Made by a program: the position numbers and the translations under genes
In this document: piece after piece, positions 1 through 64,000 of the stretch
How the letters are laid out: each line of letters opens with the position of its first letter
Numbering within the stretch: position 1 is the stretch's first letter
The notes under the pieces: generated by a model
The model's input: the letters and a program-made list of their open reading frames with translations, nothing else
Told to the model about the DNA's origin: nothing
The model's database searches: none
Origin: Aureivirga sp. CE67
GTDB taxonomy: Bacteria; Bacteroidota; Bacteroidia; Flavobacteriales; Flavobacteriaceae
Direction: 5' to 3'
DNA: 64,000 bases
NCBI RefSeq assembly: GCF_015767245.1
Contig: NZ_JADOTV010000001.1
Location: forward strand, 618,896 to 682,895

Positions 1-48
1 TCTAGAATTGTCTAGAGTTTTTTAAATAATTTATGTTGTAATGAATGA

Positions 49-1098
49 TTATAAAATCAACATTGCATCACCGTAAGAATAGAAATTATATCCTTCTTCT
101 ACAGCTTCTTTATAAGCTCTCATTAATAAATCATAACCAGCAAAAGCAGCAGTCATCATCATTAAAGTAGATTGTGGTGTATGGAAGTTTGTAATCATAC
201 AGTTTGCGATACTAAACTCATAAGGAGGGAAAATAAATTTATTTGTCCATCCAGTATAAGGATTCAAATGTCTATCTGCAGAAACTGAACTTTCGATAGC
301 TCTCATTACTGTTGTTCCAACAGCACAAACTTTTCTTTTACTATCAATAGCACTATTTACAACATCCGCTGTATCTTGTAAAATTTCGATTTGCTCAGAA
401 TCCATTTTATGTTTAGATAAATCTTCAACTTCTACTGGGTTGAAAGTTCCTAAACCAACATGAAGTGTTAATTCTGCAAAGTCAATTCCTTTAATTTCCA
501 AACGCTTCATTAAGTGCTTAGAAAAGTGCATTCCAGCAGTTGGTGCTGCTACAGCTCCTTCATGCTTTGCATAAATTGTTTGATATCTTTCTTCATCTTC
601 TGGCTCAACATCTCTTTTGATATATTTTGGAAGAGGAGTTTGTCCTAACTCCTTTAATTTAGCTCTAAACTCTTCGTATGAACCATCATATAAGAAACGT
701 AATGTTCTTCCTCTTGAAGTAGTATTGTCGATTACTTCTGCAACTAAACTTTCATCTTCTCCGAAGAATAATTTATTACCAATTCGGATCTTACGAGCAG
801 GGTCTACTAATACATCCCAAAGTCTTCCTTCTGCATTAAGCTCTCTTAATAAGAAAACTTCAATACGAGCTCCAGTTTTTTCTTTCAAACCATATAGCCT
901 TGCAGGAAATACTTTAGTATTATTCAAAATCATTAAATCTCCCTCATCAAAATAGTTGATCAAATCCTTGAATGTTTTATGTTCAATTGTTTGTTCTTTT
1001 CTATTTAAAACCATTAAACGAGCTTCGTCCCTGTGTTCTGCAGGGTGCTCAGCTAATAATTCTACAGGTAGATCGAATTTATAATCTGATAATTTCAT
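49..1098 (-). CDS. queA: S-adenosylmethionine:tRNA ribosyltransferase-isomerase
   Basis: The 349-residue protein has the length and character of QueA. This enzyme transfers and isomerises the ribosyl group of SAM onto 7-aminomethyl-7-deazaguanine in tRNA, giving epoxyqueuosine at the wobble position of GUN anticodons. Family segments are visible: [19 protein letters not shown] at the N-terminus, [10 protein letters not shown] near residue 187, [11 protein letters not shown] near 213 and [12 protein letters not shown] near 304. A TATATTTG-type -7 box lies upstream on the minus strand (1126-1133). It is the last gene of the minus-strand series on the left edge, 90 bp after aroA. Identification is very safe. 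Confidence 0.97.
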
Positions 1099-1188
1099 AA
1101 AATGAATGTTTTTTCAAAATGTGAGCAAATATACAACTTCAAAATAGGCGTTGTCAAGTGTTTAGGCTTAAAAATTATTATAAATTTT

Positions 1189-2397
1189 TTATTTTGTTAA
1201 TTTACTAAAATCTTTCCAGAAATCCGTATATGATTTCGTTACAACTTCTTGATTTTCAACAAACAAACTATTTTTTAGACAAAGAGGTGCAAAAGCCATT
1301 GCCATTCTATGATCATTATACGTTACTACAGAAACATCAGAAAGCATTGTTTTTGAGTTTTTTAGCTCTAAACTTTCGTCTGTAATCATTACTTCTGCTC
1401 CAAATTTCTCCAATTCTGTTTTCAAAGCAACCAAACGGTCTGTTTCTTTGATTTTTAACGTATGTAAACCTGTCATTTTAGTCGCAATACCTAAACCAAA
1501 ACAAGTTACAGCAATTGTCTGTGCAATGTCCGGCGCATTACTCAAATCTAATTCTAAAATCTCTGGAAGTTCAAAATTTTCAACTTTTTCTAAATGCAAA
1601 GTATTTTTCTCAAAACAACTTTTCACACCTAATTTCTCATAAATATCTACAAGAACACTATCACCCTGTAAACTTTCAGGTTTATAGGTTTGTAGCGAAA
1701 CTTTTCCTTTTGCGCTTAAAGCAATCAAACTAAAATAATAAGAAGCAGAGCTCCAATCAGATTCTACCGCAAAATCTTCTATTTGATTTTCTTTCAAAGG
1801 AAAAACCTGAATACTATCTTCTTTCCATTCTAGAGAAACACCTAAACTCTCCAAAAGAGAAGTTGTCATTTTGATGTATGGAATCGAAGTTAATTTACTT
1901 GTAAAATTAATTTTTAAACCATTTTCCAACGAAGGTGCAATCAATAAAAGCGCAGAAATATACTGACTCGAAACATTTCCTTGAATCGAAACTTCTTTTT
2001 GCTCAATTTTCCTTCCTTTAATTCGAATTGGCGGATATCCTTCTTCTTTTTCATAAGAAATCTCCACACCAAGACTTCGCAACGCATCTACCAAAATTCC
2101 AATTGGTCTCTCTTGCATTCGCTTCGAACCCGTCAGAACTTTTACAGAATTTTCTCTAGAAGCAAAAAAAGCAGTCAAAAATCGCATTGCAGTTCCCGCA
2201 TGCCCAATATTAATCACTTCTTCTGACTTTAAAGCCTTTTGTAAAAGTTTCGTATCATCCGAATTCGATAAGTTTTCTATCTTAATTTCAGGAAAAAGTT
2301 GTTGTAAAATCAACAAACGATTCGATTCACTTTTAGAACCACTAATCGTAATTTCTCCATCAATTTCTCCATTATATTTTGGTAAAAATACAGCCAC
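1189..2397 (-). CDS. aroA: 3-phosphoshikimate 1-carboxyvinyltransferase (EPSP synthase)
   Basis: EPSP synthase joins shikimate-3-phosphate and phosphoenolpyruvate in the sixth step of the shikimate pathway, in the cytoplasm. The 402-residue protein is slightly short for the family but complete. It shows the substrate loop SGSKSESNR (19-27), the GHAGTAMRF motif (65-73), a central SSQYISALL segment, and a C-terminal KETDRL plus NDHRMAMAFAPL block. The gene is separated from the small membrane protein gene upstream by 340 bp of repeat-rich DNA, so it is probably transcribed separately. Confidence 0.96.
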   Translation of the reverse strand: MAVFLPKYNGEIDGEITISGSKSESNRLLILQQLFPEIKIENLSNSDDTKLLQKALKSEEVINIGHAGTAMRFLTAFFASRENSVKVLTGSKRMQERPIGILVDALRSLGVEISYEKEEGYPPIRIKGRKIEQKEVSIQGNVSSQYISALLLIAPSLENGLKINFTSKLTSIPYIKMTTSLLESLGVSLEWKEDSIQVFPLKENQIEDFAVESDWSSASYYFSLIALSAKGKVSLQTYKPESLQGDSVLVDIYEKLGVKSCFEKNTLHLEKVENFELPEILELDLSNAPDIAQTIAVTCFGLGIATKMTGLHTLKIKETDRLVALKTELEKFGAEVMITDESLELKNSKTMLSDVSVVTYNDHRMAMAFAPLCLKNSLFVENQEVVTKSYTDFWKDFSKLTK

Positions 2398-2439
2398 TTT
2401 CTAAATGTTTTTTCTTTTAAATAATTTTCTTCTTCATTT

Positions 2440-2546
2440 GGAGCTTCCCTTTTCTTCGTTTAAAAAAACTCAGAAAAGGTCGGGCTTTCCGCTATATCTT
2501 TTGCTCCGTACCTCCGCAAAAGGATGCCGCTGCAATCCCTAAGCCA
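2440..2546 (-). repeat. Interspersed repeat R1, copy 1
   Basis: A 69-bp block (2478-2546) is identical, in inverse orientation, to 56514-56582. Next to it lies a variable hairpin (TTTTCT about 2450-2455 paired with AGAAAA 2472-2477) and a conserved GGAGCTTCCC end (2440-2449). The other copy keeps the block and the end but has a different, still self-complementary hairpin. It sits between the small membrane protein gene and aroA. Confidence 0.85.
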
Positions 2547-2606
2547 CATTATTTCGTTCATCAATAATTTCTCCATACAAATGAACTTATAATACAAAAA
2601 CAATAA

Positions 2607-2627
2607 GCACACTTTACAAAAGTGCGC
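2607..2627. repeat. Short hairpin repeat R3, copy 1
   Basis: The 21-bp sequence beginning GCACACTTT and ending AAAGTGCGC is an imperfect hairpin and recurs exactly at 55058-55078 with similar flanks (ACAAT before it). It lies in the same gap as copies of R1 and R2. Its function is unknown. Confidence 0.7.
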
Positions 2628-2700
2628 TAGAGTTAATTAAATAATATGACTCACTTTAATAATATACAGGTGAATTTCTTAATTTCTAATAAAAAGTAAC

Positions 2701-2730
2701 ACACCCCTTAATCCCCTCTCAAGAGGGAAA
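2701..2730. repeat. Palindromic repeat R2, copy a
   Basis: Variant of the interspersed motif CACACCCCTAGCCCCTCTC/GAGAGGGG: an ACACCCCTTAATCCCC-type arm runs into a CCCTCTCAAGAGGG palindrome. Other copies are at 11834-11865, 13910-13937, 16872-16900 and 54951-55144 (split). All lie between genes. Confidence 0.75.
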
Positions 2731-2737
2731 GTGAAAT

Positions 2738-2992
2738 TTATTTATTTCCTTTTGCTTTAAAAAACTTATAATAACCAGTCATAAAAGCTCCATAAAACAA
2801 AGAAAATATAGCTTGATTTCTTGCAAAATATTTCCATTTTCCATCTGCGAAATATTCATTGATCATTCCGTCAAAACCTCCTTTAAAAACCATTGCAGAA
2901 AGTAACCTGATGATAGTAACAACTACCAAGAAAATCAATGTAAATCGAATGAATAAAGAAACAGCAGAAGCATTTTTATATGGATCGTTCAT
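2738..2992 (-). CDS. Small two-helix membrane protein, unknown function
   Basis: An 84-residue protein with a hydrophobic segment at about residues 11-34 (rich in Phe, Leu, Val, Ile) and a weaker second one near 60-75. It probably lies in the inner membrane. I do not recognise a characterised family. The start is 4 bp downstream of the MazG-like gene on the same strand, so the two are co-transcribed with aat. That neighbourhood looks conserved in flavobacteria, but it gives no clear role. Confidence 0.7.
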   Translation of the reverse strand: MNDPYKNASAVSLFIRFTLIFLVVVTIIRLLSAMVFKGGFDGMINEYFADGKWKYFARNQAIFSLFYGAFMTGYYKFFKAKGNK

Positions 2993-2996
2993 CTTC

Positions 2997-3323
2997 TTAT
3001 TTTAGTTTTTCGTTATTATGATGTCTATCGTGATCTCTTTTTGTTTTAAGATCTAATTTTTTATCAAATGAGTCCTGTAAATCAATTCCTGTTTGATTTG
3101 CCAAACAAAGTAAAACGAATAAAACATCCGCAAGCTCTTCACCTAAATCTTTGTTTTTATCACTTTCTTTCTCGCTTTGTTCACCGTATCTTCTTGCAAT
3201 AATTCTAGCAACTTCACCAACTTCTTCTGTTAGTTGCGCCATATTTGTCAATTCGTTAAAATAACGAACTCCATGTTCTTTAATCCAATTATCAACAGCT
3301 AATTGTGCGTTTTTAATGTCCAT
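2997..3323 (-). CDS. MazG-like nucleotide pyrophosphohydrolase
   Basis: A 108-residue all-alpha NTP pyrophosphatase of the MazG/dUTPase type, which hydrolyses (possibly non-canonical) NTPs to NMP and pyrophosphate. The metal-binding EExxE-type helix is visible in LTEEVGEVARIIARRYGE (about 31-48), followed by the second acidic helix LGEELADVLFVLLCLAN (about 61-77). The short single-domain length fits the MazG-like subgroup rather than full MazG. It sits in an operon 4 bp after aat and 4 bp before the small membrane protein gene. Substrate cannot be read from sequence. Confidence 0.9.
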   Translation of the reverse strand: MDIKNAQLAVDNWIKEHGVRYFNELTNMAQLTEEVGEVARIIARRYGEQSEKESDKNKDLGEELADVLFVLLCLANQTGIDLQDSFDKKLDLKTKRDHDRHHNNEKLK

Positions 3324-3327
3324 TTGA

Positions 3328-3996
3328 TTATTTTTTGTTCAAATTATGATTTGATTGTTTTCCTTTTTTTAAATACTCTTGAAATTCTTCTCTCGAAATT
3401 TCAACAGCTCCCAAACTAGCAAGATGATTGTTATATACCTGACAGTCGATAAGTTCATATCCTTTATTTTGATAATATTTAGCCATTTCAATAAATGCAA
3501 CTTTCGAAGCATTACTCATTTTACTAAACATACTTTCGCCACAAAAAATAAAACCTAAATCTAAACCATATAAACCTCCAACTAATTTTTCATCTTTCCA
3601 GACTTCAAAAGAAATTGCGATTCCAAGCTCGTGAAGTTTGATAAAAGCATTTTCTAGCTCGTCTGTAATCCAGGTTCCAAGTCCATCACCTCTGTCAATT
3701 GTTTTACAATTTCGGATAACATCCTGAAAACATTGGTTCATTGTAACTTTAAATCCTTCTTTTCTAAGAACAGAACGCATACTTTTCGAGATTTTCACTT
3801 CTTCAGGAAAAAGCACCATACGCTCATCTGGACTATACCAAATAATTGGTTCATCTTCTGAATACCATGGAAAAATACCGTTATTATATGCTAAAAGAAG
3901 TCTATCAATAGACAAATCACCTCCGATGGCAAGAATACCATAAGGATCTGTTCTATCCACAGGTGGAAACTCTAATTTTTCGTTTAAAATTACCAT
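3328..3996 (-). CDS. aat: Leucyl/phenylalanyl-tRNA--protein transferase
   Basis: A 222-residue cytoplasmic enzyme that adds Leu or Phe from aminoacyl-tRNA to the N-terminus of proteins bearing basic residues, marking them for ClpS/ClpAP turnover (N-end rule). Family signatures are clear: FPPVDRTDPYGILAIGGDLS at the N-terminus, NNGIFPWY followed by IIWYSPDERMVL, and GGLYGLDLGFIFCGESMFS in the middle. First gene of a three-gene minus-strand operon. A TATTTTTG-type -7 box is visible just upstream (4018-4025), without a good -33 partner. Confidence 0.96.
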   Translation of the reverse strand: MVILNEKLEFPPVDRTDPYGILAIGGDLSIDRLLLAYNNGIFPWYSEDEPIIWYSPDERMVLFPEEVKISKSMRSVLRKEGFKVTMNQCFQDVIRNCKTIDRGDGLGTWITDELENAFIKLHELGIAISFEVWKDEKLVGGLYGLDLGFIFCGESMFSKMSNASKVAFIEMAKYYQNKGYELIDCQVYNNHLASLGAVEISREEFQEYLKKGKQSNHNLNKK

Positions 3997-4069
3997 GTAA
4001 TATTTCGCTCTTTTCTACAAAAATAATGAGAAAAACGTCAATTTATTCTTCTCAAAATCTTAAAATGCA

Positions 4070-4103
4070 AAAAGAAGTTACCTACGGATAGATAACTTCT
4101 TTT
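4070..4103 (-). terminator. Rho-independent terminator after the DUF3127 gene
   Basis: Arms AAAAGAAGTTA (4070-4080) and TAACTTCTTTT (4093-4103) form a perfect 11-bp stem with a T-run on the minus strand, 39 bp after the stop of the DUF3127 gene. Confidence 0.75.
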
Positions 4104-4141
4104 CTCAAAATATTTTAATAAAACCTTATATTGTTTTAATA

Positions 4142-4507
4142 TTAAAATGGTAAGTCATCTGGTTCATTTGATCCGAAATCAGATGGAGCTGGTTCAAAAC
4201 CTGCAGTAGAACCTGAATCTGGAGCATCTTGTACTAAATTCTCGATCTTCCATCCTTGAATAGAATTGAAATATTTAGCTTCACCTTGTGGATTAATCCA
4301 TTCTCTACCTTTTAAGTTGATGTAAATTTTCACATCTTGTCCTACTTGAAAATTATTTAAAACATCACATTTGTCTTGAATAAATTCAATCATTAACATT
4401 TGTGGGTACTGCTCATCAGTAGTTAAAACTAATTCTCTCTTTCTAAATCCGTTTGCACCAAATGTTTGTGTTTCGTTGATGATTTTAATTTTCCCTGTTA
4501 CTTCCAT
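4142..4507 (-). CDS. DUF3127 domain protein
   Basis: A 121-residue protein with the look of the Bacteroidota-specific DUF3127 family: short beta-rich domain beginning MEVTGKIKIINETQTFG, an FRKRELVLTTDEQYPQ segment, then IEFIQDKCDVL and INPQGEAKYFNSIQGWKI. The acidic, Pro/Gly-rich C-terminal tail ends DDLPF, which resembles the acidic tails of single-stranded DNA-binding proteins. An OB-like fold with nucleic-acid binding is therefore an inference, not shown. It is 11 bp downstream of the flavin reductase gene on the same strand. Confidence 0.85.
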   Translation of the reverse strand: MEVTGKIKIINETQTFGANGFRKRELVLTTDEQYPQMLMIEFIQDKCDVLNNFQVGQDVKIYINLKGREWINPQGEAKYFNSIQGWKIENLVQDAPDSGSTAGFEPAPSDFGSNEPDDLPF

Positions 4508-4518
4508 TATATTTTTAC

Positions 4519-5379
4519 TTATTTAATTAACAGAACCTTCCAAGCTTTTTCAATTTCTTCATTTGCTAAAAAGTTCTGTGCAAATTTATGTCTTTTATTT
4601 AAATTAATACCAACATATTCAGGATATTCGTTTGCAAAATTTTCTAAGTCCGCTTCAGACGGTAAAGTTTCAACATTTCCAAGCATTCCTAAATCGTTTC
4701 CTGTCAATACTTCACTTGTACGAATTTCTTCTGGTAAAGCATCTACTCCTATTCCATGTGTTGTCAATGGTTTTGGAATTTCGAAGAATCCTTCTTTTGC
4801 TCTCGAATAGTAACTTCCTCCCATTCTTGCAACCAAATCAATCTTTACTTGGTCAATTGCTCCATTTTCATCCAAAACATCTTCGTTTACATGAAGTTTT
4901 ACAACCTCACAAACGATTAAGTTTCCTGCTCCACCTTCATTTCCTAGCTCAATTACCTCGTTTACTTTACATTCAAATTGTACTGGAGATTCTTTTACTC
5001 TAAATGGCTTTACAATATCAGAAGGCTCCATTGTCAATCCTGATTTTAAAAACTCATTAATTCCATCAGGATATTCTGTAGAAGAAAGTGACATTTGGTG
5101 AACGATATCATAATTTACAACATTAATTACAACCTCACCAGTTGCTTTTGCATTTTCTAAAGTATGTTTTGTAGTGTTATTTCTCACTCTTCTTGCAGGA
5201 GAAAAAATCATGATTGGTGGATTTGCACTAAATACATTGAAGAAACTAAAAGGAGAAAGGTTTGGATTCCCTTCTTCGTCAATCGTACTTGCAAATGCAA
5301 TAGGTCTTGGGGCAACAGCTCCTAATAAATAGCTATGAAGCTTTGCAGTTGGTATATCTTTTGGATTTATACTTAGCAT
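4519..5379 (-). CDS. Flavin reductase-like FMN-binding protein
   Basis: A 286-residue protein of the flavin-reductase split-barrel family. LLGAVAPRPIAFASTIDEEG (about 19-38) and NLSPFSFFNVFSANPP (about 39-54) are the typical FMN-binding N-terminal segments, and VINVVNYDIVHQMS follows. The family includes NAD(P)H:FMN oxidoreductases and FMN-binding proteins of unknown substrate. The C-terminal third (after about residue 210) is an extension not needed for the barrel. A TATTTTTG -7 box (5401-5408) with a TTTG 17 bp upstream lies ahead of the start. Confidence 0.88.
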   Translation of the reverse strand: MLSINPKDIPTAKLHSYLLGAVAPRPIAFASTIDEEGNPNLSPFSFFNVFSANPPIMIFSPARRVRNNTTKHTLENAKATGEVVINVVNYDIVHQMSLSSTEYPDGINEFLKSGLTMEPSDIVKPFRVKESPVQFECKVNEVIELGNEGGAGNLIVCEVVKLHVNEDVLDENGAIDQVKIDLVARMGGSYYSRAKEGFFEIPKPLTTHGIGVDALPEEIRTSEVLTGNDLGMLGNVETLPSEADLENFANEYPEYVGINLNKRHKFAQNFLANEEIEKAWKVLLIK

Positions 5380-5442
5380 AATTTTTCAATTTTAGGAAAA
5401 CAAAAATAGGTAATTTTTATGGCACCAAATAAAACTGCATAA

Positions 5443-5473
5443 AAAAAGCACAGAAGAAAATCTTCTGCGCTTT
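5443..5473 (-). terminator. Terminator after glnN
   Basis: AAAGCACAGAAGA (5445-5457) and TCTTCTGCGCTTT (5461-5473) pair with one mismatch. Minus-strand reading ends in a run of T, 44 bp beyond the glnN stop. Confidence 0.75.
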
Positions 5474-5516
5474 AAACTAGTATATAATAAATTACAAAGC
5501 TATTCTTATCCTAGTG

Positions 5517-7703
5517 TTATTTTGTGAATAATAATTCTCTGTACTTAGTTAATGGCCATAATTCATCATCAACAATTAGCTCCAATTTATCACAGTGGTA
5601 ACGGATTGTATCGAAGAAAGGTAAAACCTGGTCGCAATATGCAGCAGATTTCTCTTCAATATTTTCAATTTTATTAGCAACTTTTCTCATATCGATCATT
5701 TCACTAATCTGAGAGTTGATTGCTTCGATGTGCTTAGAGATCTTTTTGATTAGAATAATTTGCTCTTGTGCTAATTCTTTAAACTCATCTCCAAAGATTT
5801 TCTTTAATCCAGCTACGTTTTCAATCAAAATATTTTGATATTTAACCGCAGTTGGAACTACATGATTTCTTGCGATATCTCCTAAAACTCTAGATTCAAT
5901 TTGAATTTTGTGTGTGTAGTTTTCTAACTCAATTTCATAACGAGCTTCTACCTCCACTTTATTCATAACAGCAATATCTTCAAAAAGCTTGATTGCTTTA
6001 TCAGAAACTTTTGATTTAAGAGCAACCGGAGTTGTTTTGTTGTTACTTAATCCTCGTTTCTCAGCTTCTTTTTCCCATTCGTCTCCATATCCATTTCCTT
6101 CGAATAAGATATCTTTTGAAGATTTGATGTACTCTCTCAATACATTGAAAATAGCATCATCTTTCTTCATTTCTTTTTCTTCGATTAACTTATCAACAGC
6201 AACCTTGAAATCTTTTAATTGCTTAGCAACAATAGAATTTAAGATTGTCATCGGATCTGCACAGTTCGATTGAGAACCTGGAGCTCTAAACTCGAATTTA
6301 TTTCCTGTAAATGCGAAAGAAGAAGTTCTGTTTCTATCACAGTTATCTAACAAGATAGAAGGAATTTTCCCTACCACATTTAATTTTAAATCTGTTTTTT
6401 CTTCAGGAGTTAATTTCCCTTTACTTACACCTTCTAATCCAGCTAAAACATTTGTTAATTGCTCTCCGATAAATACAGAGATAATTGCTGGTGGAGCTTC
6501 GTTTGCACCTAATCTATGATCATTTGATGCAGAAGCAACTGTTGATCTTAATAAATCTTCATAGGTATGTACAGCTTTAATTGTATTAATGAAGAAAGTT
6601 AAGAATTGAAGGTTACTCATTGGAGTTTTTCCTGGACTTAATAAGTTTACACCTGTATCTGTAGAAAGAGACCAGTTGTTGTGTTTTCCAGAACCATTTA
6701 CTCCTTTATATGGTTTTTCGTGTAATAAAACTTTAAAGTTATGTCTGTTTGCAACTGCTTGCATTACATCCATCAATAAAGAGTTGTGATCCACAGCTAA
6801 GTTTGCTTCATCAAAAATTGGAGCTAACTCAAATTGCGTTGGCGCTACCTCATTATGACGAGTTTTTGCTGGAATTCCTAAACGCATACATTCTTGCTCT
6901 AAATCAGACATGAATGCCATTGCTCTTCTAGGAATTGTTCCAAAGTAATGATCATCTAACTGTTGTCCTTTTGCAGCAGAGTGTCCTAATAATGTTCTAC
7001 CAGTAAGTACGATATCTGGACGACTTTGAGCTAAAGCAGTATCTAATAAGAAGTATTCTTGCTCCCATCCTAATGATGAGTTTACTTTCTTTACATTCTT
7101 ATCAAAATACTTACAAACAGCAGTTGCATGTTCATCTACAGATTTTAAAGCTCTTAATAATGGCGTTTTATAATCCAAAGCTTCACCTGTATATGAAACG
7201 AATACTGAAGGGATACTTAAAGTAGTACCGTGGATGAAAGCAGGAGAACTTGGATCCCAAGCTGTATAACCTCTTGCTTCGAAAGTGTTTCTAATTCCTC
7301 CATTTGGGAAACTAGAAGCATCTGGTTCTTGTTGAACTAATTCGCTACCTCCAAATTTTTCAATAGCCAATCCTCCTCCGATTGTTTCAAAAAATGCGTC
7401 GTGTTTTTCTGCGGTTCCTCCAGTAAGAGGTTGAAACCAATGTGTGTAGTGTGTTGCCCCCATTGAGATTGCCCATTCTTTCATTGCAGCTGCAACTTGA
7501 TTAGCTAAAGAACGATCAATTTTCTCTCCAAGTTGAATGGCATTCATTACACCTTTGAAAGCTTCCTTTGTCAAATATTGACGCATTTTAGTTTCATCGA
7601 ATACATCTTCTCCGAATAACTGAGAGCGTCTTTTTTCTTCTTTAATAGGGACTGGCTTACGATCCAAAGTCTCTTTTAATGCTTGAAATCTGATTTTTGA
7701 CAT
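5517..7703 (-). CDS. glnN: Type III glutamine synthetase
   Basis: A 728-residue glutamine synthetase of the GSIII type, which is typical of Bacteroidota and much longer than GSI (about 470). It makes glutamine from glutamate, ammonia and ATP in the cytoplasm. Visible motifs include the N-terminal RSQLFGEDVF region, MGATHYTHWFQPLTG, NSSLGWEQEYFLLD (metal-binding Glu), HNEVAPTQFELAP and NGSGKHNNWSL. It is monocistronic with its own terminator. Upstream lies a TAAATTTG -7 box (7738-7745) and an 11-bp-arm inverted repeat (7757-7785), suggesting regulation by a DNA-binding protein. Confidence 0.97.
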   Translation of the reverse strand: MSKIRFQALKETLDRKPVPIKEEKRRSQLFGEDVFDETKMRQYLTKEAFKGVMNAIQLGEKIDRSLANQVAAAMKEWAISMGATHYTHWFQPLTGGTAEKHDAFFETIGGGLAIEKFGGSELVQQEPDASSFPNGGIRNTFEARGYTAWDPSSPAFIHGTTLSIPSVFVSYTGEALDYKTPLLRALKSVDEHATAVCKYFDKNVKKVNSSLGWEQEYFLLDTALAQSRPDIVLTGRTLLGHSAAKGQQLDDHYFGTIPRRAMAFMSDLEQECMRLGIPAKTRHNEVAPTQFELAPIFDEANLAVDHNSLLMDVMQAVANRHNFKVLLHEKPYKGVNGSGKHNNWSLSTDTGVNLLSPGKTPMSNLQFLTFFINTIKAVHTYEDLLRSTVASASNDHRLGANEAPPAIISVFIGEQLTNVLAGLEGVSKGKLTPEEKTDLKLNVVGKIPSILLDNCDRNRTSSFAFTGNKFEFRAPGSQSNCADPMTILNSIVAKQLKDFKVAVDKLIEEKEMKKDDAIFNVLREYIKSSKDILFEGNGYGDEWEKEAEKRGLSNNKTTPVALKSKVSDKAIKLFEDIAVMNKVEVEARYEIELENYTHKIQIESRVLGDIARNHVVPTAVKYQNILIENVAGLKKIFGDEFKELAQEQIILIKKISKHIEAINSQISEMIDMRKVANKIENIEEKSAAYCDQVLPFFDTIRYHCDKLELIVDDELWPLTKYRELLFTK

Positions 7704-7737
7704 TTTATAAAAATTAGTTGTGTTGTTTTGTTGTATG

Positions 7738-7745
7738 CAAATTTA
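7738..7745 (-). promoter_or_regulatory. Putative -7 box of the glnN promoter
   Basis: On the minus strand this reads TAAATTTG, matching the Bacteroidota TAnnTTTG -7 element 35 bp upstream of the glnN start codon. No TTTG at the expected -33 position is visible. That position is occupied by the inverted repeat at 7757-7785. Confidence 0.55.
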
Positions 7746-7756
7746 TAAAAAAAATA

Positions 7757-7785
7757 AAATAACCCTATTTTTTTTAGGGTTATTT
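7757..7785. promoter_or_regulatory. Inverted repeat upstream of glnN, candidate operator
   Basis: Perfect 11-bp arms AAATAACCCTA (7757-7767) and TAGGGTTATTT (7775-7785) flank a 7-bp T-spacer. The repeat begins 11 bp upstream of the glnN -7 box and covers the -33 position. Because the divergent purK gene is 325 bp away, glnN is the likelier target. It could alternatively act as a transcript hairpin. Confidence 0.5.
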
Positions 7786-8110
7786 ATATTTTATTTATTC
7801 TTTTCCAATTTTAACCCCTACAAAAAATAGAGTGTAAAATATATTTTATAATTTTGTATGAAATTTACGCAATATAGTCTGAGTAAATTTTAACAAATAA
7901 ACAATTAAAGATAATCAACATTTAAAACACTGATTTTTATTTTATTATAAAATTTTTCTTAAAAATCGAATTAAAGAGAAAGAATATAAAATTGAATTAT
8001 TTGGACTAAAATTATAATTCTTGACTATTTTTGCTTCGTTTTAAAGTTTAAATAGAAATAAAACAAAGCTTTAAACCAAAACAACAACACACAACACAAC
8101 TAAACATAAA

Positions 8111-9259
8111 ATGAAAAAATCGTATTTCTCTACTGATTTTAAACTAGGAGTTCTAGGAGGAGGACAACTAGGAAGAATGCTTTTGTCTGAAACGCAAAAG
8201 TATGATGTATTTACAAGTATTTTGGATGCAAGTGCTGACGCTCCATGTGCAAAATTTTGCAATGAATTTGTACAAGGAAGTTTAATGGATTTTGACACTG
8301 TTTACAATTTTGGAAAAACGGTAGATGTCTTAACTATCGAAATTGAGCATGTAAATATTGAAGCTTTAGAACAATTGGAAAAAGAAGGAAAAACTATTTA
8401 TCCTCAACCAAATGTTTTAAAAACAATTCAAAATAAAGGAAATCAAAAAGATTTTTATACAAAAAACAATATTCCAACTGCTCCTTATAAAAGGTATGAA
8501 ACTGTTGAAGAATTGAAAAATGATTCTCATGAATTTCCTTTTGTTTGGAAATCTACACAGTTTGGTTATGATGGAACTGGAGTAAAAGTAGTTCGCACAG
8601 CTGCAGATTTAGAAAATTTACCAGAAACACAATGTATCGCGGAGCAAATGATTCCTTTTAAGCATGAATTAGCGGTTATTGTCGCTAGAAATGCTGATGG
8701 AGAAGTAAAAACATATCCTGTAGTAGAAATGGAATTTCACCCAGAAGCAAACCAAGTGGAATATGTAATTTGTCCGGCAAGAATTTCAGATGAAGTTGCA
8801 GAGAAAGCTCGTGAAATCGCATTAAATGTTGCAGAAGCTTTTGATCATGTTGGGCTTTTAGCTGTAGAAATGTTCCAAACGGAAGATGATTCTATTTTGG
8901 TAAATGAAGTTGCACCAAGAACACATAACAGTGGACATTATAGTATTGAAGCTTCTTTCACTAATCAATTTGAACAACATCTTCGTGCAGTTTTAAATTT
9001 ACCACTAGGAAATACAGACAGTAAAGTTGGTGGAGTAATGGTAAACCTTGTTGGTGAAGAAGGTTACACAGGAAATGTTCATTATGAAAATATTGAAGAA
9101 ATCATGCAATTAGATGGTGTAACACCACATATTTATGGAAAGAAAATGACAAAACCTTTCCGTAAAATGGGACACGTTACAATTGTAAATAAAGACATCA
9201 ATAAAGCGAGAGAGATTGCACAAGAAGTAAAGAAGAAAATTCGTGTGATTGCTGAATAA
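8111..9259 (+). CDS. purK: 5-(carboxyamino)imidazole ribonucleotide synthase
   Basis: A 382-residue ATP-grasp enzyme that carboxylates AIR with bicarbonate and ATP to N5-CAIR in purine synthesis. The N-terminal LGVLGGGQLGRML (about 12-24) and DASADAPC segments, KSTQFGYDGTGVKVV (ATP-grasp loop), EQMIPFKHELAVIVARN, and EVAPRTHNSGHYSIEA (metal/ATP site) are all typical. It is followed after 35 bp by purE, so the two successive steps are encoded together. Confidence 0.97.
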   Translation: MKKSYFSTDFKLGVLGGGQLGRMLLSETQKYDVFTSILDASADAPCAKFCNEFVQGSLMDFDTVYNFGKTVDVLTIEIEHVNIEALEQLEKEGKTIYPQPNVLKTIQNKGNQKDFYTKNNIPTAPYKRYETVEELKNDSHEFPFVWKSTQFGYDGTGVKVVRTAADLENLPETQCIAEQMIPFKHELAVIVARNADGEVKTYPVVEMEFHPEANQVEYVICPARISDEVAEKAREIALNVAEAFDHVGLLAVEMFQTEDDSILVNEVAPRTHNSGHYSIEASFTNQFEQHLRAVLNLPLGNTDSKVGGVMVNLVGEEGYTGNVHYENIEEIMQLDGVTPHIYGKKMTKPFRKMGHVTIVNKDINKAREIAQEVKKKIRVIAE

Positions 9260-9294
9260 TTGAAAAAATAATAAAAGAACAACACAACAAAAAT

Positions 9295-9783
9295 ATGGCA
9301 CAAGTAGGAATTATTATGGGAAGTAATTCAGATCTTCCTGTAATGCAACAAGCAATTGATTTTTTAAAAAGTATCGAAATTGAAGTAGAAGTAGATATCG
9401 TTTCTGCACACAGAACTCCAGAAAAATTAGTGGATTATAGTAATAATGCACACAAAAGAGGAATTCAAGTAATCATTGCAGGAGCTGGAGGAGCAGCGCA
9501 TTTACCAGGAATGGTAGCTTCTATGAGTCCGCTTCCAGTTATTGGAGTTCCTGTAAAATCAAGAAATTCAATCGATGGTTGGGATTCTGTATTATCTATT
9601 TTACAAATGCCAGGAGGAGTTCCTGTTGCAACAGTTGCTTTAGATGGAGCTTTGAATGCAGGAATTTTAGCTGCACAAATTATTGGTGCTAGCGATGCTA
9701 AAGTTTTAGATAAAATTATTGCTTACAAAGAAGGATTAAAACAAAAGGTTTATAAAGCTTCTGAAGAAGTTAAAAATATTTAA
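9295..9783 (+). CDS. purE: 5-(carboxyamino)imidazole ribonucleotide mutase
   Basis: A 162-residue class I PurE that moves the carboxyl group of N5-CAIR to C4, giving CAIR. MGSNSDLPVM (about 8-17), VSAHRTPEKL (about 39-48), AGAGGAAHLPGMVAS (about 62-76) and GVPVATVALDGALNAGILA are the family signatures and active-site loops. Co-transcribed with purK and closed by a strong bidirectional terminator. Confidence 0.97.
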   Translation: MAQVGIIMGSNSDLPVMQQAIDFLKSIEIEVEVDIVSAHRTPEKLVDYSNNAHKRGIQVIIAGAGGAAHLPGMVASMSPLPVIGVPVKSRNSIDGWDSVLSILQMPGGVPVATVALDGALNAGILAAQIIGASDAKVLDKIIAYKEGLKQKVYKASEEVKNI

Positions 9784-9798
9784 TTAAAATATTTACAA

Positions 9799-9840
9799 AA
9801 AAAAGCGTCATATTTACTTGTTAAATATGACGCTTTTTTA
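9799..9840. terminator. Bidirectional terminator between purE and a lipoprotein gene
   Basis: AAAAGCGTCATATTTA (9801-9816) and TAAATATGACGCTTTT (9822-9837) form a perfect 16-bp stem with A/T runs on both sides. It serves purE (+) and the convergent lipoprotein gene (-). Confidence 0.88.
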
Positions 9841-9858
9841 TATCTCTTTTAGAAAATG

Positions 9859-10530
9859 TTACTCTTCAATAGTTAATTTTTGGAATTCTCCTGTAAATGT
9901 TTTTTGGAAACATCTATTTTCAGAAAAACTAAAATAAACATCAAAACATATTGAATATTGGTTTTCACCTAGTTTCTCAATAGAAGCAACACCATTTCCA
10001 ATATCTTCAACTGTTTCACAGTCTCCTGTTTCATAGTCACAATTAACTTCAAAATCAGATAATAAAACACTTAAATATGGTTGTTTTAAATCATTAAGAT
10101 TAATTGTAGGATAATCTCCTGGTTGTAGACCTGATAATCCAGCAGAATAAACTTCTAGTTTTAAGTAATATGTATCGTTTTTAAATGTAGGGTTTTGAAA
10201 ATCATTAAATTTATCAAATTCACCATCTGTTAAGTAAACTTTAGTACTTGACAAATCATCTACTCCATCATTATCTACATCTGAAGGGTAAGAATCTACA
10301 GTGTAAACATTATTAATTTCTAAGTGATTATACTCGCTATAATCACAATCTAATTTTTGATTAAAAACATCAAGCATATAAATATCATTACAACCTATAC
10401 TTTTTGTATTATCAACATTATTATTGTTATTTTCTTCAATAACTTGTTCTGTTGGACTATCATCTTTTTCACAGCTAAAAATTGATAAGGTTAAAACAGA
10501 CGCTAAAAGTACTTTTAAATAATTTTTCAT
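9859..10530 (-). CDS. Lipoprotein of unknown function
   Basis: About 223 residues from the preferred start (10530). It has a lipoprotein signal: basic start, hydrophobic core, then LSIFSC with the acylated Cys at about residue 20, followed by an acidic, Asn-rich linker (EKDDSPTEQVIEENNNNN). An in-frame ATG at 10551 overlaps a TACTTTTG -7 box (10549-10556), so the downstream ATG is chosen. The mature part is acidic with several Cys. I do not recognise a family; the protein is probably exposed at a membrane surface. Confidence 0.75.
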   Translation of the reverse strand: MKNYLKVLLASVLTLSIFSCEKDDSPTEQVIEENNNNNVDNTKSIGCNDIYMLDVFNQKLDCDYSEYNHLEINNVYTVDSYPSDVDNDGVDDLSSTKVYLTDGEFDKFNDFQNPTFKNDTYYLKLEVYSAGLSGLQPGDYPTINLNDLKQPYLSVLLSDFEVNCDYETGDCETVEDIGNGVASIEKLGENQYSICFDVYFSFSENRCFQKTFTGEFQKLTIEE

Positions 10531-10548
10531 AATTTTTATATTTTTCCA

Positions 10549-10556
10549 CAAAAGTA
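10549..10556 (-). promoter_or_regulatory. -7 box of the lipoprotein gene promoter
   Basis: Minus strand reads TACTTTTG, matching TAnnTTTG, 18 bp upstream of the preferred start at 10530. No clear -33 TTTG is seen. The rest of the gap up to 10770 is AT-rich and shows nothing else I can support. Confidence 0.5.
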
Positions 10557-10770
10557 TAATGCATTTAGTAATTATTATATCTTTAATATTAAATTATTGA
10601 ATATTATGTTAAATAATAAGCAATTAAAATCTAAAAACAATAATAACTATGTACATAAAAACAAAAACATCAATCATAAAAACCTGATTTTCATTTTTTT
10701 AAACCAAAATAAATAGTAAATTTAGGAAGAAATAAAACGTTTGTGGAGACCAGTGTAAAACTGAAAAAAT

Positions 10771-10806
10771 AAAACCTCATTGTAGTTGACTACTTTGAGG
10801 TTTTTT
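10771..10806 (-). terminator. Terminator after the SDR gene
   Basis: AAAACCTCATTGTAGT (10771-10786) pairs with ACTACTTTGAGGTTTT (10789-10804) apart from an internal mismatch. It lies 46 bp beyond the stop of the minus-strand SDR gene. Confidence 0.75.
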
Positions 10807-10851
10807 CCTTAAAAAGGACATTGTAATAGAAAAAAAAGAATTAAAGAAATA

Positions 10852-11772
10852 TCAAATAAAACTTTGTATTGCCGTATAAGCGTTTTCTTGATATTGTTCG
10901 TTTTTTAAATCTTGAAATATAACACTCTGCTCCATTATCGGTCCTGTAAGAACGTTTTCTTTACTTGCATAAAAATTTCCACTTTTCAAGCTTGGGTTAC
11001 TGATACTATCTACAAAACGTTTTGCTCCTTTTGGCAAACTATGCGATAATCCCATCAAAGGCATAAAAATTGGCATTCCGATATATTTGAACATTATTTT
11101 CTGTAAAAAAGGTAAATTATCAAAACCTTCAGTTCCTCTAGTTCCTCCTGGGCTAATACTTAAAAATTTGATATGTGGATATTTTCTAGCCATTGCTGAC
11201 ATCCAAAGTGTTCCTCCATATTTGATTACACCATAAACTTGAAGTGCATCAAAATCATTTCCAAAATACTCCCCATTAAAAACTCCTATAAAATCTTCAA
11301 CAGATGAGTTTTTCAACTCTGGACGTTTCATCCCTGTTTTCTTGATTCCTCTTGCTGCTTCCGAACTTGCAAAAAGAACCGTTTCTTTTAATTTATTCGA
11401 TTTCAATAATTCATTTACCAAAACCACATGTCCTAAAAGATTAATTGCAGTAATCGTTGTTACACCATCTTTTGTCAAAGCTCTAGGTGTTTTTCCTCCA
11501 ACTCCACCAGCATTCAAAATAATTGTATCAATTGGTTCCTTCAAATGATTTACAGCTTTCTTCACAGAATCTGTATCCGAAACATCTAGAATAATAATCT
11601 CGAAAATTTTCCTTCCTGTTATTTCTTCCAAATCTTTTTTTGCTGCTTCTGCTTTTGCTCTGTTTCTACAAGCTAAATATATTTTTTGTGTTTCGTTTTT
11701 TAATGCTAATTGTCTTGCTGTATCTTTTCCAATTCCTGTATTGGCTCCTGTTATCATTACGATCTTGTTCAT
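10852..11772 (-). CDS. SDR-family NAD(P)-dependent oxidoreductase
   Basis: A 306-residue short-chain dehydrogenase. The cofactor-binding TGANTGIG motif is near residue 8, followed by ILDVSD (about 62), LNAGG (the NAG equivalent, near 87) and a YGVIKYG segment that supplies the YxxxK catalytic pair. Substrate is unknown; the long C-terminal part resembles light-dependent protochlorophyllide-reductase-like or retinol-dehydrogenase-like SDRs. The ATG at 11772 is preferred over an in-frame GTG one codon upstream. It follows SRPBCC, DUF4345 and AraC-type genes on the same strand, but a copy of repeat R2 lies in the 179-bp gap before it. Confidence 0.88.
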   Translation of the reverse strand: MNKIVMITGANTGIGKDTARQLALKNETQKIYLACRNRAKAEAAKKDLEEITGRKIFEIIILDVSDTDSVKKAVNHLKEPIDTIILNAGGVGGKTPRALTKDGVTTITAINLLGHVVLVNELLKSNKLKETVLFASSEAARGIKKTGMKRPELKNSSVEDFIGVFNGEYFGNDFDALQVYGVIKYGGTLWMSAMARKYPHIKFLSISPGGTRGTEGFDNLPFLQKIMFKYIGMPIFMPLMGLSHSLPKGAKRFVDSISNPSLKSGNFYASKENVLTGPIMEQSVIFQDLKNEQYQENAYTAIQSFI

Positions 11773-11833
11773 CACTTTTCTTTTTAAAAATTAGAATAAA
11801 ACACGGTTTTGAGTAGAAAATAATTTTTGAAAA

Positions 11834-11865
11834 ACCCCTCTCAATTAAAAGAGGGATTTGGGGAT
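11834..11865. repeat. Palindromic repeat R2, copy b (diverged)
   Basis: ACCCCTCTC, an AT spacer, then GAGGG followed by GGGG. This is a diverged member of the family described at 2701-2730, located between the SDR and SRPBCC genes. Confidence 0.55.
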
Positions 11866-11951
11866 AATAATACATGTACAGATTTCAAAAATTCAACCGT
11901 GATGTTTTTAAAATATTAATTACGTTTTTAAAGATTTAATCCAAAAAAAGT

Positions 11952-12545
11952 CTAACCTTTATACTTCTTTTTTATCTCTTTAAAATTTTCTTTGTTCACG
12001 ATTTCACCCGTAAGTACATGATGTTCTACAGCCAAAAGATAATCCGCGATATCTTTTTTGAACTGACCTTTTGCAATCCACCCTAAAAATGCTGGTTTTG
12101 TTCTTAAAATCATGGTCATTTTTAGTTTCGATTGTTTTTCAGAAATTTTCTCCACTTTATAAATTCCATAAGTATAATCTGTATTTAATGGAATTCCATC
12201 TGTGTGGTAAATTTTCACTTTGAAAGTGTGGTTTACAGCATCAAATTCGATCTGTTTTTCTTCCAAATACTTTGTTCCTTCCTCATTGAAATTACATCTT
12301 CTAGAAGCATTAACTCCTCCTGTAATATGCCCTTGATTGTATTCTGAACTAACAATTTTCGGATGTGAATTTGCAATTGCTCCAAAATCTTCACCAACAA
12401 CTCTCCAAACATCTTCTACTGGAGCATTAATGATTCTTTCTACAGAAAATTCAATTACTTTTTTATCCTTTTTTTGTGCGAAAATTTGTGTGGAGAATGC
12501 AATAAGAATTAAGGATAATCCTATTTTAAAAATCGATTTCATCAT
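11952..12545 (-). CDS. Secreted SRPBCC-family protein
   Basis: A 197-residue protein with a Sec signal peptide ending ...TQIFAQ (about residue 24). It is followed by a START-like/polyketide-cyclase fold region: VERIINAPVEDVWRVVGEDFG near 34, then RRCNFNEEGTKYLEEKQIEFD. The fold binds hydrophobic ligands; no ligand can be inferred. It sits 18 bp downstream of the DUF4345 gene, likely in one transcript with it. Confidence 0.82.
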   Translation of the reverse strand: MMKSIFKIGLSLILIAFSTQIFAQKKDKKVIEFSVERIINAPVEDVWRVVGEDFGAIANSHPKIVSSEYNQGHITGGVNASRRCNFNEEGTKYLEEKQIEFDAVNHTFKVKIYHTDGIPLNTDYTYGIYKVEKISEKQSKLKMTMILRTKPAFLGWIAKGQFKKDIADYLLAVEHHVLTGEIVNKENFKEIKKKYKG

Positions 12546-12563
12546 ATTTTGTTTTAAATTTTA

Positions 12564-12962
12564 CTACTCTTGTTTATTACGATTTTTTAGAAATAGAATT
12601 AATCCAATAATTCCTAATACAAACTCTAGTCCCGTAGCTTTTTGCAAACTGTCCACTGGCATTCCGTCTACGATGATACTTATTAATCTTCCTAAGCCTA
12701 ATGTTAGAAAAAGCAAAGAAGATGTTAAGTTAGAAGTGAAAGTCAATTTTTTATTAAATGCTCCAGAAATTGTCAAAATCCCTACAGAAAGAACTAACAT
12801 CCCGAAAGCTCTCACATCATTTAATAAATTTACATTTCCATTGATTTCAATTGCAGCAGTTGTTTTCATTTCTGTTGGAATAATCAACGTTGAACCTCCT
12901 ATAAATGCGAGAATTAATCCCGAAATAACAAGGAAGATTTTTAATACTTTTGAATTCTTCAT
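12564..12962 (-). CDS. DUF4345-like four-helix membrane protein
   Basis: A 132-residue integral membrane protein with four hydrophobic stretches (about 7-27, 50-69, 78-96, 109-124). The arrangement and the central RAFGMLVLSVGIL, TLGLGRLISIIVDGMP and ELVLG-like segments recall the DUF4345 family. Molecular role unknown. It lies between the AraC-type regulator gene (upstream, 82 bp) and the SRPBCC gene on the same strand, so the regulator may control it. Confidence 0.75.
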   Translation of the reverse strand: MKNSKVLKIFLVISGLILAFIGGSTLIIPTEMKTTAAIEINGNVNLLNDVRAFGMLVLSVGILTISGAFNKKLTFTSNLTSSLLFLTLGLGRLISIIVDGMPVDSLQKATGLEFVLGIIGLILFLKNRNKQE

Positions 12963-13044
12963 GATTTTATCTTTTCAATTACATGACAAAGTTCCTGAAA
13001 AGACGTTGGCTGAATTTCTTGTTTCAGCTCAAAAACTGATCATT

Positions 13045-13884
13045 TTAGCTCAAACGGTATTCTGAAGGTGTTTTTTTGAAAATTTTAGTGAAGTTTCGGT
13101 TAAAAGTAGCCAAAGAATCAAATCCAACATCAAAGGCGACATCAGAAATTCTCAACTCTTTATTATGTAAAAGCTCGGCAGCTTTTTCTACTTTTTTCTT
13201 TAAAATATATTGTTTTGGACTGTCATTAAATACTTCTTTAAATTTTCTTTTAAAAGAAGAAACACTTAAATGACAAAGCGTAGCTAATTCATCTAGCGAC
13301 AAATTTGCGTATAGATTATTTTGAATTGTAGTTTTAAAAGCAACTTCATTTGGCTTAAAAAGTGCAGCCAAAAAATCAAGTTGCGAAGGAATTTCTTGAG
13401 ATTTTGTAATCAATAAGATAAATTCTTTCAATTTAGTTTTAATCATACTTTCATCGGCAAGTTCTGGATTATCCAAAAGAAGATCAATACTAGCTCGATA
13501 ATTTTCCAGAAGTTTATCAATCTGAATTTGCTTTAAATTATAATCCAAAGAATAATTGGAAGAATTTATATCGAATTCAAAAAGATCTTTAATCAAAGAA
13601 GGATAAAGAAAAATTCCAACAGATTCAATCTCATTATCACATTGATTTTTCTTTCCATTTATTGGTTCAAAAAAGTAGTTCATACATTTTGCCAATAATC
13701 CTTGATTTTTGTTTAAAGTGATTAAATTTTCTTGAGAACGAATATTCACTTCTCCTTTATTTACAAACATAAAACATGCTTCATCTTCCACATAATGTTT
13801 CAATGTTCTGTTGAAATAAGGCATCGAAAGTTTGATAAAAACAACTCGATCTTTATAAGTAATTATTTGTTCTTTAAATTCCAT
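13045..13884 (-). CDS. AraC-family transcriptional regulator
   Basis: A 279-residue regulator with an N-terminal cupin-like sensory part (about 1-165) and a C-terminal double helix-turn-helix AraC domain (about 190-279). The latter contains LSLDELATLCHLSVSSFKRKF, then the second helix-turn-helix ISDVAFDVGFDSLATFNRNF and the terminal KKTPSEYR. Same strand as, and upstream of, the DUF4345, SRPBCC and SDR genes, which are the natural candidates for its targets. Inducer unknown. Confidence 0.92.
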   Translation of the reverse strand: MEFKEQIITYKDRVVFIKLSMPYFNRTLKHYVEDEACFMFVNKGEVNIRSQENLITLNKNQGLLAKCMNYFFEPINGKKNQCDNEIESVGIFLYPSLIKDLFEFDINSSNYSLDYNLKQIQIDKLLENYRASIDLLLDNPELADESMIKTKLKEFILLITKSQEIPSQLDFLAALFKPNEVAFKTTIQNNLYANLSLDELATLCHLSVSSFKRKFKEVFNDSPKQYILKKKVEKAAELLHNKELRISDVAFDVGFDSLATFNRNFTKIFKKTPSEYRLS

Positions 13885-13909
13885 TTAATCTTATAAAATC
13901 CTATTATTT

Positions 13910-13937
13910 CCCCTCTTGAGAGGGGCTAGGGGTGTGT
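13910..13937. repeat. Palindromic repeat R2, copy c
   Basis: A clean copy: CCCCTCTTGAGAGGGG palindrome followed by CTAGGGGTGTGT. It lies between the 3' end of tpiA and the start of the AraC-type gene. Confidence 0.8.
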
Positions 13938-13996
13938 AAATTATTTTATAAAATGAAAACCCAAAGAATAGAAATTCTCTGGATTTTCTTTATTTT

Positions 13997-14758
13997 TTAA
14001 ATCGTAGCATTCACAATTGCAGTAAAATCATCTGCTTTTAAAGCTGCTCCACCAATCAATCCTCCATCTACATCTGGCTTAGAGAAAATTTCTTTTGCAT
14101 TTCCTGGTTTTACACTTCCTCCGTATAAAATAGAAATTGTTTCCGCTAATTCAGAAGAATAATTTTCAGCAATAAATTTACGAACATACGCATGAATTTC
14201 TTGTGCTTGCTCAGGACTTGCAGTTTCTCCTGTTCCAATTGCCCAAACTGGCTCGTAAGCTAAAACGATATTTTTCCAGTTTTCAGCATCCAATTCGAAA
14301 AGTGCTTTTTCAATCTGAGAAGCAACAACTTCAAAGTGTTTCCCATCTTTTCTTTCTTCTAATTGTTCTCCAAAACAAAAAATAACTTCTTGATTATTTG
14401 CAATCGCTTTTTCTACTTTTTTCTTTAAAATTTCGTCTGTTTCTCCGAAATAAGTTCTTCTTTCAGAATGTCCAATAATAACAGAATTCACATCGATTTC
14501 TTGTAACATTTTTCCTGAAATCTCTCCAGTGAAAGCTCCATTATCTTCAAAGTGCATATTTTGTGCAGCAACTTCAATGATTGTATCTTCCACAGCTTCT
14601 GTAGCAGCGTATAAGTTCACAAAAGTTGGAGCAACGATTACTCTTGTATTTGGTAAAGAATCTGCGTTGATTTTCGTTTTTAATTCTTTGATTAAGGAAA
14701 CAGATTCAGAAAGTGTCAAATTCATTTTCCAGTTTCCTGCAACAATATTTTTTCTCAT
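13997..14758 (-). CDS. tpiA: Triosephosphate isomerase
   Basis: A 253-residue TIM barrel interconverting dihydroxyacetone phosphate and glyceraldehyde-3-phosphate in glycolysis and gluconeogenesis. VAGNWKMN (about 5-12, with the catalytic Lys), IIGHSERR (about 95-102, catalytic His), the AYEPVWAIGTG signature (about 167-177, catalytic Glu) and LYGGSVKPGN (phosphate loop) are all present. A weak hairpin (about 13954-13985) may end the transcript. It starts 30 bp downstream of the ABC permease gene on the same strand. Confidence 0.98.
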   Translation of the reverse strand: MRKNIVAGNWKMNLTLSESVSLIKELKTKINADSLPNTRVIVAPTFVNLYAATEAVEDTIIEVAAQNMHFEDNGAFTGEISGKMLQEIDVNSVIIGHSERRTYFGETDEILKKKVEKAIANNQEVIFCFGEQLEERKDGKHFEVVASQIEKALFELDAENWKNIVLAYEPVWAIGTGETASPEQAQEIHAYVRKFIAENYSSELAETISILYGGSVKPGNAKEIFSKPDVDGGLIGGAALKADDFTAIVNATI

Positions 14759-14788
14759 CTCTATTGAGTGTTTATTTTTATATGAAAT

Positions 14789-15865
14789 TTAGTTTAATCG
14801 AACTTTTGGATCTAGCCAAGTATAAATGATATCCACAAAAATATTAATTATAATAAACATAGTAGCTATCACCAGAACACTTCCCATTATTACTGGTAAA
14901 TCGGAAGTATTTAATGCATTTACAACTTCTTTCCCTAAACCATTCCAGTTGAAAATATATTCTACAAAAACAGCTCCTGCAAGAAGCGAAGCAAACCATC
15001 CTGAAATTGCTGTAACCACAGGATTCATCGCATTTTTTAATGCATGATTTTTTATTATTTTAAAAGAAGAAAGTCCTTTTGCTTTTGCTGTACGAATATA
15101 ATCTTGGTTTAAAACATCTAAAAGTGAATTTCGCATCAACTGTGAAACCACGGCAAGTGGACGAATTCCTAGAACAATAGCCGGTAGAATCAAGTTTTTC
15201 CATTGAATAAAAACTCCATTTCCAAAATCATCTACTTCATACAAACTTCCTGACATATTTAGATTTGTGTATTTATGCAATACGAATCCGAAAAGCCAAG
15301 CAAAAAGAATTGCAGAAAAGAAAGAAGGAATTGACATTCCGAAAGTACTGATAATGGCTATTGTTTTATCAAAAACAGAATCTTTATACAAAGCAGAAAT
15401 TACTCCGAGAATTACTCCGATAAATAAAGCTATAGAAATAGCAGCAACGGCTAGAATTGCTGTATTTGGCAAAGTTTCGGCGATAATAGAATCAACGCTT
15501 TTTCCTGTTTTCTGAAAAGAATCTCGTAGATATGGTGCTTTTAAAACCACATCAAAATCGGAAACATGTAATAGTTTTGTATAAGAATAATCATGTGCTT
15601 CTAGATTTGTAAAGGATTCTTTGTTGTCACTATGAAAAGAAATTGGAGATAAATCATTTAAATAATAAAGATATTGCGTAGACTTAGGTAAGTCAAATCC
15701 ATATTTTTTTCGAAGAATTTCTAATTGCTCACTATCTTCTCTTTCGCTCAACATCATCCTAGCAGGATCTCCAGGAAGAATATAAAACAATAAGAAAATA
15801 ACCGTCACAACTCCCCAAAGAGTGAAAATTCCGTAAATAACTTTATTAAATATAAATCTCAACAA
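14789..15865 (-). CDS. Oligopeptide-type ABC transporter permease (DppB/OppB family)
   Basis: A 358-residue inner-membrane permease with the N-terminal DppB/OppB signature (membrane helix at about 8-30 followed by LPGDPARMMLSE and a KYGFDLP segment). After a large external loop (about 70-125) come five more hydrophobic segments, with the EAA-like cytoplasmic loop near RTAKAKGLSSFKIIKNHALKNA. No ATPase, partner permease or binding protein lies beside it, so its partners must be encoded elsewhere. It probably shares a transcript with tpiA. Confidence 0.9.
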   Translation of the reverse strand: MLRFIFNKVIYGIFTLWGVVTVIFLLFYILPGDPARMMLSEREDSEQLEILRKKYGFDLPKSTQYLYYLNDLSPISFHSDNKESFTNLEAHDYSYTKLLHVSDFDVVLKAPYLRDSFQKTGKSVDSIIAETLPNTAILAVAAISIALFIGVILGVISALYKDSVFDKTIAIISTFGMSIPSFFSAILFAWLFGFVLHKYTNLNMSGSLYEVDDFGNGVFIQWKNLILPAIVLGIRPLAVVSQLMRNSLLDVLNQDYIRTAKAKGLSSFKIIKNHALKNAMNPVVTAISGWFASLLAGAVFVEYIFNWNGLGKEVVNALNTSDLPVIMGSVLVIATMFIIINIFVDIIYTWLDPKVRLN

Positions 15866-15954
15866 TGTTTCTCCGTTTTTAGATATACAAATATCAGATT
15901 ATTTTTGAATTAAAGATATTTTGAAAGGCATTTTTCCAGCACATAAGAAAACAT

Positions 15955-15962
15955 TAATTTTG
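15955..15962 (+). promoter_or_regulatory. -7 box of the pyrF promoter
   Basis: TAATTTTG matches the Bacteroidota -7 element and lies 15 bp upstream of the pyrF start chosen here. This favours the ATG at 15978 over an in-frame ATG at 15921, which would lie upstream of the promoter. No clear -33 box. Confidence 0.5.
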
Positions 15963-15977
15963 CACAAACCACACAAC

Positions 15978-16802
15978 ATGACAAAACAAGAATTAATCGC
16001 AGAGATAAAAAAGAAGAAATCTTTTCTTTGTATCGGACTGGATGTAGATTTAAATAAAGTTCCTAAACATTTATTAGAAACAGAAGATCCAATTTTCGAA
16101 TTCAACAAACAAATCATCGACGCTACACATCATTTGGCTGTAGCTTATAAACCAAACACCGCATTTTACGAAGCATACGGAATCAAAGGTTGGAAATCTT
16201 TAGAGAAAACTATCCAATATTTGAACAAAAATTATCCGGAAGTTTTCACTATAGCGGATGCAAAACGTGGAGATATCGGAAATACTTCAACGATGTATGC
16301 AAAAGCATTTTTTGAAGATTTAGAATTCGATTCTGTTACTGTTGCTCCTTACATGGGAAGCGATTCTGTAGAGCCTTTCTTAGCTTTTGAAAATAAATTC
16401 ACGATTCTTCTTGCTTTGACTTCAAACAAAGGAGGTTTGGATTTTCAAGGTTTAAAAACACCAGAAAATACTTTTATTTATCAAGAAGTTTTAAAAACTG
16501 CTACAACTTGGAAAAACTCGGAGCAATTAATGTTTGTAGTTGGAGCTACAAAAGCGAGTTATTTCGAAGATATTCGTAAGATTGTTCCAAATCATTTCTT
16601 ATTAGTTCCTGGAGTTGGAACGCAAGGTGGAAATCTTCAAGATGTTTGTAAATATGGATTAACGGACGAAATCGGTCTTTTAATCAATTCTTCTCGTGGA
16701 ATTATTTATGCGGATAACACAGAAAATTTCGCTGAAGGAGCAAAACAAAAAGCAGCTGAGCTTCAAAAAGAAATGGAAGAAATTTTGGAGGCAAAGTTTT
16801 AG
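15978..16802 (+). CDS. pyrF: Orotidine-5'-phosphate decarboxylase
   Basis: A 274-residue enzyme that decarboxylates OMP to UMP, the last step of UMP synthesis. The long form fits the PyrF type 2 subfamily: [13 protein letters not shown] near 17, [13 protein letters not shown] near 56, the catalytic [13 protein letters not shown] block near 94 (Asp-Ala-Lys-Arg-Gly-Asp) and VPGVGTQGG near the C-terminus. Start chosen from the promoter position and from the MTKQEL-type beginning. Transcribed alone. Confidence 0.96.
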
Positions 16803-16871
16803 GGAAATTAATATTAAAGAGTAAATATTGTCTTGTTTGAAATCGAATCAAATTATTTGTTTTGATTTGAA

Positions 16872-16900
16872 ACACACCCCTAGCCCCTCTCGAGAGGGGA
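16872..16900. repeat. Palindromic repeat R2, copy d
   Basis: ACACACCCCTAGCCCCTCTC joined to GAGAGGGGA, the reverse orientation of copy c, between pyrF and fabD. Confidence 0.8.
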
Positions 16901-17046
16901 ATTTGGTAATTTTCTTCTTTGAAAATATTAAAATTAAAGCGGTAAAATTCATTATATATACTAATGGATTTATCGCTTTTTTTGTGTTTATATGGAATGT
17001 TTTTTTGCGTTAGGGATTGGAGTGGTTAGCTTTTGTTTTTCAAAAA

Positions 17047-17184
17047 TTAGAAGTTCTTGGGAAACGGAGGCGACCAACGGAAGCCCACGGATGACCTAGA
17101 AATTCTTTTTTTGAAGAACAAAACTAAAAACGGAAAGCCCAACCTGAAGCTGGAGCGTAGAGGAAGCGAAAGGGAACGCCCATA
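17047..17184. repeat. R1-like GC-rich repeat, diverged
   Basis: A locally GC-richer stretch in an AT-rich gap. It contains AACGGAAAGCCCAACC, which resembles the GGAAAGCCCGACC core of R1, followed by further short blocks ending GGGAACGCCC. It may be a related family member or another interspersed element; only this copy is in the window. Confidence 0.4.
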
Positions 17185-17298
17185 GAATAAGCATAGTGAG
17201 TTTATATTTGCTAAACTTTGTTAATAACTATTCTTTAAAAAACAGCTCTTTAAAATTGTTTTGCTATTTTTGTCAATCAATAATTTAAATTAAAATTG

Positions 17299-18192
17299 AT
17301 GAAAGCATATATTTTCCCTGGTCAAGGGGCTCAGTTTTCGGGAATGGGTCTTGACTTATATGAAAATTCAACAATAGCACAGGAATTATTCGAAAAAGCG
17401 AATGATATCTTAGGGTTTTCTATTACGGATACCATGTTCGAAGGAAGTGCAGAAGATTTAAAACAAACTAAAGTTACGCAACCTGCAATTTTCTTGCATT
17501 CTGTAATTTTAGCAAAAACTTTAGGAGAAGATTTTAAACCAGAAATGGTAGCTGGACACTCTTTAGGAGAATTTTCGGCGTTGGTAGCAAGTAATGCTTT
17601 ATCTTTTGAAGACGGGTTACGTTTGGTTTCTAAGAGAGCGATGGCGATGCAAAAGGCTTGTGAAATGCAACCTTCTACAATGGCTGCTGTTCTTGGATTA
17701 GAAGATGCAGTTGTGGAGGAAGTTTGTGCTTCTATCGATGGTGTAGTAGTTGCTGCTAACTATAACTGTCCTGGACAATTAGTAATTTCTGGAGAAATCG
17801 AAGCAATCAACAAGGCTTGTGATGCATTGAAAGAAAAAGGAGCTAAAAGAGCTTTAGTTCTTCCTGTAGGTGGAGCTTTCCATTCACCAATGATGGAGCC
17901 TGCTCGTGAGGAATTAGCTGCTGCAATTGAAGAAACAAACTTTGCAACTCCGTCTTGTCCAATTTACCAAAACGTGGTTGCTAGTGCTGTAACAGATCCT
18001 GCGGAGATTAAGGAAAACTTAATTAAGCAATTAACTGCTCCTGTAAGATGGACGCAATCTGTACAACAAATGGTAGCTGATGGTGGTTCTGAGTTTATCG
18101 AGGTTGGTCCTGGTAAAGTTTTACAAGGATTAATGCGTAAAATCGATAGATCTGTAACTGCAAGTGGAGCTACTTTCCAAGTTTCAGAATAA
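17299..18192 (+). CDS. fabD: Malonyl-CoA:ACP transacylase
   Basis: A 297-residue enzyme transferring malonyl groups from CoA to acyl carrier protein for fatty-acid synthesis. FPGQGAQFSGMG (6-17), TQPAIFLHS (60-68), the nucleophile motif GHSLGEFSA (86-94, Ser88) and the catalytic-His segment GGAFHSPMM are typical. The ATG at 17299 follows directly after an in-frame TTG; the ATG is preferred. A -7 box at 17265-17272 and a terminator after the stop suggest a single-gene unit. Confidence 0.97.
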   Translation: MKAYIFPGQGAQFSGMGLDLYENSTIAQELFEKANDILGFSITDTMFEGSAEDLKQTKVTQPAIFLHSVILAKTLGEDFKPEMVAGHSLGEFSALVASNALSFEDGLRLVSKRAMAMQKACEMQPSTMAAVLGLEDAVVEEVCASIDGVVVAANYNCPGQLVISGEIEAINKACDALKEKGAKRALVLPVGGAFHSPMMEPAREELAAAIEETNFATPSCPIYQNVVASAVTDPAEIKENLIKQLTAPVRWTQSVQQMVADGGSEFIEVGPGKVLQGLMRKIDRSVTASGATFQVSE

Positions 18193-18214
18193 TTTTCGAG
18201 AAGAAATAAAAAAG

Positions 18215-18246
18215 AAAAGCGACTTAGATATCTAGGTCGCTTTTTT
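18215..18246. terminator. Bidirectional terminator between fabD and the Rieske-like gene
   Basis: GCGACTTAGAT (18219-18229) pairs with ATCTAGGTCGC (18230-18240), with A- and T-runs outside. It serves fabD (+) and the convergent Rieske-like lipoprotein gene (-). Confidence 0.85.
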
Positions 18247-18252
18247 ATGTTT

Positions 18253-18675
18253 TTAATTTGTGATTCGCAACATATCGGTTGCTTGGTTATAAGTTGCTCG
18301 GTATTCTCTTGCGAAAGATGTAATACCTTCTGAAAGTGGCGAACCATTTAAAATATTAAACTCACTATCATCACATGGACAAAGTAATCTTGTACTTCCT
18401 TTTACAGTCATTGCATTACAAGAATTCACATCCAAATGTGGGCAAGCTCTTTCGAAAGCTTTAAAAGTTTTTCCGTTTACATTATAAATAATTATTCCTT
18501 GAATTCCTCCTTGCGCATAAGCTATTCCTCCTGGAGTTCTTAGAGAAATAAATTCTGGATTTCTTAGGTTTAAATTCAGGTTTACGTTATAATTTGGTAA
18601 GTTATCATTCGTTTCATTTTCTTCGCAAGACATGAATAACAAACTAAATATAAATACAATAAATACGTTTTTCAT
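18253..18675 (-). CDS. Rieske-like lipoprotein with a substituted cluster ligand
   Basis: A 140-residue lipoprotein (signal ending LLFMSC, Cys17) whose mature part resembles a Rieske [2Fe-2S] domain. ACPHLDVNS supplies the first C-x-H pair (near residue 78) and LLCPCDDSEFN aligns with the usual C-P-C-H-G-S-x-F. The codons read TGT CCA TGT GAT, so the second ligand His is replaced by Asp. The protein may bind a cluster with altered ligation or none. It stands alone, convergent with fabD. Electron-transfer partners are not visible. Confidence 0.8.
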   Translation of the reverse strand: MKNVFIVFIFSLLFMSCEENETNDNLPNYNVNLNLNLRNPEFISLRTPGGIAYAQGGIQGIIIYNVNGKTFKAFERACPHLDVNSCNAMTVKGSTRLLCPCDDSEFNILNGSPLSEGITSFAREYRATYNQATDMLRITN

Positions 18676-18830
18676 TTTTTATAAATCTATTAAATTCTAA
18701 ATAAAATTTTGTGTAAAACAAATACACTTTCTTAGAACGCTGCAATTTACAAATTATTTGTATATTTGGTTTTTTGGTCCTATTCTGAACGATTCAGATG
18801 GGATTTTCTATTTTAATAAAAAGACGAGTT

Positions 18831-19307
18831 ATGAGTAAAGTTTCATATTATACAGAAGAAGGATTTAAGAAATTAAAAGAGGAATTAGAGCATTTAGAAA
18901 ATGTTGAGAGACCAAGAGTTTCTCAAGAAATCGCAGATGCAAGAGATAAAGGAGATTTGAGTGAGAATGCAGAATATCATGCTGCAAAGGAAGAGCAATC
19001 TCTTTTAGAGTTTAAAATCGCTCAATTAAAGCAAGTAGTATCAAGTGCAAGAATCATTGATGAATCACAATTAGATACTTCAAAAATTTTAATTCATTCT
19101 AGTGTTAAGATTAAAAACACTACAAATGGAATGGAATTCAATTATACATTAGTTGCGGATTCTGAAACAGATGTTCGTGCTGGAAAAATTTCTGTAAACT
19201 CTCCTATTGGAAAAGGTCTTTTAGGAAAGAAAGTTGGAGAAATCGCTGAAATCAAAGTTCCTAGCGGAATGATGAATTTCGAAATTATGGAGATTTCAAG
19301 AGCATAA
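18831..19307 (+). CDS. greA: Transcription elongation factor GreA
   Basis: A 158-residue factor that stimulates transcript cleavage by backtracked RNA polymerase. The N-terminal coiled coil (about 5-75) carries the conserved ARDKGDLSENAEYHAAKEEQ with the acidic tip, and the C-terminal FKBP-like domain contains SPIGKGLLGKKVGE. The ATG at 18831 (MSKVSYYTEEG) is preferred over an upstream in-frame ATG at 18798 because family members begin there. A TATATTTG -7 box at 18761-18768 precedes it. Confidence 0.95.
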   Translation: MSKVSYYTEEGFKKLKEELEHLENVERPRVSQEIADARDKGDLSENAEYHAAKEEQSLLEFKIAQLKQVVSSARIIDESQLDTSKILIHSSVKIKNTTNGMEFNYTLVADSETDVRAGKISVNSPIGKGLLGKKVGEIAEIKVPSGMMNFEIMEISRA

Positions 19308-19337
19308 AATTAAATCCTTTCGAGAATGCAAAATATC

Positions 19338-19524
19338 AAGTCCTTTATGGAGCTAATTTAAATTTATATCAAAAACTTTTATACACTTCTTTAAATCTAT
19401 TTTTTGTCTTTTTATTTCGTTCGTAGCCCAGCTATGAACTCAAAAAAAGCCTTCAAAATATTATTTCAATAAGCTATAAAACAATTCCGATACAAATTTA
19501 AATTAGCTCTTAACTAAAGGACTT
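19338..19524. repeat. Large inverted-repeat element R4, copy A
   Basis: A 187-bp element with long terminal inverted repeats: AAGTCCTTT (19338-19346) pairs with AAAGGACTT (19516-19524), and GAGCTAATTTAAATTT (from 19350) with AAATTTAAATTAGCTC (to 19510). The interior is homologous over its length to copy B (58873-59033), including TTTTTTGTCTTTTT, a GTAGC/GCTAT centre and ATAAGCTATAAAA. It has no coding capacity. It resembles a MITE or a very large REP-type hairpin, and lies between greA and the HIT gene. Confidence 0.8.
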
Positions 19525-19551
19525 TTTTTATTTTTACAAAAAACCTAAAAA

Positions 19552-19950
19552 ATGAGTTCAATTTTTACTAAAATAATCAACGGAGAAATTCCTTGTCATA
19601 AAGTTGCAGAAAACGATCAGTTTATTGCATTTTTAGATATTAACCCAAATGCTAAAGGACATACATTAGTGGTTCCTAAAAAAGAAATCAATAAGATTTT
19701 TGATATGGACGAAGCGCATTATTTAGATTTAATGGCTTTCAGTAGAAAAATCGCTTTAGCAATGAGAGAAGTAATTTCTTGTGAAAGAATCGGAATGACA
19801 GTAATTGGATTGGAAGTTCCTCATGTACATGTTCATTTAATTCCTTTACACAAAATGGAGGATGCACAGTTCATGAAAAAAGAAAAATTATCTGATGAAG
19901 AATTTAAAGAAACAGCTGCTTTAATCGCTGAAAAATTTAATTCATTATAG
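19552..19950 (+). CDS. HIT-family nucleotide-binding protein
   Basis: A 132-residue histidine-triad protein. FTKIINGEIPCHKV (5-18), FLDINPNAKGHTLVVPK (27-43) and the HVHVH triad at 91-95 followed by LIPL are diagnostic. Members hydrolyse purine nucleotide phosphoramidates or act on dinucleoside polyphosphates; the exact substrate is not evident. Cytoplasmic. Separated from greA by repeat R4, and ends at a terminator shared with the convergent kinase gene. Confidence 0.94.
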   Translation: MSSIFTKIINGEIPCHKVAENDQFIAFLDINPNAKGHTLVVPKKEINKIFDMDEAHYLDLMAFSRKIALAMREVISCERIGMTVIGLEVPHVHVHLIPLHKMEDAQFMKKEKLSDEEFKETAALIAEKFNSL

Positions 19951-19966
19951 AGAACATATTTCAAAC

Positions 19967-19994
19967 AAAAAGGAGCTTTTAAAGCTCCTTTTTT
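19967..19994. terminator. Bidirectional terminator HIT gene / sensor kinase gene
   Basis: AAAAAGGAGCTTT pairs with AAAGCTCCTTTTT. The hairpin lies just after the HIT gene and overlaps the last codons of the convergent kinase gene. Confidence 0.85.
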
Positions 19995-21160
19995 AATATG
20001 ATACTAAATGTAGTTCCCTTTCCTACTTCTGATTTCTTTATGGATATTTTTCCTTTATGATAATCGTTTATAATTCTTTTCGCTAGGGAAAGTCCAAGAC
20101 CCCAACCACGTTTTTTTGTTGTAAATCCTGGAGAAAAAACTTTCTTTCTTAATGCTTTTGGAATTCCTTTTCCGGTATCTGTAATTAATATTTCTATAAA
20201 TTTTGAATTTTCTGTCATATCAATATTTAGTGCACCTTTTCCTTGCATTGCATCAATTGCATTTTTCACTAAATTCTCGATAACCCAACCAAAAAGTTGT
20301 TCGTTTAATTTTATCTGAGTTTCTGAACGACAATTTAAATTCAACGTAAACTTCACTTGTTTAGAAACTCTCGATTGTAAATATTCAATTGATTTTTGGG
20401 TAATTTCTTTTATTGGACGATTTTCTAAAACAGGTACAGAACCAATCTTAGAAAAACGCTCTGCAATTGTATTTAAACGATTTACATCTTTTTCTAATTC
20501 AGGAACTATAGTTTCGTCAATATCTTCAAATTTTAATAATTCAATCCAAGCAACCAAAGAAGAAAGTGGTGTTCCAATCTGATGTGCGGTTTCCTTTGCC
20601 ATTCCTGTCCAAAGTTTGTTTTGTTCCGCAATTTTAGATGATTTGAAGAAAAGATATATAACTGTCGAAAACAGGAATAAAATAAAAATTAAAGCTATAG
20701 GGTAGAATGTCAGTTTATTTAATAGATCTGAATTTCTGTAATAAATAATTTGTTCTTTATTTTCAACAAAACTTATATGAATTGGCTCATTTTCATTCTG
20801 CATTTTACGAAGTTGAGAATTCAAATATTCTTTTGAACTTTCATCCAATTCCGTATAATACTTATTTTCAGTAATTTTCAAATTTCTCCAGATATCGATT
20901 TGGCCATCTATATCTGTTACAATCATAGGAATATTGATATTCTTTTTGATAATAAATTCATATAAACTTACATCTGCATCTAAATCTTCTATAGTATTTA
21001 TTTTTTCAAATGCTCCTGCTAGAATTTCCATCTTACTTCTTTCTTCTTGTTTAAATTTTTGAAAAAAGTCATAAGTGTTCCATAAAATTAAAGCAACAAC
21101 AATTAATGATATAAAAGCAACTATTTTTCTTGGAGTAAATATTTCTTTAAACCTATCCAT
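19979..21160 (-). CDS. Membrane sensor histidine kinase
   Basis: A 393-residue kinase with transmembrane helices at about 12-30 and 152-172 enclosing a periplasmic sensor of about 120 residues. The dimerisation/phospho-acceptor region follows (AKETAHQIGTPLSS, His193). The catalytic domain has an N box (ENLVKNAIDAM), G1 box (DTGKGIP) and a GWGLGLSLAKRI G2 box. No response regulator gene is adjacent. Signal and partner are unknown. It overlaps the shared terminator at its 3' end. Confidence 0.93.
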   Translation of the reverse strand: MDRFKEIFTPRKIVAFISLIVVALILWNTYDFFQKFKQEERSKMEILAGAFEKINTIEDLDADVSLYEFIIKKNINIPMIVTDIDGQIDIWRNLKITENKYYTELDESSKEYLNSQLRKMQNENEPIHISFVENKEQIIYYRNSDLLNKLTFYPIALIFILFLFSTVIYLFFKSSKIAEQNKLWTGMAKETAHQIGTPLSSLVAWIELLKFEDIDETIVPELEKDVNRLNTIAERFSKIGSVPVLENRPIKEITQKSIEYLQSRVSKQVKFTLNLNCRSETQIKLNEQLFGWVIENLVKNAIDAMQGKGALNIDMTENSKFIEILITDTGKGIPKALRKKVFSPGFTTKKRGWGLGLSLAKRIINDYHKGKISIKKSEVGKGTTFSIILKKEL

Positions 21161-21241
21161 AAACCTTAATTAATAATCTCTCGAAAGATATAACTAAAAA
21201 ATAAAGATTCTATTATTCTAAATAATTATTAAAACAAAAAA

Positions 21242-21263
21242 GAGGCTATCTGTCGATAGCCTC
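21242..21263 (-). terminator. Terminator after curlin-repeat gene 3
   Basis: GAGGCTATC (21242-21250), loop TGTC, GATAGCCTC (21255-21263). The corresponding hairpin after the neighbouring paralogue (22608-22629) has a compensatory C-G to T-A exchange in its stem, with 42 bp of almost identical flank. Confidence 0.85.
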
Positions 21264-21296
21264 TCGGTTGTCAAAAATTAATATATAATTGGAAAA

Positions 21297-22511
21297 TTAA
21301 ATATTATCTGTATCCTGAGTTACTGTAGCAGTGTTTCCTGTTCCATTTTGGTTTACAGTACTCATGTTACCAGCAGCAGTACCATCTTGTAATTGATTTA
21401 CATCAGCTGAATTATTATCTCCTATCTGGAAAACACCACTTTCATTTGCATTTCCAAATTGCTCAACATTAGAATAATTATTACCTCCTGTTTGATCAAT
21501 ATCACTCATATTATCAATTCCTTCTTGTAAATTCATAGCAGTATTATCGTTTCCTAATTGATCGATATAAGATTCATTAGTATCACCTAACTGAGTTTGT
21601 GCTGCTACATTTCTATCTCCTGTTTGGTCAACATGAGCATGATTTGAATCTCCTGTTTGAGTTTGAGAGAATGTATTGAAATTTCCTGTTTGGAAACCTT
21701 CTGCATAATTTGAATCTCCTGTTTGAATTTGTGTTGCTGTATTTGAATCTCCTACTTGAGCTGCTATTGCAAAATTTGAATCTCCTGTTTGTTCTTGAAT
21801 AGAAGAGTTTAAATCTCCATCTTGATAAGTGTAAGTTAAATTTGAATTACCAACTTGATTCTGTGTTGTATTATTAGAATTTCCAAATTGATAATTATAT
21901 CCATAATTGTTATCTCCATTTTGTTTTTGATCAGCAGAATTATCATCACCACTTTGAAGAGTATAAGTCCAGTTTCCGTTTCCATCCTGCTTTTGATCCG
22001 CCCAGTTTCCATTTCCTATTTGATCAATATCTGCTGTATTCCCAGCTGACTGATTAGGTCCTGAATTTTGACGTTGTCTTGCCCAGTTTTCATCTCCTGT
22101 TTGATCAATAGTTGCTACATTATTATCATAATACTGAGTTTGAATAGATTGGTTATCAAGTCCTGTTTGGTTTGAAGAAGCCATATTATCTTCAGCATTT
22201 CCTGCTCCTTGTAAGATATAAGCGTCATTTCCTGAACCTACTTGATTCACAGTCGCATTATTACGATCTCCTAAAGATTCAATAGAAGATTTGTTTGAAT
22301 CTCCTGTTTGGGTTACAGTAGCAACATTTGCGTCACCTCCTATTGCTAATATATCTCCATCTTGATTTACATCTGAATCATTGTTTTCACCTGTTTGAGT
22401 AATTGTTGCACTGTTTGCATTCCCTCTTGATGAAACATCACTTGTATTCTGAGCACATACAAATCCTGTTGCACCGAATAAAACTGCTAAACTTAAAACT
22501 GTTTTTTTCAT
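21297..22511 (-). CDS. Curlin-repeat protein, candidate amyloid fibre subunit
   Basis: A secreted protein of 404 residues from the ATG at 22511 (an earlier in-frame ATG at 22532 is less likely). The signal peptide is MKKTVLSLAVLFGATGFVCAQ. The remainder is made of 11-residue units of the form Q-x-G-x-x-N-x-x-x-x-x, in 22-residue pairs, as in CsgA/CsgB curlin repeats (for example QTGDSNYAEGF, QTGDSNHAHVD). In that family each pair forms one strand-loop-strand of an amyloid beta-solenoid. It is the third of three tandem paralogues; its last 35 or so residues are almost identical to those of the neighbour. No csgG/E/F-type genes are in the window. Confidence 0.9.
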   Translation of the reverse strand: MKKTVLSLAVLFGATGFVCAQNTSDVSSRGNANSATITQTGENNDSDVNQDGDILAIGGDANVATVTQTGDSNKSSIESLGDRNNATVNQVGSGNDAYILQGAGNAEDNMASSNQTGLDNQSIQTQYYDNNVATIDQTGDENWARQRQNSGPNQSAGNTADIDQIGNGNWADQKQDGNGNWTYTLQSGDDNSADQKQNGDNNYGYNYQFGNSNNTTQNQVGNSNLTYTYQDGDLNSSIQEQTGDSNFAIAAQVGDSNTATQIQTGDSNYAEGFQTGNFNTFSQTQTGDSNHAHVDQTGDRNVAAQTQLGDTNESYIDQLGNDNTAMNLQEGIDNMSDIDQTGGNNYSNVEQFGNANESGVFQIGDNNSADVNQLQDGTAAGNMSTVNQNGTGNTATVTQDTDNI

Positions 22512-22607
22512 AATTAATGTTATACTAATCAAATAGTATTTTTTTGTTTTTATTTAAATTGGTTATTTTCTTAATGGGTAGTAATTTCTTCTTTTTCATA
22601 TTTTAAA

Positions 22608-22629
22608 GAGGTTATCAGGTGATAACCTC
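22608..22629 (-). terminator. Terminator after curlin-repeat gene 2
   Basis: GAGGTTATC (22608-22616), loop AGGT, GATAACCTC (22621-22629), followed on the minus strand by a T-run. Homologous to the hairpin at 21242-21263. Confidence 0.85.
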
Positions 22630-22663
22630 TTTAGTTGTCAAAAATTAATATATAATTGGAAAA

Positions 22664-24208
22664 TTAAATATTATCAGTATCTTGAGTTACCACAGCAGTA
22701 TTTCCAGTTCCATTTTGGTTAACAGTACTCATGTTTCCAGCAGCTGTTCCATCTTGTAACTGGTATACATCAGCAGAGTTATTATCTCCTGTTTGGAATA
22801 CCTCACTCATGTTATAATTTCCAAATTGCTCAGCTTCTGTATAGTTATCATTTCCTGTTTGATCAATATCACTTTCATTGCTCATTCCTTCTTGAACATT
22901 TATAGCTTCATTTCCATTTCCTAATTGATCAACATAAGACATATTTAAATCTCCAACCTGAGTTTGAGTTGCAATATTATCATCTCCTGTTTGAGAAGAA
23001 TATGTCATATTATCATTACCTGTTTGAGTTTGAACAGTAACGTTACTAGCTCCAGTTTGATATGTTCCTGCATTGTTTAAATCTCCAATTTGTGATTGAG
23101 AATTCACATTTAAAGATCCTACTTGATAAACATCTGCGTAGTTTTCATTTCCAGCTTGAGTTTGTGTAGAAACGTTTGTTACTCCATCTTGAATAGCATA
23201 AGTTTCATTAAAATCACCTACCTGAGTTTGAGTTGAAACATTTGTTGTTCCATTTTGCTCTGAATAGTTATCATTTTCGTTTCCAACTTGAGTTTGAGTT
23301 GACACATTGAATGATCCTATTTGATGAGCATCATTGTCGTTATCATCTCCATTTTGAGTCTGAGTAATAGCATTAGAATTACCATCTTGATCAGCATGAG
23401 CATAATTAGAATCTCCTAATTGAATTTGAGAAGCTACATTTGTATTTCCTACTTGATCAATACCAGCCTCATTAAAATCTCCTGTTTGATTTAATGTTCC
23501 TGTATTAGCATCTCCTACTTGATAAGAATAAGCATCGTTTGAATTTCCTGTTTGTACTTGTGTTGAAGTATTTAATGAACCCATTTGATCAACACCTCCA
23601 AAGTTAGAGTCTCCTTCTTGAATTTGATCAGAAGTATTTCCATCTCCTAATTGATAAGAATATACATCATTTGAATTTCCAACTTGCTTTTGATCTGCCC
23701 AGTTTTCATTTCCTACTTGATCAATTTCAGCATAATTTCCTACTGATTGATTTGGACCAGAGTTTTGACGTTGTCTTGCCCAGTTTTCATCTCCTGTTTG
23801 ATCAGTATAAGCTTCATTATTGTCAAAAGTTTGTTTTTGAAAAGATGTATTATCAGCTCCAATTTGGTTTGAAATGGCAAAATTATCTTCTGCATAACCT
23901 GAACCTTGTCTGATTTTTGCATCATTTGAAGTTCCTGTTTGATTTACTAAGGCATCATTAGTATTTCCAAAAGATTTGATTGATGATTTATTAGCACTTC
24001 CAATTTGACTAACTTCTGCATTATTAGAATCTCCACCAATAGCTAACATATCTCCATCTTGATCCACATCTGAATCATTGTCTTCTCCTAACTGAGAAAC
24101 AGTAGCATTATTCGCATTTCCTCTTGAATTAACATCACTTGTATTTTGAGCATACATAAAACCTGAAGCCCCTAATAAAATAGCTAAACTTAAAACGTTT
24201 TTTTTCAT
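22664..24208 (-). CDS. Long curlin-repeat protein, candidate amyloid fibre subunit
   Basis: A secreted 514-residue paralogue of the preceding entry: signal peptide MKKNVLSLAILLGASGFMYAQ, then a nearly uninterrupted series of Q-x-G-x-x-N half-repeats. It is exactly 110 residues longer than the 404-residue paralogue, equal to five 22-residue units, which fits gain or loss of whole repeats. Asp/Asn/Thr/Gln-rich and poor in Lys, Arg and Cys. It begins 47 bp downstream of the shorter third paralogue and ends in its own terminator. An extracellular fibre or biofilm role is inferred from the repeat only. Confidence 0.9.
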   Translation of the reverse strand: MKKNVLSLAILLGASGFMYAQNTSDVNSRGNANNATVSQLGEDNDSDVDQDGDMLAIGGDSNNAEVSQIGSANKSSIKSFGNTNDALVNQTGTSNDAKIRQGSGYAEDNFAISNQIGADNTSFQKQTFDNNEAYTDQTGDENWARQRQNSGPNQSVGNYAEIDQVGNENWADQKQVGNSNDVYSYQLGDGNTSDQIQEGDSNFGGVDQMGSLNTSTQVQTGNSNDAYSYQVGDANTGTLNQTGDFNEAGIDQVGNTNVASQIQLGDSNYAHADQDGNSNAITQTQNGDDNDNDAHQIGSFNVSTQTQVGNENDNYSEQNGTTNVSTQTQVGDFNETYAIQDGVTNVSTQTQAGNENYADVYQVGSLNVNSQSQIGDLNNAGTYQTGASNVTVQTQTGNDNMTYSSQTGDDNIATQTQVGDLNMSYVDQLGNGNEAINVQEGMSNESDIDQTGNDNYTEAEQFGNYNMSEVFQTGDNNSADVYQLQDGTAAGNMSTVNQNGTGNTAVVTQDTDNI

Positions 24209-24255
24209 AATTAATGATTGTTACTAGTTATATATTAAATTTTTATTGTTGTTCA

Positions 24256-25119
24256 TTAAATAGTATCTTGATCAACATCTGCAGTATTTTCAGTACCTTC
24301 TTGATAAATTATACTTTCGTTTCCTAAAGCATTTCCGGCTTGATGTTGATAAATAATCGAGTTATTAGAATCCCCTAATTGATTGATCAAAGACTTATTA
24401 TTATTCCCTAATTGTTCTCCTTGATTCGTATTCAAATTTCCTTCTTGATTTACAGTAGAATAATTCAATTCACCCTCTTGCCTATGATTTGAAAAATTTG
24501 AGTTTCCGAATTGCGTTTGATAAGACAAATTTTGATCACCAATCTGTTGTAGATTATTAAAATTATGATCTCCTTCTTGGTATTGATCTTGGTAGTTGTA
24601 ATCTCCCATTTGCGAAGAATTACTTTCGTTATTATTTCCTATTTGAATAATCGAAGAAATATTACTCAATCCATTTTGAATAGAAATACTTTGGTTTAAA
24701 TCTCCTATTTGCTCTTGATCTGAGAAATTTTGAGCATTTTCTTGGGTATTTATAGCAGAATTAAAATCTCCTATTTGCTCTTGTTCAGATTCGTTATAAT
24801 CACCAATCTGGTTTATATCTTGAAAATTATGATCTCCTATCTGTTCTTGATTAGCATCATTATTATCTCCTGATTGATAAATTGAAGCAGAATTAGAATT
24901 ACCTATTTGTTCTTGATCTGAATCATTATAAATACCAACTTGTACTGCATGTGAAAAATTTGCATCACCAAGTTGATTAGTGGTAATTTGATTATTTTCT
25001 CCTAATTGATCAGAAACAATATCATTATCATTTCCTTCACTATTTGAAGAATTTATATTTTGAGAATATGTAAAAATTGGTATTAATAAAAATATTAATG
25101 CACAAATCAATCTATTCAT
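24256..25119 (-). CDS. Short curlin-repeat protein, possible nucleator or minor subunit
   Basis: A 287-residue secreted protein: signal peptide ending LIPIFTYSQ, then about twelve 22-residue curlin-type pairs with a distinct flavour (QEQIGDHNFQDINQIGDYNE). It is first in the three-gene row and the most divergent; the C-terminus (GTENTADVDQDTI) still matches the others' ...TQDTDNI end. By analogy to CsgB next to CsgA it could be a nucleator, but no sequence feature proves that. Confidence 0.85.
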   Translation of the reverse strand: MNRLICALIFLLIPIFTYSQNINSSNSEGNDNDIVSDQLGENNQITTNQLGDANFSHAVQVGIYNDSDQEQIGNSNSASIYQSGDNNDANQEQIGDHNFQDINQIGDYNESEQEQIGDFNSAINTQENAQNFSDQEQIGDLNQSISIQNGLSNISSIIQIGNNNESNSSQMGDYNYQDQYQEGDHNFNNLQQIGDQNLSYQTQFGNSNFSNHRQEGELNYSTVNQEGNLNTNQGEQLGNNNKSLINQLGDSNNSIIYQHQAGNALGNESIIYQEGTENTADVDQDTI

Positions 25120-25451
25120 GATATTAATTCATAAACATGACCTATGTAATAAATTTATTGTGGGGAAGCTTATAAAAAAACTTTATAAATTTAAATCAAG
25201 TCAATTGCGTTAAACAATTGTTGCGGGGAGCTACTTATTTTGATTTTGATGTGACAAATCTACATTTTTTTTTTTAATATCAAACATTAAAAAAATGTTA
25301 TCTCATTGAATATCAGCTATTTCACCAATTACATTAATTAATATCACTGAAAACAGTTAAGCAATTTAATTTCAAACCTTTATAAAATAGAAAAAGGTCA
25401 CTTCTATAAAGAAGCAACCTTTTTCCAGACTCACTAACTAAGAATTTAATT
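25120..25451. other. Intergenic region upstream of the curlin genes
   Basis: A 332-bp AT-rich gap holding the efflux operon terminator (25391-25424) and presumably the promoter of the curlin-repeat genes. I do not find a convincing TTTG/TAnnTTTG pair. TTGCGTTAAACAATTGTTGC near 25203 is an imperfect dyad. Confidence 0.5.
25391..25424 (-). terminator. Terminator of the efflux operon
   Basis: AAAAAGGTCACTTC (25391-25404) pairs with GAAGCAACCTTTTT (25411-25424) apart from one internal mismatch. It lies 28 bp after the RND permease stop. Confidence 0.82.
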
Positions 25452-28400
25452 CTAACTTTCTTTGAATCTAACCTTAGCTCGATTTAATAAATAGAACATA
25501 ACAGGTACGATAACTAAAGTCAAGAAAGTAGCGAATGTCAGACCATAAATAATTGTCCAAGACATAGGCTTCCAGAAAATTGAATTATCTCCTCCAAAAT
25601 AAATCTTAGGATCAAACTCAGTGAATAAGCTAAAGAAATCGATATTAAATCCAACAGCTAAAGGAATCAATCCAAGAACTGTAGTGATGGCAGTCAATAA
25701 TACAGGTCTTAAACGTGATTTACCTCCTGCAACGATAACTTCAAAATAGTCGTCAACGCTTAATAAATCGTCATCTCCTAAGTTTAACTCTTCTTTCTTT
25801 CTATCAATTAAAAGTTGTGTATAATCAATCAGTACGATGGCATTGTTTACAACAATTCCGGCAAGTGAAATAATACCAAGCATTGTCATAATTACTACGA
25901 AACTCATTCCTGAAAGAACTAATCCAAATAACACACCTATAAAACTCAAGATTACTGCAGTAATAATAATAACTGGTTTTGAGATCGAATTAAACTGTGC
26001 TACAATAATCAGCATGATAAGTGCAATGGCAATAAGTAACGCTTTTGAAAGGAAACTCATATTTTTCTGCATCTCTTCTTGTTCCCCTGTAAATTTATAG
26101 GTTACATTATTTGGAAGTTTGTAGTTCTTGATTGACTTATCAATTTTACCAACAACTTCAGTTGCATTAAACCCACCTAATACATTCGAGTAAACCGTAA
26201 TTAAACGTTTTGTATTCTTACGCTTAATTGAACTAAAAGTAGCTGTTTTTCTTTTCGAAATTACTGAAGAAATTGGTACACTGATAAGTTTTCCTTGATT
26301 ATTTCTAAAAGTGATCGATTGGTTAAATAATTTATCCTCGTTATAACGACTATCATTATCAAAACGAACATAAATATCATGATCATCTTTACCATCTTTA
26401 TATGTTGAAGCATCAATACCATAAATTGCCTGACGAAGTGCCATACCAATTTGCGCTGTACTTACGCCTAATCTTCCTGCTTTTTCTCTGTCTACATAAA
26501 CTTCCAATTCTGGTTTATTTACGTTTACATCCAGTTTTAACTCTTCAATTCCAGGAATATTTTGTTGATTAATGAAATCACGCATTCCAGATGCTACTTC
26601 CATTAATTCATTATAATCTTCTCCACTAATCTCTAAGTTAATTGCATAACCTGGAGGTGGTCCATCTTGATTTTTATCTACAATTACAGAAACTCCAGGA
26701 TAACCTTTTACAGCTTCACGAATATCTTCCATAACTTCTTTACTGTCCATTCCTCTACGGTATTTAAACTCGCGGAACATAACAGTAACTTTTCCTTTTT
26801 GAGGCATTTCATTAGAAGCTCCTCCATCAGTTTGTGGATTTCCTGCTCCTTGACCAACTTGAGAAATGATAGATTCTGCCATATAATTATATGGTTTTCC
26901 ATCTTTCTCAACATCATATTCACTAAGTACATCAATTACTTTTCCTTCAATACTTTCTGTAACTTCTCTTGTTTTTTCAATATCTGTTCCTTCAGGGTAT
27001 TCGATATAAACAATTACCTGATTAGGATCATTTGCTGGGAAGAATTCAGTTTTAATATTTGAAATTCCAAATACTATAAAAGATAAAATTAACAATCCAA
27101 AAGTACCAAAGAAGAATTTATAAGAGTTACTTCCTCTTAAAGCAAATTTCAAGAAAGACTCGTATTTATTTTCTAAAGCTGGTAAAAGTTTAAACTGGAA
27201 CGTTTCTGATGCTGGTAGTAAGAAATATTTATGAATCCAAAGTAAAATAGCTAAAAGGATAAATAAGTTTCCAAATCCAAAGAATGTTTTAGCTGAACCA
27301 TTACTTACTAAAATTAATAGTAAAGCCATTGCAATCATTCCCATTCCTTTCTTTAATAAAGCTGTTTTAGAACGGTTTTTCCAACCAATAAAACTTGAAA
27401 CTAATCCTACAACTAATAATAAAGAACCAATTCCCATCAATAATATATTGAATTCTGAATCTCCATCTTTATAAGTTAAAGCTTCTGCAAATAACCCTGA
27501 AACTGTCAATAAGATTCCAAAGATCCCTAAACCTCCACTGATTCTAATCAATGATGCTTTTGTCATTTCTTTTTCCTCTGTTTTCATGAATACAGAAGTC
27601 AACATTGCATTAATAATTAAGGCAACGAAAAGAGAAGAAGCTAATACTGTACCTAATGTTAATGGGAAATAAATCATGAATTTACCCATTACACCTGGCC
27701 ATAAACCTAAAGGTAAGAATGCTGCAAGTGTTGTTGCTGTAGAAGCAATAATTGGCCAAGCAATTTCTCCAACTCCTTGTTTTGCTGCTTCCATACGAGG
27801 AACTCCTTGATCCATCAAACGATATACGTTTTCAACTACCACAATTCCATTATCTACAAGCATTCCAAGCCCCATTACAGATGCGAAAAGAACCATTGTA
27901 TTTAATGTAATATTCATATCCATTGAACCTCCAATCATTGGAAGAATCATAAATGACATTAGCATAGAAAGTGGAATCGCAATTCCTACGAACATTGCAT
28001 TACGGAACCCTAAGAAGAACATCAGAACTCCAACAACTAAAAGAATACCAAAAATGATACTATTTTCTAATTCTGCTACCTGTGCTTCAATCTTTGTAGA
28101 CTGATCATTCGTAATAGAAATATTTAAATGTTCTGGGAAAGTTTCTGCTTTTGCTTTTTTAACAATATCACGAATCTGCTCCGCAGCAACAATCATATTT
28201 TTACCACTTTTCTTCTTCACATCCAGCATCACTACTGGTTGTTCATACTCACGTGCATACGTTGTTTTATCTTTTTCTCGATAAATTACTTTTGCAATAT
28301 CTTTAACGAAAACTAATCCGTTTTCTCTTTTAACTACAAAATTTTCAATTTCTTCAGGTGATTTAATTTCTCCAATTACACGAATATTTCTTTTAAGATC

Positions 28401-29105
28401 ATTCGTTACAATATTACCTCCAGAAATTGTTACGTTTTCATTTTTAATAGCCTGAATAACTTGCCCTAAAGAAACATTTGCTGCTGCCATTTTATCAATA
28501 TTAACAGCTACCTCAACTTCTTTATCTTGAACTCCAAGAATATCTACCTCTTTAATTTCTGGTAAATCCTCGATTTCATCTTCTAAAAACTCTGCGTAAT
28601 CTTTTAATTGTTGTTTTGTAAAATCTCCAGTTAAGTTGATATTCAACATTGGCGTTGCTTCCGAAATATTCAAGTCAAACACATTTGGTTCTACTTTCGC
28701 TCCAGAATCCAAAGTAGGCCAATCATCCTTACCCTTAACAATATCAACTTTATCTTGAACTTTTAATTTTGCTTCTTCTGGTGTAATATCTTGATCAAAT
28801 TCTACCATGACCATTGAATAATCTTGTAAAGAATTTGAAGTAATTTTATCCACACCACTGATATTTTTAATCTCGTCTTCAAGTTCTTTTGTAATTAACT
28901 TCTCAACGTCTTCTGCCGCATTTCCTGGATAAATAGAACTAACGTATATTTTAGATTCTACAATCTCAGGGAAAGCCTCACGAGGAAGATTCATATAAGA
29001 CATCAAACCACCGATTAAAAGTATTGCCATAATTACAAATACTGTCATTCGGTTGTTGATTGACCAAGATGAAATTCCGAAATATTTTTTTATGTTATTT
29101 TCCAT
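25452..29105 (-). CDS. RND-family efflux transporter permease with extra membrane helices
   Basis: A 1217-residue inner-membrane pump of the AcrB/MexB (HAE1) superfamily: N-terminal helix at about 20-38, porter segments, the TM4 proton-relay motif GMLVDNGIVVVENV (Asp418) and a C-terminal block ending FLTLVIVPVMFYLL. It is about 150 residues longer than usual. The excess (about 515-630) lies between TM6 and TM7 and contains about four further hydrophobic stretches. It is the last gene of TetR-TolC-adaptor-permease. The substrate cannot be inferred. Confidence 0.95.
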   Translation of the reverse strand: MENNIKKYFGISSWSINNRMTVFVIMAILLIGGLMSYMNLPREAFPEIVESKIYVSSIYPGNAAEDVEKLITKELEDEIKNISGVDKITSNSLQDYSMVMVEFDQDITPEEAKLKVQDKVDIVKGKDDWPTLDSGAKVEPNVFDLNISEATPMLNINLTGDFTKQQLKDYAEFLEDEIEDLPEIKEVDILGVQDKEVEVAVNIDKMAAANVSLGQVIQAIKNENVTISGGNIVTNDLKRNIRVIGEIKSPEEIENFVVKRENGLVFVKDIAKVIYREKDKTTYAREYEQPVVMLDVKKKSGKNMIVAAEQIRDIVKKAKAETFPEHLNISITNDQSTKIEAQVAELENSIIFGILLVVGVLMFFLGFRNAMFVGIAIPLSMLMSFMILPMIGGSMDMNITLNTMVLFASVMGLGMLVDNGIVVVENVYRLMDQGVPRMEAAKQGVGEIAWPIIASTATTLAAFLPLGLWPGVMGKFMIYFPLTLGTVLASSLFVALIINAMLTSVFMKTEEKEMTKASLIRISGGLGIFGILLTVSGLFAEALTYKDGDSEFNILLMGIGSLLLVVGLVSSFIGWKNRSKTALLKKGMGMIAMALLLILVSNGSAKTFFGFGNLFILLAILLWIHKYFLLPASETFQFKLLPALENKYESFLKFALRGSNSYKFFFGTFGLLILSFIVFGISNIKTEFFPANDPNQVIVYIEYPEGTDIEKTREVTESIEGKVIDVLSEYDVEKDGKPYNYMAESIISQVGQGAGNPQTDGGASNEMPQKGKVTVMFREFKYRRGMDSKEVMEDIREAVKGYPGVSVIVDKNQDGPPPGYAINLEISGEDYNELMEVASGMRDFINQQNIPGIEELKLDVNVNKPELEVYVDREKAGRLGVSTAQIGMALRQAIYGIDASTYKDGKDDHDIYVRFDNDSRYNEDKLFNQSITFRNNQGKLISVPISSVISKRKTATFSSIKRKNTKRLITVYSNVLGGFNATEVVGKIDKSIKNYKLPNNVTYKFTGEQEEMQKNMSFLSKALLIAIALIMLIIVAQFNSISKPVIIITAVILSFIGVLFGLVLSGMSFVVIMTMLGIISLAGIVVNNAIVLIDYTQLLIDRKKEELNLGDDDLLSVDDYFEVIVAGGKSRLRPVLLTAITTVLGLIPLAVGFNIDFFSLFTEFDPKIYFGGDNSIFWKPMSWTIIYGLTFATFLTLVIVPVMFYLLNRAKVRFKES

Positions 29106-29125
29106 TGAAATAAATTCGATTATTA

Positions 29126-30292
29126 TTATTTAACCTTTACCGTTAACCCTTCACGCATCGATTTTGCTCCTTCTTCTACAACAGCTTCATTATTTGCAAC
29201 ACCTTCGATCACTTCAATAAAGTCATTATAATTTTCTCCTGTCTTAATCTTACGTTTTTCTAAATTTGCTTCATTCTTAGCATTCTTATCCTTTAATACA
29301 AAAATGTATTTTTCTCCATTTGCATTTTCTTGGATAATATTATCAGGAATAATAATTGCATTCTCATTTGTATAATCATTGATTTTTAAACTTGCAATTA
29401 AGTTTGGTTTAATCATATGATCATTATTTGGTAATGCTACCTCAACAGTAAAAGTTCTATTATTTGGATTGATATAGTTCCCTACTAATCTAATCTTTGC
29501 AGGAACCTCTTTTCCTAGAGAAGGGAAAGAAACAATAACTTCAGTTCCTTTTTTAATTTTACTTAAGTAAGTTTCAGGCACCTCAGCTTTTGCATACATA
29601 TTATCCAAATTAATAATACGAATTAACTGACTTTGCCCTGGAGCTACAACATTTCCTTGCTCTGTAATTACATCATCTACAATCCCAGAAATTGGAGCTT
29701 TAATAGTATTTTTTGCTAACTGAATTTTAATTTGCTCAATCGCTTTTTGTTGTGCTTCGTAGTTACTTTTTGCTTGTAAATATTGAATTTCAGAACCAAT
29801 TTTTTGATTCCATAATTTCTCTTGTCTTTCAAAAGTAGTTTTTGCTAAAGCAGTTTGCACTTCTAACTGTGCTAATTGTTGGCTTAAACCTCCATCATCT
29901 ACAATAGCAAGCGTTTGTCCTTTTACTACTTTTTGTCCTTCAGAAACTAAAACTTGTCTTAAAATTCCAGAAGTTTCAGGGTAAATTACAATATTCTCCT
30001 TTGTCTGAACATCTCCTTGAATGTCAACATAGTGTTTAAATTCTTGAGACTTTATTTGATATGAAGTTACAATCGGGTGTTGTTTTACAGTATCTAATTT
30101 AGCTACTGCCTCTTCTAATTTTGCAATATCTGTATAAAGAGCATCATACTTTTTCATGATTGCATCTTTCTTAGCATTGATTTCTTTTAAATCTTTGCTT
30201 TTTATTACTTCATCAACAGTCTTCTCACCATCTTTAGATCCACAAGAAGCTAATAAAGCCGTTAATAAAACTACGCTATATATTTTTTTCAT
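29126..30292 (-). CDS. RND efflux periplasmic adaptor (membrane fusion protein), lipoprotein
   Basis: A 388-residue HlyD/AcrA-type adaptor. The lipoprotein signal ends LLASC (Cys17). A helical region follows (about 30-70), then the lipoyl-like half motif near GILRQVLVSEGQKVVKGQTLAIVDD, the alpha-hairpin (about 135-185) and the second lipoyl half IKAPISGIVDDVITEQGNVVAPGQ. It links the RND permease (20 bp downstream) to the TolC-like channel (19 bp upstream). Confidence 0.95.
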   Translation of the reverse strand: MKKIYSVVLLTALLASCGSKDGEKTVDEVIKSKDLKEINAKKDAIMKKYDALYTDIAKLEEAVAKLDTVKQHPIVTSYQIKSQEFKHYVDIQGDVQTKENIVIYPETSGILRQVLVSEGQKVVKGQTLAIVDDGGLSQQLAQLEVQTALAKTTFERQEKLWNQKIGSEIQYLQAKSNYEAQQKAIEQIKIQLAKNTIKAPISGIVDDVITEQGNVVAPGQSQLIRIINLDNMYAKAEVPETYLSKIKKGTEVIVSFPSLGKEVPAKIRLVGNYINPNNRTFTVEVALPNNDHMIKPNLIASLKINDYTNENAIIIPDNIIQENANGEKYIFVLKDKNAKNEANLEKRKIKTGENYNDFIEVIEGVANNEAVVEEGAKSMREGLTVKVK

Positions 30293-30311
30293 TTTTTCCT
30301 AAATTAAATTT

Positions 30312-31658
30312 TTATTGAACAGTAACATTTAAAGCTTTTTCCAATGCTGCTTTTTTAGAAATAACTTCTAGCATTGCTTGCAGTAAATTTTGTTGTTGTG
30401 TGTATAACTGATTTTGAGCTTGTAATAAATCAAAACTAGTAGAAATCCCTTCGAAGAATTTTGTTTGTTGCTTCGTCTCAATTCTTTCTGCTAATTTTAA
30501 ATTTTGCTTAGAAGTATTAAATTGATCAATACTAAACTGGTATTCTGTTCTTGCCTGATCTACTCCTAATTTTAATTGTTGTCTTACATTCTCCAATTTA
30601 ATATCAGCAGTATTTAAAGCAATCTTAGCTTGTTTCGTTTTAGCATCTCTACCAAAACTACTGAAGATTGGTACATTTAATCTTAAACCAAGTGCTGAAG
30701 CATCAAACCATTTTTGCTCTTTTTCATGAAAATTAAACTCATTTGAGTTACCAGAATATCCAAAATTTAAAAATCCTGTAAGTGATGGTAACGCTCTACT
30801 CTTTTCTAATTTCAATAAAAGTTCTTTTGATTTACGATCTGTTGAAGCAATTTTATAATCAATTAAATCTTCTAAATTATAATCTGTAGTCATCAAACTG
30901 AAATCAATATTCTCAACAACTAATACGTCAATGTTTTCAGTTAAAGAAAGAGGAGTATTTACATCTTGTCCTAAAGTGATGTTTAACATTTGATATGCAA
31001 TATCACGTAAACGATTCGCTCTGTTCAATTGATTTTCTACCGTAGAAAGTGTAATTTGTAACTGCTCTACGTCTTCCTCTTCGTTCAATCCATTTTTGAA
31101 AATTTCCTTAGCCTGAAAAAGATTCTTTTCTAAAGCTTCTTTGTTATTTTCTAAAATAGTAATACTTCTTTCAGCAATTAAAACATTTCCATAAGCATTA
31201 ATTGTAGCCTCACGAATCCCTAACTTCGTTTTTTGCTTCGCTTGCTCTGAAATTTGTAAATACGTCTTTGCTGATTGTAAACCTACAATATAAGAACCAT
31301 CAAAAATCAACTGATTTAAAGTTGCAGTAGCTCCCATTGTATATTTAGTTCCAAAAGTTACTTCCTCAAACTGTCCAGGAGTACCACCAAAAGCTTCTGC
31401 CGGAATCAACGATACTTGTTGTTTAAGGTTGTTTGTAAAGTTTCCGCTAATATCAATTTGCGGTAAACCTGTTGCCGTAGTTTCCCACTTCTTTTTCTTT
31501 GCTGCTTTAATATCATTTTCTGCAACACGAATATCAAAGTTATTTCTCAATGCTAAATCAACAGCATCATTTAATGATAAACTTTGAGATCCTTGTGCGA
31601 AAACTGACATTTGCATGAAAGCAAATAGAATAAAAATGTATTTTACGTTTTTGCGCAT
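30312..31658 (-). CDS. TolC-family outer membrane efflux channel
   Basis: A 448-residue protein with a Sec signal (ending MSVFAQ) and two OEP repeats of long coiled helices separated by short beta segments. LSLNDAVDLALRNNFDIRVAENDIKAAK at the mature N-terminus and the later LKLGVDQARTEYQFSI region are typical. It completes the tripartite pump and is 7 bp downstream of the TetR gene. Confidence 0.94.
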   Translation of the reverse strand: MRKNVKYIFILFAFMQMSVFAQGSQSLSLNDAVDLALRNNFDIRVAENDIKAAKKKKWETTATGLPQIDISGNFTNNLKQQVSLIPAEAFGGTPGQFEEVTFGTKYTMGATATLNQLIFDGSYIVGLQSAKTYLQISEQAKQKTKLGIREATINAYGNVLIAERSITILENNKEALEKNLFQAKEIFKNGLNEEEDVEQLQITLSTVENQLNRANRLRDIAYQMLNITLGQDVNTPLSLTENIDVLVVENIDFSLMTTDYNLEDLIDYKIASTDRKSKELLLKLEKSRALPSLTGFLNFGYSGNSNEFNFHEKEQKWFDASALGLRLNVPIFSSFGRDAKTKQAKIALNTADIKLENVRQQLKLGVDQARTEYQFSIDQFNTSKQNLKLAERIETKQQTKFFEGISTSFDLLQAQNQLYTQQQNLLQAMLEVISKKAALEKALNVTVQ

Positions 31659-31665
31659 TTTATAG

Positions 31666-32265
31666 TTAGTGTTTATTTAATTGTTCTACTAATATTTTCA
31701 ATCCTTTTTCTGTTGCAATAGCTCTCGTATGATATTCTAATGCTTCAGATTCTAAATGTGCTAAATCATATTTTTCATGATCATGATATTCTGCTTCATG
31801 AATACCAAAAACAATAGAAAAATAAAATCTAGATATTACATCAATATCAATTTCTTTTCTGTAAAGTCCTTGTTCAATTCCTCTCTGAATATTACTCTGC
31901 ACACAATCCGAAAACATACACCACTCTCTCTCAATTAACTTTGCATAAGTCTTCGGGTAATATTTTTTCAACTGATACATTGGAGAAGTTTTCGAATTTT
32001 TAAACAATTCTTTAAACATCTTCTTAATCTCAAAATTTTCCTTTATCGGATCAAAACCTTGAGAAGTCATCGTTGTAATAATATTATTTATTTGAACGTG
32101 CACATACTCAGTCGATGCATCTACAAGCTCTTCTTTGTTTCCAAAATACTTGTAAATCGTCTTTTTAGAAATCCCCAATTCTTTGGAAATATCATCCATG
32201 GTTACACTCTTAAACCCGTAGTTTAAGAACATAAATCCTGCTTTATTTAATATTTCATCCTTCAC
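31666..32265 (-). CDS. TetR-family transcriptional regulator
   Basis: A 199-residue regulator with an N-terminal TetR helix-turn-helix (about 1-48; FKSVTMDDISKELGISKKTIYKYFGNKEEL) and a variable ligand-binding part. First gene of the efflux operon. A perfect inverted repeat in its own promoter (32309-32336) is the likely operator, so it probably represses itself and the pump until an unknown inducer binds. Confidence 0.94.
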   Translation of the reverse strand: MKDEILNKAGFMFLNYGFKSVTMDDISKELGISKKTIYKYFGNKEELVDASTEYVHVQINNIITTMTSQGFDPIKENFEIKKMFKELFKNSKTSPMYQLKKYYPKTYAKLIEREWCMFSDCVQSNIQRGIEQGLYRKEIDIDVISRFYFSIVFGIHEAEYHDHEKYDLAHLESEALEYHTRAIATEKGLKILVEQLNKH

Positions 32266-32295
32266 AATTATTTAAATTGATTTAAAATAACGGGG

Positions 32296-32327
32296 CAAAA
32301 GTACAACAGGAAACTTTAAATACCAAA
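32296..32327 (-). promoter_or_regulatory. Promoter of the TetR-efflux operon
   Basis: On the minus strand TTTG (32324-32327), a 20-bp spacer, then TACTTTTG (32296-32303): a full match to the Bacteroidota -33/-7 consensus, 31 bp upstream of the TetR start. Confidence 0.8.
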
Positions 32328-32336
32328 AAAGTTTCC
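32309..32336. promoter_or_regulatory. Inverted repeat, probable TetR operator
   Basis: Perfect 9-bp arms GGAAACTTT (32309-32317) and AAAGTTTCC (32328-32336) with a 10-bp spacer. It overlaps the -33 element and spacer of the TetR operon promoter, which suits repression. Confidence 0.7.
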
Positions 32337-32376
32337 AAAGTTTTTTTAGAATAATTTATATGTCTAAAAATGTATC

Positions 32377-32384
32377 TATATTTG
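32377..32384 (+). promoter_or_regulatory. -7 box of the polyprenyl synthase promoter
   Basis: TATATTTG, with a TTTA (32355-32358) 18 bp upstream as a near-consensus -33. It lies 25 bp before the TTG start codon and supports that start. Confidence 0.6.
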
Positions 32385-32409
32385 TGTACTATTTTAAACA
32401 GAAGATACT

Positions 32410-33381
32410 TTGAATATAGAACGATATAAATCGATTTTTCTAACGCATTTGGAAGGAAAATCTATAGAAAAAGAACCAGTAAATCTTTATGCTCCAATTA
32501 ACTATATCTTAAATTTAGGAGGAAAAAGACTTCGACCGATTTTAGCACTTTTAAGTACAGATGCCTTTGGTGATGACCCTAAAAAAGCACTTGATGTAGC
32601 TCTTGCAATCGAAGTTTTTCACAATTTTACTTTGATTCACGATGATATCATGGACGATGCTCCTCTACGTAGAGGAAAAGAAACTGTTCATGAAAAATGG
32701 GATATCAATACTGGAATTCTTTCTGGAGATGCAATGCTTATTTTAGCTTACCAAATTTTAGAAAGTTACGAACCTAAAATCTATAAAGAGCTAATGCGTG
32801 TTTTCAACCAAACGGCTCTAGAAGTTTGTGAAGGTCAGCAAATGGATATGGATTTTGAAACAAGAACAGATGTAACGCTTTCAGAATACATGAAAATGAT
32901 TACACTTAAAACTTCTGTTCTAGTTGCTGCTGCCCTACAAATGGGTGGAATCATTGCTGGTGCATCTGAAGATGATAAACAACGTATTTATGATTTTGGT
33001 TTAAATCTAGGTTTAGCTTTCCAATTACAAGATGATTATTTAGATGCTTTCGGAAACCCTGAAACTTTCGGGAAACAAGTTGGTGGAGATATCATCGAAA
33101 ACAAAAAGACTTATCTTGTTTTAAAAGCATTGGAAAATGCTACTTCTGAACAAAGCGAAAATTTATTAAATTTATATACAGAAGAAAACCAAGATCAGGA
33201 AACTAAAATCGAAGCAGTAAAAAATCTGTTTGAAGAAACTGGTGCTGTAAAAATGATTCAAGATGAAATCGAAAACTATACGCAAAAAGCTTTCGAATAT
33301 CTAGAGCAAATGCAGATTGACACAGAGAAAAAGCAAATTTTGATCGACTTTGGAAATTTCTTGATGAAAAGAAATGTATAA
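32410..33381 (+). CDS. Polyprenyl (isoprenyl) diphosphate synthase
   Basis: A 323-residue trans-isoprenyl synthase that elongates allylic diphosphates with IPP. The first aspartate-rich motif DDIMDDAP follows LIHDD (about 79-87), with the RRGKETVHEKW segment after it. The second motif FQLQDDYLDAFG is near 211. Chain length cannot be read reliably; quinone side-chain (octaprenyl-like) or farnesyl/geranylgeranyl products are possible. The start is a TTG; the MNIERYKSIF beginning fits the family and no upstream ATG is available. Confidence 0.93.
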   Translation: MNIERYKSIFLTHLEGKSIEKEPVNLYAPINYILNLGGKRLRPILALLSTDAFGDDPKKALDVALAIEVFHNFTLIHDDIMDDAPLRRGKETVHEKWDINTGILSGDAMLILAYQILESYEPKIYKELMRVFNQTALEVCEGQQMDMDFETRTDVTLSEYMKMITLKTSVLVAAALQMGGIIAGASEDDKQRIYDFGLNLGLAFQLQDDYLDAFGNPETFGKQVGGDIIENKKTYLVLKALENATSEQSENLLNLYTEENQDQETKIEAVKNLFEETGAVKMIQDEIENYTQKAFEYLEQMQIDTEKKQILIDFGNFLMKRNV

Positions 33382-33739
33382 TTTGAACAAAGAAGAAAAA
33401 AATACTTTACAATCTATACACCATCTACAAGCTGAAAATTTGTATGAAATTTTGGTAAAACAAATCATCAAAGATTTTCAGCTTGTAAATGTTTCTATTT
33501 CTATAGAAAACGAAACTTCCCCAGAAGATTTAGTAAAAGAACTCTACCAAACGATTCATCATTTACTAATTCATGACTACACAAATTATTTGAACCTACT
33601 CTACCGAATTGATGTTTCGGAAAAAGAACTAAAAAATAGTAGTTCTAGCGATAGTATTGATTCTTTTTGTAAACATATATGCTTATTAATCTTAAAAAAA
33701 GAAATACAAAAGATTTATTTTAGGAAAAAATACAAATAA
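33374..33739 (+). CDS. Small hypothetical protein coupled to the polyprenyl synthase gene
   Basis: A 121-residue, Leu/Ile/Lys-rich, predicted helical soluble protein. Its ATG overlaps the end of the polyprenyl synthase gene by 8 bp, so it is translated from the same message. I recognise no domain. Coupling suggests a conserved partner, but the function is unknown. Confidence 0.65.
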   Translation: MYNLNKEEKNTLQSIHHLQAENLYEILVKQIIKDFQLVNVSISIENETSPEDLVKELYQTIHHLLIHDYTNYLNLLYRIDVSEKELKNSSSSDSIDSFCKHICLLILKKEIQKIYFRKKYK

Positions 33740-33841
33740 TACATATTGTTTATCAAATAGTTAGTAAAAATGATAAAAAAAATCAATAAAATAGTTGGTT
33801 GAATTAAAAAAATGTCATAATATTGCAACCGCAATACGCAG

Positions 33842-33915
33842 GGACCCATAGCTCAGCTGGTTAGAGCACCTGACTCATAATCAGGGGGTCGAAGGTTCGA
33901 GCCCTTCTGGGTCCA
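33842..33915 (+). tRNA. tRNA with CAU anticodon, probably elongator tRNA-Met
   Basis: A complete 74-nt cloverleaf. Acceptor stem GGACCCA/TGGGTCC, D-arm TAGCTCAGCTGGTTAGAGCA, anticodon stem CCTGA/TCAGG enclosing CTCATAA (anticodon CAT), and T-arm GGTTCGAGCC. The CCA end is not encoded. The anticodon is shared by elongator Met, initiator Met and Ile2. The first acceptor pair (G-C) rules against an initiator type with C1-A72 mismatch. Ile2 (lysidine-modified) cannot be fully excluded. Confidence 0.93.
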
Positions 33916-33931
33916 CAAACTGAAATTGTCT

Positions 33932-33968
33932 AAAGCCTCTTAGCTTCCAAATAAGAGGCTTTTTTTTA
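33932..33968 (+). terminator. Terminator after the tRNA
   Basis: AAAGCCTCTTA (33932-33942) pairs with TAAGAGGCTTT (33952-33962), followed by a T-run, 17 bp after the tRNA. Confidence 0.85.
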
Positions 33969-34093
33969 TTCTGAATTTTTCCCTTTTCGTTAATAAATCT
34001 TACACAAAATAATTATTTATACAAAAATCGTTTTCCTGAATCCGTTAGAGATTATACTTTGTAGAAAATTATTTGTTAACTTTTAAATGATTG

Positions 34094-34957
34094 TTAGTCT
34101 TTTTTTCTACTTAATTGTAATCTATAATCATTTACATATTCTTTATTAAATTTATCTATAAATAATTTATTCTCTGCAGTACGCAATTCTTTATATTCTT
34201 TATAAAAACAAAAACTACATAAACTTTTCAAAATTTCATTAACTATAAGCATATTAAGAAGATTTGTATGCTCGAAAAAAAATCTAACTGAACAAATATT
34301 ATCATTATTATCATATATTTTTTGTTCTATAACATGTTGTTCTGTATATCTTATTCTTAATTTATTTTCAACCTTTGCCATTTTTGGTAATACTTCTCTT
34401 AATAAAGTTATAATTTCGTCCTTCTTTAAAATACCACCTTCCAACTCTTTATGATATTCTTCAATAGCTTTCTTGACCTGGTAGAATGTTTCTATTATCT
34501 TATTTACATCATCTGATATACCATTAATATTTAAATATCTAGGAGAATTATCAGGGAATAAAGAATGATACAACTCAGTTTTATCAAAAAAAGAAATTCC
34601 AAATTTCTCTTCAAGTTTTTCTAATCTTTTTTTGAACTCTTCAAGATGTCTGTAATAGTTATTAAAAGTATTTTGAGATTGTGCTAATTCAATGTTTTTT
34701 TGAGCTGTTTCAATACTTTTATGCATTTGTTTTGCTCTAAAATTAGATACAGCAAAAGCACCCAATGGAAATGCTAAGGCTGCTGTGTAAAGTGGGAATT
34801 GAAACCATTCCATAAAATTTTTAAACCCATCTTTTGTAAGACTTAAATACATGGTTTCTTCATAAATTAAAATGACTGAAATAATAGAAAAAAATAATGG
34901 TAAACCTATAAACCATCTTACAGTTCTATCCTTGAATACATTTTCTTTATCTTTCAT
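34094..34957 (-). CDS. Membrane protein with coiled coil, second gene of a HEPN-like module
   Basis: A 287-residue protein with two N-terminal membrane helices (about 12-32 and 50-68), then a long cytoplasmic part. The latter starts with a coiled coil (about 70-125, SFNNYYRHLEEFKKRLEKLEEKFG-like) and continues all-alpha and charged. The layout recalls the putAbiC-type phage abortive-infection membrane proteins, but I do not claim membership. Its ATG overlaps the TGA of the upstream HEPN-like gene (ATGA), so the two are translationally coupled. The module sits next to a tRNA gene, a frequent place for defence islands. Confidence 0.7.
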   Translation of the reverse strand: MKDKENVFKDRTVRWFIGLPLFFSIISVILIYEETMYLSLTKDGFKNFMEWFQFPLYTAALAFPLGAFAVSNFRAKQMHKSIETAQKNIELAQSQNTFNNYYRHLEEFKKRLEKLEEKFGISFFDKTELYHSLFPDNSPRYLNINGISDDVNKIIETFYQVKKAIEEYHKELEGGILKKDEIITLLREVLPKMAKVENKLRIRYTEQHVIEQKIYDNNDNICSVRFFFEHTNLLNMLIVNEILKSLCSFCFYKEYKELRTAENKLFIDKFNKEYVNDYRLQLSRKKD

Positions 34958-35487
34958 ATATTATTTCCTTGATCAATCACTATGTTAATATTTCTCTCTA
35001 AAATTAGTTTTAAAAAAACATTGGCAAATTTAAAATTTAGACTTTGTGTGTTTAAATTCACAAAATTCTTAGAACCATGAAAAAGATTATTTCTGTATGC
35101 TTTTACAATAACAGCTACACAATAAGCTTTTTCATTTACATTTAAACTTTCTGAGTTTAAAAAATAATTTTTTAATAATTCTTGTGAGTTTGGATGTAAG
35201 TTTAGTTTGCTAAATCTCAATTCTCTAAGCTCACATCCAAAAACATAACGCTCTTTAAAGTAATTAAAACACTCATCAATATCATTATCGATTAAAGAAG
35301 TACCTAAAATCACTTCTTTTAATTTGCTATAATGATAATCTCTATTGAATAATCTATCTTCGTATATATTCCATAATAAAGTAAAATCCTTTATTGGTAA
35401 TATGTCTTCAGTGTTTAATTCTGTATTAAAACTACTGTTTATCCAATTTTCTATGGATTGGTTTTGGCTTATTATGTTTTCATCCAT
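34954..35487 (-). CDS. HEPN-like protein, first gene of a two-gene module
   Basis: A 177-residue, mostly helical soluble protein. Residues 131-138 read YRNNLFHG, i.e. an R-x4-H pair (Arg132, His137) followed by Gly, as in the catalytic motif of HEPN ribonucleases (R-x4-6-H) found in toxin-antitoxin and phage-defence systems. The rest has no domain I recognise, so assignment rests on one motif and the helical character. It is coupled by a 4-bp overlap to a membrane protein gene. Confidence 0.65.
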   Translation of the reverse strand: MDENIISQNQSIENWINSSFNTELNTEDILPIKDFTLLWNIYEDRLFNRDYHYSKLKEVILGTSLIDNDIDECFNYFKERYVFGCELRELRFSKLNLHPNSQELLKNYFLNSESLNVNEKAYCVAVIVKAYRNNLFHGSKNFVNLNTQSLNFKFANVFLKLILERNINIVIDQGNNI

Positions 35488-35826
35488 AATTCATTCAATT
35501 TTTTAATTTTATTACTGTAAATTAACTAAAAATATTCATCTCTTTTTCAAGCATTTTACTTTTTTTATAAGTTTAATTTCAAACTTCATTTACTACAATT
35601 TTTTCAAAAAAATTATTGCACAAAACTTGAGAATATCATATTTTAAGGTTTCTTTAACATTTAACATTTTTTTTAATAAATACTAAAAACTTGCTTTTTA
35701 AGAATAAAATATTCAAAAAACTACCGTGTATTAGTTATTTTTTCATGAATTTTTGATATTTTTCTCACTTTAATATAATTACTTACATTTAATCTCTTTA
35801 TATTTACTTTTTAACCCACATTAAAT
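35488..35826. other. Divergent intergenic region, AT-rich
   Basis: A 339-bp, very AT-rich gap between the divergent HEPN-like gene and the NarX-type kinase gene. It should hold both promoters, but I see no convincing element, repeat or tRNA-derived attachment sequence. Confidence 0.5.
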
Positions 35827-36615
35827 ATGATTACTAACCAAGCCCTCGAAGAACACCTGCTTACTATCATTATTGGTAGTATTGTTTTCATCTTATTATT
35901 ATCTACTTTGGTTGTAGTCTTTTTCTTTTTATCTAGAAAAAAAATCTTAAAAGAGCAGTTAGATAAGGAGAAAATAAAAGTAGAACACAAAACCAAGATT
36001 CTACACCAAACTATTCTTACTCAGGAAAAAGAACGTAAACGTATTGCAAAAGATTTACACGATGAAGTTAGTTCCACGTTAAATGCTGTGAAGCTAAATT
36101 TACAATCGTATAATATGCAAAATCCTGAAGTAACGAATACACAAATTCTTACTGCAATAAGTACAATTGACAAAACAATTGATTGTTCAAGAAAGTTAGC
36201 TCATGGTTTATTACCTCCAGTTTTAGAGAAATTTGGTCTAAAAACTGCGCTAGAACAGATGCAAGAGGAGTTTAATAATAGTAATCAAGTGGAAATTATT
36301 CAAATTCTTGATTATGAAAACAAGCAATTGAATTCTAATTTTGAATTAAATATTTATAGAATGTTTCAAGAGATGGTAAACAATTCTATTCGACACGGAG
36401 AGGCTGGAAATATTTTAATCAAAATTTCATCCAACACAAAAGAATCTATTGATATTATGTACAAAGATGATGGAATAGGTTTTGACTCTAAAGAAACAGA
36501 AAAAGCAAAAGGCCTTGGGATGAGTAATATTATGAGTAGAGCAGAATTAATCAATGCTGATTTTTCATACAAAACTGCACCCGGAGAAGGTTTTCAAGCA
36601 TATATTAAAACATAA
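35827..36615 (+). CDS. Orphan NarX-type (HisKA_3) sensor histidine kinase
   Basis: A 262-residue membrane kinase with one N-terminal helix (about 11-36), a short coiled linker, the HisKA_3 phospho-acceptor block (KRIAKDLHDEVSSTLNAVKL, His78) and a compact HATPase domain (MVNNSIRHGEAGNI; DDGIGFDSKE; GLGMSNIMSRAEL). Such kinases normally pair with a LuxR/NarL-type response regulator, but none adjoins it. It ends in a strong terminator, so it is a single-gene unit. Confidence 0.92.
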   Translation: MITNQALEEHLLTIIIGSIVFILLLSTLVVVFFFLSRKKILKEQLDKEKIKVEHKTKILHQTILTQEKERKRIAKDLHDEVSSTLNAVKLNLQSYNMQNPEVTNTQILTAISTIDKTIDCSRKLAHGLLPPVLEKFGLKTALEQMQEEFNNSNQVEIIQILDYENKQLNSNFELNIYRMFQEMVNNSIRHGEAGNILIKISSNTKESIDIMYKDDGIGFDSKETEKAKGLGMSNIMSRAELINADFSYKTAPGEGFQAYIKT

Positions 36616-36616
36616 A

Positions 36617-36645
36617 AAAAGAGGCTAAAAAAAGCCTCTTTTTTA
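36617..36645 (+). terminator. Terminator after the NarX-type kinase gene
   Basis: AAAAGAGGCT pairs with AGCCTCTTTT around a 6-nt A loop, directly after the stop codon. Confidence 0.85.
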
Positions 36646-36826
36646 TTTCCTAATTTGTAGAACTTATAATTTTTGAATAAATAATGTTTTTCTTAATTCA
36701 GTAATCTTGGGGAAAAGAATTAATCATCTACAAATTAAAAAGCTATCACTCTTGAATTAAAATTCGGGAGCAAAAGTATCCTTATTATAGTTTTATTTCT
36801 ATGATATTTATCAAAGACGAAGATAA

Positions 36827-37636
36827 TTATTTTTCTCTAATTGTTAGTCTTTCATGTATTTGCTTAAAATACGAAAAAGATTTGATCATCCTAGAACCAA
36901 ACCAAGAAAACATTTCTCCATCCACAAAAACAGTTTTCCCATGATGCGTAAATCTCCCTAATTCAAAGGCGTGTTCGTCTTTAAAAGGAAATGGTTCTGA
37001 AGAAAGCATTACAACTTCCGGATCTCCTTCTAATCGAATTTTCTTTATTTCAACTTCCGGATATCTTCCTTTTGTTTCATAAATATTTTTAAATTTATTC
37101 AACTTCATGATTTCGTTGATAAAAGTGTCTTCTCCTGCAACCATCCAAGGTTTTGCCCAAATAAAATAAGCTGCTTTTCGCTCAGGCTGTGTCTTCATGA
37201 ATTCTTTAAAATCATTCAAATGGAAATTGATTTTGGAAACAATTTTCGTCGCCTCAAATCTTCTATCCAGAAGTTCACCAAGATCCGTAATCAAATTCAG
37301 AGAATCCTCAATAGTTTTTACATCCGAAAAATAAACTGGAGCTATTTTCTCCAATTCTTCCAGCATATCTTGCGCATTTTCTTCTTTATTACACAAAATA
37401 AAATCTGGATTTAAATCTCGAATTTTATCATAATGTACTTTCTTAGTCCCTCCTACTATTTTTTTTGTAGACTTAAAATGAAACGGATGTACACAAAATT
37501 TTGTAATCCCTACTATTTCATCTTCCAATCCCATATCATATAATAATTCTGTCTGAGATGGTACTAATGTTACGATGCGTTTTGGTGTATTTTCTAAAGT
37601 TATTTCTCTTCCAATCTGATCTTTTAAAGATTTCAT
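36827..37636 (-). CDS. BtuF-like helical-backbone metal receptor without signal peptide
   Basis: A 269-residue protein of the periplasmic vitamin-B12/iron-siderophore binding family: TPKRIVTLVPSQTELLYDMGLEDEIVGIT (about 17-45), then DLNPDFILCNKEEN and the C-lobe VVMLSSEPFPFKDEH. The N-terminus (MKSLKDQIGREITLENTP) is soluble with no signal sequence, and no start further upstream would supply one. It could be cytoplasmic or exported in another way. No transporter genes adjoin it. Confidence 0.85.
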   Translation of the reverse strand: MKSLKDQIGREITLENTPKRIVTLVPSQTELLYDMGLEDEIVGITKFCVHPFHFKSTKKIVGGTKKVHYDKIRDLNPDFILCNKEENAQDMLEELEKIAPVYFSDVKTIEDSLNLITDLGELLDRRFEATKIVSKINFHLNDFKEFMKTQPERKAAYFIWAKPWMVAGEDTFINEIMKLNKFKNIYETKGRYPEVEIKKIRLEGDPEVVMLSSEPFPFKDEHAFELGRFTHHGKTVFVDGEMFSWFGSRMIKSFSYFKQIHERLTIREK

Positions 37637-37758
37637 TTCGTTGGTTTAGTTTTTTGTCAATGATAAAGTTTTACATTTTTCTACCTGCAAAACGTTTCAA
37701 AGGTAAACATATTTTAGTGTTTTAAAATCTTATTTCTTTTCCGTTTTTTGTTTAAAAA

Positions 37759-37956
37759 CTATTTTGATTCCAAAATATATTCTTTCCCAATCATTGTATC
37801 ATTCGGGAAATAATAAATAGTATCAGATCCTACTTTTATTATTTCATATTCTTCATATATACCTTTTGGTTTCATCTGAATATGATTGTTATTCTCTGAA
37901 CAGTTTACAAATAATAAAACTAAAATTAATAGATAAAAATATTTTTTCATTTTCAT
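37759..37956 (-). CDS. Small lipoprotein of unknown function
   Basis: A 65-residue product with a lipoprotein signal (MKMKKYFYLLILVLLFVNC, Cys19) and a short mature tail of about 46 residues rich in Tyr, Ile and Glu. A second ATG two codons downstream (37950) is equally possible. Nothing indicates a function. Confidence 0.6.
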   Translation of the reverse strand: MKMKKYFYLLILVLLFVNCSENNNHIQMKPKGIYEEYEIIKVGSDTIYYFPNDTMIGKEYILESK

Positions 37957-38005
37957 GATTAGTTAGATATGAAATATAAGAAAAGAATATTTTGAATTAA
38001 ATACT

Positions 38006-39286
38006 TTAAAAAACTTTCTCAAACTTCTCAACAATTTCCTCCAAACACAAATTCCCGATACTTCCTTCATGTGTATGATTTATTTCTTTTGTTGGTTTAA
38101 AATTTCCTTCCAAAATTTCTTTTCCTAAAATCTGATATGCATCTCTGAAAGAAATTCCATTCAAAACCATTTTATTGACTTCTTCTACACTATATAAATA
38201 ATCGTACATTTCATTTTCCAAAATCGAATCTTTCACCTGAATATTTTGCAACATAAATTCAGTTACTTCCAAAACTTCTTTGATTTCATCGATACTAAAC
38301 ATCAAATTTTCTTTCAAAAGTTGAAAATCTCTATGATAGCCACTTGTCAAATTATTCGTAATCATCATAATTTCTGATGGAATATTTTGCAGCTTATTAC
38401 ATTTTGCTCTTATTAATTCAAAAACATCTGGATTTTGCTTGTGTGGCATAATACTCGATCCAGTTGTCAATTCTTTTGGAAAAGAAATAAAATTAAAATT
38501 CTGACTCATATACAAACAAACATCCGAAGCGAATTTAGAAAGTGTTCCTGCAAGTGAAGCAATCGAAAAACCTATTGATTTTTCCAATTTCCCTCTACTC
38601 ATTTGCGCTGCAACAACATTATATTTCATCGTTTCAAATTCCAATAATTCGGTAGTCATTTTTCTATCAATAGGAAAAGAAGAACCATAACCAGCAGCCG
38701 AACCAAGCGGATTTTGATCTGAAATTTGATAAACTGTATTTAGAAAAAGTAGATCATCTACCAAACTTTCTGCATAACTCGAAAACCACAAACCAAAAGA
38801 AGATGGCATCGCAATTTGCATATGCGTATATCCTGGAAGTAATTGTTTTTTATGCTTTTCTGCTAAAGAAATCAAAGTATAAAACAGCTTTTTTGTAAGC
38901 GATTTAATCTCCGAAATTTCTTCTTTCACATATAAATGTAAATCCACCAAAACCTGATCATTTCTAGATCTTGCCGTATGAATTTTCTTTCCTGCTTCTC
39001 CAATTAATTTCACCAGTTCAAATTCAATTTTAGAATGCACATCTTCAAATTGCTCTTCTATTTCAAAGTTTCCATTTTCAATTTGTGTTTGAATAATTTT
39101 TAAACCATCTAAAATTTTTGTCAATTCTTCTTTTGATAAAATCCCTATTTTACACAGCATTTTCGCATGTGCGATATTTCCTAAAACATCAAATTTTGCT
39201 AGTTTTTCATCTAAAATTCTATCATTTCCAACTGTAAATTTTTCTACAATATTTTCAGTTGCATATCCTTTCGCCCAAAGTTTCAT
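38006..39286 (-). CDS. argH: Argininosuccinate lyase
   Basis: A 426-residue lyase splitting argininosuccinate into arginine and fumarate, the last step of arginine synthesis. HTARSRNDQVLVDLHL (near 102), GYTHMQIAMP (near 146) and the fumarase/ASL signature GSSIMPHKQNPDVFE (near 275) are present. Last gene of the eight-gene arginine operon, 4 bp after the deacylase gene. Confidence 0.96.
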   Translation of the reverse strand: MKLWAKGYATENIVEKFTVGNDRILDEKLAKFDVLGNIAHAKMLCKIGILSKEELTKILDGLKIIQTQIENGNFEIEEQFEDVHSKIEFELVKLIGEAGKKIHTARSRNDQVLVDLHLYVKEEISEIKSLTKKLFYTLISLAEKHKKQLLPGYTHMQIAMPSSFGLWFSSYAESLVDDLLFLNTVYQISDQNPLGSAAGYGSSFPIDRKMTTELLEFETMKYNVVAAQMSRGKLEKSIGFSIASLAGTLSKFASDVCLYMSQNFNFISFPKELTTGSSIMPHKQNPDVFELIRAKCNKLQNIPSEIMMITNNLTSGYHRDFQLLKENLMFSIDEIKEVLEVTEFMLQNIQVKDSILENEMYDYLYSVEEVNKMVLNGISFRDAYQILGKEILEGNFKPTKEINHTHEGSIGNLCLEEIVEKFEKVF

Positions 39287-39290
39287 CTTC

Positions 39291-40358
39291 TTAAATTAAA
39301 ATCTTACTTAATAATTCGATATAAATATCGATTCCCTCTTCAATCTCTTTTACATAAATAAATTCATCCGCACTGTGTGATCGTGTCGAATTTCCTGGTC
39401 CTAATTTCAAAGAAGGGCATTTCAAAAATGTCTGATCTGAAATGGTTGGAGATCCATAAGTTTCTCTACCAATTTCAATTCCTGCTCGCACAATCGGATG
39501 ATTTTCGGAAATAGAAGAAGAATTCAACTTAAACGATCTGGCAGTAATTTCGCTTTTGGTATTTTCATCAATTATTTTAAAAACTTCTTCATTTGTATAA
39601 CAGTCATTCACACGAACATCTACTACAAATTCACAAATTGCTGGAACCATATTATGCTGATTTCCTGCTTGAATTTGCGTCACATTCATTTTTACTTTTC
39701 CTAAAGTTTTTGACACTTTCAGAAACTCATAATTTTGAAACCAAAGAATATCTTCCAATGACTTATAGATAGGGTTTTCTGTGTTTTCATGTGCTGCATG
39801 TCCTGGAATTCCATCCATTTTCGCATCTAAAACCAACAAACCTTTTTCTGCAATTGCCAAATGCATTTGCGTCGGCTCTCCTACAATCGCAAAATCAATT
39901 TCTGGAAGCAAAGGCAACAAACTTTTAATTCCATCATCTCCAGAAATTTCCTCTTCGGCAGTGATTGCGATGATTAAATTATAGTTAAGATTTTCTTTTT
40001 TATAAAAATGAACAAAAAGCGTCAACAAAGAAACCACACAACCTCCAGCATCATTACTTCCTAAACCAAATAACTTTCCATTTTCAATTTTTGATTCAAA
40101 CGGATTTCTTGTATAAGCTTTGTTTGGTTTCACTGTATCATGATGTGAGTTCAGTAAAATCGTAGGTTTATTTACATCAAAATGGTAATTTTTCGCCCAA
40201 ATATTATTTTTCAGACGATTTGTTTTTACACCAAAACCTTGCAACCAATTTTCAATTAAATTTCCTGTTTTAGCTTCTTCTTTAGAAAAAGAAGGCGTTT
40301 CAATCATTTGTTTCAGCAAAGCAACTGCTTCTAAATATTTTATATCTGAATACATCAT
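39291..40358 (-). CDS. argE: M20-family N-acylornithine/acylcitrulline deacylase
   Basis: A 355-residue metallopeptidase of the M20 family. NSHHDTVKP (metal His and Asp, near 71), the GSNDAGG segment, ITAEEEISGDDG (catalytic Glu) and VGEPTQMHLAIAEKG are typical. The operon contains an N-acylornithine carbamoyltransferase, so the likely substrate is N-acetyl- (or N-succinyl-) citrulline rather than acylornithine. Placed 2 bp after argB and 4 bp before argH. Confidence 0.9.
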   Translation of the reverse strand: MMYSDIKYLEAVALLKQMIETPSFSKEEAKTGNLIENWLQGFGVKTNRLKNNIWAKNYHFDVNKPTILLNSHHDTVKPNKAYTRNPFESKIENGKLFGLGSNDAGGCVVSLLTLFVHFYKKENLNYNLIIAITAEEEISGDDGIKSLLPLLPEIDFAIVGEPTQMHLAIAEKGLLVLDAKMDGIPGHAAHENTENPIYKSLEDILWFQNYEFLKVSKTLGKVKMNVTQIQAGNQHNMVPAICEFVVDVRVNDCYTNEEVFKIIDENTKSEITARSFKLNSSSISENHPIVRAGIEIGRETYGSPTISDQTFLKCPSLKLGPGNSTRSHSADEFIYVKEIEEGIDIYIELLSKILI

Positions 40359-40360
40359 TT

Positions 40361-41134
40361 TTAAAGAATTATGGAAGTGAATTCATTACTATTAAATTTA
40401 ACTAAATCAATATTGCCAACACAGACTTTTTGCACATTTTGCTCTAAAGCCTGAAAACAGTTTTCCAATTTTGGCAACATTCCATTGTGAATAATTTGTT
40501 TGTTTTTTAAGTCTTGAAATGTTTTTTTGTCTAAAGTTTTAAAGAAAGAATTCTCATCTTCCACATTTTTTAAAACTCCTTTTTTCTCAAAACAGTAATA
40601 CAATTCCGACTCGTATTTTTCATTCATTCCAATGGCAATTTCCGACGCAATGGTATCTGCATTTGTGTTTAGTAGAAAACCATTTGCATCGTATGAAATT
40701 GCGCAAAATACAGGTGTTATTTTTTGCTCTAAAAGAACGGAAATCAAATCCGAATTTATTTGTTCAACATCACCAACCCAACCAAAATCGATTGGCGTTT
40801 TTTCTCTTTTTTTGGATAAAACACTTTTCCCATCTGCACCCGACAAACCAAGAGAATTACAACCAAAAGACTGCAATTTTGCAACAATCTTTTTATTGAT
40901 TAAACCTGCATAAGTCATCGTAACAACTTCCAAGTTTTCTTCAGATGTAATTCTCCTTCCCTGAAACATTTTGGTTTCGTACCCAAGACTTTCATTCATT
41001 TTTGTAGCAATATTTCCACCGCCATGAATCAGAATTTTTGGTTCGTCAATTGCAGAAAAATCTTGAAGAAAAGTATCTAATAAAACCTCGTTGTTGATAA
41101 TGTTTCCTCCAATTTTAACTATTTTCAATTCCAT
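40361..41134 (-). CDS. argB: N-acetylglutamate kinase (or N-succinyl variant)
   Basis: A 257-residue amino-acid kinase phosphorylating N-acylglutamate. VKIGGNIINN (6-15, phosphate loop), ILIHGGGNIATKMNESLG (34-51) and the LGLSGADGKSVLS segment are recognisable, as is the later LNTNADTIASEIA block. It overlaps the preceding carbamoyltransferase gene by 20 bp, which implies translational coupling. Confidence 0.94.
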   Translation of the reverse strand: MELKIVKIGGNIINNEVLLDTFLQDFSAIDEPKILIHGGGNIATKMNESLGYETKMFQGRRITSEENLEVVTMTYAGLINKKIVAKLQSFGCNSLGLSGADGKSVLSKKREKTPIDFGWVGDVEQINSDLISVLLEQKITPVFCAISYDANGFLLNTNADTIASEIAIGMNEKYESELYYCFEKKGVLKNVEDENSFFKTLDKKTFQDLKNKQIIHNGMLPKLENCFQALEQNVQKVCVGNIDLVKFNSNEFTSIIL

Positions 41135-42071
41135 CCTGAAGTATTTTATATAAAACAGCTTGCGCTGAAAAAGTTCTATTATTTGCTTGCTCTAAAACCA
41201 AAGAAGCTTGACTATCGATCACTTCATCCGAAACCACTACATTTCTTCGGACTGGAAGACAATGCATGAATTTTCCATGATTGGTTTTATCCATTTTTTC
41301 TTGTGTCAACATCCAATTTTCATCTTCTAAAGTTTTCCCATAATCTTCATACGAAGACCAATTTTTCACATAGACAAAATCAGCATTTTCCAAAGCTTCT
41401 TCTTGATTATGCAAGACAGGAATTCCTTTTGTAATCTCTGGATTTAAATCAAAACCTTTCGGATTTGCAATCACCAATTCTGCTTCTGTTTCTTTGATCC
41501 ATCCCACAAAAGAATTGGCAACAGCTTGTGGCAAAGCTTTTGGATGCGGAGCCCAAGTCAGAACAATTTTCGGTTTTTTCTTGGTTTTATTTTCTTCAAT
41601 TGTCAAAACATCTGCGAAAGATTGCAATGGATGTTTAGTGGCACTTTCCAAAGAAATTACAGGAACGGAAGCGAATTCAATAAATTTATTTAAGATTTTT
41701 TCTTCATAATCTTCTTGTTGATTTTTCAAGTTTGCAAAAGCTCTAATTCCAATCACATCACAATATTGAGAAAGTACTCCAGCGGCTTCTTTAATATGTT
41801 CTGAAGTCCCTTGATTCATCACCGTTCCGTTTTCCAATTCAATCTGCCAACCATCCGAATTTACATTCATCACCATGATTTGCATTCCCAAATTCATCGC
41901 AGCTTTTTGCGTACTCATTCTTGTTCTCAAACTTGGATTGAAAAACAATAATCCTAAAGTTTTATTTTCTCCCAAATGCTTATTTACAAAAGGATTTTCT
42001 TTCATTTTTTGGGCTAAAGAAATCATTTCTTCTAAAGAATCGATATCTTTTACAGAAGTGAATTGTTTCAT
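41115..42071 (-). CDS. argF': N-acylornithine carbamoyltransferase
   Basis: A 318-residue transcarbamylase of the acetyl/succinyl-ornithine type found in Bacteroidota and Xanthomonas, forming N-acylcitrulline. The carbamoyl-phosphate motif reads FFNPSLRTRMST (43-54; SLRTR instead of the STRTR of ordinary OTCases), with HPLQSFADVLT and the HCLPVRRNVVVSDEV block, which resembles the Bacteroides SOTCase. Whether the acyl group is acetyl or succinyl cannot be decided by eye; the discriminating region is around residues 88-92. It overlaps argD by 4 bp. Confidence 0.9.
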   Translation of the reverse strand: MKQFTSVKDIDSLEEMISLAQKMKENPFVNKHLGENKTLGLLFFNPSLRTRMSTQKAAMNLGMQIMVMNVNSDGWQIELENGTVMNQGTSEHIKEAAGVLSQYCDVIGIRAFANLKNQQEDYEEKILNKFIEFASVPVISLESATKHPLQSFADVLTIEENKTKKKPKIVLTWAPHPKALPQAVANSFVGWIKETEAELVIANPKGFDLNPEITKGIPVLHNQEEALENADFVYVKNWSSYEDYGKTLEDENWMLTQEKMDKTNHGKFMHCLPVRRNVVVSDEVIDSQASLVLEQANNRTFSAQAVLYKILQDGIENS

Positions 42072-43201
42072 GATAAAATAGTTTTTAAAGCTTTTACAAA
42101 AAGTGCTAAATCTTGTTTTTGAATGTTTAATGGAGGAAGAATTCTCAATAAATTCGGATTTGCCGAAGCTCCTGTGAAAATGTGATATTTTTGTAATAGT
42201 TCTTTTCTTAAATCAGAAATTGGCGCATCGAATTCAATTCCCAACATCAAACCTTTTCCTTTGATCTTTTTGATTTTTTCTAAAGATTTTAATTCTTCTA
42301 AAAAGTATTTTTCTATTTCTAAAACATGATTCAGAATATTTTCTTCTTTCAAAACTTTTAGAACAGAAAGCGAAGCTTCACAAGCCAAATAATTTCCTCC
42401 GAAAGTAGTTCCCAACATTCCTTTTTTAGCTTTAATTTTTGGAGAAATCAAAACTCCAGCAACCGGAAATCCATTTCCCATTCCTTTTGCCATCGTTACT
42501 AAATCCGCTTGAATTTCTCCGTATTGATGTGCAAAGAATTTCCCAGTTCTTCCAAATCCGCTTTGAATTTCATCTAAAATCAACAAGACATTTTTTTCTT
42601 CTGTGATTTTTCTCAAAAATTTCAGAAACTCAGGAGTTGGAGTATCTAAACCACCAACTCCTTGAATTCCTTCTAGAATAACAGCAGAAACATCGCTCTT
42701 TTTTAGTGCCTGAACAATCTGCTCTTTATTGTTCAGTTCTAAAAATTCGACATCGAAGTTTTTTATGTTAATTGGAGCCGAAAGATTTGGATTATCAGTA
42801 ACATTTAAAGTTGCCGCAGTTCTTCCGTGAAAACTATTTTTAAAAGCAATTACTTTCTTCTTTTTTGTATGAAATGAAGCCAATTTCAAAGCATTTTCAT
42901 TCGCTTCTGCTCCACAATTACAAAAAAATAATTCATAATTTTTATAATTACATTGTTCCAAAATTTCAGCTGCAAGTTCTTCTTGTTTTGGCATCAAAAT
43001 CGAGTTGGAATAAAAACTGATTTTGTCCAATTGTTTTTTCAGATTTTCAACAAAAACAGGATGTGAATGCCCAATAGAAATCACGCCATGTCCTCCATAT
43101 AAATCCAAATATTTCTGTCCATTTTCGTCAAAAACGAACGTACCTTTCCCTGTCACAAGGTTTATCTCAAACCTCGGATATACATCAAAAATATGTTTCA
43201 T
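42068..43201 (-). CDS. argD: Acetylornithine aminotransferase (class III)
   Basis: A 377-residue PLP enzyme converting N-acylglutamate semialdehyde to N-acylornithine. YLDLYGGHGVISIGHSHP (32-49), FHGRTAATLNVT, LILDEIQSGFGRTGKFFAHQ and the PLP-lysine motif TMAKGMGNGFPVAGV are all typical of the acetylornithine/ornithine transaminase group. Nine bp after argC and overlapping the next gene. Confidence 0.95.
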   Translation of the reverse strand: MKHIFDVYPRFEINLVTGKGTFVFDENGQKYLDLYGGHGVISIGHSHPVFVENLKKQLDKISFYSNSILMPKQEELAAEILEQCNYKNYELFFCNCGAEANENALKLASFHTKKKKVIAFKNSFHGRTAATLNVTDNPNLSAPINIKNFDVEFLELNNKEQIVQALKKSDVSAVILEGIQGVGGLDTPTPEFLKFLRKITEEKNVLLILDEIQSGFGRTGKFFAHQYGEIQADLVTMAKGMGNGFPVAGVLISPKIKAKKGMLGTTFGGNYLACEASLSVLKVLKEENILNHVLEIEKYFLEELKSLEKIKKIKGKGLMLGIEFDAPISDLRKELLQKYHIFTGASANPNLLRILPPLNIQKQDLALFVKALKTILS

Positions 43202-43210
43202 GATTACTTT

Positions 43211-44185
43211 TTAAAAATAAGTGGCTTTCAATTCTAATCCCGTTTTCTCAGGAAAATCAAATAATAAATTCATGTTTTGCACTGCTTGTCCGGCAGCACC
43301 TTTTAGTAAATTATCAATCACAGAAGTAATCAATATTTTTCCGTCTATTTTTTCTAGTTGTAAGAAGCAATTGTTTGTGTTTACAACTTGTTTTAAATGT
43401 ACTTTTTGCTTTGTAACAAAAACAAATTCACTCTTTTGATAATAGTTTTCAAAAAGAGAAAAAACTGCATCTAATTCTAAATCGGTTTCAAGATATATAC
43501 TGGCAAAAATTCCTCTTGTAAAATCTCCTCGAATTGGTAAAAAATGAATCTTCGAATCGAAATCTTTCTGAAGCGAATTCAAGGTTTCTGAAATTTCTCC
43601 AAGATGCTGATGTGTAAAAGCTTTATAACTCGAAACATTATTATTTCTCCAACTAAAATGTGAAGTTTCCGAAAGTTTTTGTCCAGCTCCAGTTGCTCCC
43701 GTGATCGCATGAATATGAAGATCTTTTTTCAATAAATTCTTTTCAGCCAAAGGAAGCAAAGCAAGTTGTATCGCAGTTGCAAAACATCCAGGATTTGCAA
43801 TAAAATCTGCTTTTTTAATTTCCTTTTTCTGAAAATCTACCAAACCATAAACAAAGTTTTTATCTTGAAAAAAAGCATCTTCTTTCAAACGGAAATCATT
43901 ACTTAAATCAATAATTTTTGTTTGTTTTGAAAAAGTATGATTTTCTATAAATTTCTTCGAATTTCCATGTCCTAAACAAAGAAAAAGAACATCAATATTT
44001 GGATTAATTTCCGATGAAAATTTTAAGTCTGAAAACAATAAATCTTGATGAATTTCGCCAACTTTTTTCCCAGAATTTGAATGACTAAAAAGAAAATCAA
44101 TTTCTACATTTGGATGGTTTATTAAAAGTCTGATTAACTCTCCTGCAACATATCCGCTACTTCCTACAATTCCTACTTTTTTCAT
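43211..44185 (-). CDS. argC: N-acetyl-gamma-glutamyl-phosphate reductase
   Basis: A 324-residue NADPH-dependent reductase. GIVGSSGYVAGELIRLL (5-21) is the nucleotide-binding motif, DLSNDFRL (93-100) and the active-site ANPGCFATAIQLAL (Cys134) are diagnostic. It overlaps argG by 4 bp. Confidence 0.95.
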   Translation of the reverse strand: MKKVGIVGSSGYVAGELIRLLINHPNVEIDFLFSHSNSGKKVGEIHQDLLFSDLKFSSEINPNIDVLFLCLGHGNSKKFIENHTFSKQTKIIDLSNDFRLKEDAFFQDKNFVYGLVDFQKKEIKKADFIANPGCFATAIQLALLPLAEKNLLKKDLHIHAITGATGAGQKLSETSHFSWRNNNVSSYKAFTHQHLGEISETLNSLQKDFDSKIHFLPIRGDFTRGIFASIYLETDLELDAVFSLFENYYQKSEFVFVTKQKVHLKQVVNTNNCFLQLEKIDGKILITSVIDNLLKGAAGQAVQNMNLLFDFPEKTGLELKATYF

Positions 44186-45378
44186 GAGTTCTGAGCATTT
44201 ACATTGTTATAAATTTTCATCGAATTTGCCATAATTTTGGTAAATCCTTTTACATCTTCTCCTCTCCAATTCTTATTCATTTCACCATAATCTCCAAAAT
44301 CTGATTTCATTAAATCAAAGTCAGATTCGATGCCGTCTACCGTAAAATGATAAGGTTTTAAAGTTACCATCACAGCACCAGAAACTGTTTTTTGTGTATG
44401 TTCCAAAAATTGCTCAATCGAACGCATTACAGGTTCAAAATACTGTGCGTCATGAATAAACATTCCGTACCAACTTCCTAATTGCTCTTTCCAATGCAAT
44501 TGCCATTTTGATAAAGTATGCTTCTCCAAAGTATGATGTGCTTTGATAATAATAGCAGCAGCAGCAGCTTCAAAACCAACCCTTCCTTTAATCCCAATAA
44601 TCGTATCGCCAACATGAATATCTCTACCAATTGCAAACTTATTAGCAATTTCTTCCAAGGTTTGAATTGCTTTTACAGCAGACATTTTTTCATCATTGAT
44701 TCCACAGATTTCTCCATTTTCAAAATGTAAAATGATTTTCTCATTTTCTGTTTTAAGCAATGGACTTGGAAAAGCTTTTTCAGGTAAAGTTAGGTTAGAA
44801 GTCAACGTTTCTGCACCACCAACACTTGTTCCCCAAAGCCCTTTATTGATAGAATATTGTGCTTTTTCCCAAGGAATCGAAACATTGTGTTTTGCTAAAA
44901 AATCGATTTCTTCTTTTCTCGAAAGTTTTAAATCTCTGATAGGTGTCAGAATCTCGATTTCTGGAGCGATCAACTGAAAAATCAAATCAAAACGCACTTG
45001 ATCATTTCCTGCTCCCGTACTTCCATGAGCGATATATTTTGCTCCAGATTCTTTTGCATAAGTTGCCAAAGCAATCGCTTGATGAATTCTTTCCGCACTT
45101 ACAGAAAGTGGATAAGAATTGTTTTTTAGAACATTTCCAAAAATCAGATATTTCACGATTTTCTGATAATAATTCTCCGTTTGTTCTAATGTTTTATGTG
45201 TTTTCACTCCTAAAAAATAAGCTTTTTGCTCAATTTCTTGAAGTTCTTTTTTAGAAAAACCACCAGTATTTACTATGGCAGAATGAACATCTAAATTCTT
45301 TTCGTGTTTTAAATATTTTACGCAAAAGGAAGTGTCCAACCCTCCGCTAAATGCTAAGATTACTTTGTTATTTTTCAT
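44182..45378 (-). CDS. argG: Argininosuccinate synthase
   Basis: A 398-residue ATP-dependent ligase joining citrulline and aspartate. The N-terminal ATP loop AFSGGLDTSFCVKYL (9-23), the AHGSTGAGNDQVRFDL segment (near 117) and the GVGGAE-like SVGGAETLTS region are characteristic. It is the second gene of the operon and overlaps the acetyltransferase gene by 11 bp. Order argG-argC-argD-argF'-argB-argE-argH is tight throughout. Confidence 0.95.
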   Translation of the reverse strand: MKNNKVILAFSGGLDTSFCVKYLKHEKNLDVHSAIVNTGGFSKKELQEIEQKAYFLGVKTHKTLEQTENYYQKIVKYLIFGNVLKNNSYPLSVSAERIHQAIALATYAKESGAKYIAHGSTGAGNDQVRFDLIFQLIAPEIEILTPIRDLKLSRKEEIDFLAKHNVSIPWEKAQYSINKGLWGTSVGGAETLTSNLTLPEKAFPSPLLKTENEKIILHFENGEICGINDEKMSAVKAIQTLEEIANKFAIGRDIHVGDTIIGIKGRVGFEAAAAAIIIKAHHTLEKHTLSKWQLHWKEQLGSWYGMFIHDAQYFEPVMRSIEQFLEHTQKTVSGAVMVTLKPYHFTVDGIESDFDLMKSDFGDYGEMNKNWRGEDVKGFTKIMANSMKIYNNVNAQNS

Positions 45379-45988
45379 GATTTAGATTCGTTAAATTTTC
45401 TATTGAATTAAACTCGACCAATGAATTGCTTCCTTCGTTGCTGTGTTGTTTTGTGTGTTGTGTTTTTAAGTCGCAAATCATTCCTGTGCAAAGACACATT
45501 GTACGGTTTGTCCGTTTCAAAATGTCATAATTTTTGCAGCTCCGACATCCGTTCCAGAATGTCTCGTCTTTTGTTAATTCAGAAAAAGTAACCGGCTTAT
45601 AACCTAAATCCGAATTGATTTTCATCACTGCTAAACTTGTGGTAATTCCGAAAAGTTTTGCCGTAGGAAATTTCTCTTTTGACAAATCAAAAATTGCCTT
45701 CTTAATTGCTTTCGCAAGTCCTTTTTTCTGATATTTTGGATGAATTATCAATCCTGAATTTGCTACATATTCTTGGTCTTCCCAACTCTCGATATAGCAA
45801 AATCCGACAGCTAAATCATTGTCAATCGCAATGATAGCTTTTCCTTCTTCCATCTTTTTTTCGATGTAATGAGGTTCACGTTTGGCAATACCAGTCCCCC
45901 TAACACTCGAAGCATTTTCCATCATTTTACAAATTGACGAAGCAAACTTCAAGTGCTTTGAACTAGCATTAGTTATGATTATAGACAT
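45368..45988 (-). CDS. GNAT acetyltransferase with Cys-rich tail, arginine operon first gene
   Basis: A 206-residue protein. Residues about 1-140 form a GNAT N-acetyltransferase with the acetyl-CoA loop KYQKKGLAKAI (85-95). Position at the head of the arginine operon, and absence of other acylating genes, suggest it makes the N-acylglutamate for argB (an ArgA-like job). The C-terminal extension has five Cys in C-x2-C...C-x-C-x4-C spacing (148, 151, 165, 167, 172), possibly a metal-binding or redox element. Overlaps argG by 11 bp; leader peptide and promoter lie upstream. Confidence 0.85.
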   Translation of the reverse strand: MSIIITNASSKHLKFASSICKMMENASSVRGTGIAKREPHYIEKKMEEGKAIIAIDNDLAVGFCYIESWEDQEYVANSGLIIHPKYQKKGLAKAIKKAIFDLSKEKFPTAKLFGITTSLAVMKINSDLGYKPVTFSELTKDETFWNGCRSCKNYDILKRTNRTMCLCTGMICDLKTQHTKQHSNEGSNSLVEFNSIENLTNLNHEK

Positions 45989-46051
45989 AACAAAATGGGC
46001 TATGTTAAAACTGTAATTTTTAAAAAAATATAGGTATTCTATCTTGGAAAG

Positions 46052-46070
46052 GTGATGTACGGAACATCAC
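46052..46070 (-). promoter_or_regulatory. Hairpin in the arginine operon leader
   Basis: Perfect 7-bp stem GTGATGT (46052-46058) / ACATCAC (46064-46070) with a 5-nt loop, 10 bp beyond the leader peptide stop. There is a T-run further on (46021-46028 on the minus strand), but not directly after the stem, so whether it is a terminator is uncertain. Confidence 0.45.
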
Positions 46071-46079
46071 ATAAAAATA

Positions 46080-46121
46080 TTACGCCAAAAGGCGACGTCG
46101 GAAATCGAAGCGAAAAGACAT
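46080..46121 (-). CDS. Putative arginine-rich leader peptide (attenuator)
   Basis: A 13-codon reading frame on the minus strand, ATG at 46121 and TAA at 46080-46082, coding for M-S-F-R-F-D-F-R-R-R-L-L-A. Four of thirteen residues are Arg, three consecutive (CGA CGT CGC). It lies in the leader of the arginine operon, about 100 nt after the predicted transcription start. The frame's end overlaps the CGCC/GGCG hairpin (46083-46094). This is the layout of a ribosome-mediated attenuation peptide. Upstream bases are not an obvious ribosome site, so translation is inferred. Confidence 0.5.
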   Translation of the reverse strand: MSFRFDFRRRLLA

Positions 46122-46132
46122 AGCAGTAGCTG

Positions 46133-46148
46133 CAACTAAATTTAGTTG
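46133..46148. promoter_or_regulatory. 16-bp perfect palindrome in the arginine leader
   Basis: CAACTAAATTTAGTTG is fully self-complementary, 12 bp upstream of the leader peptide start and inside the predicted transcript. It can fold as a 6-bp stem with an AATT loop in RNA or serve as an operator in DNA. The flanks AGACATA and TATGTCT form a wider dyad around it. Confidence 0.5.
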
Positions 46149-46230
46149 TGCTGAAAAAATGTTTTGTATGTCTTTAATTGATTTCACTTAAATGTATTTC
46201 TTTTTGTGTTGTATGTAGAAAACAACGGAA

Positions 46231-46261
46231 CAAAAGTAGATGCTTTTTTTGTTTTTGCAAA
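46231..46261 (-). promoter_or_regulatory. Promoter of the arginine operon
   Basis: On the minus strand TTTG (46258-46261), a 19-bp spacer, then TACTTTTG (46231-46238): a full match to the Bacteroidota consensus. Transcription should start near 46224. Confidence 0.78.
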
Positions 46262-46292
46262 TTTGAGCATTGTTAAAATGGGTTTCTTAAGG

Positions 46293-46322
46293 TTATCAAC
46301 AGTTATTAACAAGTTATCAACA
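46293..46322 (+). repeat. Three helically spaced TTATCAACA-like direct repeats
   Basis: TTATCAACA at 46293-46301, TTATTAACA at 46303-46311 and TTATCAACA at 46314-46322, spaced 10-11 bp. A TTATTCACA, which fits the DnaA-box consensus TTATNCACA, lies at 46371-46379. They are upstream of the arginine promoter. They may be DnaA boxes or an activator site. Confidence 0.5.
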
Positions 46323-46440
46323 AAAGTATTTTTTAGCGAACTTTTTCAAGAAACCAACAAACAACAATACTTATTCACATAGTTACTGTTAATAAAATTA
46401 AAAAAGTATAAATCGTAATTTTCATGTTTTTTTAACGAAA

Positions 46441-47424
46441 TTATTTACAGATAGAATCCAAAACTTGGCAGTTTTCATTGTTTCTATAGAGTATAATTTT
46501 CTCTACTTTTTTCTTTTCTAAAATACAAAGTGCCTTACAATTTGTCAAAGAAGGATTGTAAGAAACAATAATTCGAATTCCTTTTCCTTTCAAATTTGCA
46601 ATGCTTTGTATGTTTTTTAAACTCGGATTTGTTTGGATTAAAATCTTATTTCCAACCTCTCTTAAATCATCCAAACCTTTTAAGTTTTTCAGACGATTAT
46701 TATAAGAAATTTCCACAGATTTCCCTACGGTTTTTAAACTTGAAATTCCTTGAAGATTGACAATATTTTGAAGAACCATAATTTTTAAGTCTCCTTGAAT
46801 TTCTTTTAAATTATTTAAACCATCCAAAGAAGCTAATGATTTATTTTGATTGATCACCAAATCACCTTGAATTTGTTTTACATTTTCCAAACCTCGAAGA
46901 TTCTTCAATTTTTGATTGTTGAAAATCGTCACATTTCCGAAAATCGTATCTAATTTTTCAAAACTATTGATGGAATCTAGCAAAGGATTTTTTTCAATAT
47001 ATAAATAACTATTCAACGTTTTTAAGTTTGGAATTCCTCTCAGAGTTTTCAGTTTTTTGTTTAAACCAACATAAAGATATCCGCCAATAGAATCTAAACT
47101 ATCTAAGCCTTCCAAAGATTCTAAACTAGGATTGTGATACACATCTAAAAAACCACCTACTTTTTTCAGATTTGACAAGCCTTGTAAAGATTTCAGACTA
47201 TCATTATTATTAATCAAAATATAACCTTGTACTCTTTCCAGAAGTTTTAATCGTTGTAAATCATGAATTTCTTTTCCAGAAATAGAAAGATTTCCTTCAA
47301 TGATTTGATACGAAAAATTATCTACATCTTTTTGTGTAGAAAGTACAACATCTCCTTTGGAAATTTTTGATTGTGAAAAACATAAAATAGGAATAAAAAA
47401 TAGGATTAGTAAAACTCTGTGCAT
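46441..47424 (-). CDS. Secreted L-domain/leucine-rich-repeat-like protein
   Basis: 327 residues from the ATG at 47424, which gives a clean signal peptide (MHRVLLILFFIPILCFSQ); an earlier ATG at 47481 adds an unlikely extension. The mature protein is nearly all repeats of about 22-24 residues of the form LxGLxNLKxVGGxLxVxxNPxLxSL, like receptor L-domain or BspA-type LRR solenoids, capped by a Cys-containing end (CKALCILEKKK...CQVLDSICK). It is probably an exported surface or periplasmic protein for binding; ligand unknown. No neighbour on the same transcript. Confidence 0.8.
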   Translation of the reverse strand: MHRVLLILFFIPILCFSQSKISKGDVVLSTQKDVDNFSYQIIEGNLSISGKEIHDLQRLKLLERVQGYILINNNDSLKSLQGLSNLKKVGGFLDVYHNPSLESLEGLDSLDSIGGYLYVGLNKKLKTLRGIPNLKTLNSYLYIEKNPLLDSINSFEKLDTIFGNVTIFNNQKLKNLRGLENVKQIQGDLVINQNKSLASLDGLNNLKEIQGDLKIMVLQNIVNLQGISSLKTVGKSVEISYNNRLKNLKGLDDLREVGNKILIQTNPSLKNIQSIANLKGKGIRIIVSYNPSLTNCKALCILEKKKVEKIILYRNNENCQVLDSICK

Positions 47425-47548
47425 GACTTTTTCTTTTAATAACATGAAATTACGGATTAAAAAAATAGAAGAAAATAGCACTATTTATTTTTAGTAAAAA
47501 AGTAACATTTGACACAAAAAATAGAGTTAATATTTCAAGCTTTAAATA

Positions 47549-47847
47549 TTATTTTTTAATGTAATACTTTCCATCGTTATTTTTACCTATAAAATAAACT
47601 CTATGTTTGGTTTGATAAAACAAAGGTTCACCTGTTTTATCTGAAATAACTAAAAAATCTAAAGACTCAAAAATTTGTTTTTCTTCAATTGGAAGTGTCC
47701 ATACATTAATAAATTCTTCTTCATTATTTTCATTTCTAATTTGTTTTTACTATAAATCAATTTTAAATCTTCCTCATTTAATATTAAATCAAAATCATTT
47801 AATATTTCTTTTACTTTATGTAAAATTTGTTCTTTTGTAAATTTCAT
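47549..47847 (-). pseudogene. Frameshifted small gene, unknown function
   Basis: Reading the minus strand from the ATG at 47847, the frame runs about 38 codons (MKFTKEQILHKVKEILNDFD...). It then enters a short non-conserved tail. In another frame from about 47750 the sequence continues as a well-formed protein (NNEEEFINVWTLPIEEKQ...YFIGKNNDGKYYIKK) to a stop at 47549. One extra A in the A5 run at the switch point (minus strand AGTAAAAAC) would restore an open frame of about 99 codons. It may be a pseudogene, a sequencing error or a frameshift site. The composition matches the immunity-like genes to the right. Confidence 0.55.
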
Positions 47848-47940
47848 CCTTCTATTTTTATTGAATCTTATCCAAATTTGTTTTTAACTTTATTAGTATA
47901 ATTGAAAGTATCTTTTAATTCTGCTTCAATCGCCCAGCTA

Positions 47941-47988
47941 GCGCTCAAATCCTTCCAAGTGACACACAACAATTGGAAACACCTTTCC
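47941..47988. repeat. Island spacer repeat, copy 1
   Basis: GCGCTCAAATCCTTCCAAGT followed by GACACACAACAATTGGAAACACC. Similar to 49369-49412 and, less completely, to 50294-50328. Confidence 0.65.
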
Positions 47989-48115
47989 TATTAAATCCAT
48001 TTTATTAAGCAACAAATATTTAAATAGCATTTTCAAAAAGATAATTTCCAATACAGCAATTTCTACTCCATTTTTTCACCTCAAATATAAATTTATCTTA
48101 CTAGTTTTAATACAT

Positions 48116-48150
48116 AAAAAAACCAGTAAAATAAATAATTACTGGTTTGA
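48116..48150 (-). terminator. Terminator after the Fic gene
   Basis: AAACCAGTAA (48120-48129) pairs with TTACTGGTTT (48139-48148), with an A/T-run outside. Almost the same hairpin follows the SUKH gene at 49772. Confidence 0.8.
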
Positions 48151-48168
48151 TTTTCAAAACTAAACTCT

Positions 48169-49233
48169 TTAATGCAAAGATAAAAGTTCATATAATTTCA
48201 CATTGATATAAAAATTCTCTTTTCCTATTTTTTCTTTATGTAAGATTCCTTTTTTCTTTAATTCTTCTAAATATTTTACTGCCGTAATCCTAGAAACATT
48301 TAATTCATCCATCATAAAATGAATTTTGGTATATGGATGTTTAAAAATATTATTCAGCAGATCTTGGCTGTATATTTTTGGTAACTCTTCTCTTATTTTA
48401 TTTTTATGGAAAAGCATTAATTCTTTAATCTTATGAATCAGACGAATCGTTTGTTTTGATGTTTCGATCACTGCTTCTAGAATAAAAAGCACCCAAGATT
48501 CCCAATCTTTTTCATCTCTAACTTTTTGCAGCAAGGCATAATATTGCTGCTTGTGCTGGTTGATATATCTACTTAAATATAAAATAGGACTTTCTAATAA
48601 ATCTTCTTTCACTAAATATAAAATATTAATAATCCTCCCTACTCTTCCATTTCCATCATAAAAAGGATGAATACTTTCAAATTGATGATGAATAATTGCC
48701 ATTTTCACTAAAGGGTCTTCATCGGATAACATTTCGTCATTAATATATTTTTCCAAATTAGACATCAGAATAATTATTTCTTCTTGAGTTTGCGGTGGCG
48801 TATAAATAACCTCTTGGGTTTTCTCATTTTTGAGTGTAGTTCCTGCTTGCTTTCTAAAACCTGAATTACTTTCTTTTATGACGGATTGTATCCTTATAAT
48901 ATCTCTATTCAACAACAAACCTGTAGCTTTTACAATTTCATACCCTCTCTTCAAAGCCGTATTATAATGATATATTTCTTTTGAAGCTAATGATTTATAA
49001 TTTTCTGCAAGACTATCTGATTGGTACAATTCGTCGTGTGTCGTAATAATATTCTCTATCGCAGAACTATCTTTTGCTTCTTGTAAAGATAAAGTATTCA
49101 CCAAAATATGCTCGTTTGGAATACTCAAAGCAGTTCCTTTTAATTCTGCTAATGCAGCTCGTGCAGCAGCTGTCTTTTTCAGTACTTTCTTGTTTTCTAT
49201 CTCTATTGCTAAAGGTAAGTTTACATATTTCAT
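48169..49233 (-). CDS. Class II Fic-family protein (probable AMP-transferase) with C-terminal winged helix
   Basis: 354 residues from the ATG at 49233 (an earlier in-frame ATG at 49308 would place the operator inside the gene). The N-terminal inhibitory motif SSAIEN (56-61; [ST]-x3-E-[GN]) marks an autoinhibited class II Fic protein. The Fic core motif HPFYDGNGR is at 189-197. The C-terminal region (about 300-354, with HPYTKIHFMMDELNVSRITAVKYLEELKKKGIL) is a winged-helix DNA-binding domain. Fic proteins typically transfer AMP to target proteins. Targets and exact chemistry are unknown. Confidence 0.9.
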   Translation of the reverse strand: MKYVNLPLAIEIENKKVLKKTAAARAALAELKGTALSIPNEHILVNTLSLQEAKDSSAIENIITTHDELYQSDSLAENYKSLASKEIYHYNTALKRGYEIVKATGLLLNRDIIRIQSVIKESNSGFRKQAGTTLKNEKTQEVIYTPPQTQEEIIILMSNLEKYINDEMLSDEDPLVKMAIIHHQFESIHPFYDGNGRVGRIINILYLVKEDLLESPILYLSRYINQHKQQYYALLQKVRDEKDWESWVLFILEAVIETSKQTIRLIHKIKELMLFHKNKIREELPKIYSQDLLNNIFKHPYTKIHFMMDELNVSRITAVKYLEELKKKGILHKEKIGKENFYINVKLYELLSLH

Positions 49234-49249
49234 TCGATTATTTTTTAGA

Positions 49250-49283
49250 ACATATATAGAAAAGTACGATTTTCTATACATAT
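49250..49283. promoter_or_regulatory. Fic operator 1 (inverted repeat)
   Basis: ACATATATAGAAAA (49250-49263) and TTTTCTATACATAT (49270-49283) are arms of a 14-bp motif ACATNTATAGAAAA, with a 6-bp spacer. It begins 17 bp upstream of the Fic start. Confidence 0.7.
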
Positions 49284-49290
49284 AATCAAA

Positions 49291-49324
49291 ACATGTATAG
49301 AAAAACACTATTTCCTATATATGT
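49291..49324. promoter_or_regulatory. Fic operator 2 (inverted repeat)
   Basis: ACATGTATAGAAAA (49291-49304) and TTTCCTATATATGT (49311-49324), the same motif and again a 6-bp spacer. Its centre is 41 bp from that of operator 1, about four helical turns. Confidence 0.7.
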
Positions 49325-49368
49325 TATCCGAACGTATATAAAAAATTTGAAAAGAATTTCCCCTGTTA

Positions 49369-49412
49369 ACGCTCGAATCCTTTCGAGTGCCACACAACAA
49401 TTGAAAACACCT
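49369..49412. repeat. Island spacer repeat, copy 2
   Basis: Contains the hairpin CTCGAA/TTCGAG with a TCCT loop, followed by GTGCCACACAACAATTGAAA and ACACC. Homologous to 47941-47988 and 50294-50328. Confidence 0.65.
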
Positions 49413-49687
49413 TTTAAACATAAAAAAATATATTCTTAATTTAAAATTCGTAATTATTAATTAAAACACCCTCCGCTATCGCTAAATTGTATTTAGTGGT
49501 TTCCACAACAACATTAAAAGTATTTAAATATCAATTTCAAAAAGGTAATTTTCACAAGCATAATTTCTTACACTAGAATACTTCCATTCTATAGCTTCTA
49601 AAACAAAACTTGATTCTATTGAATTTTGATGGATATATTCTATTTTTTTGTTTTAAATATAAGTTTATTTCACTAATTTTTATTCAT

Positions 49688-49723
49688 AAAAAAACCAGTA
49701 ACTATAAATAATTACTGGTTTAA
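49688..49723 (-). terminator. Terminator after the SUKH gene at 49772
   Basis: AAACCAGTAA pairs with TTACTGGTTT, same stem as the Fic terminator, 50 bp after the SUKH stop. Confidence 0.75.
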
Positions 49724-49771
49724 TTGTTATTTACGCTACGAACTTTAAGTTCACAAAATATGATAAAAAAA

Positions 49772-50248
49772 CTAATTCCTTCTATAATACTTTTGCTCTG
49801 ATATTATAATTTCGATATGGTTTTTTATTAATTTTGAAAGCTCACAAGCTCTTGCATAAATAAATTGTTCTTCATATTTTTCATCAAAATATGGATCGCA
49901 ATGGTAAACGAAAGGATCCTCTTCATTAGTATCTAGGTATATAAAACTGATTGTATCTAAACCATTAAGTTTACTTACTACAAAATAAGGGCGCCCTATG
50001 TGATTTCCATATTTTGAGAATATTTTTTTTGCTTTTTCTTGAAGATCTTCAATTCCTTCAGATGTATCAAAACCAAAACCATTATAATCACCTGCTAAAT
50101 ATAAAAATTCTCGTAACGCTTGTGGAAATTTTTTACCATTATTGTATTTCTGCTCTATCAACTCTATTTTTTCTATTGAAAATCCAATGTTTGCTGATAT
50201 ACCTATATTTGGATTTTCTTCTACAATTTTTAAATATTTTATTTCCAT
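49772..50248 (-). CDS. SMI1/KNR4 (SUKH)-like protein, putative immunity protein
   Basis: A 158-residue soluble protein: the helix-loop KKFPQALREFLYLAGDYNGFGF (about 39-60) followed by the beta-rich part with YLDTNEEDPFVYHCD fits the SUKH fold. SUKH proteins are commonly immunity proteins against secreted toxins. The target toxin is not visible. Same strand as all genes of the array; last in the row before the Fic gene, with its own terminator. Confidence 0.72.
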   Translation of the reverse strand: MEIKYLKIVEENPNIGISANIGFSIEKIELIEQKYNNGKKFPQALREFLYLAGDYNGFGFDTSEGIEDLQEKAKKIFSKYGNHIGRPYFVVSKLNGLDTISFIYLDTNEEDPFVYHCDPYFDEKYEEQFIYARACELSKLIKNHIEIIISEQKYYRRN

Positions 50249-50293
50249 CTTTTAATTTAATTTTAATGCCTTTTTTAAATCTGGATAACCCGC

Positions 50294-50328
50294 TAACGTT
50301 CGAATCCTTTTGAATAACACAAAATTTA
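50294..50328. repeat. Island spacer repeat, copy 3 (partial)
   Basis: TAACGTTCGAATCCTTTTGA then ATAACACAAAATTTA. The hairpin TTCGAA/TTTGAA is retained with one G-T pair, but the CACACAACAATTG part is degenerate. Confidence 0.55.
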
Positions 50329-50438
50329 AACATAAAAAACAGTACTTCTATTAAAAAAATATTGGTTTTGTTTTTTTGAGTAGCTGATACGCCACGAACT
50401 AAAAGTTTACGGAAGTGGAGGATTTTTAACACAACAAA

Positions 50439-50867
50439 TTATCGTTTAATCCGTCTCCCTGAACCTTTAAAAATTTTTAATTTATAATTATCTAATATAT
50501 ATTTTTTGATTTCATTTAACACTTCATTATTTAAATTTTCTGCCCACCCTAAATAATCATCTCCTAAATAAAATATTTCAGAAATTTCAGGACATTCTTC
50601 AAAAAGAATTCTTATATTATTTGTGATCGGATCATTTACAACTAATTCAAGACCACCTTGTGCTGCATATCCTTTTTGAGAATCTCTACTCCATCCTAAA
50701 ATTACTTGAATCGCTACACTTAAATATGTATTTATTGGCGCATATTCTACCATTTCTAAATATTTATTTCCTATTACGGTTTCTGCATTTTTTAAATATT
50801 TAATTGATTTTCCTTCCTCTAGAAAAAGAATCAATTCGTCTAAAATTTCTTTAATTGTTTCATCCAT
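50439..50867 (-). CDS. Small protein of unknown function in the immunity-like array
   Basis: A 142-residue soluble, mostly helical protein (MDETIKEILDELILFLEEG..., with a central VILGWSRDSQKGYAAQGGLELVV and acidic FEECPEISEIFYLGDDYLGWAEN). No family is recognised. It lies 11 bp after four tandem MORN/YwqK-like genes and probably belongs to the same transcript, so an immunity role is plausible by context only. Confidence 0.6.
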   Translation of the reverse strand: MDETIKEILDELILFLEEGKSIKYLKNAETVIGNKYLEMVEYAPINTYLSVAIQVILGWSRDSQKGYAAQGGLELVVNDPITNNIRILFEECPEISEIFYLGDDYLGWAENLNNEVLNEIKKYILDNYKLKIFKGSGRRIKR

Positions 50868-50878
50868 ATTTTTTTATT

Positions 50879-51367
50879 TTACCTCAAATACTTTTCGTCA
50901 ATATCTTCATCCCACTGTTCCTTAAATCCTTCTATGTAATGCTTTATTACCCAATCTTTTTCATCTTCTGTAAAATGAAATAGCTCCATAGCAGTTTTCA
51001 CAATATCAGGTTCCGTATAACTTATATATCTTTTTAAAATAGTACCATCTTCATCAAAATAAAAATAAGCGATATCAACATAATCGGAATAAGCTAAGGA
51101 TAACTCTTGTAATTTTCCATTCGGATAGTATTCAGAAGAATATCCTCTTGATGGCTCCCCATCATTAAATTCTTCTTCTTGTGCAATGGTACCATCTTCA
51201 TAAACCAATTCTACCTTAAAACCATTAAAAGGTTTTCCATTTAGCATTGATAAATTCCCATCTTGTTTCAATTCTTTTGCAAGGTGTCTTGATTTTTGCG
51301 GTCTTATTAATTCATTTGTTTTACTCCAATCATATTTTTTGGTTGGGTGGTATTTTTTATCATCCAT
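50879..51367 (-). CDS. MORN/YwqK-like tandem paralogue 1
   Basis: A 162-residue protein. The core LNGKPFNGFKVELVYEDGTI and YYPNGKLQEL are MORN-type (YwqK-like) repeats; the rest includes YFYFDEDGTILKRYISYTEPD and FHFTEDEKDWVIKHYIEGF. YwqK-type proteins act as immunity/antitoxins to secreted toxins in some systems. Its N-terminal half (to about residue 60) is identical to paralogue 2, but its C-terminal half follows paralogue 3, a sign of recombination. It is 10-11 bp from its neighbours. Confidence 0.75.
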   Translation of the reverse strand: MDDKKYHPTKKYDWSKTNELIRPQKSRHLAKELKQDGNLSMLNGKPFNGFKVELVYEDGTIAQEEEFNDGEPSRGYSSEYYPNGKLQELSLAYSDYVDIAYFYFDEDGTILKRYISYTEPDIVKTAMELFHFTEDEKDWVIKHYIEGFKEQWDEDIDEKYLR

Positions 51368-51377
51368 AATTTTTGTT

Positions 51378-51866
51378 TTACCTCAAATACTTCTCGTCAA
51401 TATCTTCATCCCACTGTTCCTTAAACCCTTCTATGTAATGCTTTATTACCCAATCTTTTTCATCTTCTGTAAAATTAAATAACTCCATAGCGGTCTTCAC
51501 AATATCGGGTTCCGTATAACTTATATATCTTTTTAAAATAGTACCATCTTCATCAAAATAAAAATAAGCGATATCAACATAAGAAGAATAAGATAAAGTT
51601 ATATCTTTTAATTTTCCATTTGGATAATAATCAGGTGACCAACCTCTTTCTGACTCTCCATCGTTAAATTCTTCTTCTTGAGCAATTGTACCATCTTCAT
51701 AAACCAATTCTACCTTAAAACCATTAAAAGGTTTTCCATTTAGCATTGATAAATTCCCATCTTGTTTCAATTCTTTTGCAAGGTGTCTTGATTTTTGCGG
51801 TCTTATTAATTCATTTGTTTTACTCCAATCATATTTTTTAGTTGGGTAATGTTTTTTTTCATCCAT
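51378..51866 (-). CDS. MORN/YwqK-like tandem paralogue 2
   Basis: A 162-residue paralogue. Compared with the others it has KDITLSYSSYVD in place of QELSLAYSDYVD, and FNFTEDEK in place of FHFTEDEK, features partly shared with paralogue 4. About 150 consecutive bases (51689-51839) are identical to paralogue 1 (51190-51340). Possible immunity protein. Part of a five-gene transcript. Confidence 0.75.
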   Translation of the reverse strand: MDEKKHYPTKKYDWSKTNELIRPQKSRHLAKELKQDGNLSMLNGKPFNGFKVELVYEDGTIAQEEEFNDGESERGWSPDYYPNGKLKDITLSYSSYVDIAYFYFDEDGTILKRYISYTEPDIVKTAMELFNFTEDEKDWVIKHYIEGFKEQWDEDIDEKYLR

Positions 51867-51877
51867 ATTTTTTTATT

Positions 51878-52363
51878 TTACCTCAAATACTTTTCGTCAA
51901 TATCTTCATTCCATTGTTCCTTAAATCCTTCTATATAATGCTTTATTACCCAATCTTTTTCATCTTCTGTAAAATGAAATAGCTCCATAGCAGTTTTCAC
52001 AATATCAGGTTCGGTATAACTTATATATCTTTTTAAAATAGTACCATCTTCATCAAAATAAAAATAAGCGATATCAACATAATCGGAATAAGCTAAGGAT
52101 AATTCCTGTAATTTTCCATTTGGATAATATTCTGGGGAATAACCTCTTGCTTCCCCATCATTGAATTCATCTTCTTCCGCAATAGTTCCGTCTTTATAAA
52201 CTGCTCCTACACTAAAACCATTAAAAGGCTTTTCATTTAATATTGTTAAATTCCCTTCATATGTAAATTCTTTTTCAAGATGCCTTGATTTTTGCGGTCT
52301 TATCAATTCATTTGTTTTACTCCAATCATATTTTTTAGATGGGTAATGTTTTTTTTCATCCAT
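51878..52363 (-). CDS. MORN/YwqK-like tandem paralogue 3
   Basis: A 161-residue paralogue, with LTILNEKPFNGFSVGAVYKDGTIAEEDEF in the first half, the most divergent in the row. The second half is almost identical to paralogue 1. Its DGEARGYSPEYY has one residue less than the others, which explains the length. Confidence 0.75.
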   Translation of the reverse strand: MDEKKHYPSKKYDWSKTNELIRPQKSRHLEKEFTYEGNLTILNEKPFNGFSVGAVYKDGTIAEEDEFNDGEARGYSPEYYPNGKLQELSLAYSDYVDIAYFYFDEDGTILKRYISYTEPDIVKTAMELFHFTEDEKDWVIKHYIEGFKEQWNEDIDEKYLR

Positions 52364-52373
52364 ATTTTTTGTT

Positions 52374-52862
52374 TTACCTCAAATACTTCTCGTCAATATC
52401 TTCATCCCATTGCCCCTTAAACCCTTCTATATAATGCTTTATTACCCAATCTTTTTCATCTTCTGTAAAATTAAATAACTCCATAGCGGTTTTCACAATA
52501 TCAGGTTCAGTATAACTAATATATCTTTTCAAAATAGTACCATCTTCATCAAAATAAAAATAAGCGATATCAACATAAGAAGAAAATGATAAGGATAATT
52601 CCTGTAATTTTCCATTCGGATAGTATTCTGGAGACCAACCTCTTTCCGCCTCACCATCATTAAACTCTATCTCTCGTGCAATAGTTCCATCTTTATAAAC
52701 TAATTCTACCTCAAAACCATTAAAAGGCTTTCCATTTAACATTGTTAAATTCCCTTCTTGTGTAAATTCTTTTTCAAGATGCCTTGACTTTTGTGGTCTT
52801 ATCAATTCATTTGTTTTACTCCAATCATATTTTTTAGATGGGTAATGTTTTTTTTCATCCAT
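52374..52862 (-). CDS. MORN/YwqK-like tandem paralogue 4 (first transcribed)
   Basis: A 162-residue protein with an N-terminus shared with paralogue 3 (KYDWSKTNELIRPQKSRHLE), and LSFSSYVD plus FNFTEDEK shared with paralogue 2. It starts the row of four genes with steps of 496-500 bp. No promoter is evident in the 88-bp gap upstream, which resembles the gap upstream of the SUKH gene at 52951. Confidence 0.75.
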   Translation of the reverse strand: MDEKKHYPSKKYDWSKTNELIRPQKSRHLEKEFTQEGNLTMLNGKPFNGFEVELVYKDGTIAREIEFNDGEAERGWSPEYYPNGKLQELSLSFSSYVDIAYFYFDEDGTILKRYISYTEPDIVKTAMELFNFTEDEKDWVIKHYIEGFKGQWDEDIDEKYLR

Positions 52863-52950
52863 AATTTTTGTTTATTTTTTTTAAAAGCAATTTTTAAGAA
52901 AAGAAAACAGTATTTATGAGAATATTACTCTCTTTAAGTAACTTTAAATT

Positions 52951-53418
52951 TTATAATTGAGGTCTAATTGTTCCAACAATAAAATCACTAAAAGTTTTAA
53001 AAATTAAATGAAATTTTTTTTCATCTGCATCCATATAATAAACCGGTGGATTTTCAGGATCTTCAGCTTGTGGATCATTAAATTTAAAAGCATAAAATTG
53101 TTCACCTCCATCTAAATCTGCAATAACCCAATAAGAATTATCTAATTTAAAATTAAAATACTCTAATAAATTTTCTCTAACATATTTTTGCCTTCTTAAA
53201 CCAGCACCTTCTGATATCCAACCATTAATTCCACTATCCCATATCATAGGTTGACCTATAGATAAATAAATAAACTCTTTATAGGCTAATGGAAAGGTAT
53301 AACCTATTTGAATTTCAATTTCAGTTTCCAAATTTTCTTTAAAAGGTACAACATATTTTCCTCCATTAATCTTTTCTAAATTCTCTTGATAATATTTTAA
53401 ATATTGAATGTTCATCAT
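52951..53418 (-). CDS. SMI1/KNR4 (SUKH) protein, putative immunity protein
   Basis: A 155-residue protein with the SUKH features: FPLAYKEFIYLSIGQP (about 42-57), then YWVIADLDGGEQFYAFKFND (about 96-115) and a final HLIFKTFSDFIVG helix. Starts ATG-ATG; either is possible. It is followed and preceded by similar spacers rich in AAAAGCAATTTNTAAGAAAAG-type text. Putative immunity function, by family only. Confidence 0.75.
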   Translation of the reverse strand: MMNIQYLKYYQENLEKINGGKYVVPFKENLETEIEIQIGYTFPLAYKEFIYLSIGQPMIWDSGINGWISEGAGLRRQKYVRENLLEYFNFKLDNSYWVIADLDGGEQFYAFKFNDPQAEDPENPPVYYMDADEKKFHLIFKTFSDFIVGTIRPQL

Positions 53419-53511
53419 ATTTTTTTTAGTTTTTTTAAAGCAATTTATAAGAAAAGAAAAAGGTATTTTTTAGGATACTATTTTCTTTAATTCTAGTATA
53501 ATAAAAAACTC

Positions 53512-53949
53512 TTATTGATCTTTTGATAAAAACAATCTATCTAAAAACTCTGTAAAAGAAGAAGCAATATCTATACGTTCTTCATCCGCATAAAATGCAT
53601 ATATAGAACCATGTTTCGCCCCTAATGACATACATAAAGAACCTCCTAAAACACTTCCTATATAGATATCTGTTTCAGGTAGGACACCTACTCTATTTTC
53701 CAAACTATCTTCTAAACTTAGCCCGTATTGTGTATTATCACGCAGAGGATCAATCCCATCAAACGGAATATCATCTTCATCTTCATGATCATCTATTTTT
53801 ATACTATATAATTCACGTGTTGAACCGCCATTGTAGATTAACATGAATTGTTTAAAATCTTCTGGAAGTCTTAGCCCGTTTAATTTTTGTTCAAACTCTT
53901 TTAAATCATCCGATGTTATTAGTTCTTTTGTTCTATAAAAATTTATCAT
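53512..53949 (-). CDS. SMI1/KNR4 (SUKH) protein, putative immunity protein
   Basis: A 145-residue protein with the canonical SUKH core: LPEDFKQFMLIYNGGSTR (about 28-45), an acidic loop, then YIGSVLGGSLCMSLGAKHGSIYAFYADEE (about 94-122) and a terminal helix SSFTEFLDRLF. This is the clearest SUKH member here. Same strand as the whole array. Confidence 0.82.
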   Translation of the reverse strand: MINFYRTKELITSDDLKEFEQKLNGLRLPEDFKQFMLIYNGGSTRELYSIKIDDHEDEDDIPFDGIDPLRDNTQYGLSLEDSLENRVGVLPETDIYIGSVLGGSLCMSLGAKHGSIYAFYADEERIDIASSFTEFLDRLFLSKDQ

Positions 53950-54042
53950 AACGTTTTAATCTATTAATTTAATCTTAAATTTTATTTAGTGAATTCCATA
54001 ACAACATAGAAAAAAGCAATTTTTATAATCTGCTATAAATTA

Positions 54043-54426
54043 TTATTTAAACCACTCAGGTATATTTCCACTAATTATATCATCATAATTATAGAAATCA
54101 CTATATGCTTCATTACTCATGAAAACTTCAGAGTATTTTTCCATAATTTTCTTTGCTAAAATATTTGCATGCGAAGATAACTTAGTGTCATATTCAATCT
54201 CTAAATAAGCAAAATACTCCTCATTATTTATATTAAATAAATGTTTTTTTTCTTTAAAAAAATGAAAATTAATTTCAACAAAATCTTTAATGATTCTAAT
54301 ACTTAAATCTAATCTGGTTTCTATGTTTTTTATTTGATAATTATCCTTTATTGCAAATTTCTCAATTTCAATTAACACCTCTTTTTTATCAAAACTTTTT
54401 TTGGTGTAAATTATTATTCCTCTCAT
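54043..54426 (-). CDS. Small protein of unknown function, paralogue A
   Basis: A 127-residue alpha/beta protein with no recognised domain. It shows distant similarity to the next gene (54490): KKSFDKKEVLIEIEKF versus KKFIDSSIIQSKIEKC near the N-terminus, a V-x-I-x-F strand, and a C-terminal Tyr/Asp-rich helix. Placed within the immunity-like array. Confidence 0.6.
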   Translation of the reverse strand: MRGIIIYTKKSFDKKEVLIEIEKFAIKDNYQIKNIETRLDLSIRIIKDFVEINFHFFKEKKHLFNINNEEYFAYLEIEYDTKLSSHANILAKKIMEKYSEVFMSNEAYSDFYNYDDIISGNIPEWFK

Positions 54427-54489
54427 TTTATATATCTGTTTAAATATATCTTTAAATTATATTCCTATGCTAGTCTTCAAATTAAAGAA

Positions 54490-54861
54490 TTACAATAAAC
54501 CTTCTTTTCTTAAATAATCATCTCGAGTCAAATCATCAATCAATACATCTGGAAAAAAATTGACTAATTCTAAAATTAAAGGATAAAAATATAAATCCAC
54601 TTCATCCTCTGTTCTCATATTAGTCGTTATCGTAAATAAGAGACCATAATCTAAATTATAAGATCGATCATAAAAATCGTCTAAACTATAAATATCAAAC
54701 TCAATAAATACAAGTGTTCCTAAAGGATTGATTGAATAAGTATGATTGCTACTTTTACTAATTTTGAATTTTAATTTTTTACAGCATTTTTCTATTTTAC
54801 TTTGAATTATTGATGAATCTATAAATTTTTTAGCAGTAAAACACGTTATTATTTCTCCCAT
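54490..54861 (-). CDS. Small protein of unknown function, paralogue B
   Basis: A 123-residue protein probably related to the neighbour at 54043 (see there). It includes two adjacent Cys (EKCCKKLKFK) and a mid strand FIEFDIYSLDDF. No known family. Context suggests an accessory or immunity role. Confidence 0.6.
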   Translation of the reverse strand: MGEIITCFTAKKFIDSSIIQSKIEKCCKKLKFKISKSSNHTYSINPLGTLVFIEFDIYSLDDFYDRSYNLDYGLLFTITTNMRTEDEVDLYFYPLILELVNFFPDVLIDDLTRDDYLRKEGLL

Positions 54862-54963
54862 TTTTAATTTATCGTAGTACTATGAATTACCCATTTTTAA
54901 ATAATAGATAATATCACGATTTAGTATAAATATTTACAGATTATCAAATTCCCCTCTTGAGAG

Positions 54964-55118
54964 ATAGAGCTGTCAAGTTCTAGTTTGATTTATCGATTTT
55001 TGATGATCGCTGGCGCGATTTTGTAAATCGTGACCGCACAAATACTAGAAACAATGGGCACACTTTACAAAAGTGCGCCAGATTTTTATTATATATTTTA
55101 AAGAACATGACGACCCTA
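54964..55118. mobile_element. 155-bp segment inserted in an R2 palindrome
   Basis: The segment lies between two copies of the 10-bp sequence CTCTTGAGAG; its removal with one copy would restore an intact R2. It is non-coding, contains CTAGT/ACTAG and CGATTT/AAATCG inverted pieces and the R3 hairpin. Whether it is a mobile unit is inferred. Confidence 0.5.
55058..55078. repeat. Short hairpin repeat R3, copy 2
   Basis: Exactly the 21 bases found at 2607-2627, with ACAAT before and AG after it, inside the 155-bp insert. Confidence 0.7.
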
Positions 55119-55340
55119 CTCTTGAGAGGGGCTAAAGGTGTGTTTTAAAATAATTAAAACTCTCTCATAAGATTTCAAACGTGATAATGTTTAATATCTG
55201 TTTAATTTTTTTTCAAACTAGTGTATTCTTCTTCATACCCAAGAGTGTCTGTAAATGTGTAGTTCATAGTTTTTAAATTAGTATTAAAAATCATCACAAA
55301 GCTCCCAACCTTTTAGAAACTTTGTGATGAATGAAAATAG

Positions 55341-55860
55341 GAATCATAATAATTCCAAAAAATTAATATTCTTCATCAGACACTAATAAACTTAAAAACT
55401 CATCATAGTCTTTTGCTACCTCCTCATAATCAGAACCTCCATCCATAGGACAAAAATATATTTTCCCATAATTTTTCCCTGGAGTTAAATCAAAACAAAA
55501 AGGATTCCCTCCTCCATCAGAAACAAAACCAACATAGTTTTTTTTGGGATACAAATCATAACAAGACCTTAAATGAGAACTAATCCTTACCAGTGTATAG
55601 TAATAATGTAATCTTTTCCCTGTATTTATTAAGATATCTTTCTTAGGTGTTCCTCCATGGATCTCAACAACATGCTTTCTAAAACTTTCAGGAAATCTAG
55701 GATTTTTTAAATCTTTCATATATTTGGTTAATACTTCTTTTTCAAATTTTTCTACGTCGTCTGACGTAATTGTTGGTTTTACGCTTATAAATTCCATTGT
55801 TTATTTTTTTGAGAAGTTGACTTATACTATAAATTCAGGTTTATAGATATTATTTGTAGT
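55341..55860. repeat. Tandem duplicated SUKH unit, right-hand copy (downstream)
   Basis: Includes the gene at 55363 plus a short 3' flank and about 60 bp of upstream sequence (GAGAAGTTGACTTATACTAT...GTAGTATAGCAAC), all repeated in the unit 55915-56445 with a period of 574 bp. Confidence 0.8.
55363..55797 (-). CDS. SMI1/KNR4 (SUKH) protein, tandem copy 2
   Basis: A 144-residue SUKH protein: FPESFRKHVVEIHGGTP (about 35-51) and FVSDGGGNPFCFDLTPGKNYGKIYF (about 90-114) are the core strands. It is a close paralogue of the gene at 55937 (about 90% identical by eye). Differences include GKRLHYYYT/EKRLHYYFT and GGG/QGG. Putative immunity protein. Confidence 0.8.
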   Translation of the reverse strand: MEFISVKPTITSDDVEKFEKEVLTKYMKDLKNPRFPESFRKHVVEIHGGTPKKDILINTGKRLHYYYTLVRISSHLRSCYDLYPKKNYVGFVSDGGGNPFCFDLTPGKNYGKIYFCPMDGGSDYEEVAKDYDEFLSLLVSDEEY

Positions 55861-55914
55861 ATAGCAACGGTTTTTTGTAATCTATTTTATTTGTGTAAAA
55901 AATCTAAGTCTTAA

Positions 55915-56445
55915 AAATCATAATAATTCCAAAAAATTAATATTCTTCATCAGAGACTAATAAACTTAAAAACTCATCATAATCTTTTGCTATTTCTTTG
56001 TAATCAAAACCTCCATCCATAGGACAAAAATATATTTTTCCATAATTTTTCCCTGGAGTTAAATCAAAACAAAAAGGGTTTCCACCTTGATCTGAAACAA
56101 AACCAACATAGTTTTTTTTGGGATATAAATCATAACAAGATTCTAAATGAGAATCAATCCTTACCAAAGTAAAGTAATAATGTAATCTTTTCTCTACATT
56201 TATTAAGATATCTTTCTTAGGTTTTCCTCCATGGATCTCAACAACATGCTTTCTAAAACTTTCAGGAAATCTAGGATTTTTTAAATCTGTCATATATTTG
56301 GTTAATACTTCTTTTTCAAATTTTTCAACATCGTCTGACGTAATTGTTGGTTTTATGCTTATAAATTCCATTATTTATTTTTTTGAGAAGTTGACTTATA
56401 CTATAAATTTAGGTTTATAGATATTATTTGTAGTATAGCAACTTA
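55915..56445. repeat. Tandem duplicated SUKH unit, left-hand copy (upstream)
   Basis: The other copy of the 574-bp-period tandem duplication. The shared upstream piece (56383-56443) probably carries the promoter, so each copy can be expressed alone. Confidence 0.8.
55937..56371 (-). CDS. SMI1/KNR4 (SUKH) protein, tandem copy 1
   Basis: A 144-residue SUKH protein almost the same as the preceding entry: FPESFRKHVVEIHGGKP, then FVSDQGGNPFCFDLTPG and KIYFCPMDGGFDY. First gene of the array in transcription order. Substitutions are concentrated in loops such as VRIDSHLESC/VRISSHLRSC, which would fit divergent toxin recognition, but this is only an impression. Confidence 0.8.
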   Translation of the reverse strand: MEFISIKPTITSDDVEKFEKEVLTKYMTDLKNPRFPESFRKHVVEIHGGKPKKDILINVEKRLHYYFTLVRIDSHLESCYDLYPKKNYVGFVSDQGGNPFCFDLTPGKNYGKIYFCPMDGGFDYKEIAKDYDEFLSLLVSDEEY

Positions 56446-56513
56446 TTTTTTTCTGCAATATAGCTATTTATAGAAGAAATTTAAAGCTTAAATATTATAG
56501 CAATTTTATTTTC

Positions 56514-56610
56514 TGGCTTAGGGATTGCAGCGGCATCCTTTTGCGGAGGTACGGAGCAAAAGATATAGCGGAAAGCCCGACCCGTATCTGTTAAGATACG
56601 GGGAAGCTCC
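56514..56610 (+). repeat. Interspersed repeat R1, copy 2
   Basis: The 69-bp block 56514-56582 is identical, in inverse orientation, to 2478-2546. It is followed by a hairpin CCCGTATC (56581-56588) / GATACGGG (56595-56602) and GGAAGCTCC. Lies between the SUKH array and the galE 3' end. Confidence 0.85.
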
Positions 56611-56633
56611 TAAATATTTTGAGTAATGGAGAA

Positions 56634-57662
56634 TTATTCTACCAAAGTGTTTTCATGAATTTTCTTTTGCCAATTCCAGGCAGAAAGTAGGCAGTCTTCT
56701 AAAGTAAGTTCTGCTTTCCAGTTCAATTCTTTTTCAGCTAAAGTAGTGTCCGCAAAAGCAGCAGTAATGTCTCCTGCTCTTCGCTCTACAATTTTATAAG
56801 CTAAATCTTGATTGGTTGCTTTTTCAAAAGCTTTTACGATTTCAAGAACTGAGCTTCCGCTTCCTGTTCCAACATTGAAAACTTCGTATTTTTCTTTATT
56901 TCTGTTTTCAATCAATCTTTCTAAAGCTTTTATATGTGCTTTTGCCAAATCTACAACGTGAATATAATCTCGAATTGCAGTTCCGTCTTCGGTTGGATAA
57001 TCGTCTCCGAAAATAGAAAGCTCTTCGCGAATTCCGATAGCAGTTTGTGTGATATATGGAATCAAATTTTGTGGCACTCCGATAGGCAACTCCCCTATTT
57101 TTGCAGAAGCATGTGCTCCAATCGGATTAAAATATCTTAAAGCAATTCCGTTAAGATTAGAAACTGTTGTTGTTTCTTTTAAAATTTCCTCACCAATTTG
57201 TTTCGTATTTCCATACGGAGATTCTGCTGTTTTCACTGGTGCAGATTCTGTAATTGGTAATTCATCTGCTTGACCATAAACAGTGCAAGAAGAACTAAAA
57301 ATGAAATTCTCTACTTGGTTGTTGTTCATCGCTTTCAGAACATAAACCAAAGTATTGATATTATTTTCGTAGTATTTTAAAGGTTCATTTACACTTTCTC
57401 CTACAGCTTTGGATGCTGCAAAGTGTATCACTCCATCAATTTTTTCTTGCTGAAAAAATTGATGTACTTTTTCTTTTTCTTTCAAATCAAATTGATGAAA
57501 ATCTGGTTTCATCCCTGTGATTGAAGTGATTCTGTCTAAAACAGAAAGTTGAGAGTTAGATAAATCATCAATGATTACAACATCATAACCTGCTTGCTGT
57601 AATTCCACAACAGTGTGCGATCCGATAAAACCTAACCCTCCTGTAACTAATATTCTTTGCAT
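56634..57662 (-). CDS. galE: UDP-glucose 4-epimerase
   Basis: A 342-residue extended SDR interconverting UDP-glucose and UDP-galactose. VTGGLGFIGSHTVVEL (6-21) binds NAD; SSSCTVYG (123-130) and YGNTK (Tyr150, Lys154) hold the catalytic triad; GIALRYFNPIGAH and EDGTAIRDYIHVVDLA are family signatures. Three bp downstream of the aminotransferase gene, so both belong to one transcript, pointing to surface-polysaccharide sugar supply. Confidence 0.95.
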   Translation of the reverse strand: MQRILVTGGLGFIGSHTVVELQQAGYDVVIIDDLSNSQLSVLDRITSITGMKPDFHQFDLKEKEKVHQFFQQEKIDGVIHFAASKAVGESVNEPLKYYENNINTLVYVLKAMNNNQVENFIFSSSCTVYGQADELPITESAPVKTAESPYGNTKQIGEEILKETTTVSNLNGIALRYFNPIGAHASAKIGELPIGVPQNLIPYITQTAIGIREELSIFGDDYPTEDGTAIRDYIHVVDLAKAHIKALERLIENRNKEKYEVFNVGTGSGSSVLEIVKAFEKATNQDLAYKIVERRAGDITAAFADTTLAEKELNWKAELTLEDCLLSAWNWQKKIHENTLVE

Positions 57663-57665
57663 TTA

Positions 57666-58802
57666 CTAAGAATTATTATTTACAAAATCATTTATAGTTT
57701 TCGTGATAAACGCTAATTGCTCTTCGTCTAGCTCTGTGTGCATTGGAAGGGAAATTACTGTTTTCACCAATTCATTCGTTACTTTAAAATCATCTTCATT
57801 ATATCTTTCGTCTGCGTAAGCTTTTTGTGAGTGAAGTGGCACTGGGTAATAGATTGCATTAGGAATTTTATTCTCTAATAAATGTTGGTGTAATGCATCT
57901 CTATCTACATTTTTCACTTTTAAAGTATATTGGTGAAAAACGTGTGTTGTGAAATCACTTGTAACTGGTGTATCAATATTTTCGTTAGATGCGAAAGCTT
58001 CGTTGTAGTAAGTTGCTGCTTTTCTTCTAGCATCACAATATCCGTCTAATAGTGGAAGTTTGATTCTTAAGATTGCAGCTTGGATACTATCTAAACGAGA
58101 GTTTACTCCTACTACATCGTGGTAATATCTTTTATACATTCCGTGGTTTACGATTCCACGAATTATGTGAGCTAATTCATCATCATTTGTAAAGATTGCT
58201 CCTCCATCTCCATAACATCCTAAGTTTTTAGAAGGGAAGAAAGAAGTTGTTCCTACATTTCCGATAGTTCCAGCTTTTTTAGTTTCTCCATTAGAGAAAG
58301 TATAGTTTGCTCCAATTGCTTGTGCAGTATCTTCAATTACGAATAAATTGTGCTCTTCTGCTACTTTTAAAATAGCTTCCATGTTTGCACATTGTCCGAA
58401 TAAGTGTACTGGTACGATTGCTTTCGTTTTTGGCGTGATTGCTTTTTTCAAAGCTTCGATATCCATGTTGAAAGTATCTGCTTCTACATCGATTAATACT
58501 GGAGTTAAGTTTAATAATCCAATAACCTCAACTGTTGCAGCGAAAGTAAAATCTACTGTGATTACTTCATCACCTGGTTTTAAACCAAGTCCCATCATTG
58601 CAATTTGTAAAGCATCTGTTCCGTTTGCACATGGAATTACATGTTTTACTCCTAAATAATCTTCTAAGTCTGCTTGAAATTGTTTTACTTCTGGACCGTT
58701 TATATATGCTGACGATTCTACAACGTCAATAATTGCTTTATCTACTTGTGATTTTATATTTTCGTATTGACTCTTTAAGTCAACCATTTGAAGTTGTCTC
58801 AT
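57666..58802 (-). CDS. DegT/DnrJ/EryC1/StrS-family sugar aminotransferase
   Basis: A 378-residue PLP aminotransferase of the nucleotide-sugar class. MVDLKSQYENIK at the N-terminus, CANGTDALQIAMM (58-70), EDTAQAIGA (157-165) and the PLP-Lys motif SFFPSKNLGCYGDGGA (187-202, Lys192) are typical. It aminates a keto-sugar nucleotide, product not defined; WecE/WbpE-type enzymes are the nearest in look. Operon with galE. Promoter at 58826-58856. Confidence 0.93.
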   Translation of the reverse strand: MRQLQMVDLKSQYENIKSQVDKAIIDVVESSAYINGPEVKQFQADLEDYLGVKHVIPCANGTDALQIAMMGLGLKPGDEVITVDFTFAATVEVIGLLNLTPVLIDVEADTFNMDIEALKKAITPKTKAIVPVHLFGQCANMEAILKVAEEHNLFVIEDTAQAIGANYTFSNGETKKAGTIGNVGTTSFFPSKNLGCYGDGGAIFTNDDELAHIIRGIVNHGMYKRYYHDVVGVNSRLDSIQAAILRIKLPLLDGYCDARRKAATYYNEAFASNENIDTPVTSDFTTHVFHQYTLKVKNVDRDALHQHLLENKIPNAIYYPVPLHSQKAYADERYNEDDFKVTNELVKTVISLPMHTELDEEQLAFITKTINDFVNNNS

Positions 58803-58825
58803 ATCGTATTATCTTATGAATTTCA

Positions 58826-58856
58826 CAAAAATACGAATAAATAGGATGTCTACAAC
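58826..58856 (-). promoter_or_regulatory. Promoter of the aminotransferase-galE operon
   Basis: Minus strand: GTTG (58853-58856, one mismatch to TTTG), 19-bp spacer, TATTTTTG (58826-58833). It lies 24 bp upstream of the start codon. Confidence 0.65.
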
Positions 58857-58872
58857 CAATTAAAATACATTT

Positions 58873-59033
58873 AGAGCCTGTTTAAATTTATATCAAAAAA
58901 ATTATATGCTTCTTAAAAACTCTTTTTTGTCTTTTTTCTCGTCCATAGCGATGCTATGTACTCCAAAAAAGTCGGCAAAATAGCAATTTAATAAGCTATA
59001 AAATAAATTATGATACAATATTAAACAGGCTCT
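58873..59033. repeat. Large inverted-repeat element R4, copy B
   Basis: A 161-bp element: AGAGCCTGTTTAA (58873-58885) pairs with TTAAACAGGCTCT (59021-59033). The interior resembles copy A (19338-19524). The terminal arms differ from copy A in sequence but remain complementary. The centre CATAGC-GAT-GCTATG is a second small palindrome. No coding capacity. It lies between divergent genes. Confidence 0.8.
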
Positions 59034-59071
59034 TAATATTGGTTTTACTTTCGAAATGAATACAAACAAAA

Positions 59072-59096
59072 AAGAGACTGAAAAAATCAGTCTCTT
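59072..59096. terminator. Orphan terminator-like hairpin
   Basis: AAGAGACTGA (59072-59081) pairs with TCAGTCTCTT (59087-59096). No gene runs into it on either strand: the aminotransferase operon and dinB diverge from this gap. It may end a small RNA or be the remains of a lost gene. Confidence 0.55.
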
Positions 59097-59253
59097 CCTA
59101 TTTACTTACCCCTTCATAAGCAAACAAAAATTATATTTTTTGACCTATAAAAAATACTATTTCTTGGATTAATTTATATTACACACTCATAAGACTCTTT
59201 TTTCCGTAAATTGTTACAAAAAATATTCACTTTTTTTATTTAAAAATTTAAAT

Positions 59254-59769
59254 ATGATTTTAACACAAACTGAATACGCACCATTCTATCAAAAATATTT
59301 CGAACTAAACACGGAAAATAATATTCTAGAAGCTCTACAGAATTCTGAAAAAGAACTTACTTCTCTGTTAGACTCCATTTCAGAAGAAAATTTCAATTTT
59401 TCTTATGCTGAAAATAAATGGACTATTAAAGAACTAATGCAACACCTAATCGATAATGAAAGAGTTTTTGCATATCGAGCGATGCGATTTTCTAGAAATG
59501 ATCAAACTCCTTTAAACGATTATGATGAAAAAACTACTATTCCTTTCAGCAATGCAAATCATAAATCAAAAGCAGATTTGATGGAAGAATACACTACTTT
59601 GAGAAAATCTTCTATTTCGCTTTTTAAATCTTTTTCAGAAGAAATGTTGCTAAGAGAAGGAATTGCTAGTAATAATAATATGTCTGTTCGTGCTCTTGGA
59701 TTCTTGATTTCTGCACACCAAAGACATCATCAAAATGTTTTGAGAGAAAGATATCTTAGTTTGTTATAA
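59254..59769 (+). CDS. DinB-family protein
   Basis: A 171-residue four-helix protein of the DinB/YfiT putative metalloenzyme superfamily. Metal-binding His candidates are visible in ELMQHLIDNERVFAYR (near 65) and in the C-terminal SAHQRHHQNVLRERYL (near 153). Such proteins include thiol transferases and proteins of unknown activity. First gene of a plus-strand group with the acylase and CDGSH genes. Confidence 0.9.
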   Translation: MILTQTEYAPFYQKYFELNTENNILEALQNSEKELTSLLDSISEENFNFSYAENKWTIKELMQHLIDNERVFAYRAMRFSRNDQTPLNDYDEKTTIPFSNANHKSKADLMEEYTTLRKSSISLFKSFSEEMLLREGIASNNNMSVRALGFLISAHQRHHQNVLRERYLSLL

Positions 59770-59834
59770 ACTATTTATTCCTTGCTCTTTACTTATTAAA
59801 AAAAAGCGTTTATCTTTAATAAAAAACAATAGAT

Positions 59835-62213
59835 ATGCGCTTTTTCAAAAAATTATTCAAAGGTTTACTGTTTCTAGTTGTCATTTTATTTGTGCTTGGT
59901 TTCTTCTTTCGAGAGTATTTAAAACCAAATTATAAAGGACATTTAAGATTGGATAATCTCAAAGATTCTACATCTGTATATTTTGATGATTATGGTGTTC
60001 CGCATATCTATGCTAACAATGAAGAAGATGCAATGCGAGCTCTAGGTTTTGTACATGCACAAGATCGTCTTTGGCAAATGGAATTGATGCGAAGAATTGC
60101 TCCTGGAAGATTATCAGAAATTTTTGGAAAAGACATGCTAGAAGTAGACAAAATGTTTTCTTCTATGGAAATCGCCGAAACTTCTAAGTTTTGTGTACAG
60201 CAATTAGATAAAAACAGCAAACACTACAAATTAGCAAACGCATATCTAGAAGGTGTTAATCAGTTTTTGATGGATGGAACTACTCCTGTAGAATTTTATC
60301 TTTTAGGAATCCAAAAAGAACGTTTCACTATGGAAGATGTTTATAATATTTATGGTTATATGTCTTTCAGTTTTGCTTTGGGTCAAAAAACAGATCCGCT
60401 GATGACTGCTTTGAAAGAAAAACTTGGTGAAGCTTACCTAAAAGAACTTCCGCTTGTAACTCCTAAAAATTACACTAAAATTCCTGTTTGGAATACAGAT
60501 AATATCAAAAAGAACTTCACTTCAAAAGTAAATAAAGTTTTAGACGAATCTCAAATTCCTCTTTTTATGGGAAGCAATAGTTGGGTTTTAAATTCAAATA
60601 AAACAAAAAGTGGAAAAGTACTTTTTGCTAATGATCCACATATTAGTTATTCACAACCTGCAGTTTGGTATGAAGCGCATATTGTTACTCCAAACCACGA
60701 AATGTATGGTTATTATTTAGCTTGTTCTCCTTTTCCGCTTCTGGGTCATAATCGTGATTATGCTTATGGTCTTACAATGTTTGAAAACGATGATTTGGAT
60801 TTTTATGCGCTTGAAAATAATTCTAAAAACAAAAATGAATACCAATCAGAAATGGGTTGGGAAAAATATACGATTAAGAATAAAGAAATCAGAATCAAAG
60901 GTGGAGATGTTTGTGTGCATTCTGTAAAATATAGTGATTTGGGACCAATCATAAATGATATTTTTCCAGATGTAGAATTAAAATCTCCCGTTGCGATGTG
61001 GTGGATGTATACACAATTTCCTGGAGAACTTTTAGAAGCTGTTTATACAATGTCTCATGCTAGAAATAGTGATGATTTTAGAAAAGGAACGCATTTAATT
61101 AATGCTCCTGGTTTAAATGTAATGTATGGAAGTAAAAACGATACTGTTGCTTGGTTTGCTACAGGAAAGCTTTATGAAAATAATAAAGGAGTAAATCGAA
61201 AATTTGTATTGGACGGAACTACAGATTATGATTATCCAAAAAGATATTTAGATCGAAACGAAAATCCTTACGCTATTAATCCTCCACAGAACTATGTTTA
61301 TTCTGCCAATAATCAACCAGCTGCCGTAAACGGTTTTTTATATCCTGGATATTATGCTCCTGACAATAGAGCTCGTCGTATTGAACATTTTTTAAATACA
61401 GATGAAAAATGGGATTATTCTAATGCAAAAAAAATGGCTGTTGATGTTACCTCAGCAGTTACTCCTACGATCATTGAGCATCTTGGAAAATCATTAGACA
61501 CCACAGAATTTTCTATGAATGAAAAAAAAGCTTGGCATATCTTAAAAACTTGGAAAGGAGATAGTCCTCTTAACAGTGTTGCTTCTACTATCTATTATAA
61601 ATGGGAATATGATTTTCTTAGAAATACTTATGAAGATGAAATGGGGAAAGATTTATTCTTAGAATTTTTAAGGACTTTTACTTTAAAAAAATCGATTATT
61701 CTTCAAGCAGAGAAAGAGAATTCTATTTGGTGGGATAATGTGCATACAATCATGAAAGAGCCTAAAAAAGATATTGTAACCAAAGCTTTCAAAGAGTCAA
61801 TTGCATTTCTAGAAAAACAACTCGGAGATGATATTGACAAATGGGAATGGAAAAAAGTACAAACTGTAGAATTTCAGCATCCTCTAGGAAAAGTAGCTGC
61901 TTTAAGACCAATTTTCAGTGTTGGGCCTTTTCCTACACATGGAGCAAGAGAGGTAATTAACAACCAAGAAACAAGATATGACAGTACAGGAGTTTATAAA
62001 GTAAAAGCTGGACCTTCTACTCGTAGAATTATTGATTTTAATGATGTAGAAAATGCAGTCAGCATCTCTCCTACTGGACAATCTGGAAACCCTTTTAGTC
62101 CTCATTATAAAGATCAAACAGATATGTATTTAAAAGGAAAATTCAGAAAAATGTTGTTGAATAAAAATGAAATTCAGAAATCGGAAAATAAAATAATCTT
62201 CACTAAAAACTAG
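59835..62213 (+). CDS. Penicillin acylase-family N-terminal nucleophile hydrolase
   Basis: A 792-residue secreted or membrane-anchored protein with an N-terminal helix (about 8-26). The alpha-chain segments GVPHIYANNEEDAMRALGFVHAQDRLWQME (54-83) and the autocleavage site before Ser247 in FMGSNSWVLN are diagnostic. FANDPHISY, a conserved-Asn-containing GLTMFENDDLDFY, and the C-terminal SPTGQSGNPFSPHY belong to the same family. It hydrolyses an amide, in relatives of acyl-homoserine lactones, beta-lactams or others; substrate unknown. 65 bp after dinB. Confidence 0.93.
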   Translation: MRFFKKLFKGLLFLVVILFVLGFFFREYLKPNYKGHLRLDNLKDSTSVYFDDYGVPHIYANNEEDAMRALGFVHAQDRLWQMELMRRIAPGRLSEIFGKDMLEVDKMFSSMEIAETSKFCVQQLDKNSKHYKLANAYLEGVNQFLMDGTTPVEFYLLGIQKERFTMEDVYNIYGYMSFSFALGQKTDPLMTALKEKLGEAYLKELPLVTPKNYTKIPVWNTDNIKKNFTSKVNKVLDESQIPLFMGSNSWVLNSNKTKSGKVLFANDPHISYSQPAVWYEAHIVTPNHEMYGYYLACSPFPLLGHNRDYAYGLTMFENDDLDFYALENNSKNKNEYQSEMGWEKYTIKNKEIRIKGGDVCVHSVKYSDLGPIINDIFPDVELKSPVAMWWMYTQFPGELLEAVYTMSHARNSDDFRKGTHLINAPGLNVMYGSKNDTVAWFATGKLYENNKGVNRKFVLDGTTDYDYPKRYLDRNENPYAINPPQNYVYSANNQPAAVNGFLYPGYYAPDNRARRIEHFLNTDEKWDYSNAKKMAVDVTSAVTPTIIEHLGKSLDTTEFSMNEKKAWHILKTWKGDSPLNSVASTIYYKWEYDFLRNTYEDEMGKDLFLEFLRTFTLKKSIILQAEKENSIWWDNVHTIMKEPKKDIVTKAFKESIAFLEKQLGDDIDKWEWKKVQTVEFQHPLGKVAALRPIFSVGPFPTHGAREVINNQETRYDSTGVYKVKAGPSTRRIIDFNDVENAVSISPTGQSGNPFSPHYKDQTDMYLKGKFRKMLLNKNEIQKSENKIIFTKN

Positions 62214-62218
62214 ATCTT

Positions 62219-62458
62219 ATGGACTTGCCTAAAATACATCAAAAAGAGCCATCAAAAGTAGAACTGAAAGAAGGGAAAAATTATGCTTGGTGTTCTTGCG
62301 GTCTTTCCAAAAGACAACCAATGTGTGATGGTTCGCATCAAGGAACAAAAATGTCTCCGACAATTTTTAAAGTAGAAGAAACAAAAGAATACTTTTTATG
62401 TAATTGTAAACACACCAAAGACCATCCGTTCTGTGATGGTACTCATAATAACATTTAA
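62219..62458 (+). CDS. CDGSH iron-sulfur domain protein (two domains)
   Basis: A 79-residue protein with two CDGSH motifs: C25-x-C27-x8-C36-DGSH40 and C61-x-C63-x8-C72-DGTH76. Each is expected to bind a [2Fe-2S] cluster by three Cys and one His. Starts 5 bp after the acylase stop, so it is in the same transcript. Soluble. Role may be redox or cluster transfer. Confidence 0.94.
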   Translation: MDLPKIHQKEPSKVELKEGKNYAWCSCGLSKRQPMCDGSHQGTKMSPTIFKVEETKEYFLCNCKHTKDHPFCDGTHNNI

Positions 62459-62490
62459 AAAAACCTTCTCAAAAGAAGAGAAGGTTTTTA
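62457..62490. terminator. Bidirectional terminator CDGSH gene / lipoprotein gene
   Basis: AAAAACCTTCTC pairs with GAGAAGGTTTTT around an AAAAGAA loop. It serves the CDGSH gene (+) and the convergent lipoprotein gene (-). Confidence 0.87.
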
Positions 62491-62495
62491 GTTTT

Positions 62496-62972
62496 TTATT
62501 GTTTTGTGAAAACGTAAGTAATCTCTGCCGAATTATCATTAGTGATCTCATGTGCAGTAACACTTAATTCTAAAGTATTATCTTTTATAATAAAATTAGA
62601 ATTCACAGTTTCTTTCTCAGATATTCCTCTATCAGCTTCTGCTGTAAAAGCGATTCCATTTCCAGCAACTGTATAAGTCCCATTTAATAATTCTAAACCA
62701 CAAGCCCAGCTATAATAATTATCAAAATGTGTTGCATTTGCAATATTTCCTTCTGAAAAAGAAATCGTAAGTGACAAACTTCCACATTCTTTAAAAATAT
62801 CTGTATCCGAATCTTGGTCTCCATTCAAATCTATAGGATTGTTTGCAGTAGCTGAAGTTAATTTATAAGTTCCAATTACTGAGTTTTCAGTTGGCTGAGA
62901 AGAACTATCATCTTCTTCTGAACATGAGAATAGTGTCCCTACTATAGCTAGGGATAAAAGTAATTTTTTCAT
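62496..62972 (-). CDS. Lipocalin-like lipoprotein of unknown function
   Basis: 158 residues from the ATG at 62972 (the codon before is TTG). Lipoprotein signal MKKLLLSLAIVGTLFSC with Cys17, then an acidic linker and a beta-rich domain starting SVIGTYKLTSATANNPIDLNGDQDSD, like the lipocalin-like or DUF-type single domain lipoproteins of Bacteroidota. The DxDxD-like NGDQDSDTD piece might bind calcium. A TACTTTTG -7 box is near 63058-63065. No neighbours on its transcript. Confidence 0.72.
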   Translation of the reverse strand: MKKLLLSLAIVGTLFSCSEEDDSSSQPTENSVIGTYKLTSATANNPIDLNGDQDSDTDIFKECGSLSLTISFSEGNIANATHFDNYYSWACGLELLNGTYTVAGNGIAFTAEADRGISEKETVNSNFIIKDNTLELSVTAHEITNDNSAEITYVFTKQ

Positions 62973-63181
62973 CAAATTTCTTTTCTTTTAAATAATACAT
63001 AGCGCCTTTTAGAAATATTTTTTCAAACAATTTCTTTAAAGCAATTCAAATTTGCTGCAAAAGTATAATAAAATAACACATATCTAATATTTTAACTTAT
63101 TATTTTAATTTTTAAAACTAAAAAAGATATATACACTTATTTATATTAGTTTTACCAAAATTTTTAAAAACAAAAAAATAC

Positions 63182-63799
63182 ATGAAAAAAATATTATTAA
63201 GTAGCCTAATTGCTATTACAAGTTTTTTTTCAGCAAATGCACAAAAAGATTTTGGTGAAATAGAAGTAGGTTTTTCTTTTGGATATAACACTTCCATTTT
63301 AAGAAACTCTAATGAGGATACTGAATTCAAAAGATCTACTAATTATCTTGGCTCTGTAGAGTTTTTCTTAAATGACAGATGGGGGATTAAATCTGGTTTA
63401 AACTTTGAAAAAAAAGGATGGAAATCAAATTCTATATCCTTTGGAGTATTAGAAGGTAATTATAAAGAAAACAATGTAGAATATGATTTATCTTATTTAT
63501 CTATACCACTAATGGCTAACTGGCATTTTGGCTATGAAAGAAACTGGAATTTAAATTTTGGATTTTATACTGGGTTTCTTTTAAAAGCGGAAGAAGGAAG
63601 TAAAAATATAACCAAAGAATTCAATACTGTCGATTTTGGTTTAGCTTATGGAATAGGATATAAAAGACGACTTTCGGATCGCATTAAAATATTATTCGAT
63701 TTTCAAAGTCAAAGTGGATTTACAAAAATCTTCAAAGAAAGTTTAAAAGCTAAAAATTGGAGAGGTGGTGTAAATGTTGGTATATTATATGGATTTTAA
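63182..63799 (+). CDS. Outer-membrane beta-barrel (porin-like) protein
   Basis: A 205-residue exported protein: signal peptide ending FFSANAQ (about 21), then alternating aromatic beta strands such as GEIEVGFSFGYNTSIL, YLGSVEFFLNDRWGIKSGLNFEKKGW and WNLNFGFYTGFLLKAEEG, ending in a short aromatic strand GGVNVGILYGF. This is the pattern of the PorT/OmpA-barrel-type outer-membrane family (PF13568-like). No catalytic motif. Separate unit with a terminator. Confidence 0.85.
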   Translation: MKKILLSSLIAITSFFSANAQKDFGEIEVGFSFGYNTSILRNSNEDTEFKRSTNYLGSVEFFLNDRWGIKSGLNFEKKGWKSNSISFGVLEGNYKENNVEYDLSYLSIPLMANWHFGYERNWNLNFGFYTGFLLKAEEGSKNITKEFNTVDFGLAYGIGYKRRLSDRIKILFDFQSQSGFTKIFKESLKAKNWRGGVNVGILYGF

Positions 63800-63805
63800 A
63801 AAATA

Positions 63806-63837
63806 CAAAAACCTTCTCAAAAAAAGAGAAGGTTTTT
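63806..63837. terminator. Bidirectional terminator after the beta-barrel gene
   Basis: AAAAACCTTCTC pairs with GAGAAGGTTTTT around an A-rich loop, the same stem as at 62457-62490, between convergent genes. Confidence 0.85.
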
Positions 63838-63857
63838 CTTTTAAGCTTTCCTAATTC

Positions 63858-64000
63858 TTAAACAAACACCCGATCCCAATCTTTCCAAACAACATCAAAA
63901 CCACTATTTTGCAACATTTTTGAAATCTCTTCTGTAGATCTTTCATCCGAAATTTCAAATTGCTCCAACGATTGAGGCTCTACAATATATCCTCCAGGAT
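63858..64000 (-). CDS. C-terminal fragment of a gene running off the right edge
   Basis: The minus strand is open from the window edge for 46 codons to a TAA at 63858-63860. The frame reads PGGYIVEPQSLEQF... and ends KDWDRVFV. Composition and position against the shared terminator suit a real gene end. Too short to identify. Confidence 0.6.
   Translation of the reverse strand, partial: PGGYIVEPQSLEQFEISDERSTEEISKMLQNSGFDVVWKDWDRVFV

Follow-up and report, generated by a model that had tools for sequence, protein, structure and literature searches.

An arginine-rich leader frame with conserved hairpins precedes the arginine operon of most sampled Flavobacteriaceae and suggests an arginine-sensing leader peptide

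How is the synthesis of arginine controlled in flavobacteria, which are without ArgR? The question is raised by a minus-strand operon of eight genes (GNAT, argG, argC, argD, N-acetylornithine carbamoyltransferase, argB, argE-like and argH; Table 1) in the window, by which we mean the whole 64-kb stretch of DNA analysed here. A first-pass annotation had placed a short arginine-rich frame ahead of this operon, proposed ribosome-mediated attenuation and set this against the control by ArgR known from other bacteria. The contrast with ArgR holds for the order: no member of the arginine repressor family PF01316 occurs in the genome to which the window belongs, leaving ArgR-type control without an arginine repressor gene there, and gave a single weak match in 248 genomes of the order, the search controls being positive and clear matches appearing in other families of the class. 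Moreover, no T-box or other Rfam family matched the leader, either at the gathering threshold or at E values up to 1.

The promoter boxes, TTTG (-33) and TACTTTTG (-7), are located on the minus strand where the first-pass annotation had put them and match the flavobacterial -33/-7 consensus. The start of the first gene at 45988 was likewise correct in position; this gene, however, encodes a GNAT acetyltransferase, and argG comes next. Between promoter and operon we confirmed the frame M-S-F-R-F-D-F-R-R-R-L-L-A from ATG 46121 to TAA 46082-46080. A length of 13 residues, as originally assigned, is probably wrong, since the frame stays open upstream of this ATG to GTG 46187 (immediately preceded by an in-frame TAA) and the ORFs of relatives, found at the same location, are longer (about 24-38 codons); the window peptide probably comprises 35 residues from GTG 46187, a length found in relatives. 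Its arginine codons are, in order, CGC, CGA, CGT and CGC, of which CGC is indeed unusual here: it accounts for 3 of the 157 arginine codons in window genes versus 2 of 4 in the leader. Three consecutive CGN codons are unique to the leader among frames of 8-40 codons on both strands of the 64 kb. Markov simulations yielded 0.43 such frames by chance in the whole window, and the chance expectation for the correct strand of the 450-nt intergenic stretch is about 0.002, in keeping with the earlier claim that three in a row are unlikely by chance. These window-only statistics (the CGN run and the rarity of CGC) are suggestive without being decisive, and it is the relatives that decide. Both hairpins described earlier, the CGCC/GGCG hairpin overlapping the last codons (H1) and the 7-bp hairpin downstream of the frame (H2), are present, and a third, H0, lies within the leader ORF. 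The 12-mer that forms H1 occurs once in the 64 kb, and H1 and H2 together fold better than shuffles (z -3.4).

Table 1. Features of the arginine operon and its leader in the window.
Feature	Positions	Strand	Basis or score
Promoter of the arg operon, flavobacterial type: TTTG (-33) and TACTTTTG (-7)	46231-46261	-	sequence
Leader ORF, probable full form: GTG start, VKSIKDIQNIFSAQLNLVAATAMSFRFDFRRRLLA, TAA stop, 35 residues	46080-46187	-	open reading and ORF lengths of relatives
13-codon frame (C-terminal part of leader ORF, with all four CGN arginine codons)	46080-46121	-	sequence
Hairpin H0, CAACTA-AATT-TAGTTG, within leader ORF, candidate pause hairpin	46133-46148	-	fold
Hairpin H1, CGCC-TTTT-GGCG, over last arginine codon, adjoining stop codon	46083-46094	-	sequence and fold
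Hairpin H2, GTGATGT-TCCGT-ACATCAC, 7 bp	46052-46070	-	fold
Match to covariance model R2 (H1, linker and H2 of relatives)	46052-46104	-	19.6 bits, E 0.00025
GNAT acetyltransferase, first operon gene, 206 aa	45368-45988	-	Pfam GNAT, weak; adjoins argG in relatives
argG, argininosuccinate synthase	44182-45378	-	TIGR00032, full length, slightly below cut-off
argC	43211-44185	-	TIGR01850, above cut-off
argD-type transaminase	42068-43201	-	TIGR00707, below cut-off
N-acetylornithine carbamoyltransferase (argF')	41115-42071	-	NF003384, above cut-off
argB, acetylglutamate kinase	40361-41134	-	TIGR00761, above cut-off
M20 deacylase, argE-like	39291-40358	-	TIGR01910, below cut-off
argH, argininosuccinate lyase	38006-39286	-	TIGR00838, above cut-off

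The window GNAT protein alone, used as query, found no relatives in the genome contigs; an alignment of relatives succeeded. Within the family, the GNAT gene is present in 131 of 201 genomes, and we inspected 130 of its upstream regions. Nearly all of them share one layout, with an arginine-rich ORF, H1 over its stop codon and then H2. A short upstream ORF with a run of arginine codons is thus kept in relatives, as expected for leader-peptide control, and so are the hairpins, the flanks having diverged. First, all 111 loci keep the leader frame open over 20 codons, versus 27 and 32 loci for the other two frames, and in a second set of named loci it is open in 70 of 70 versus 24 and 25. Second, 39.5% of the last ten leader codons specify arginine (111 loci), as do about 28% at seven leader codons outside H1. 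Third, these arginines are encoded by CGC (47%), CGT (37%) and AGA or AGG (together 11%), opposite to the usage of the window genes (AGA 58%, CGC 2%). Judged with the relatives included, the leader is far beyond what chance would be expected to produce.

The leader ORFs come in more than one arrangement. One layout has a peptide of about 27 residues (e.g. MKGQNYITTTISTTAQVRPFSPRRRRP) whose start codon sits about 7 nt downstream of a TANNTTTG box; such a box stands 4-16 nt (mostly 7) upstream of the leader start codon in 27 of 111 relatives. In another, two leader ORFs lie in tandem. The first of these, MKNLKNKIRCTIPGLPVRSRRRF, is located about 300 nt upstream and shows 84% nucleotide identity versus 43% in the next 45 nt, and the second runs for about 30 residues from ATG, GTG or TTG to an end such as MRRIFPRRP. 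At loci L053, L011, L018, L014, L031 and others we noted a separate arginine-rich ORF, M-K-N-L-K-N-K-I-R-..-R-R-R-F-stop, about 300 nt before the GNAT gene; it precedes the main leader ORF, probably begins close to the transcript start and makes the leader peptides tandem.

H1 of relatives reads GCCC-GTAA-GGGT over the stop codon, with a GNRA loop in most loci, and is followed after about 13-15 nt by H2, which carries a bulged A and the core GG-UGNGU-CC. This core, GGUGNGUCC with its bulged A, is nearly invariant. In the H1/H2 alignment 96.8% of the cells are paired, 8 of 13 pairs have changed on both sides, and double-change cells number 110 versus 27 in shuffles; H1 is mostly invariant and its own covariation is small, so H2 supplies most of the signal. 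H0 stems of at least 7 bp occur at 32 loci versus 3.75 in shuffles, and in the tandem group H0 has 7 bp, lies 30 nt before CGCC and shows compensatory changes and a free loop. The type of the H1 loop and the H2 loop letter show a suggestive link from which phylogeny is not separated out. At three loci (L039, L068 and L089) GG/CC of the H2 core has become GA/UC, both sides jointly, and the loop stays UGNGU. Shine-Dalgarno pairing is little used in Bacteroidota, and the idea that the H2 core AGGUGAGUCC, similar in sequence to the complement of the 16S 3' end, is an element of this type was rejected, given that N varies and that GG/CC changes jointly to GA/UC.

We then determined how far the element extends with covariance models of H1, linker and H2, built from 49 loci (R1) or from 100 loci with the window left out (R2). 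R1 matches 124 of 201 family genomes, with one match per genome in all but two; GNAT is present in 121 of these 124, and of the remaining three, two were examined, both having the element before argG. Wherever its location was checked, the element was found at the arg operon. R2 matches 79 of 80 named Flavobacteriaceae loci (Maribacter, Zobellia, Cellulophaga, Gillisia, Polaribacter, Tenacibaculum, Winogradskyella and others). Beyond the family there were scattered weak R2 matches, which we rejected as true elements on the grounds that none of those checked adjoins an arg gene. A large genus, coded g128 (loci L200-L206, L208, L210 and L212-L215), is without the core element upstream of its GNAT-arg operon. 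Its loci have in common another conserved leader ORF, MNKISLHITSLSRTNSPITSPEVRTLSL-stop, in which two codons are CGG, as well as the hairpins TTTGT-CACGG-ACAAA and GTACTTC-TCCC-GAAGTAC. This leader ORF looks like a replacement of the element because the g128 clade sits inside element-bearing lineages in the GNAT tree.

From these comparisons the arg leader element is real and conserved and its sensing part well supported, and we consider it likely that the leader is an arginine-sensing leader peptide that controls the arg operon. Such a leader would be a cis-acting arginine sensor, translated by a ribosome into a peptide of about 27-35 residues that ends in CGN arginine codons. A scarcity of charged arginine tRNA would make the ribosome stall at these codons, where it would mask the 5' arm of H1, and with ample arginine it would reach the stop codon and leave, allowing H1 and H2 to form in the RNA behind RNA polymerase, a state that would presumably lower expression of the arg operon. 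H0 might serve to keep ribosome and polymerase in step. As output, an early transcription stop that depends on Rho or occurs at H1 and its U-rich linker would be more probable than a block of translation; a pause or weak stop at H1/H2 could provide a transcriptional output alternative to Rho, and a factor that reads H2 is also conceivable. We lean slightly towards transcription as the output step, in preference to translation, because the stretch from H2 to the gene can take up insertions (a distance of 99-247 nt versus about 65 nt usually). The nearly invariant core of H2, with its bulged A, suggests a further or alternative output step through Rho or a hairpin-reading factor.

Several features fit such a sensor poorly. 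The stop codon is placed beyond H1 and near H2 in the window and in some relatives, where a terminating ribosome would extend as far as H2; this geometry is variable. The window copy is without the H2 core motif, g128 has a different leader ORF instead, and neither a U-tract after H2 nor mutually exclusive pairing was found in the leaders compared. Tentatively, we suggest a new arginine-specific attenuator in which a ribosome stalled on CGN codons would switch a small fold (the GNRA-capped H1 and the bulged-A H2). RNA polymerase, Rho or a dedicated RNA-binding protein may then read this fold, without any exchange of terminator and antiterminator, and across most of the family the fold would stand in for the absent ArgR. 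The leader is thus a possible answer to the question of arginine control in flavobacteria. It would place ribosome-based arginine sensing at the arginine biosynthetic operon family-wide, and the nearly invariant H2 offers a concrete handle on leader-peptide action in Bacteroidota.

The attenuation proposed in the first-pass annotation could instead be of the classical his/trp type, with H2 or H1 as intrinsic terminator and a stalled ribosome permitting an antiterminator. The control codons adjoin the stop, one hairpin lies inside the ORF and two come after it, and the window H1, followed by AATATTTTTA, was flagged as the only terminator-like hairpin of the window leader; in relatives, too, the linker after H1 is U-rich. 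However, this U-rich part begins several bases late in relatives, and 6 or more T in the 8 nt following H2 were found at 1 of 115 loci, so that the absence of a T-run directly after the last hairpin, already conceded as a weak point, extends to the relatives. Furthermore, a covariation scan for mutually exclusive or antiterminator pairing revealed H1 and H2 only, and the H2 loop is conserved, as terminators do not need. We regard classical attenuation as unlikely: the arginine leader peptide survives from the original proposal, with its frame, codons and hairpins kept, but neither a terminator after H2 nor a covarying alternative pairing accompanies it.

Translational control also strikes us as improbable. 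Here the leader ribosome and H1/H2 would govern whether translation of the first gene begins, or arginine would arrest leader translation via the nascent R-R-P, just as arginine itself arrests leader translation at fungal arginine attenuator peptides. Consistent with this idea, the H2 core mostly lies 57-72 nt from the gene AUG, and the leader peptides of relatives mostly end in R-R-P-stop, with the stop directly after R-R-P in 95 of 111 loci. On the other hand, H2 is still about 45 nt from the AUG, and insertions of as much as 247 nt are tolerated. The peptide end is not fixed, since R-R is followed by different or additional residues in several genera, and the remaining peptide sequence is unconserved between genera.

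A reading of H1 and H2 as a self-standing RNA that binds a protein or ligand, with the frame incidental to it, is very unlikely. The near-invariance of the GGUGNGUCC core with its bulged A and the GNRA loop on H1 in most loci would suit such an RNA, but a frame open in every locus, compared with about a quarter in other frames, and an arginine enrichment reaching well outside H1 argue against an incidental frame. For the output step, the binding-RNA and leader-peptide readings are compatible.

Returning to the arginine-sensing leader peptide, we asked whether the window itself carries the element. The window H2 sits where relatives have the bulged-A hairpin and has lost the core motif, and R2, built without the window, has its sole match in the 64 kb at this leader. 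The window copy is a divergent member of the element, and one that may be weakened. Neighbours are uninformative on how it diverged because the window GNAT protein sits on a long branch without close kin in the GNAT tree. Although R1 scored the window site at just E 0.07 and the H2 core is absent, a functionless chance resemblance is highly improbable given the R2 match at the correct place and on the correct strand, and the codons and H0, which also fit.

The enterobacterial attenuators hisL, trpL and pheL have a short ORF at the transcript start, a run of pathway codons before its stop and hairpins before and after. The arg leader is alike in its early short ORF, in pathway codons just before the stop and in its flanking hairpins, but it uses arginine, has no detected U-tract terminator or antiterminator and has a second hairpin with conserved loop and bulge. 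Among systems with less familiar outputs, the cys leader peptides of Mycobacterium likewise have a run of pathway codons near the stop and no obvious terminator, and Rho has been suggested (PMC1262725); they differ from the arg leader in using cysteine and in belonging to another phylum, and the three conserved hairpins are found in the arg leader only, none having been reported there (PMC1262725). Arginine codons also occur in orf34, the Salmonella speF leader, where ribosome position alters RNA folding, Rho termination and RNase G decay (PMC6386406), but orf34 belongs to a gamma-proteobacterial polyamine operon and differs in peptide and structure. Similarly, the rbfL uORF of Staphylococcus aureus senses arginine limitation through arginine codons, in its case the rare AGA/AGG, with a stall that blocks translation of a biofilm regulator (PMC13009471). 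Within the phylum, amino-acid operon leaders comparable to the arg leader include the Bacteroid-trp RNA (RF01692, listed in PMC2864571) and those of Flavobacterium psychrophilum, where leader-peptide attenuation is suspected and structured 5' elements of pheA and hisG, but not of arg, are named (PMC9723704); the arg leader, unlike the Bacteroid-trp RNA, is without an Rfam match. In the openly accessible literature our search found no report of an arginine biosynthetic leader peptide in Bacteroidota.

Finally, in relatives the GNAT protein encoded by the first operon gene carries four invariant cysteines close to the C-terminus (GC..C.N...CLCTGM). It is possible that these form a metal site and that the protein takes part in the acylation with which arginine synthesis begins. 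Elsewhere in the window we noted two Flavo-1 RNAs (RF01705, a motif of unknown function) at 2474-2549 (minus strand) and 56511-56586 (plus strand), and, at 50879-52862 on the minus strand, four tandem genes of about 162 codons each, of which the three that were read are near-copies (MDEKKHYPTKKYDWSKTNELIRPQKSRHLAKE...).
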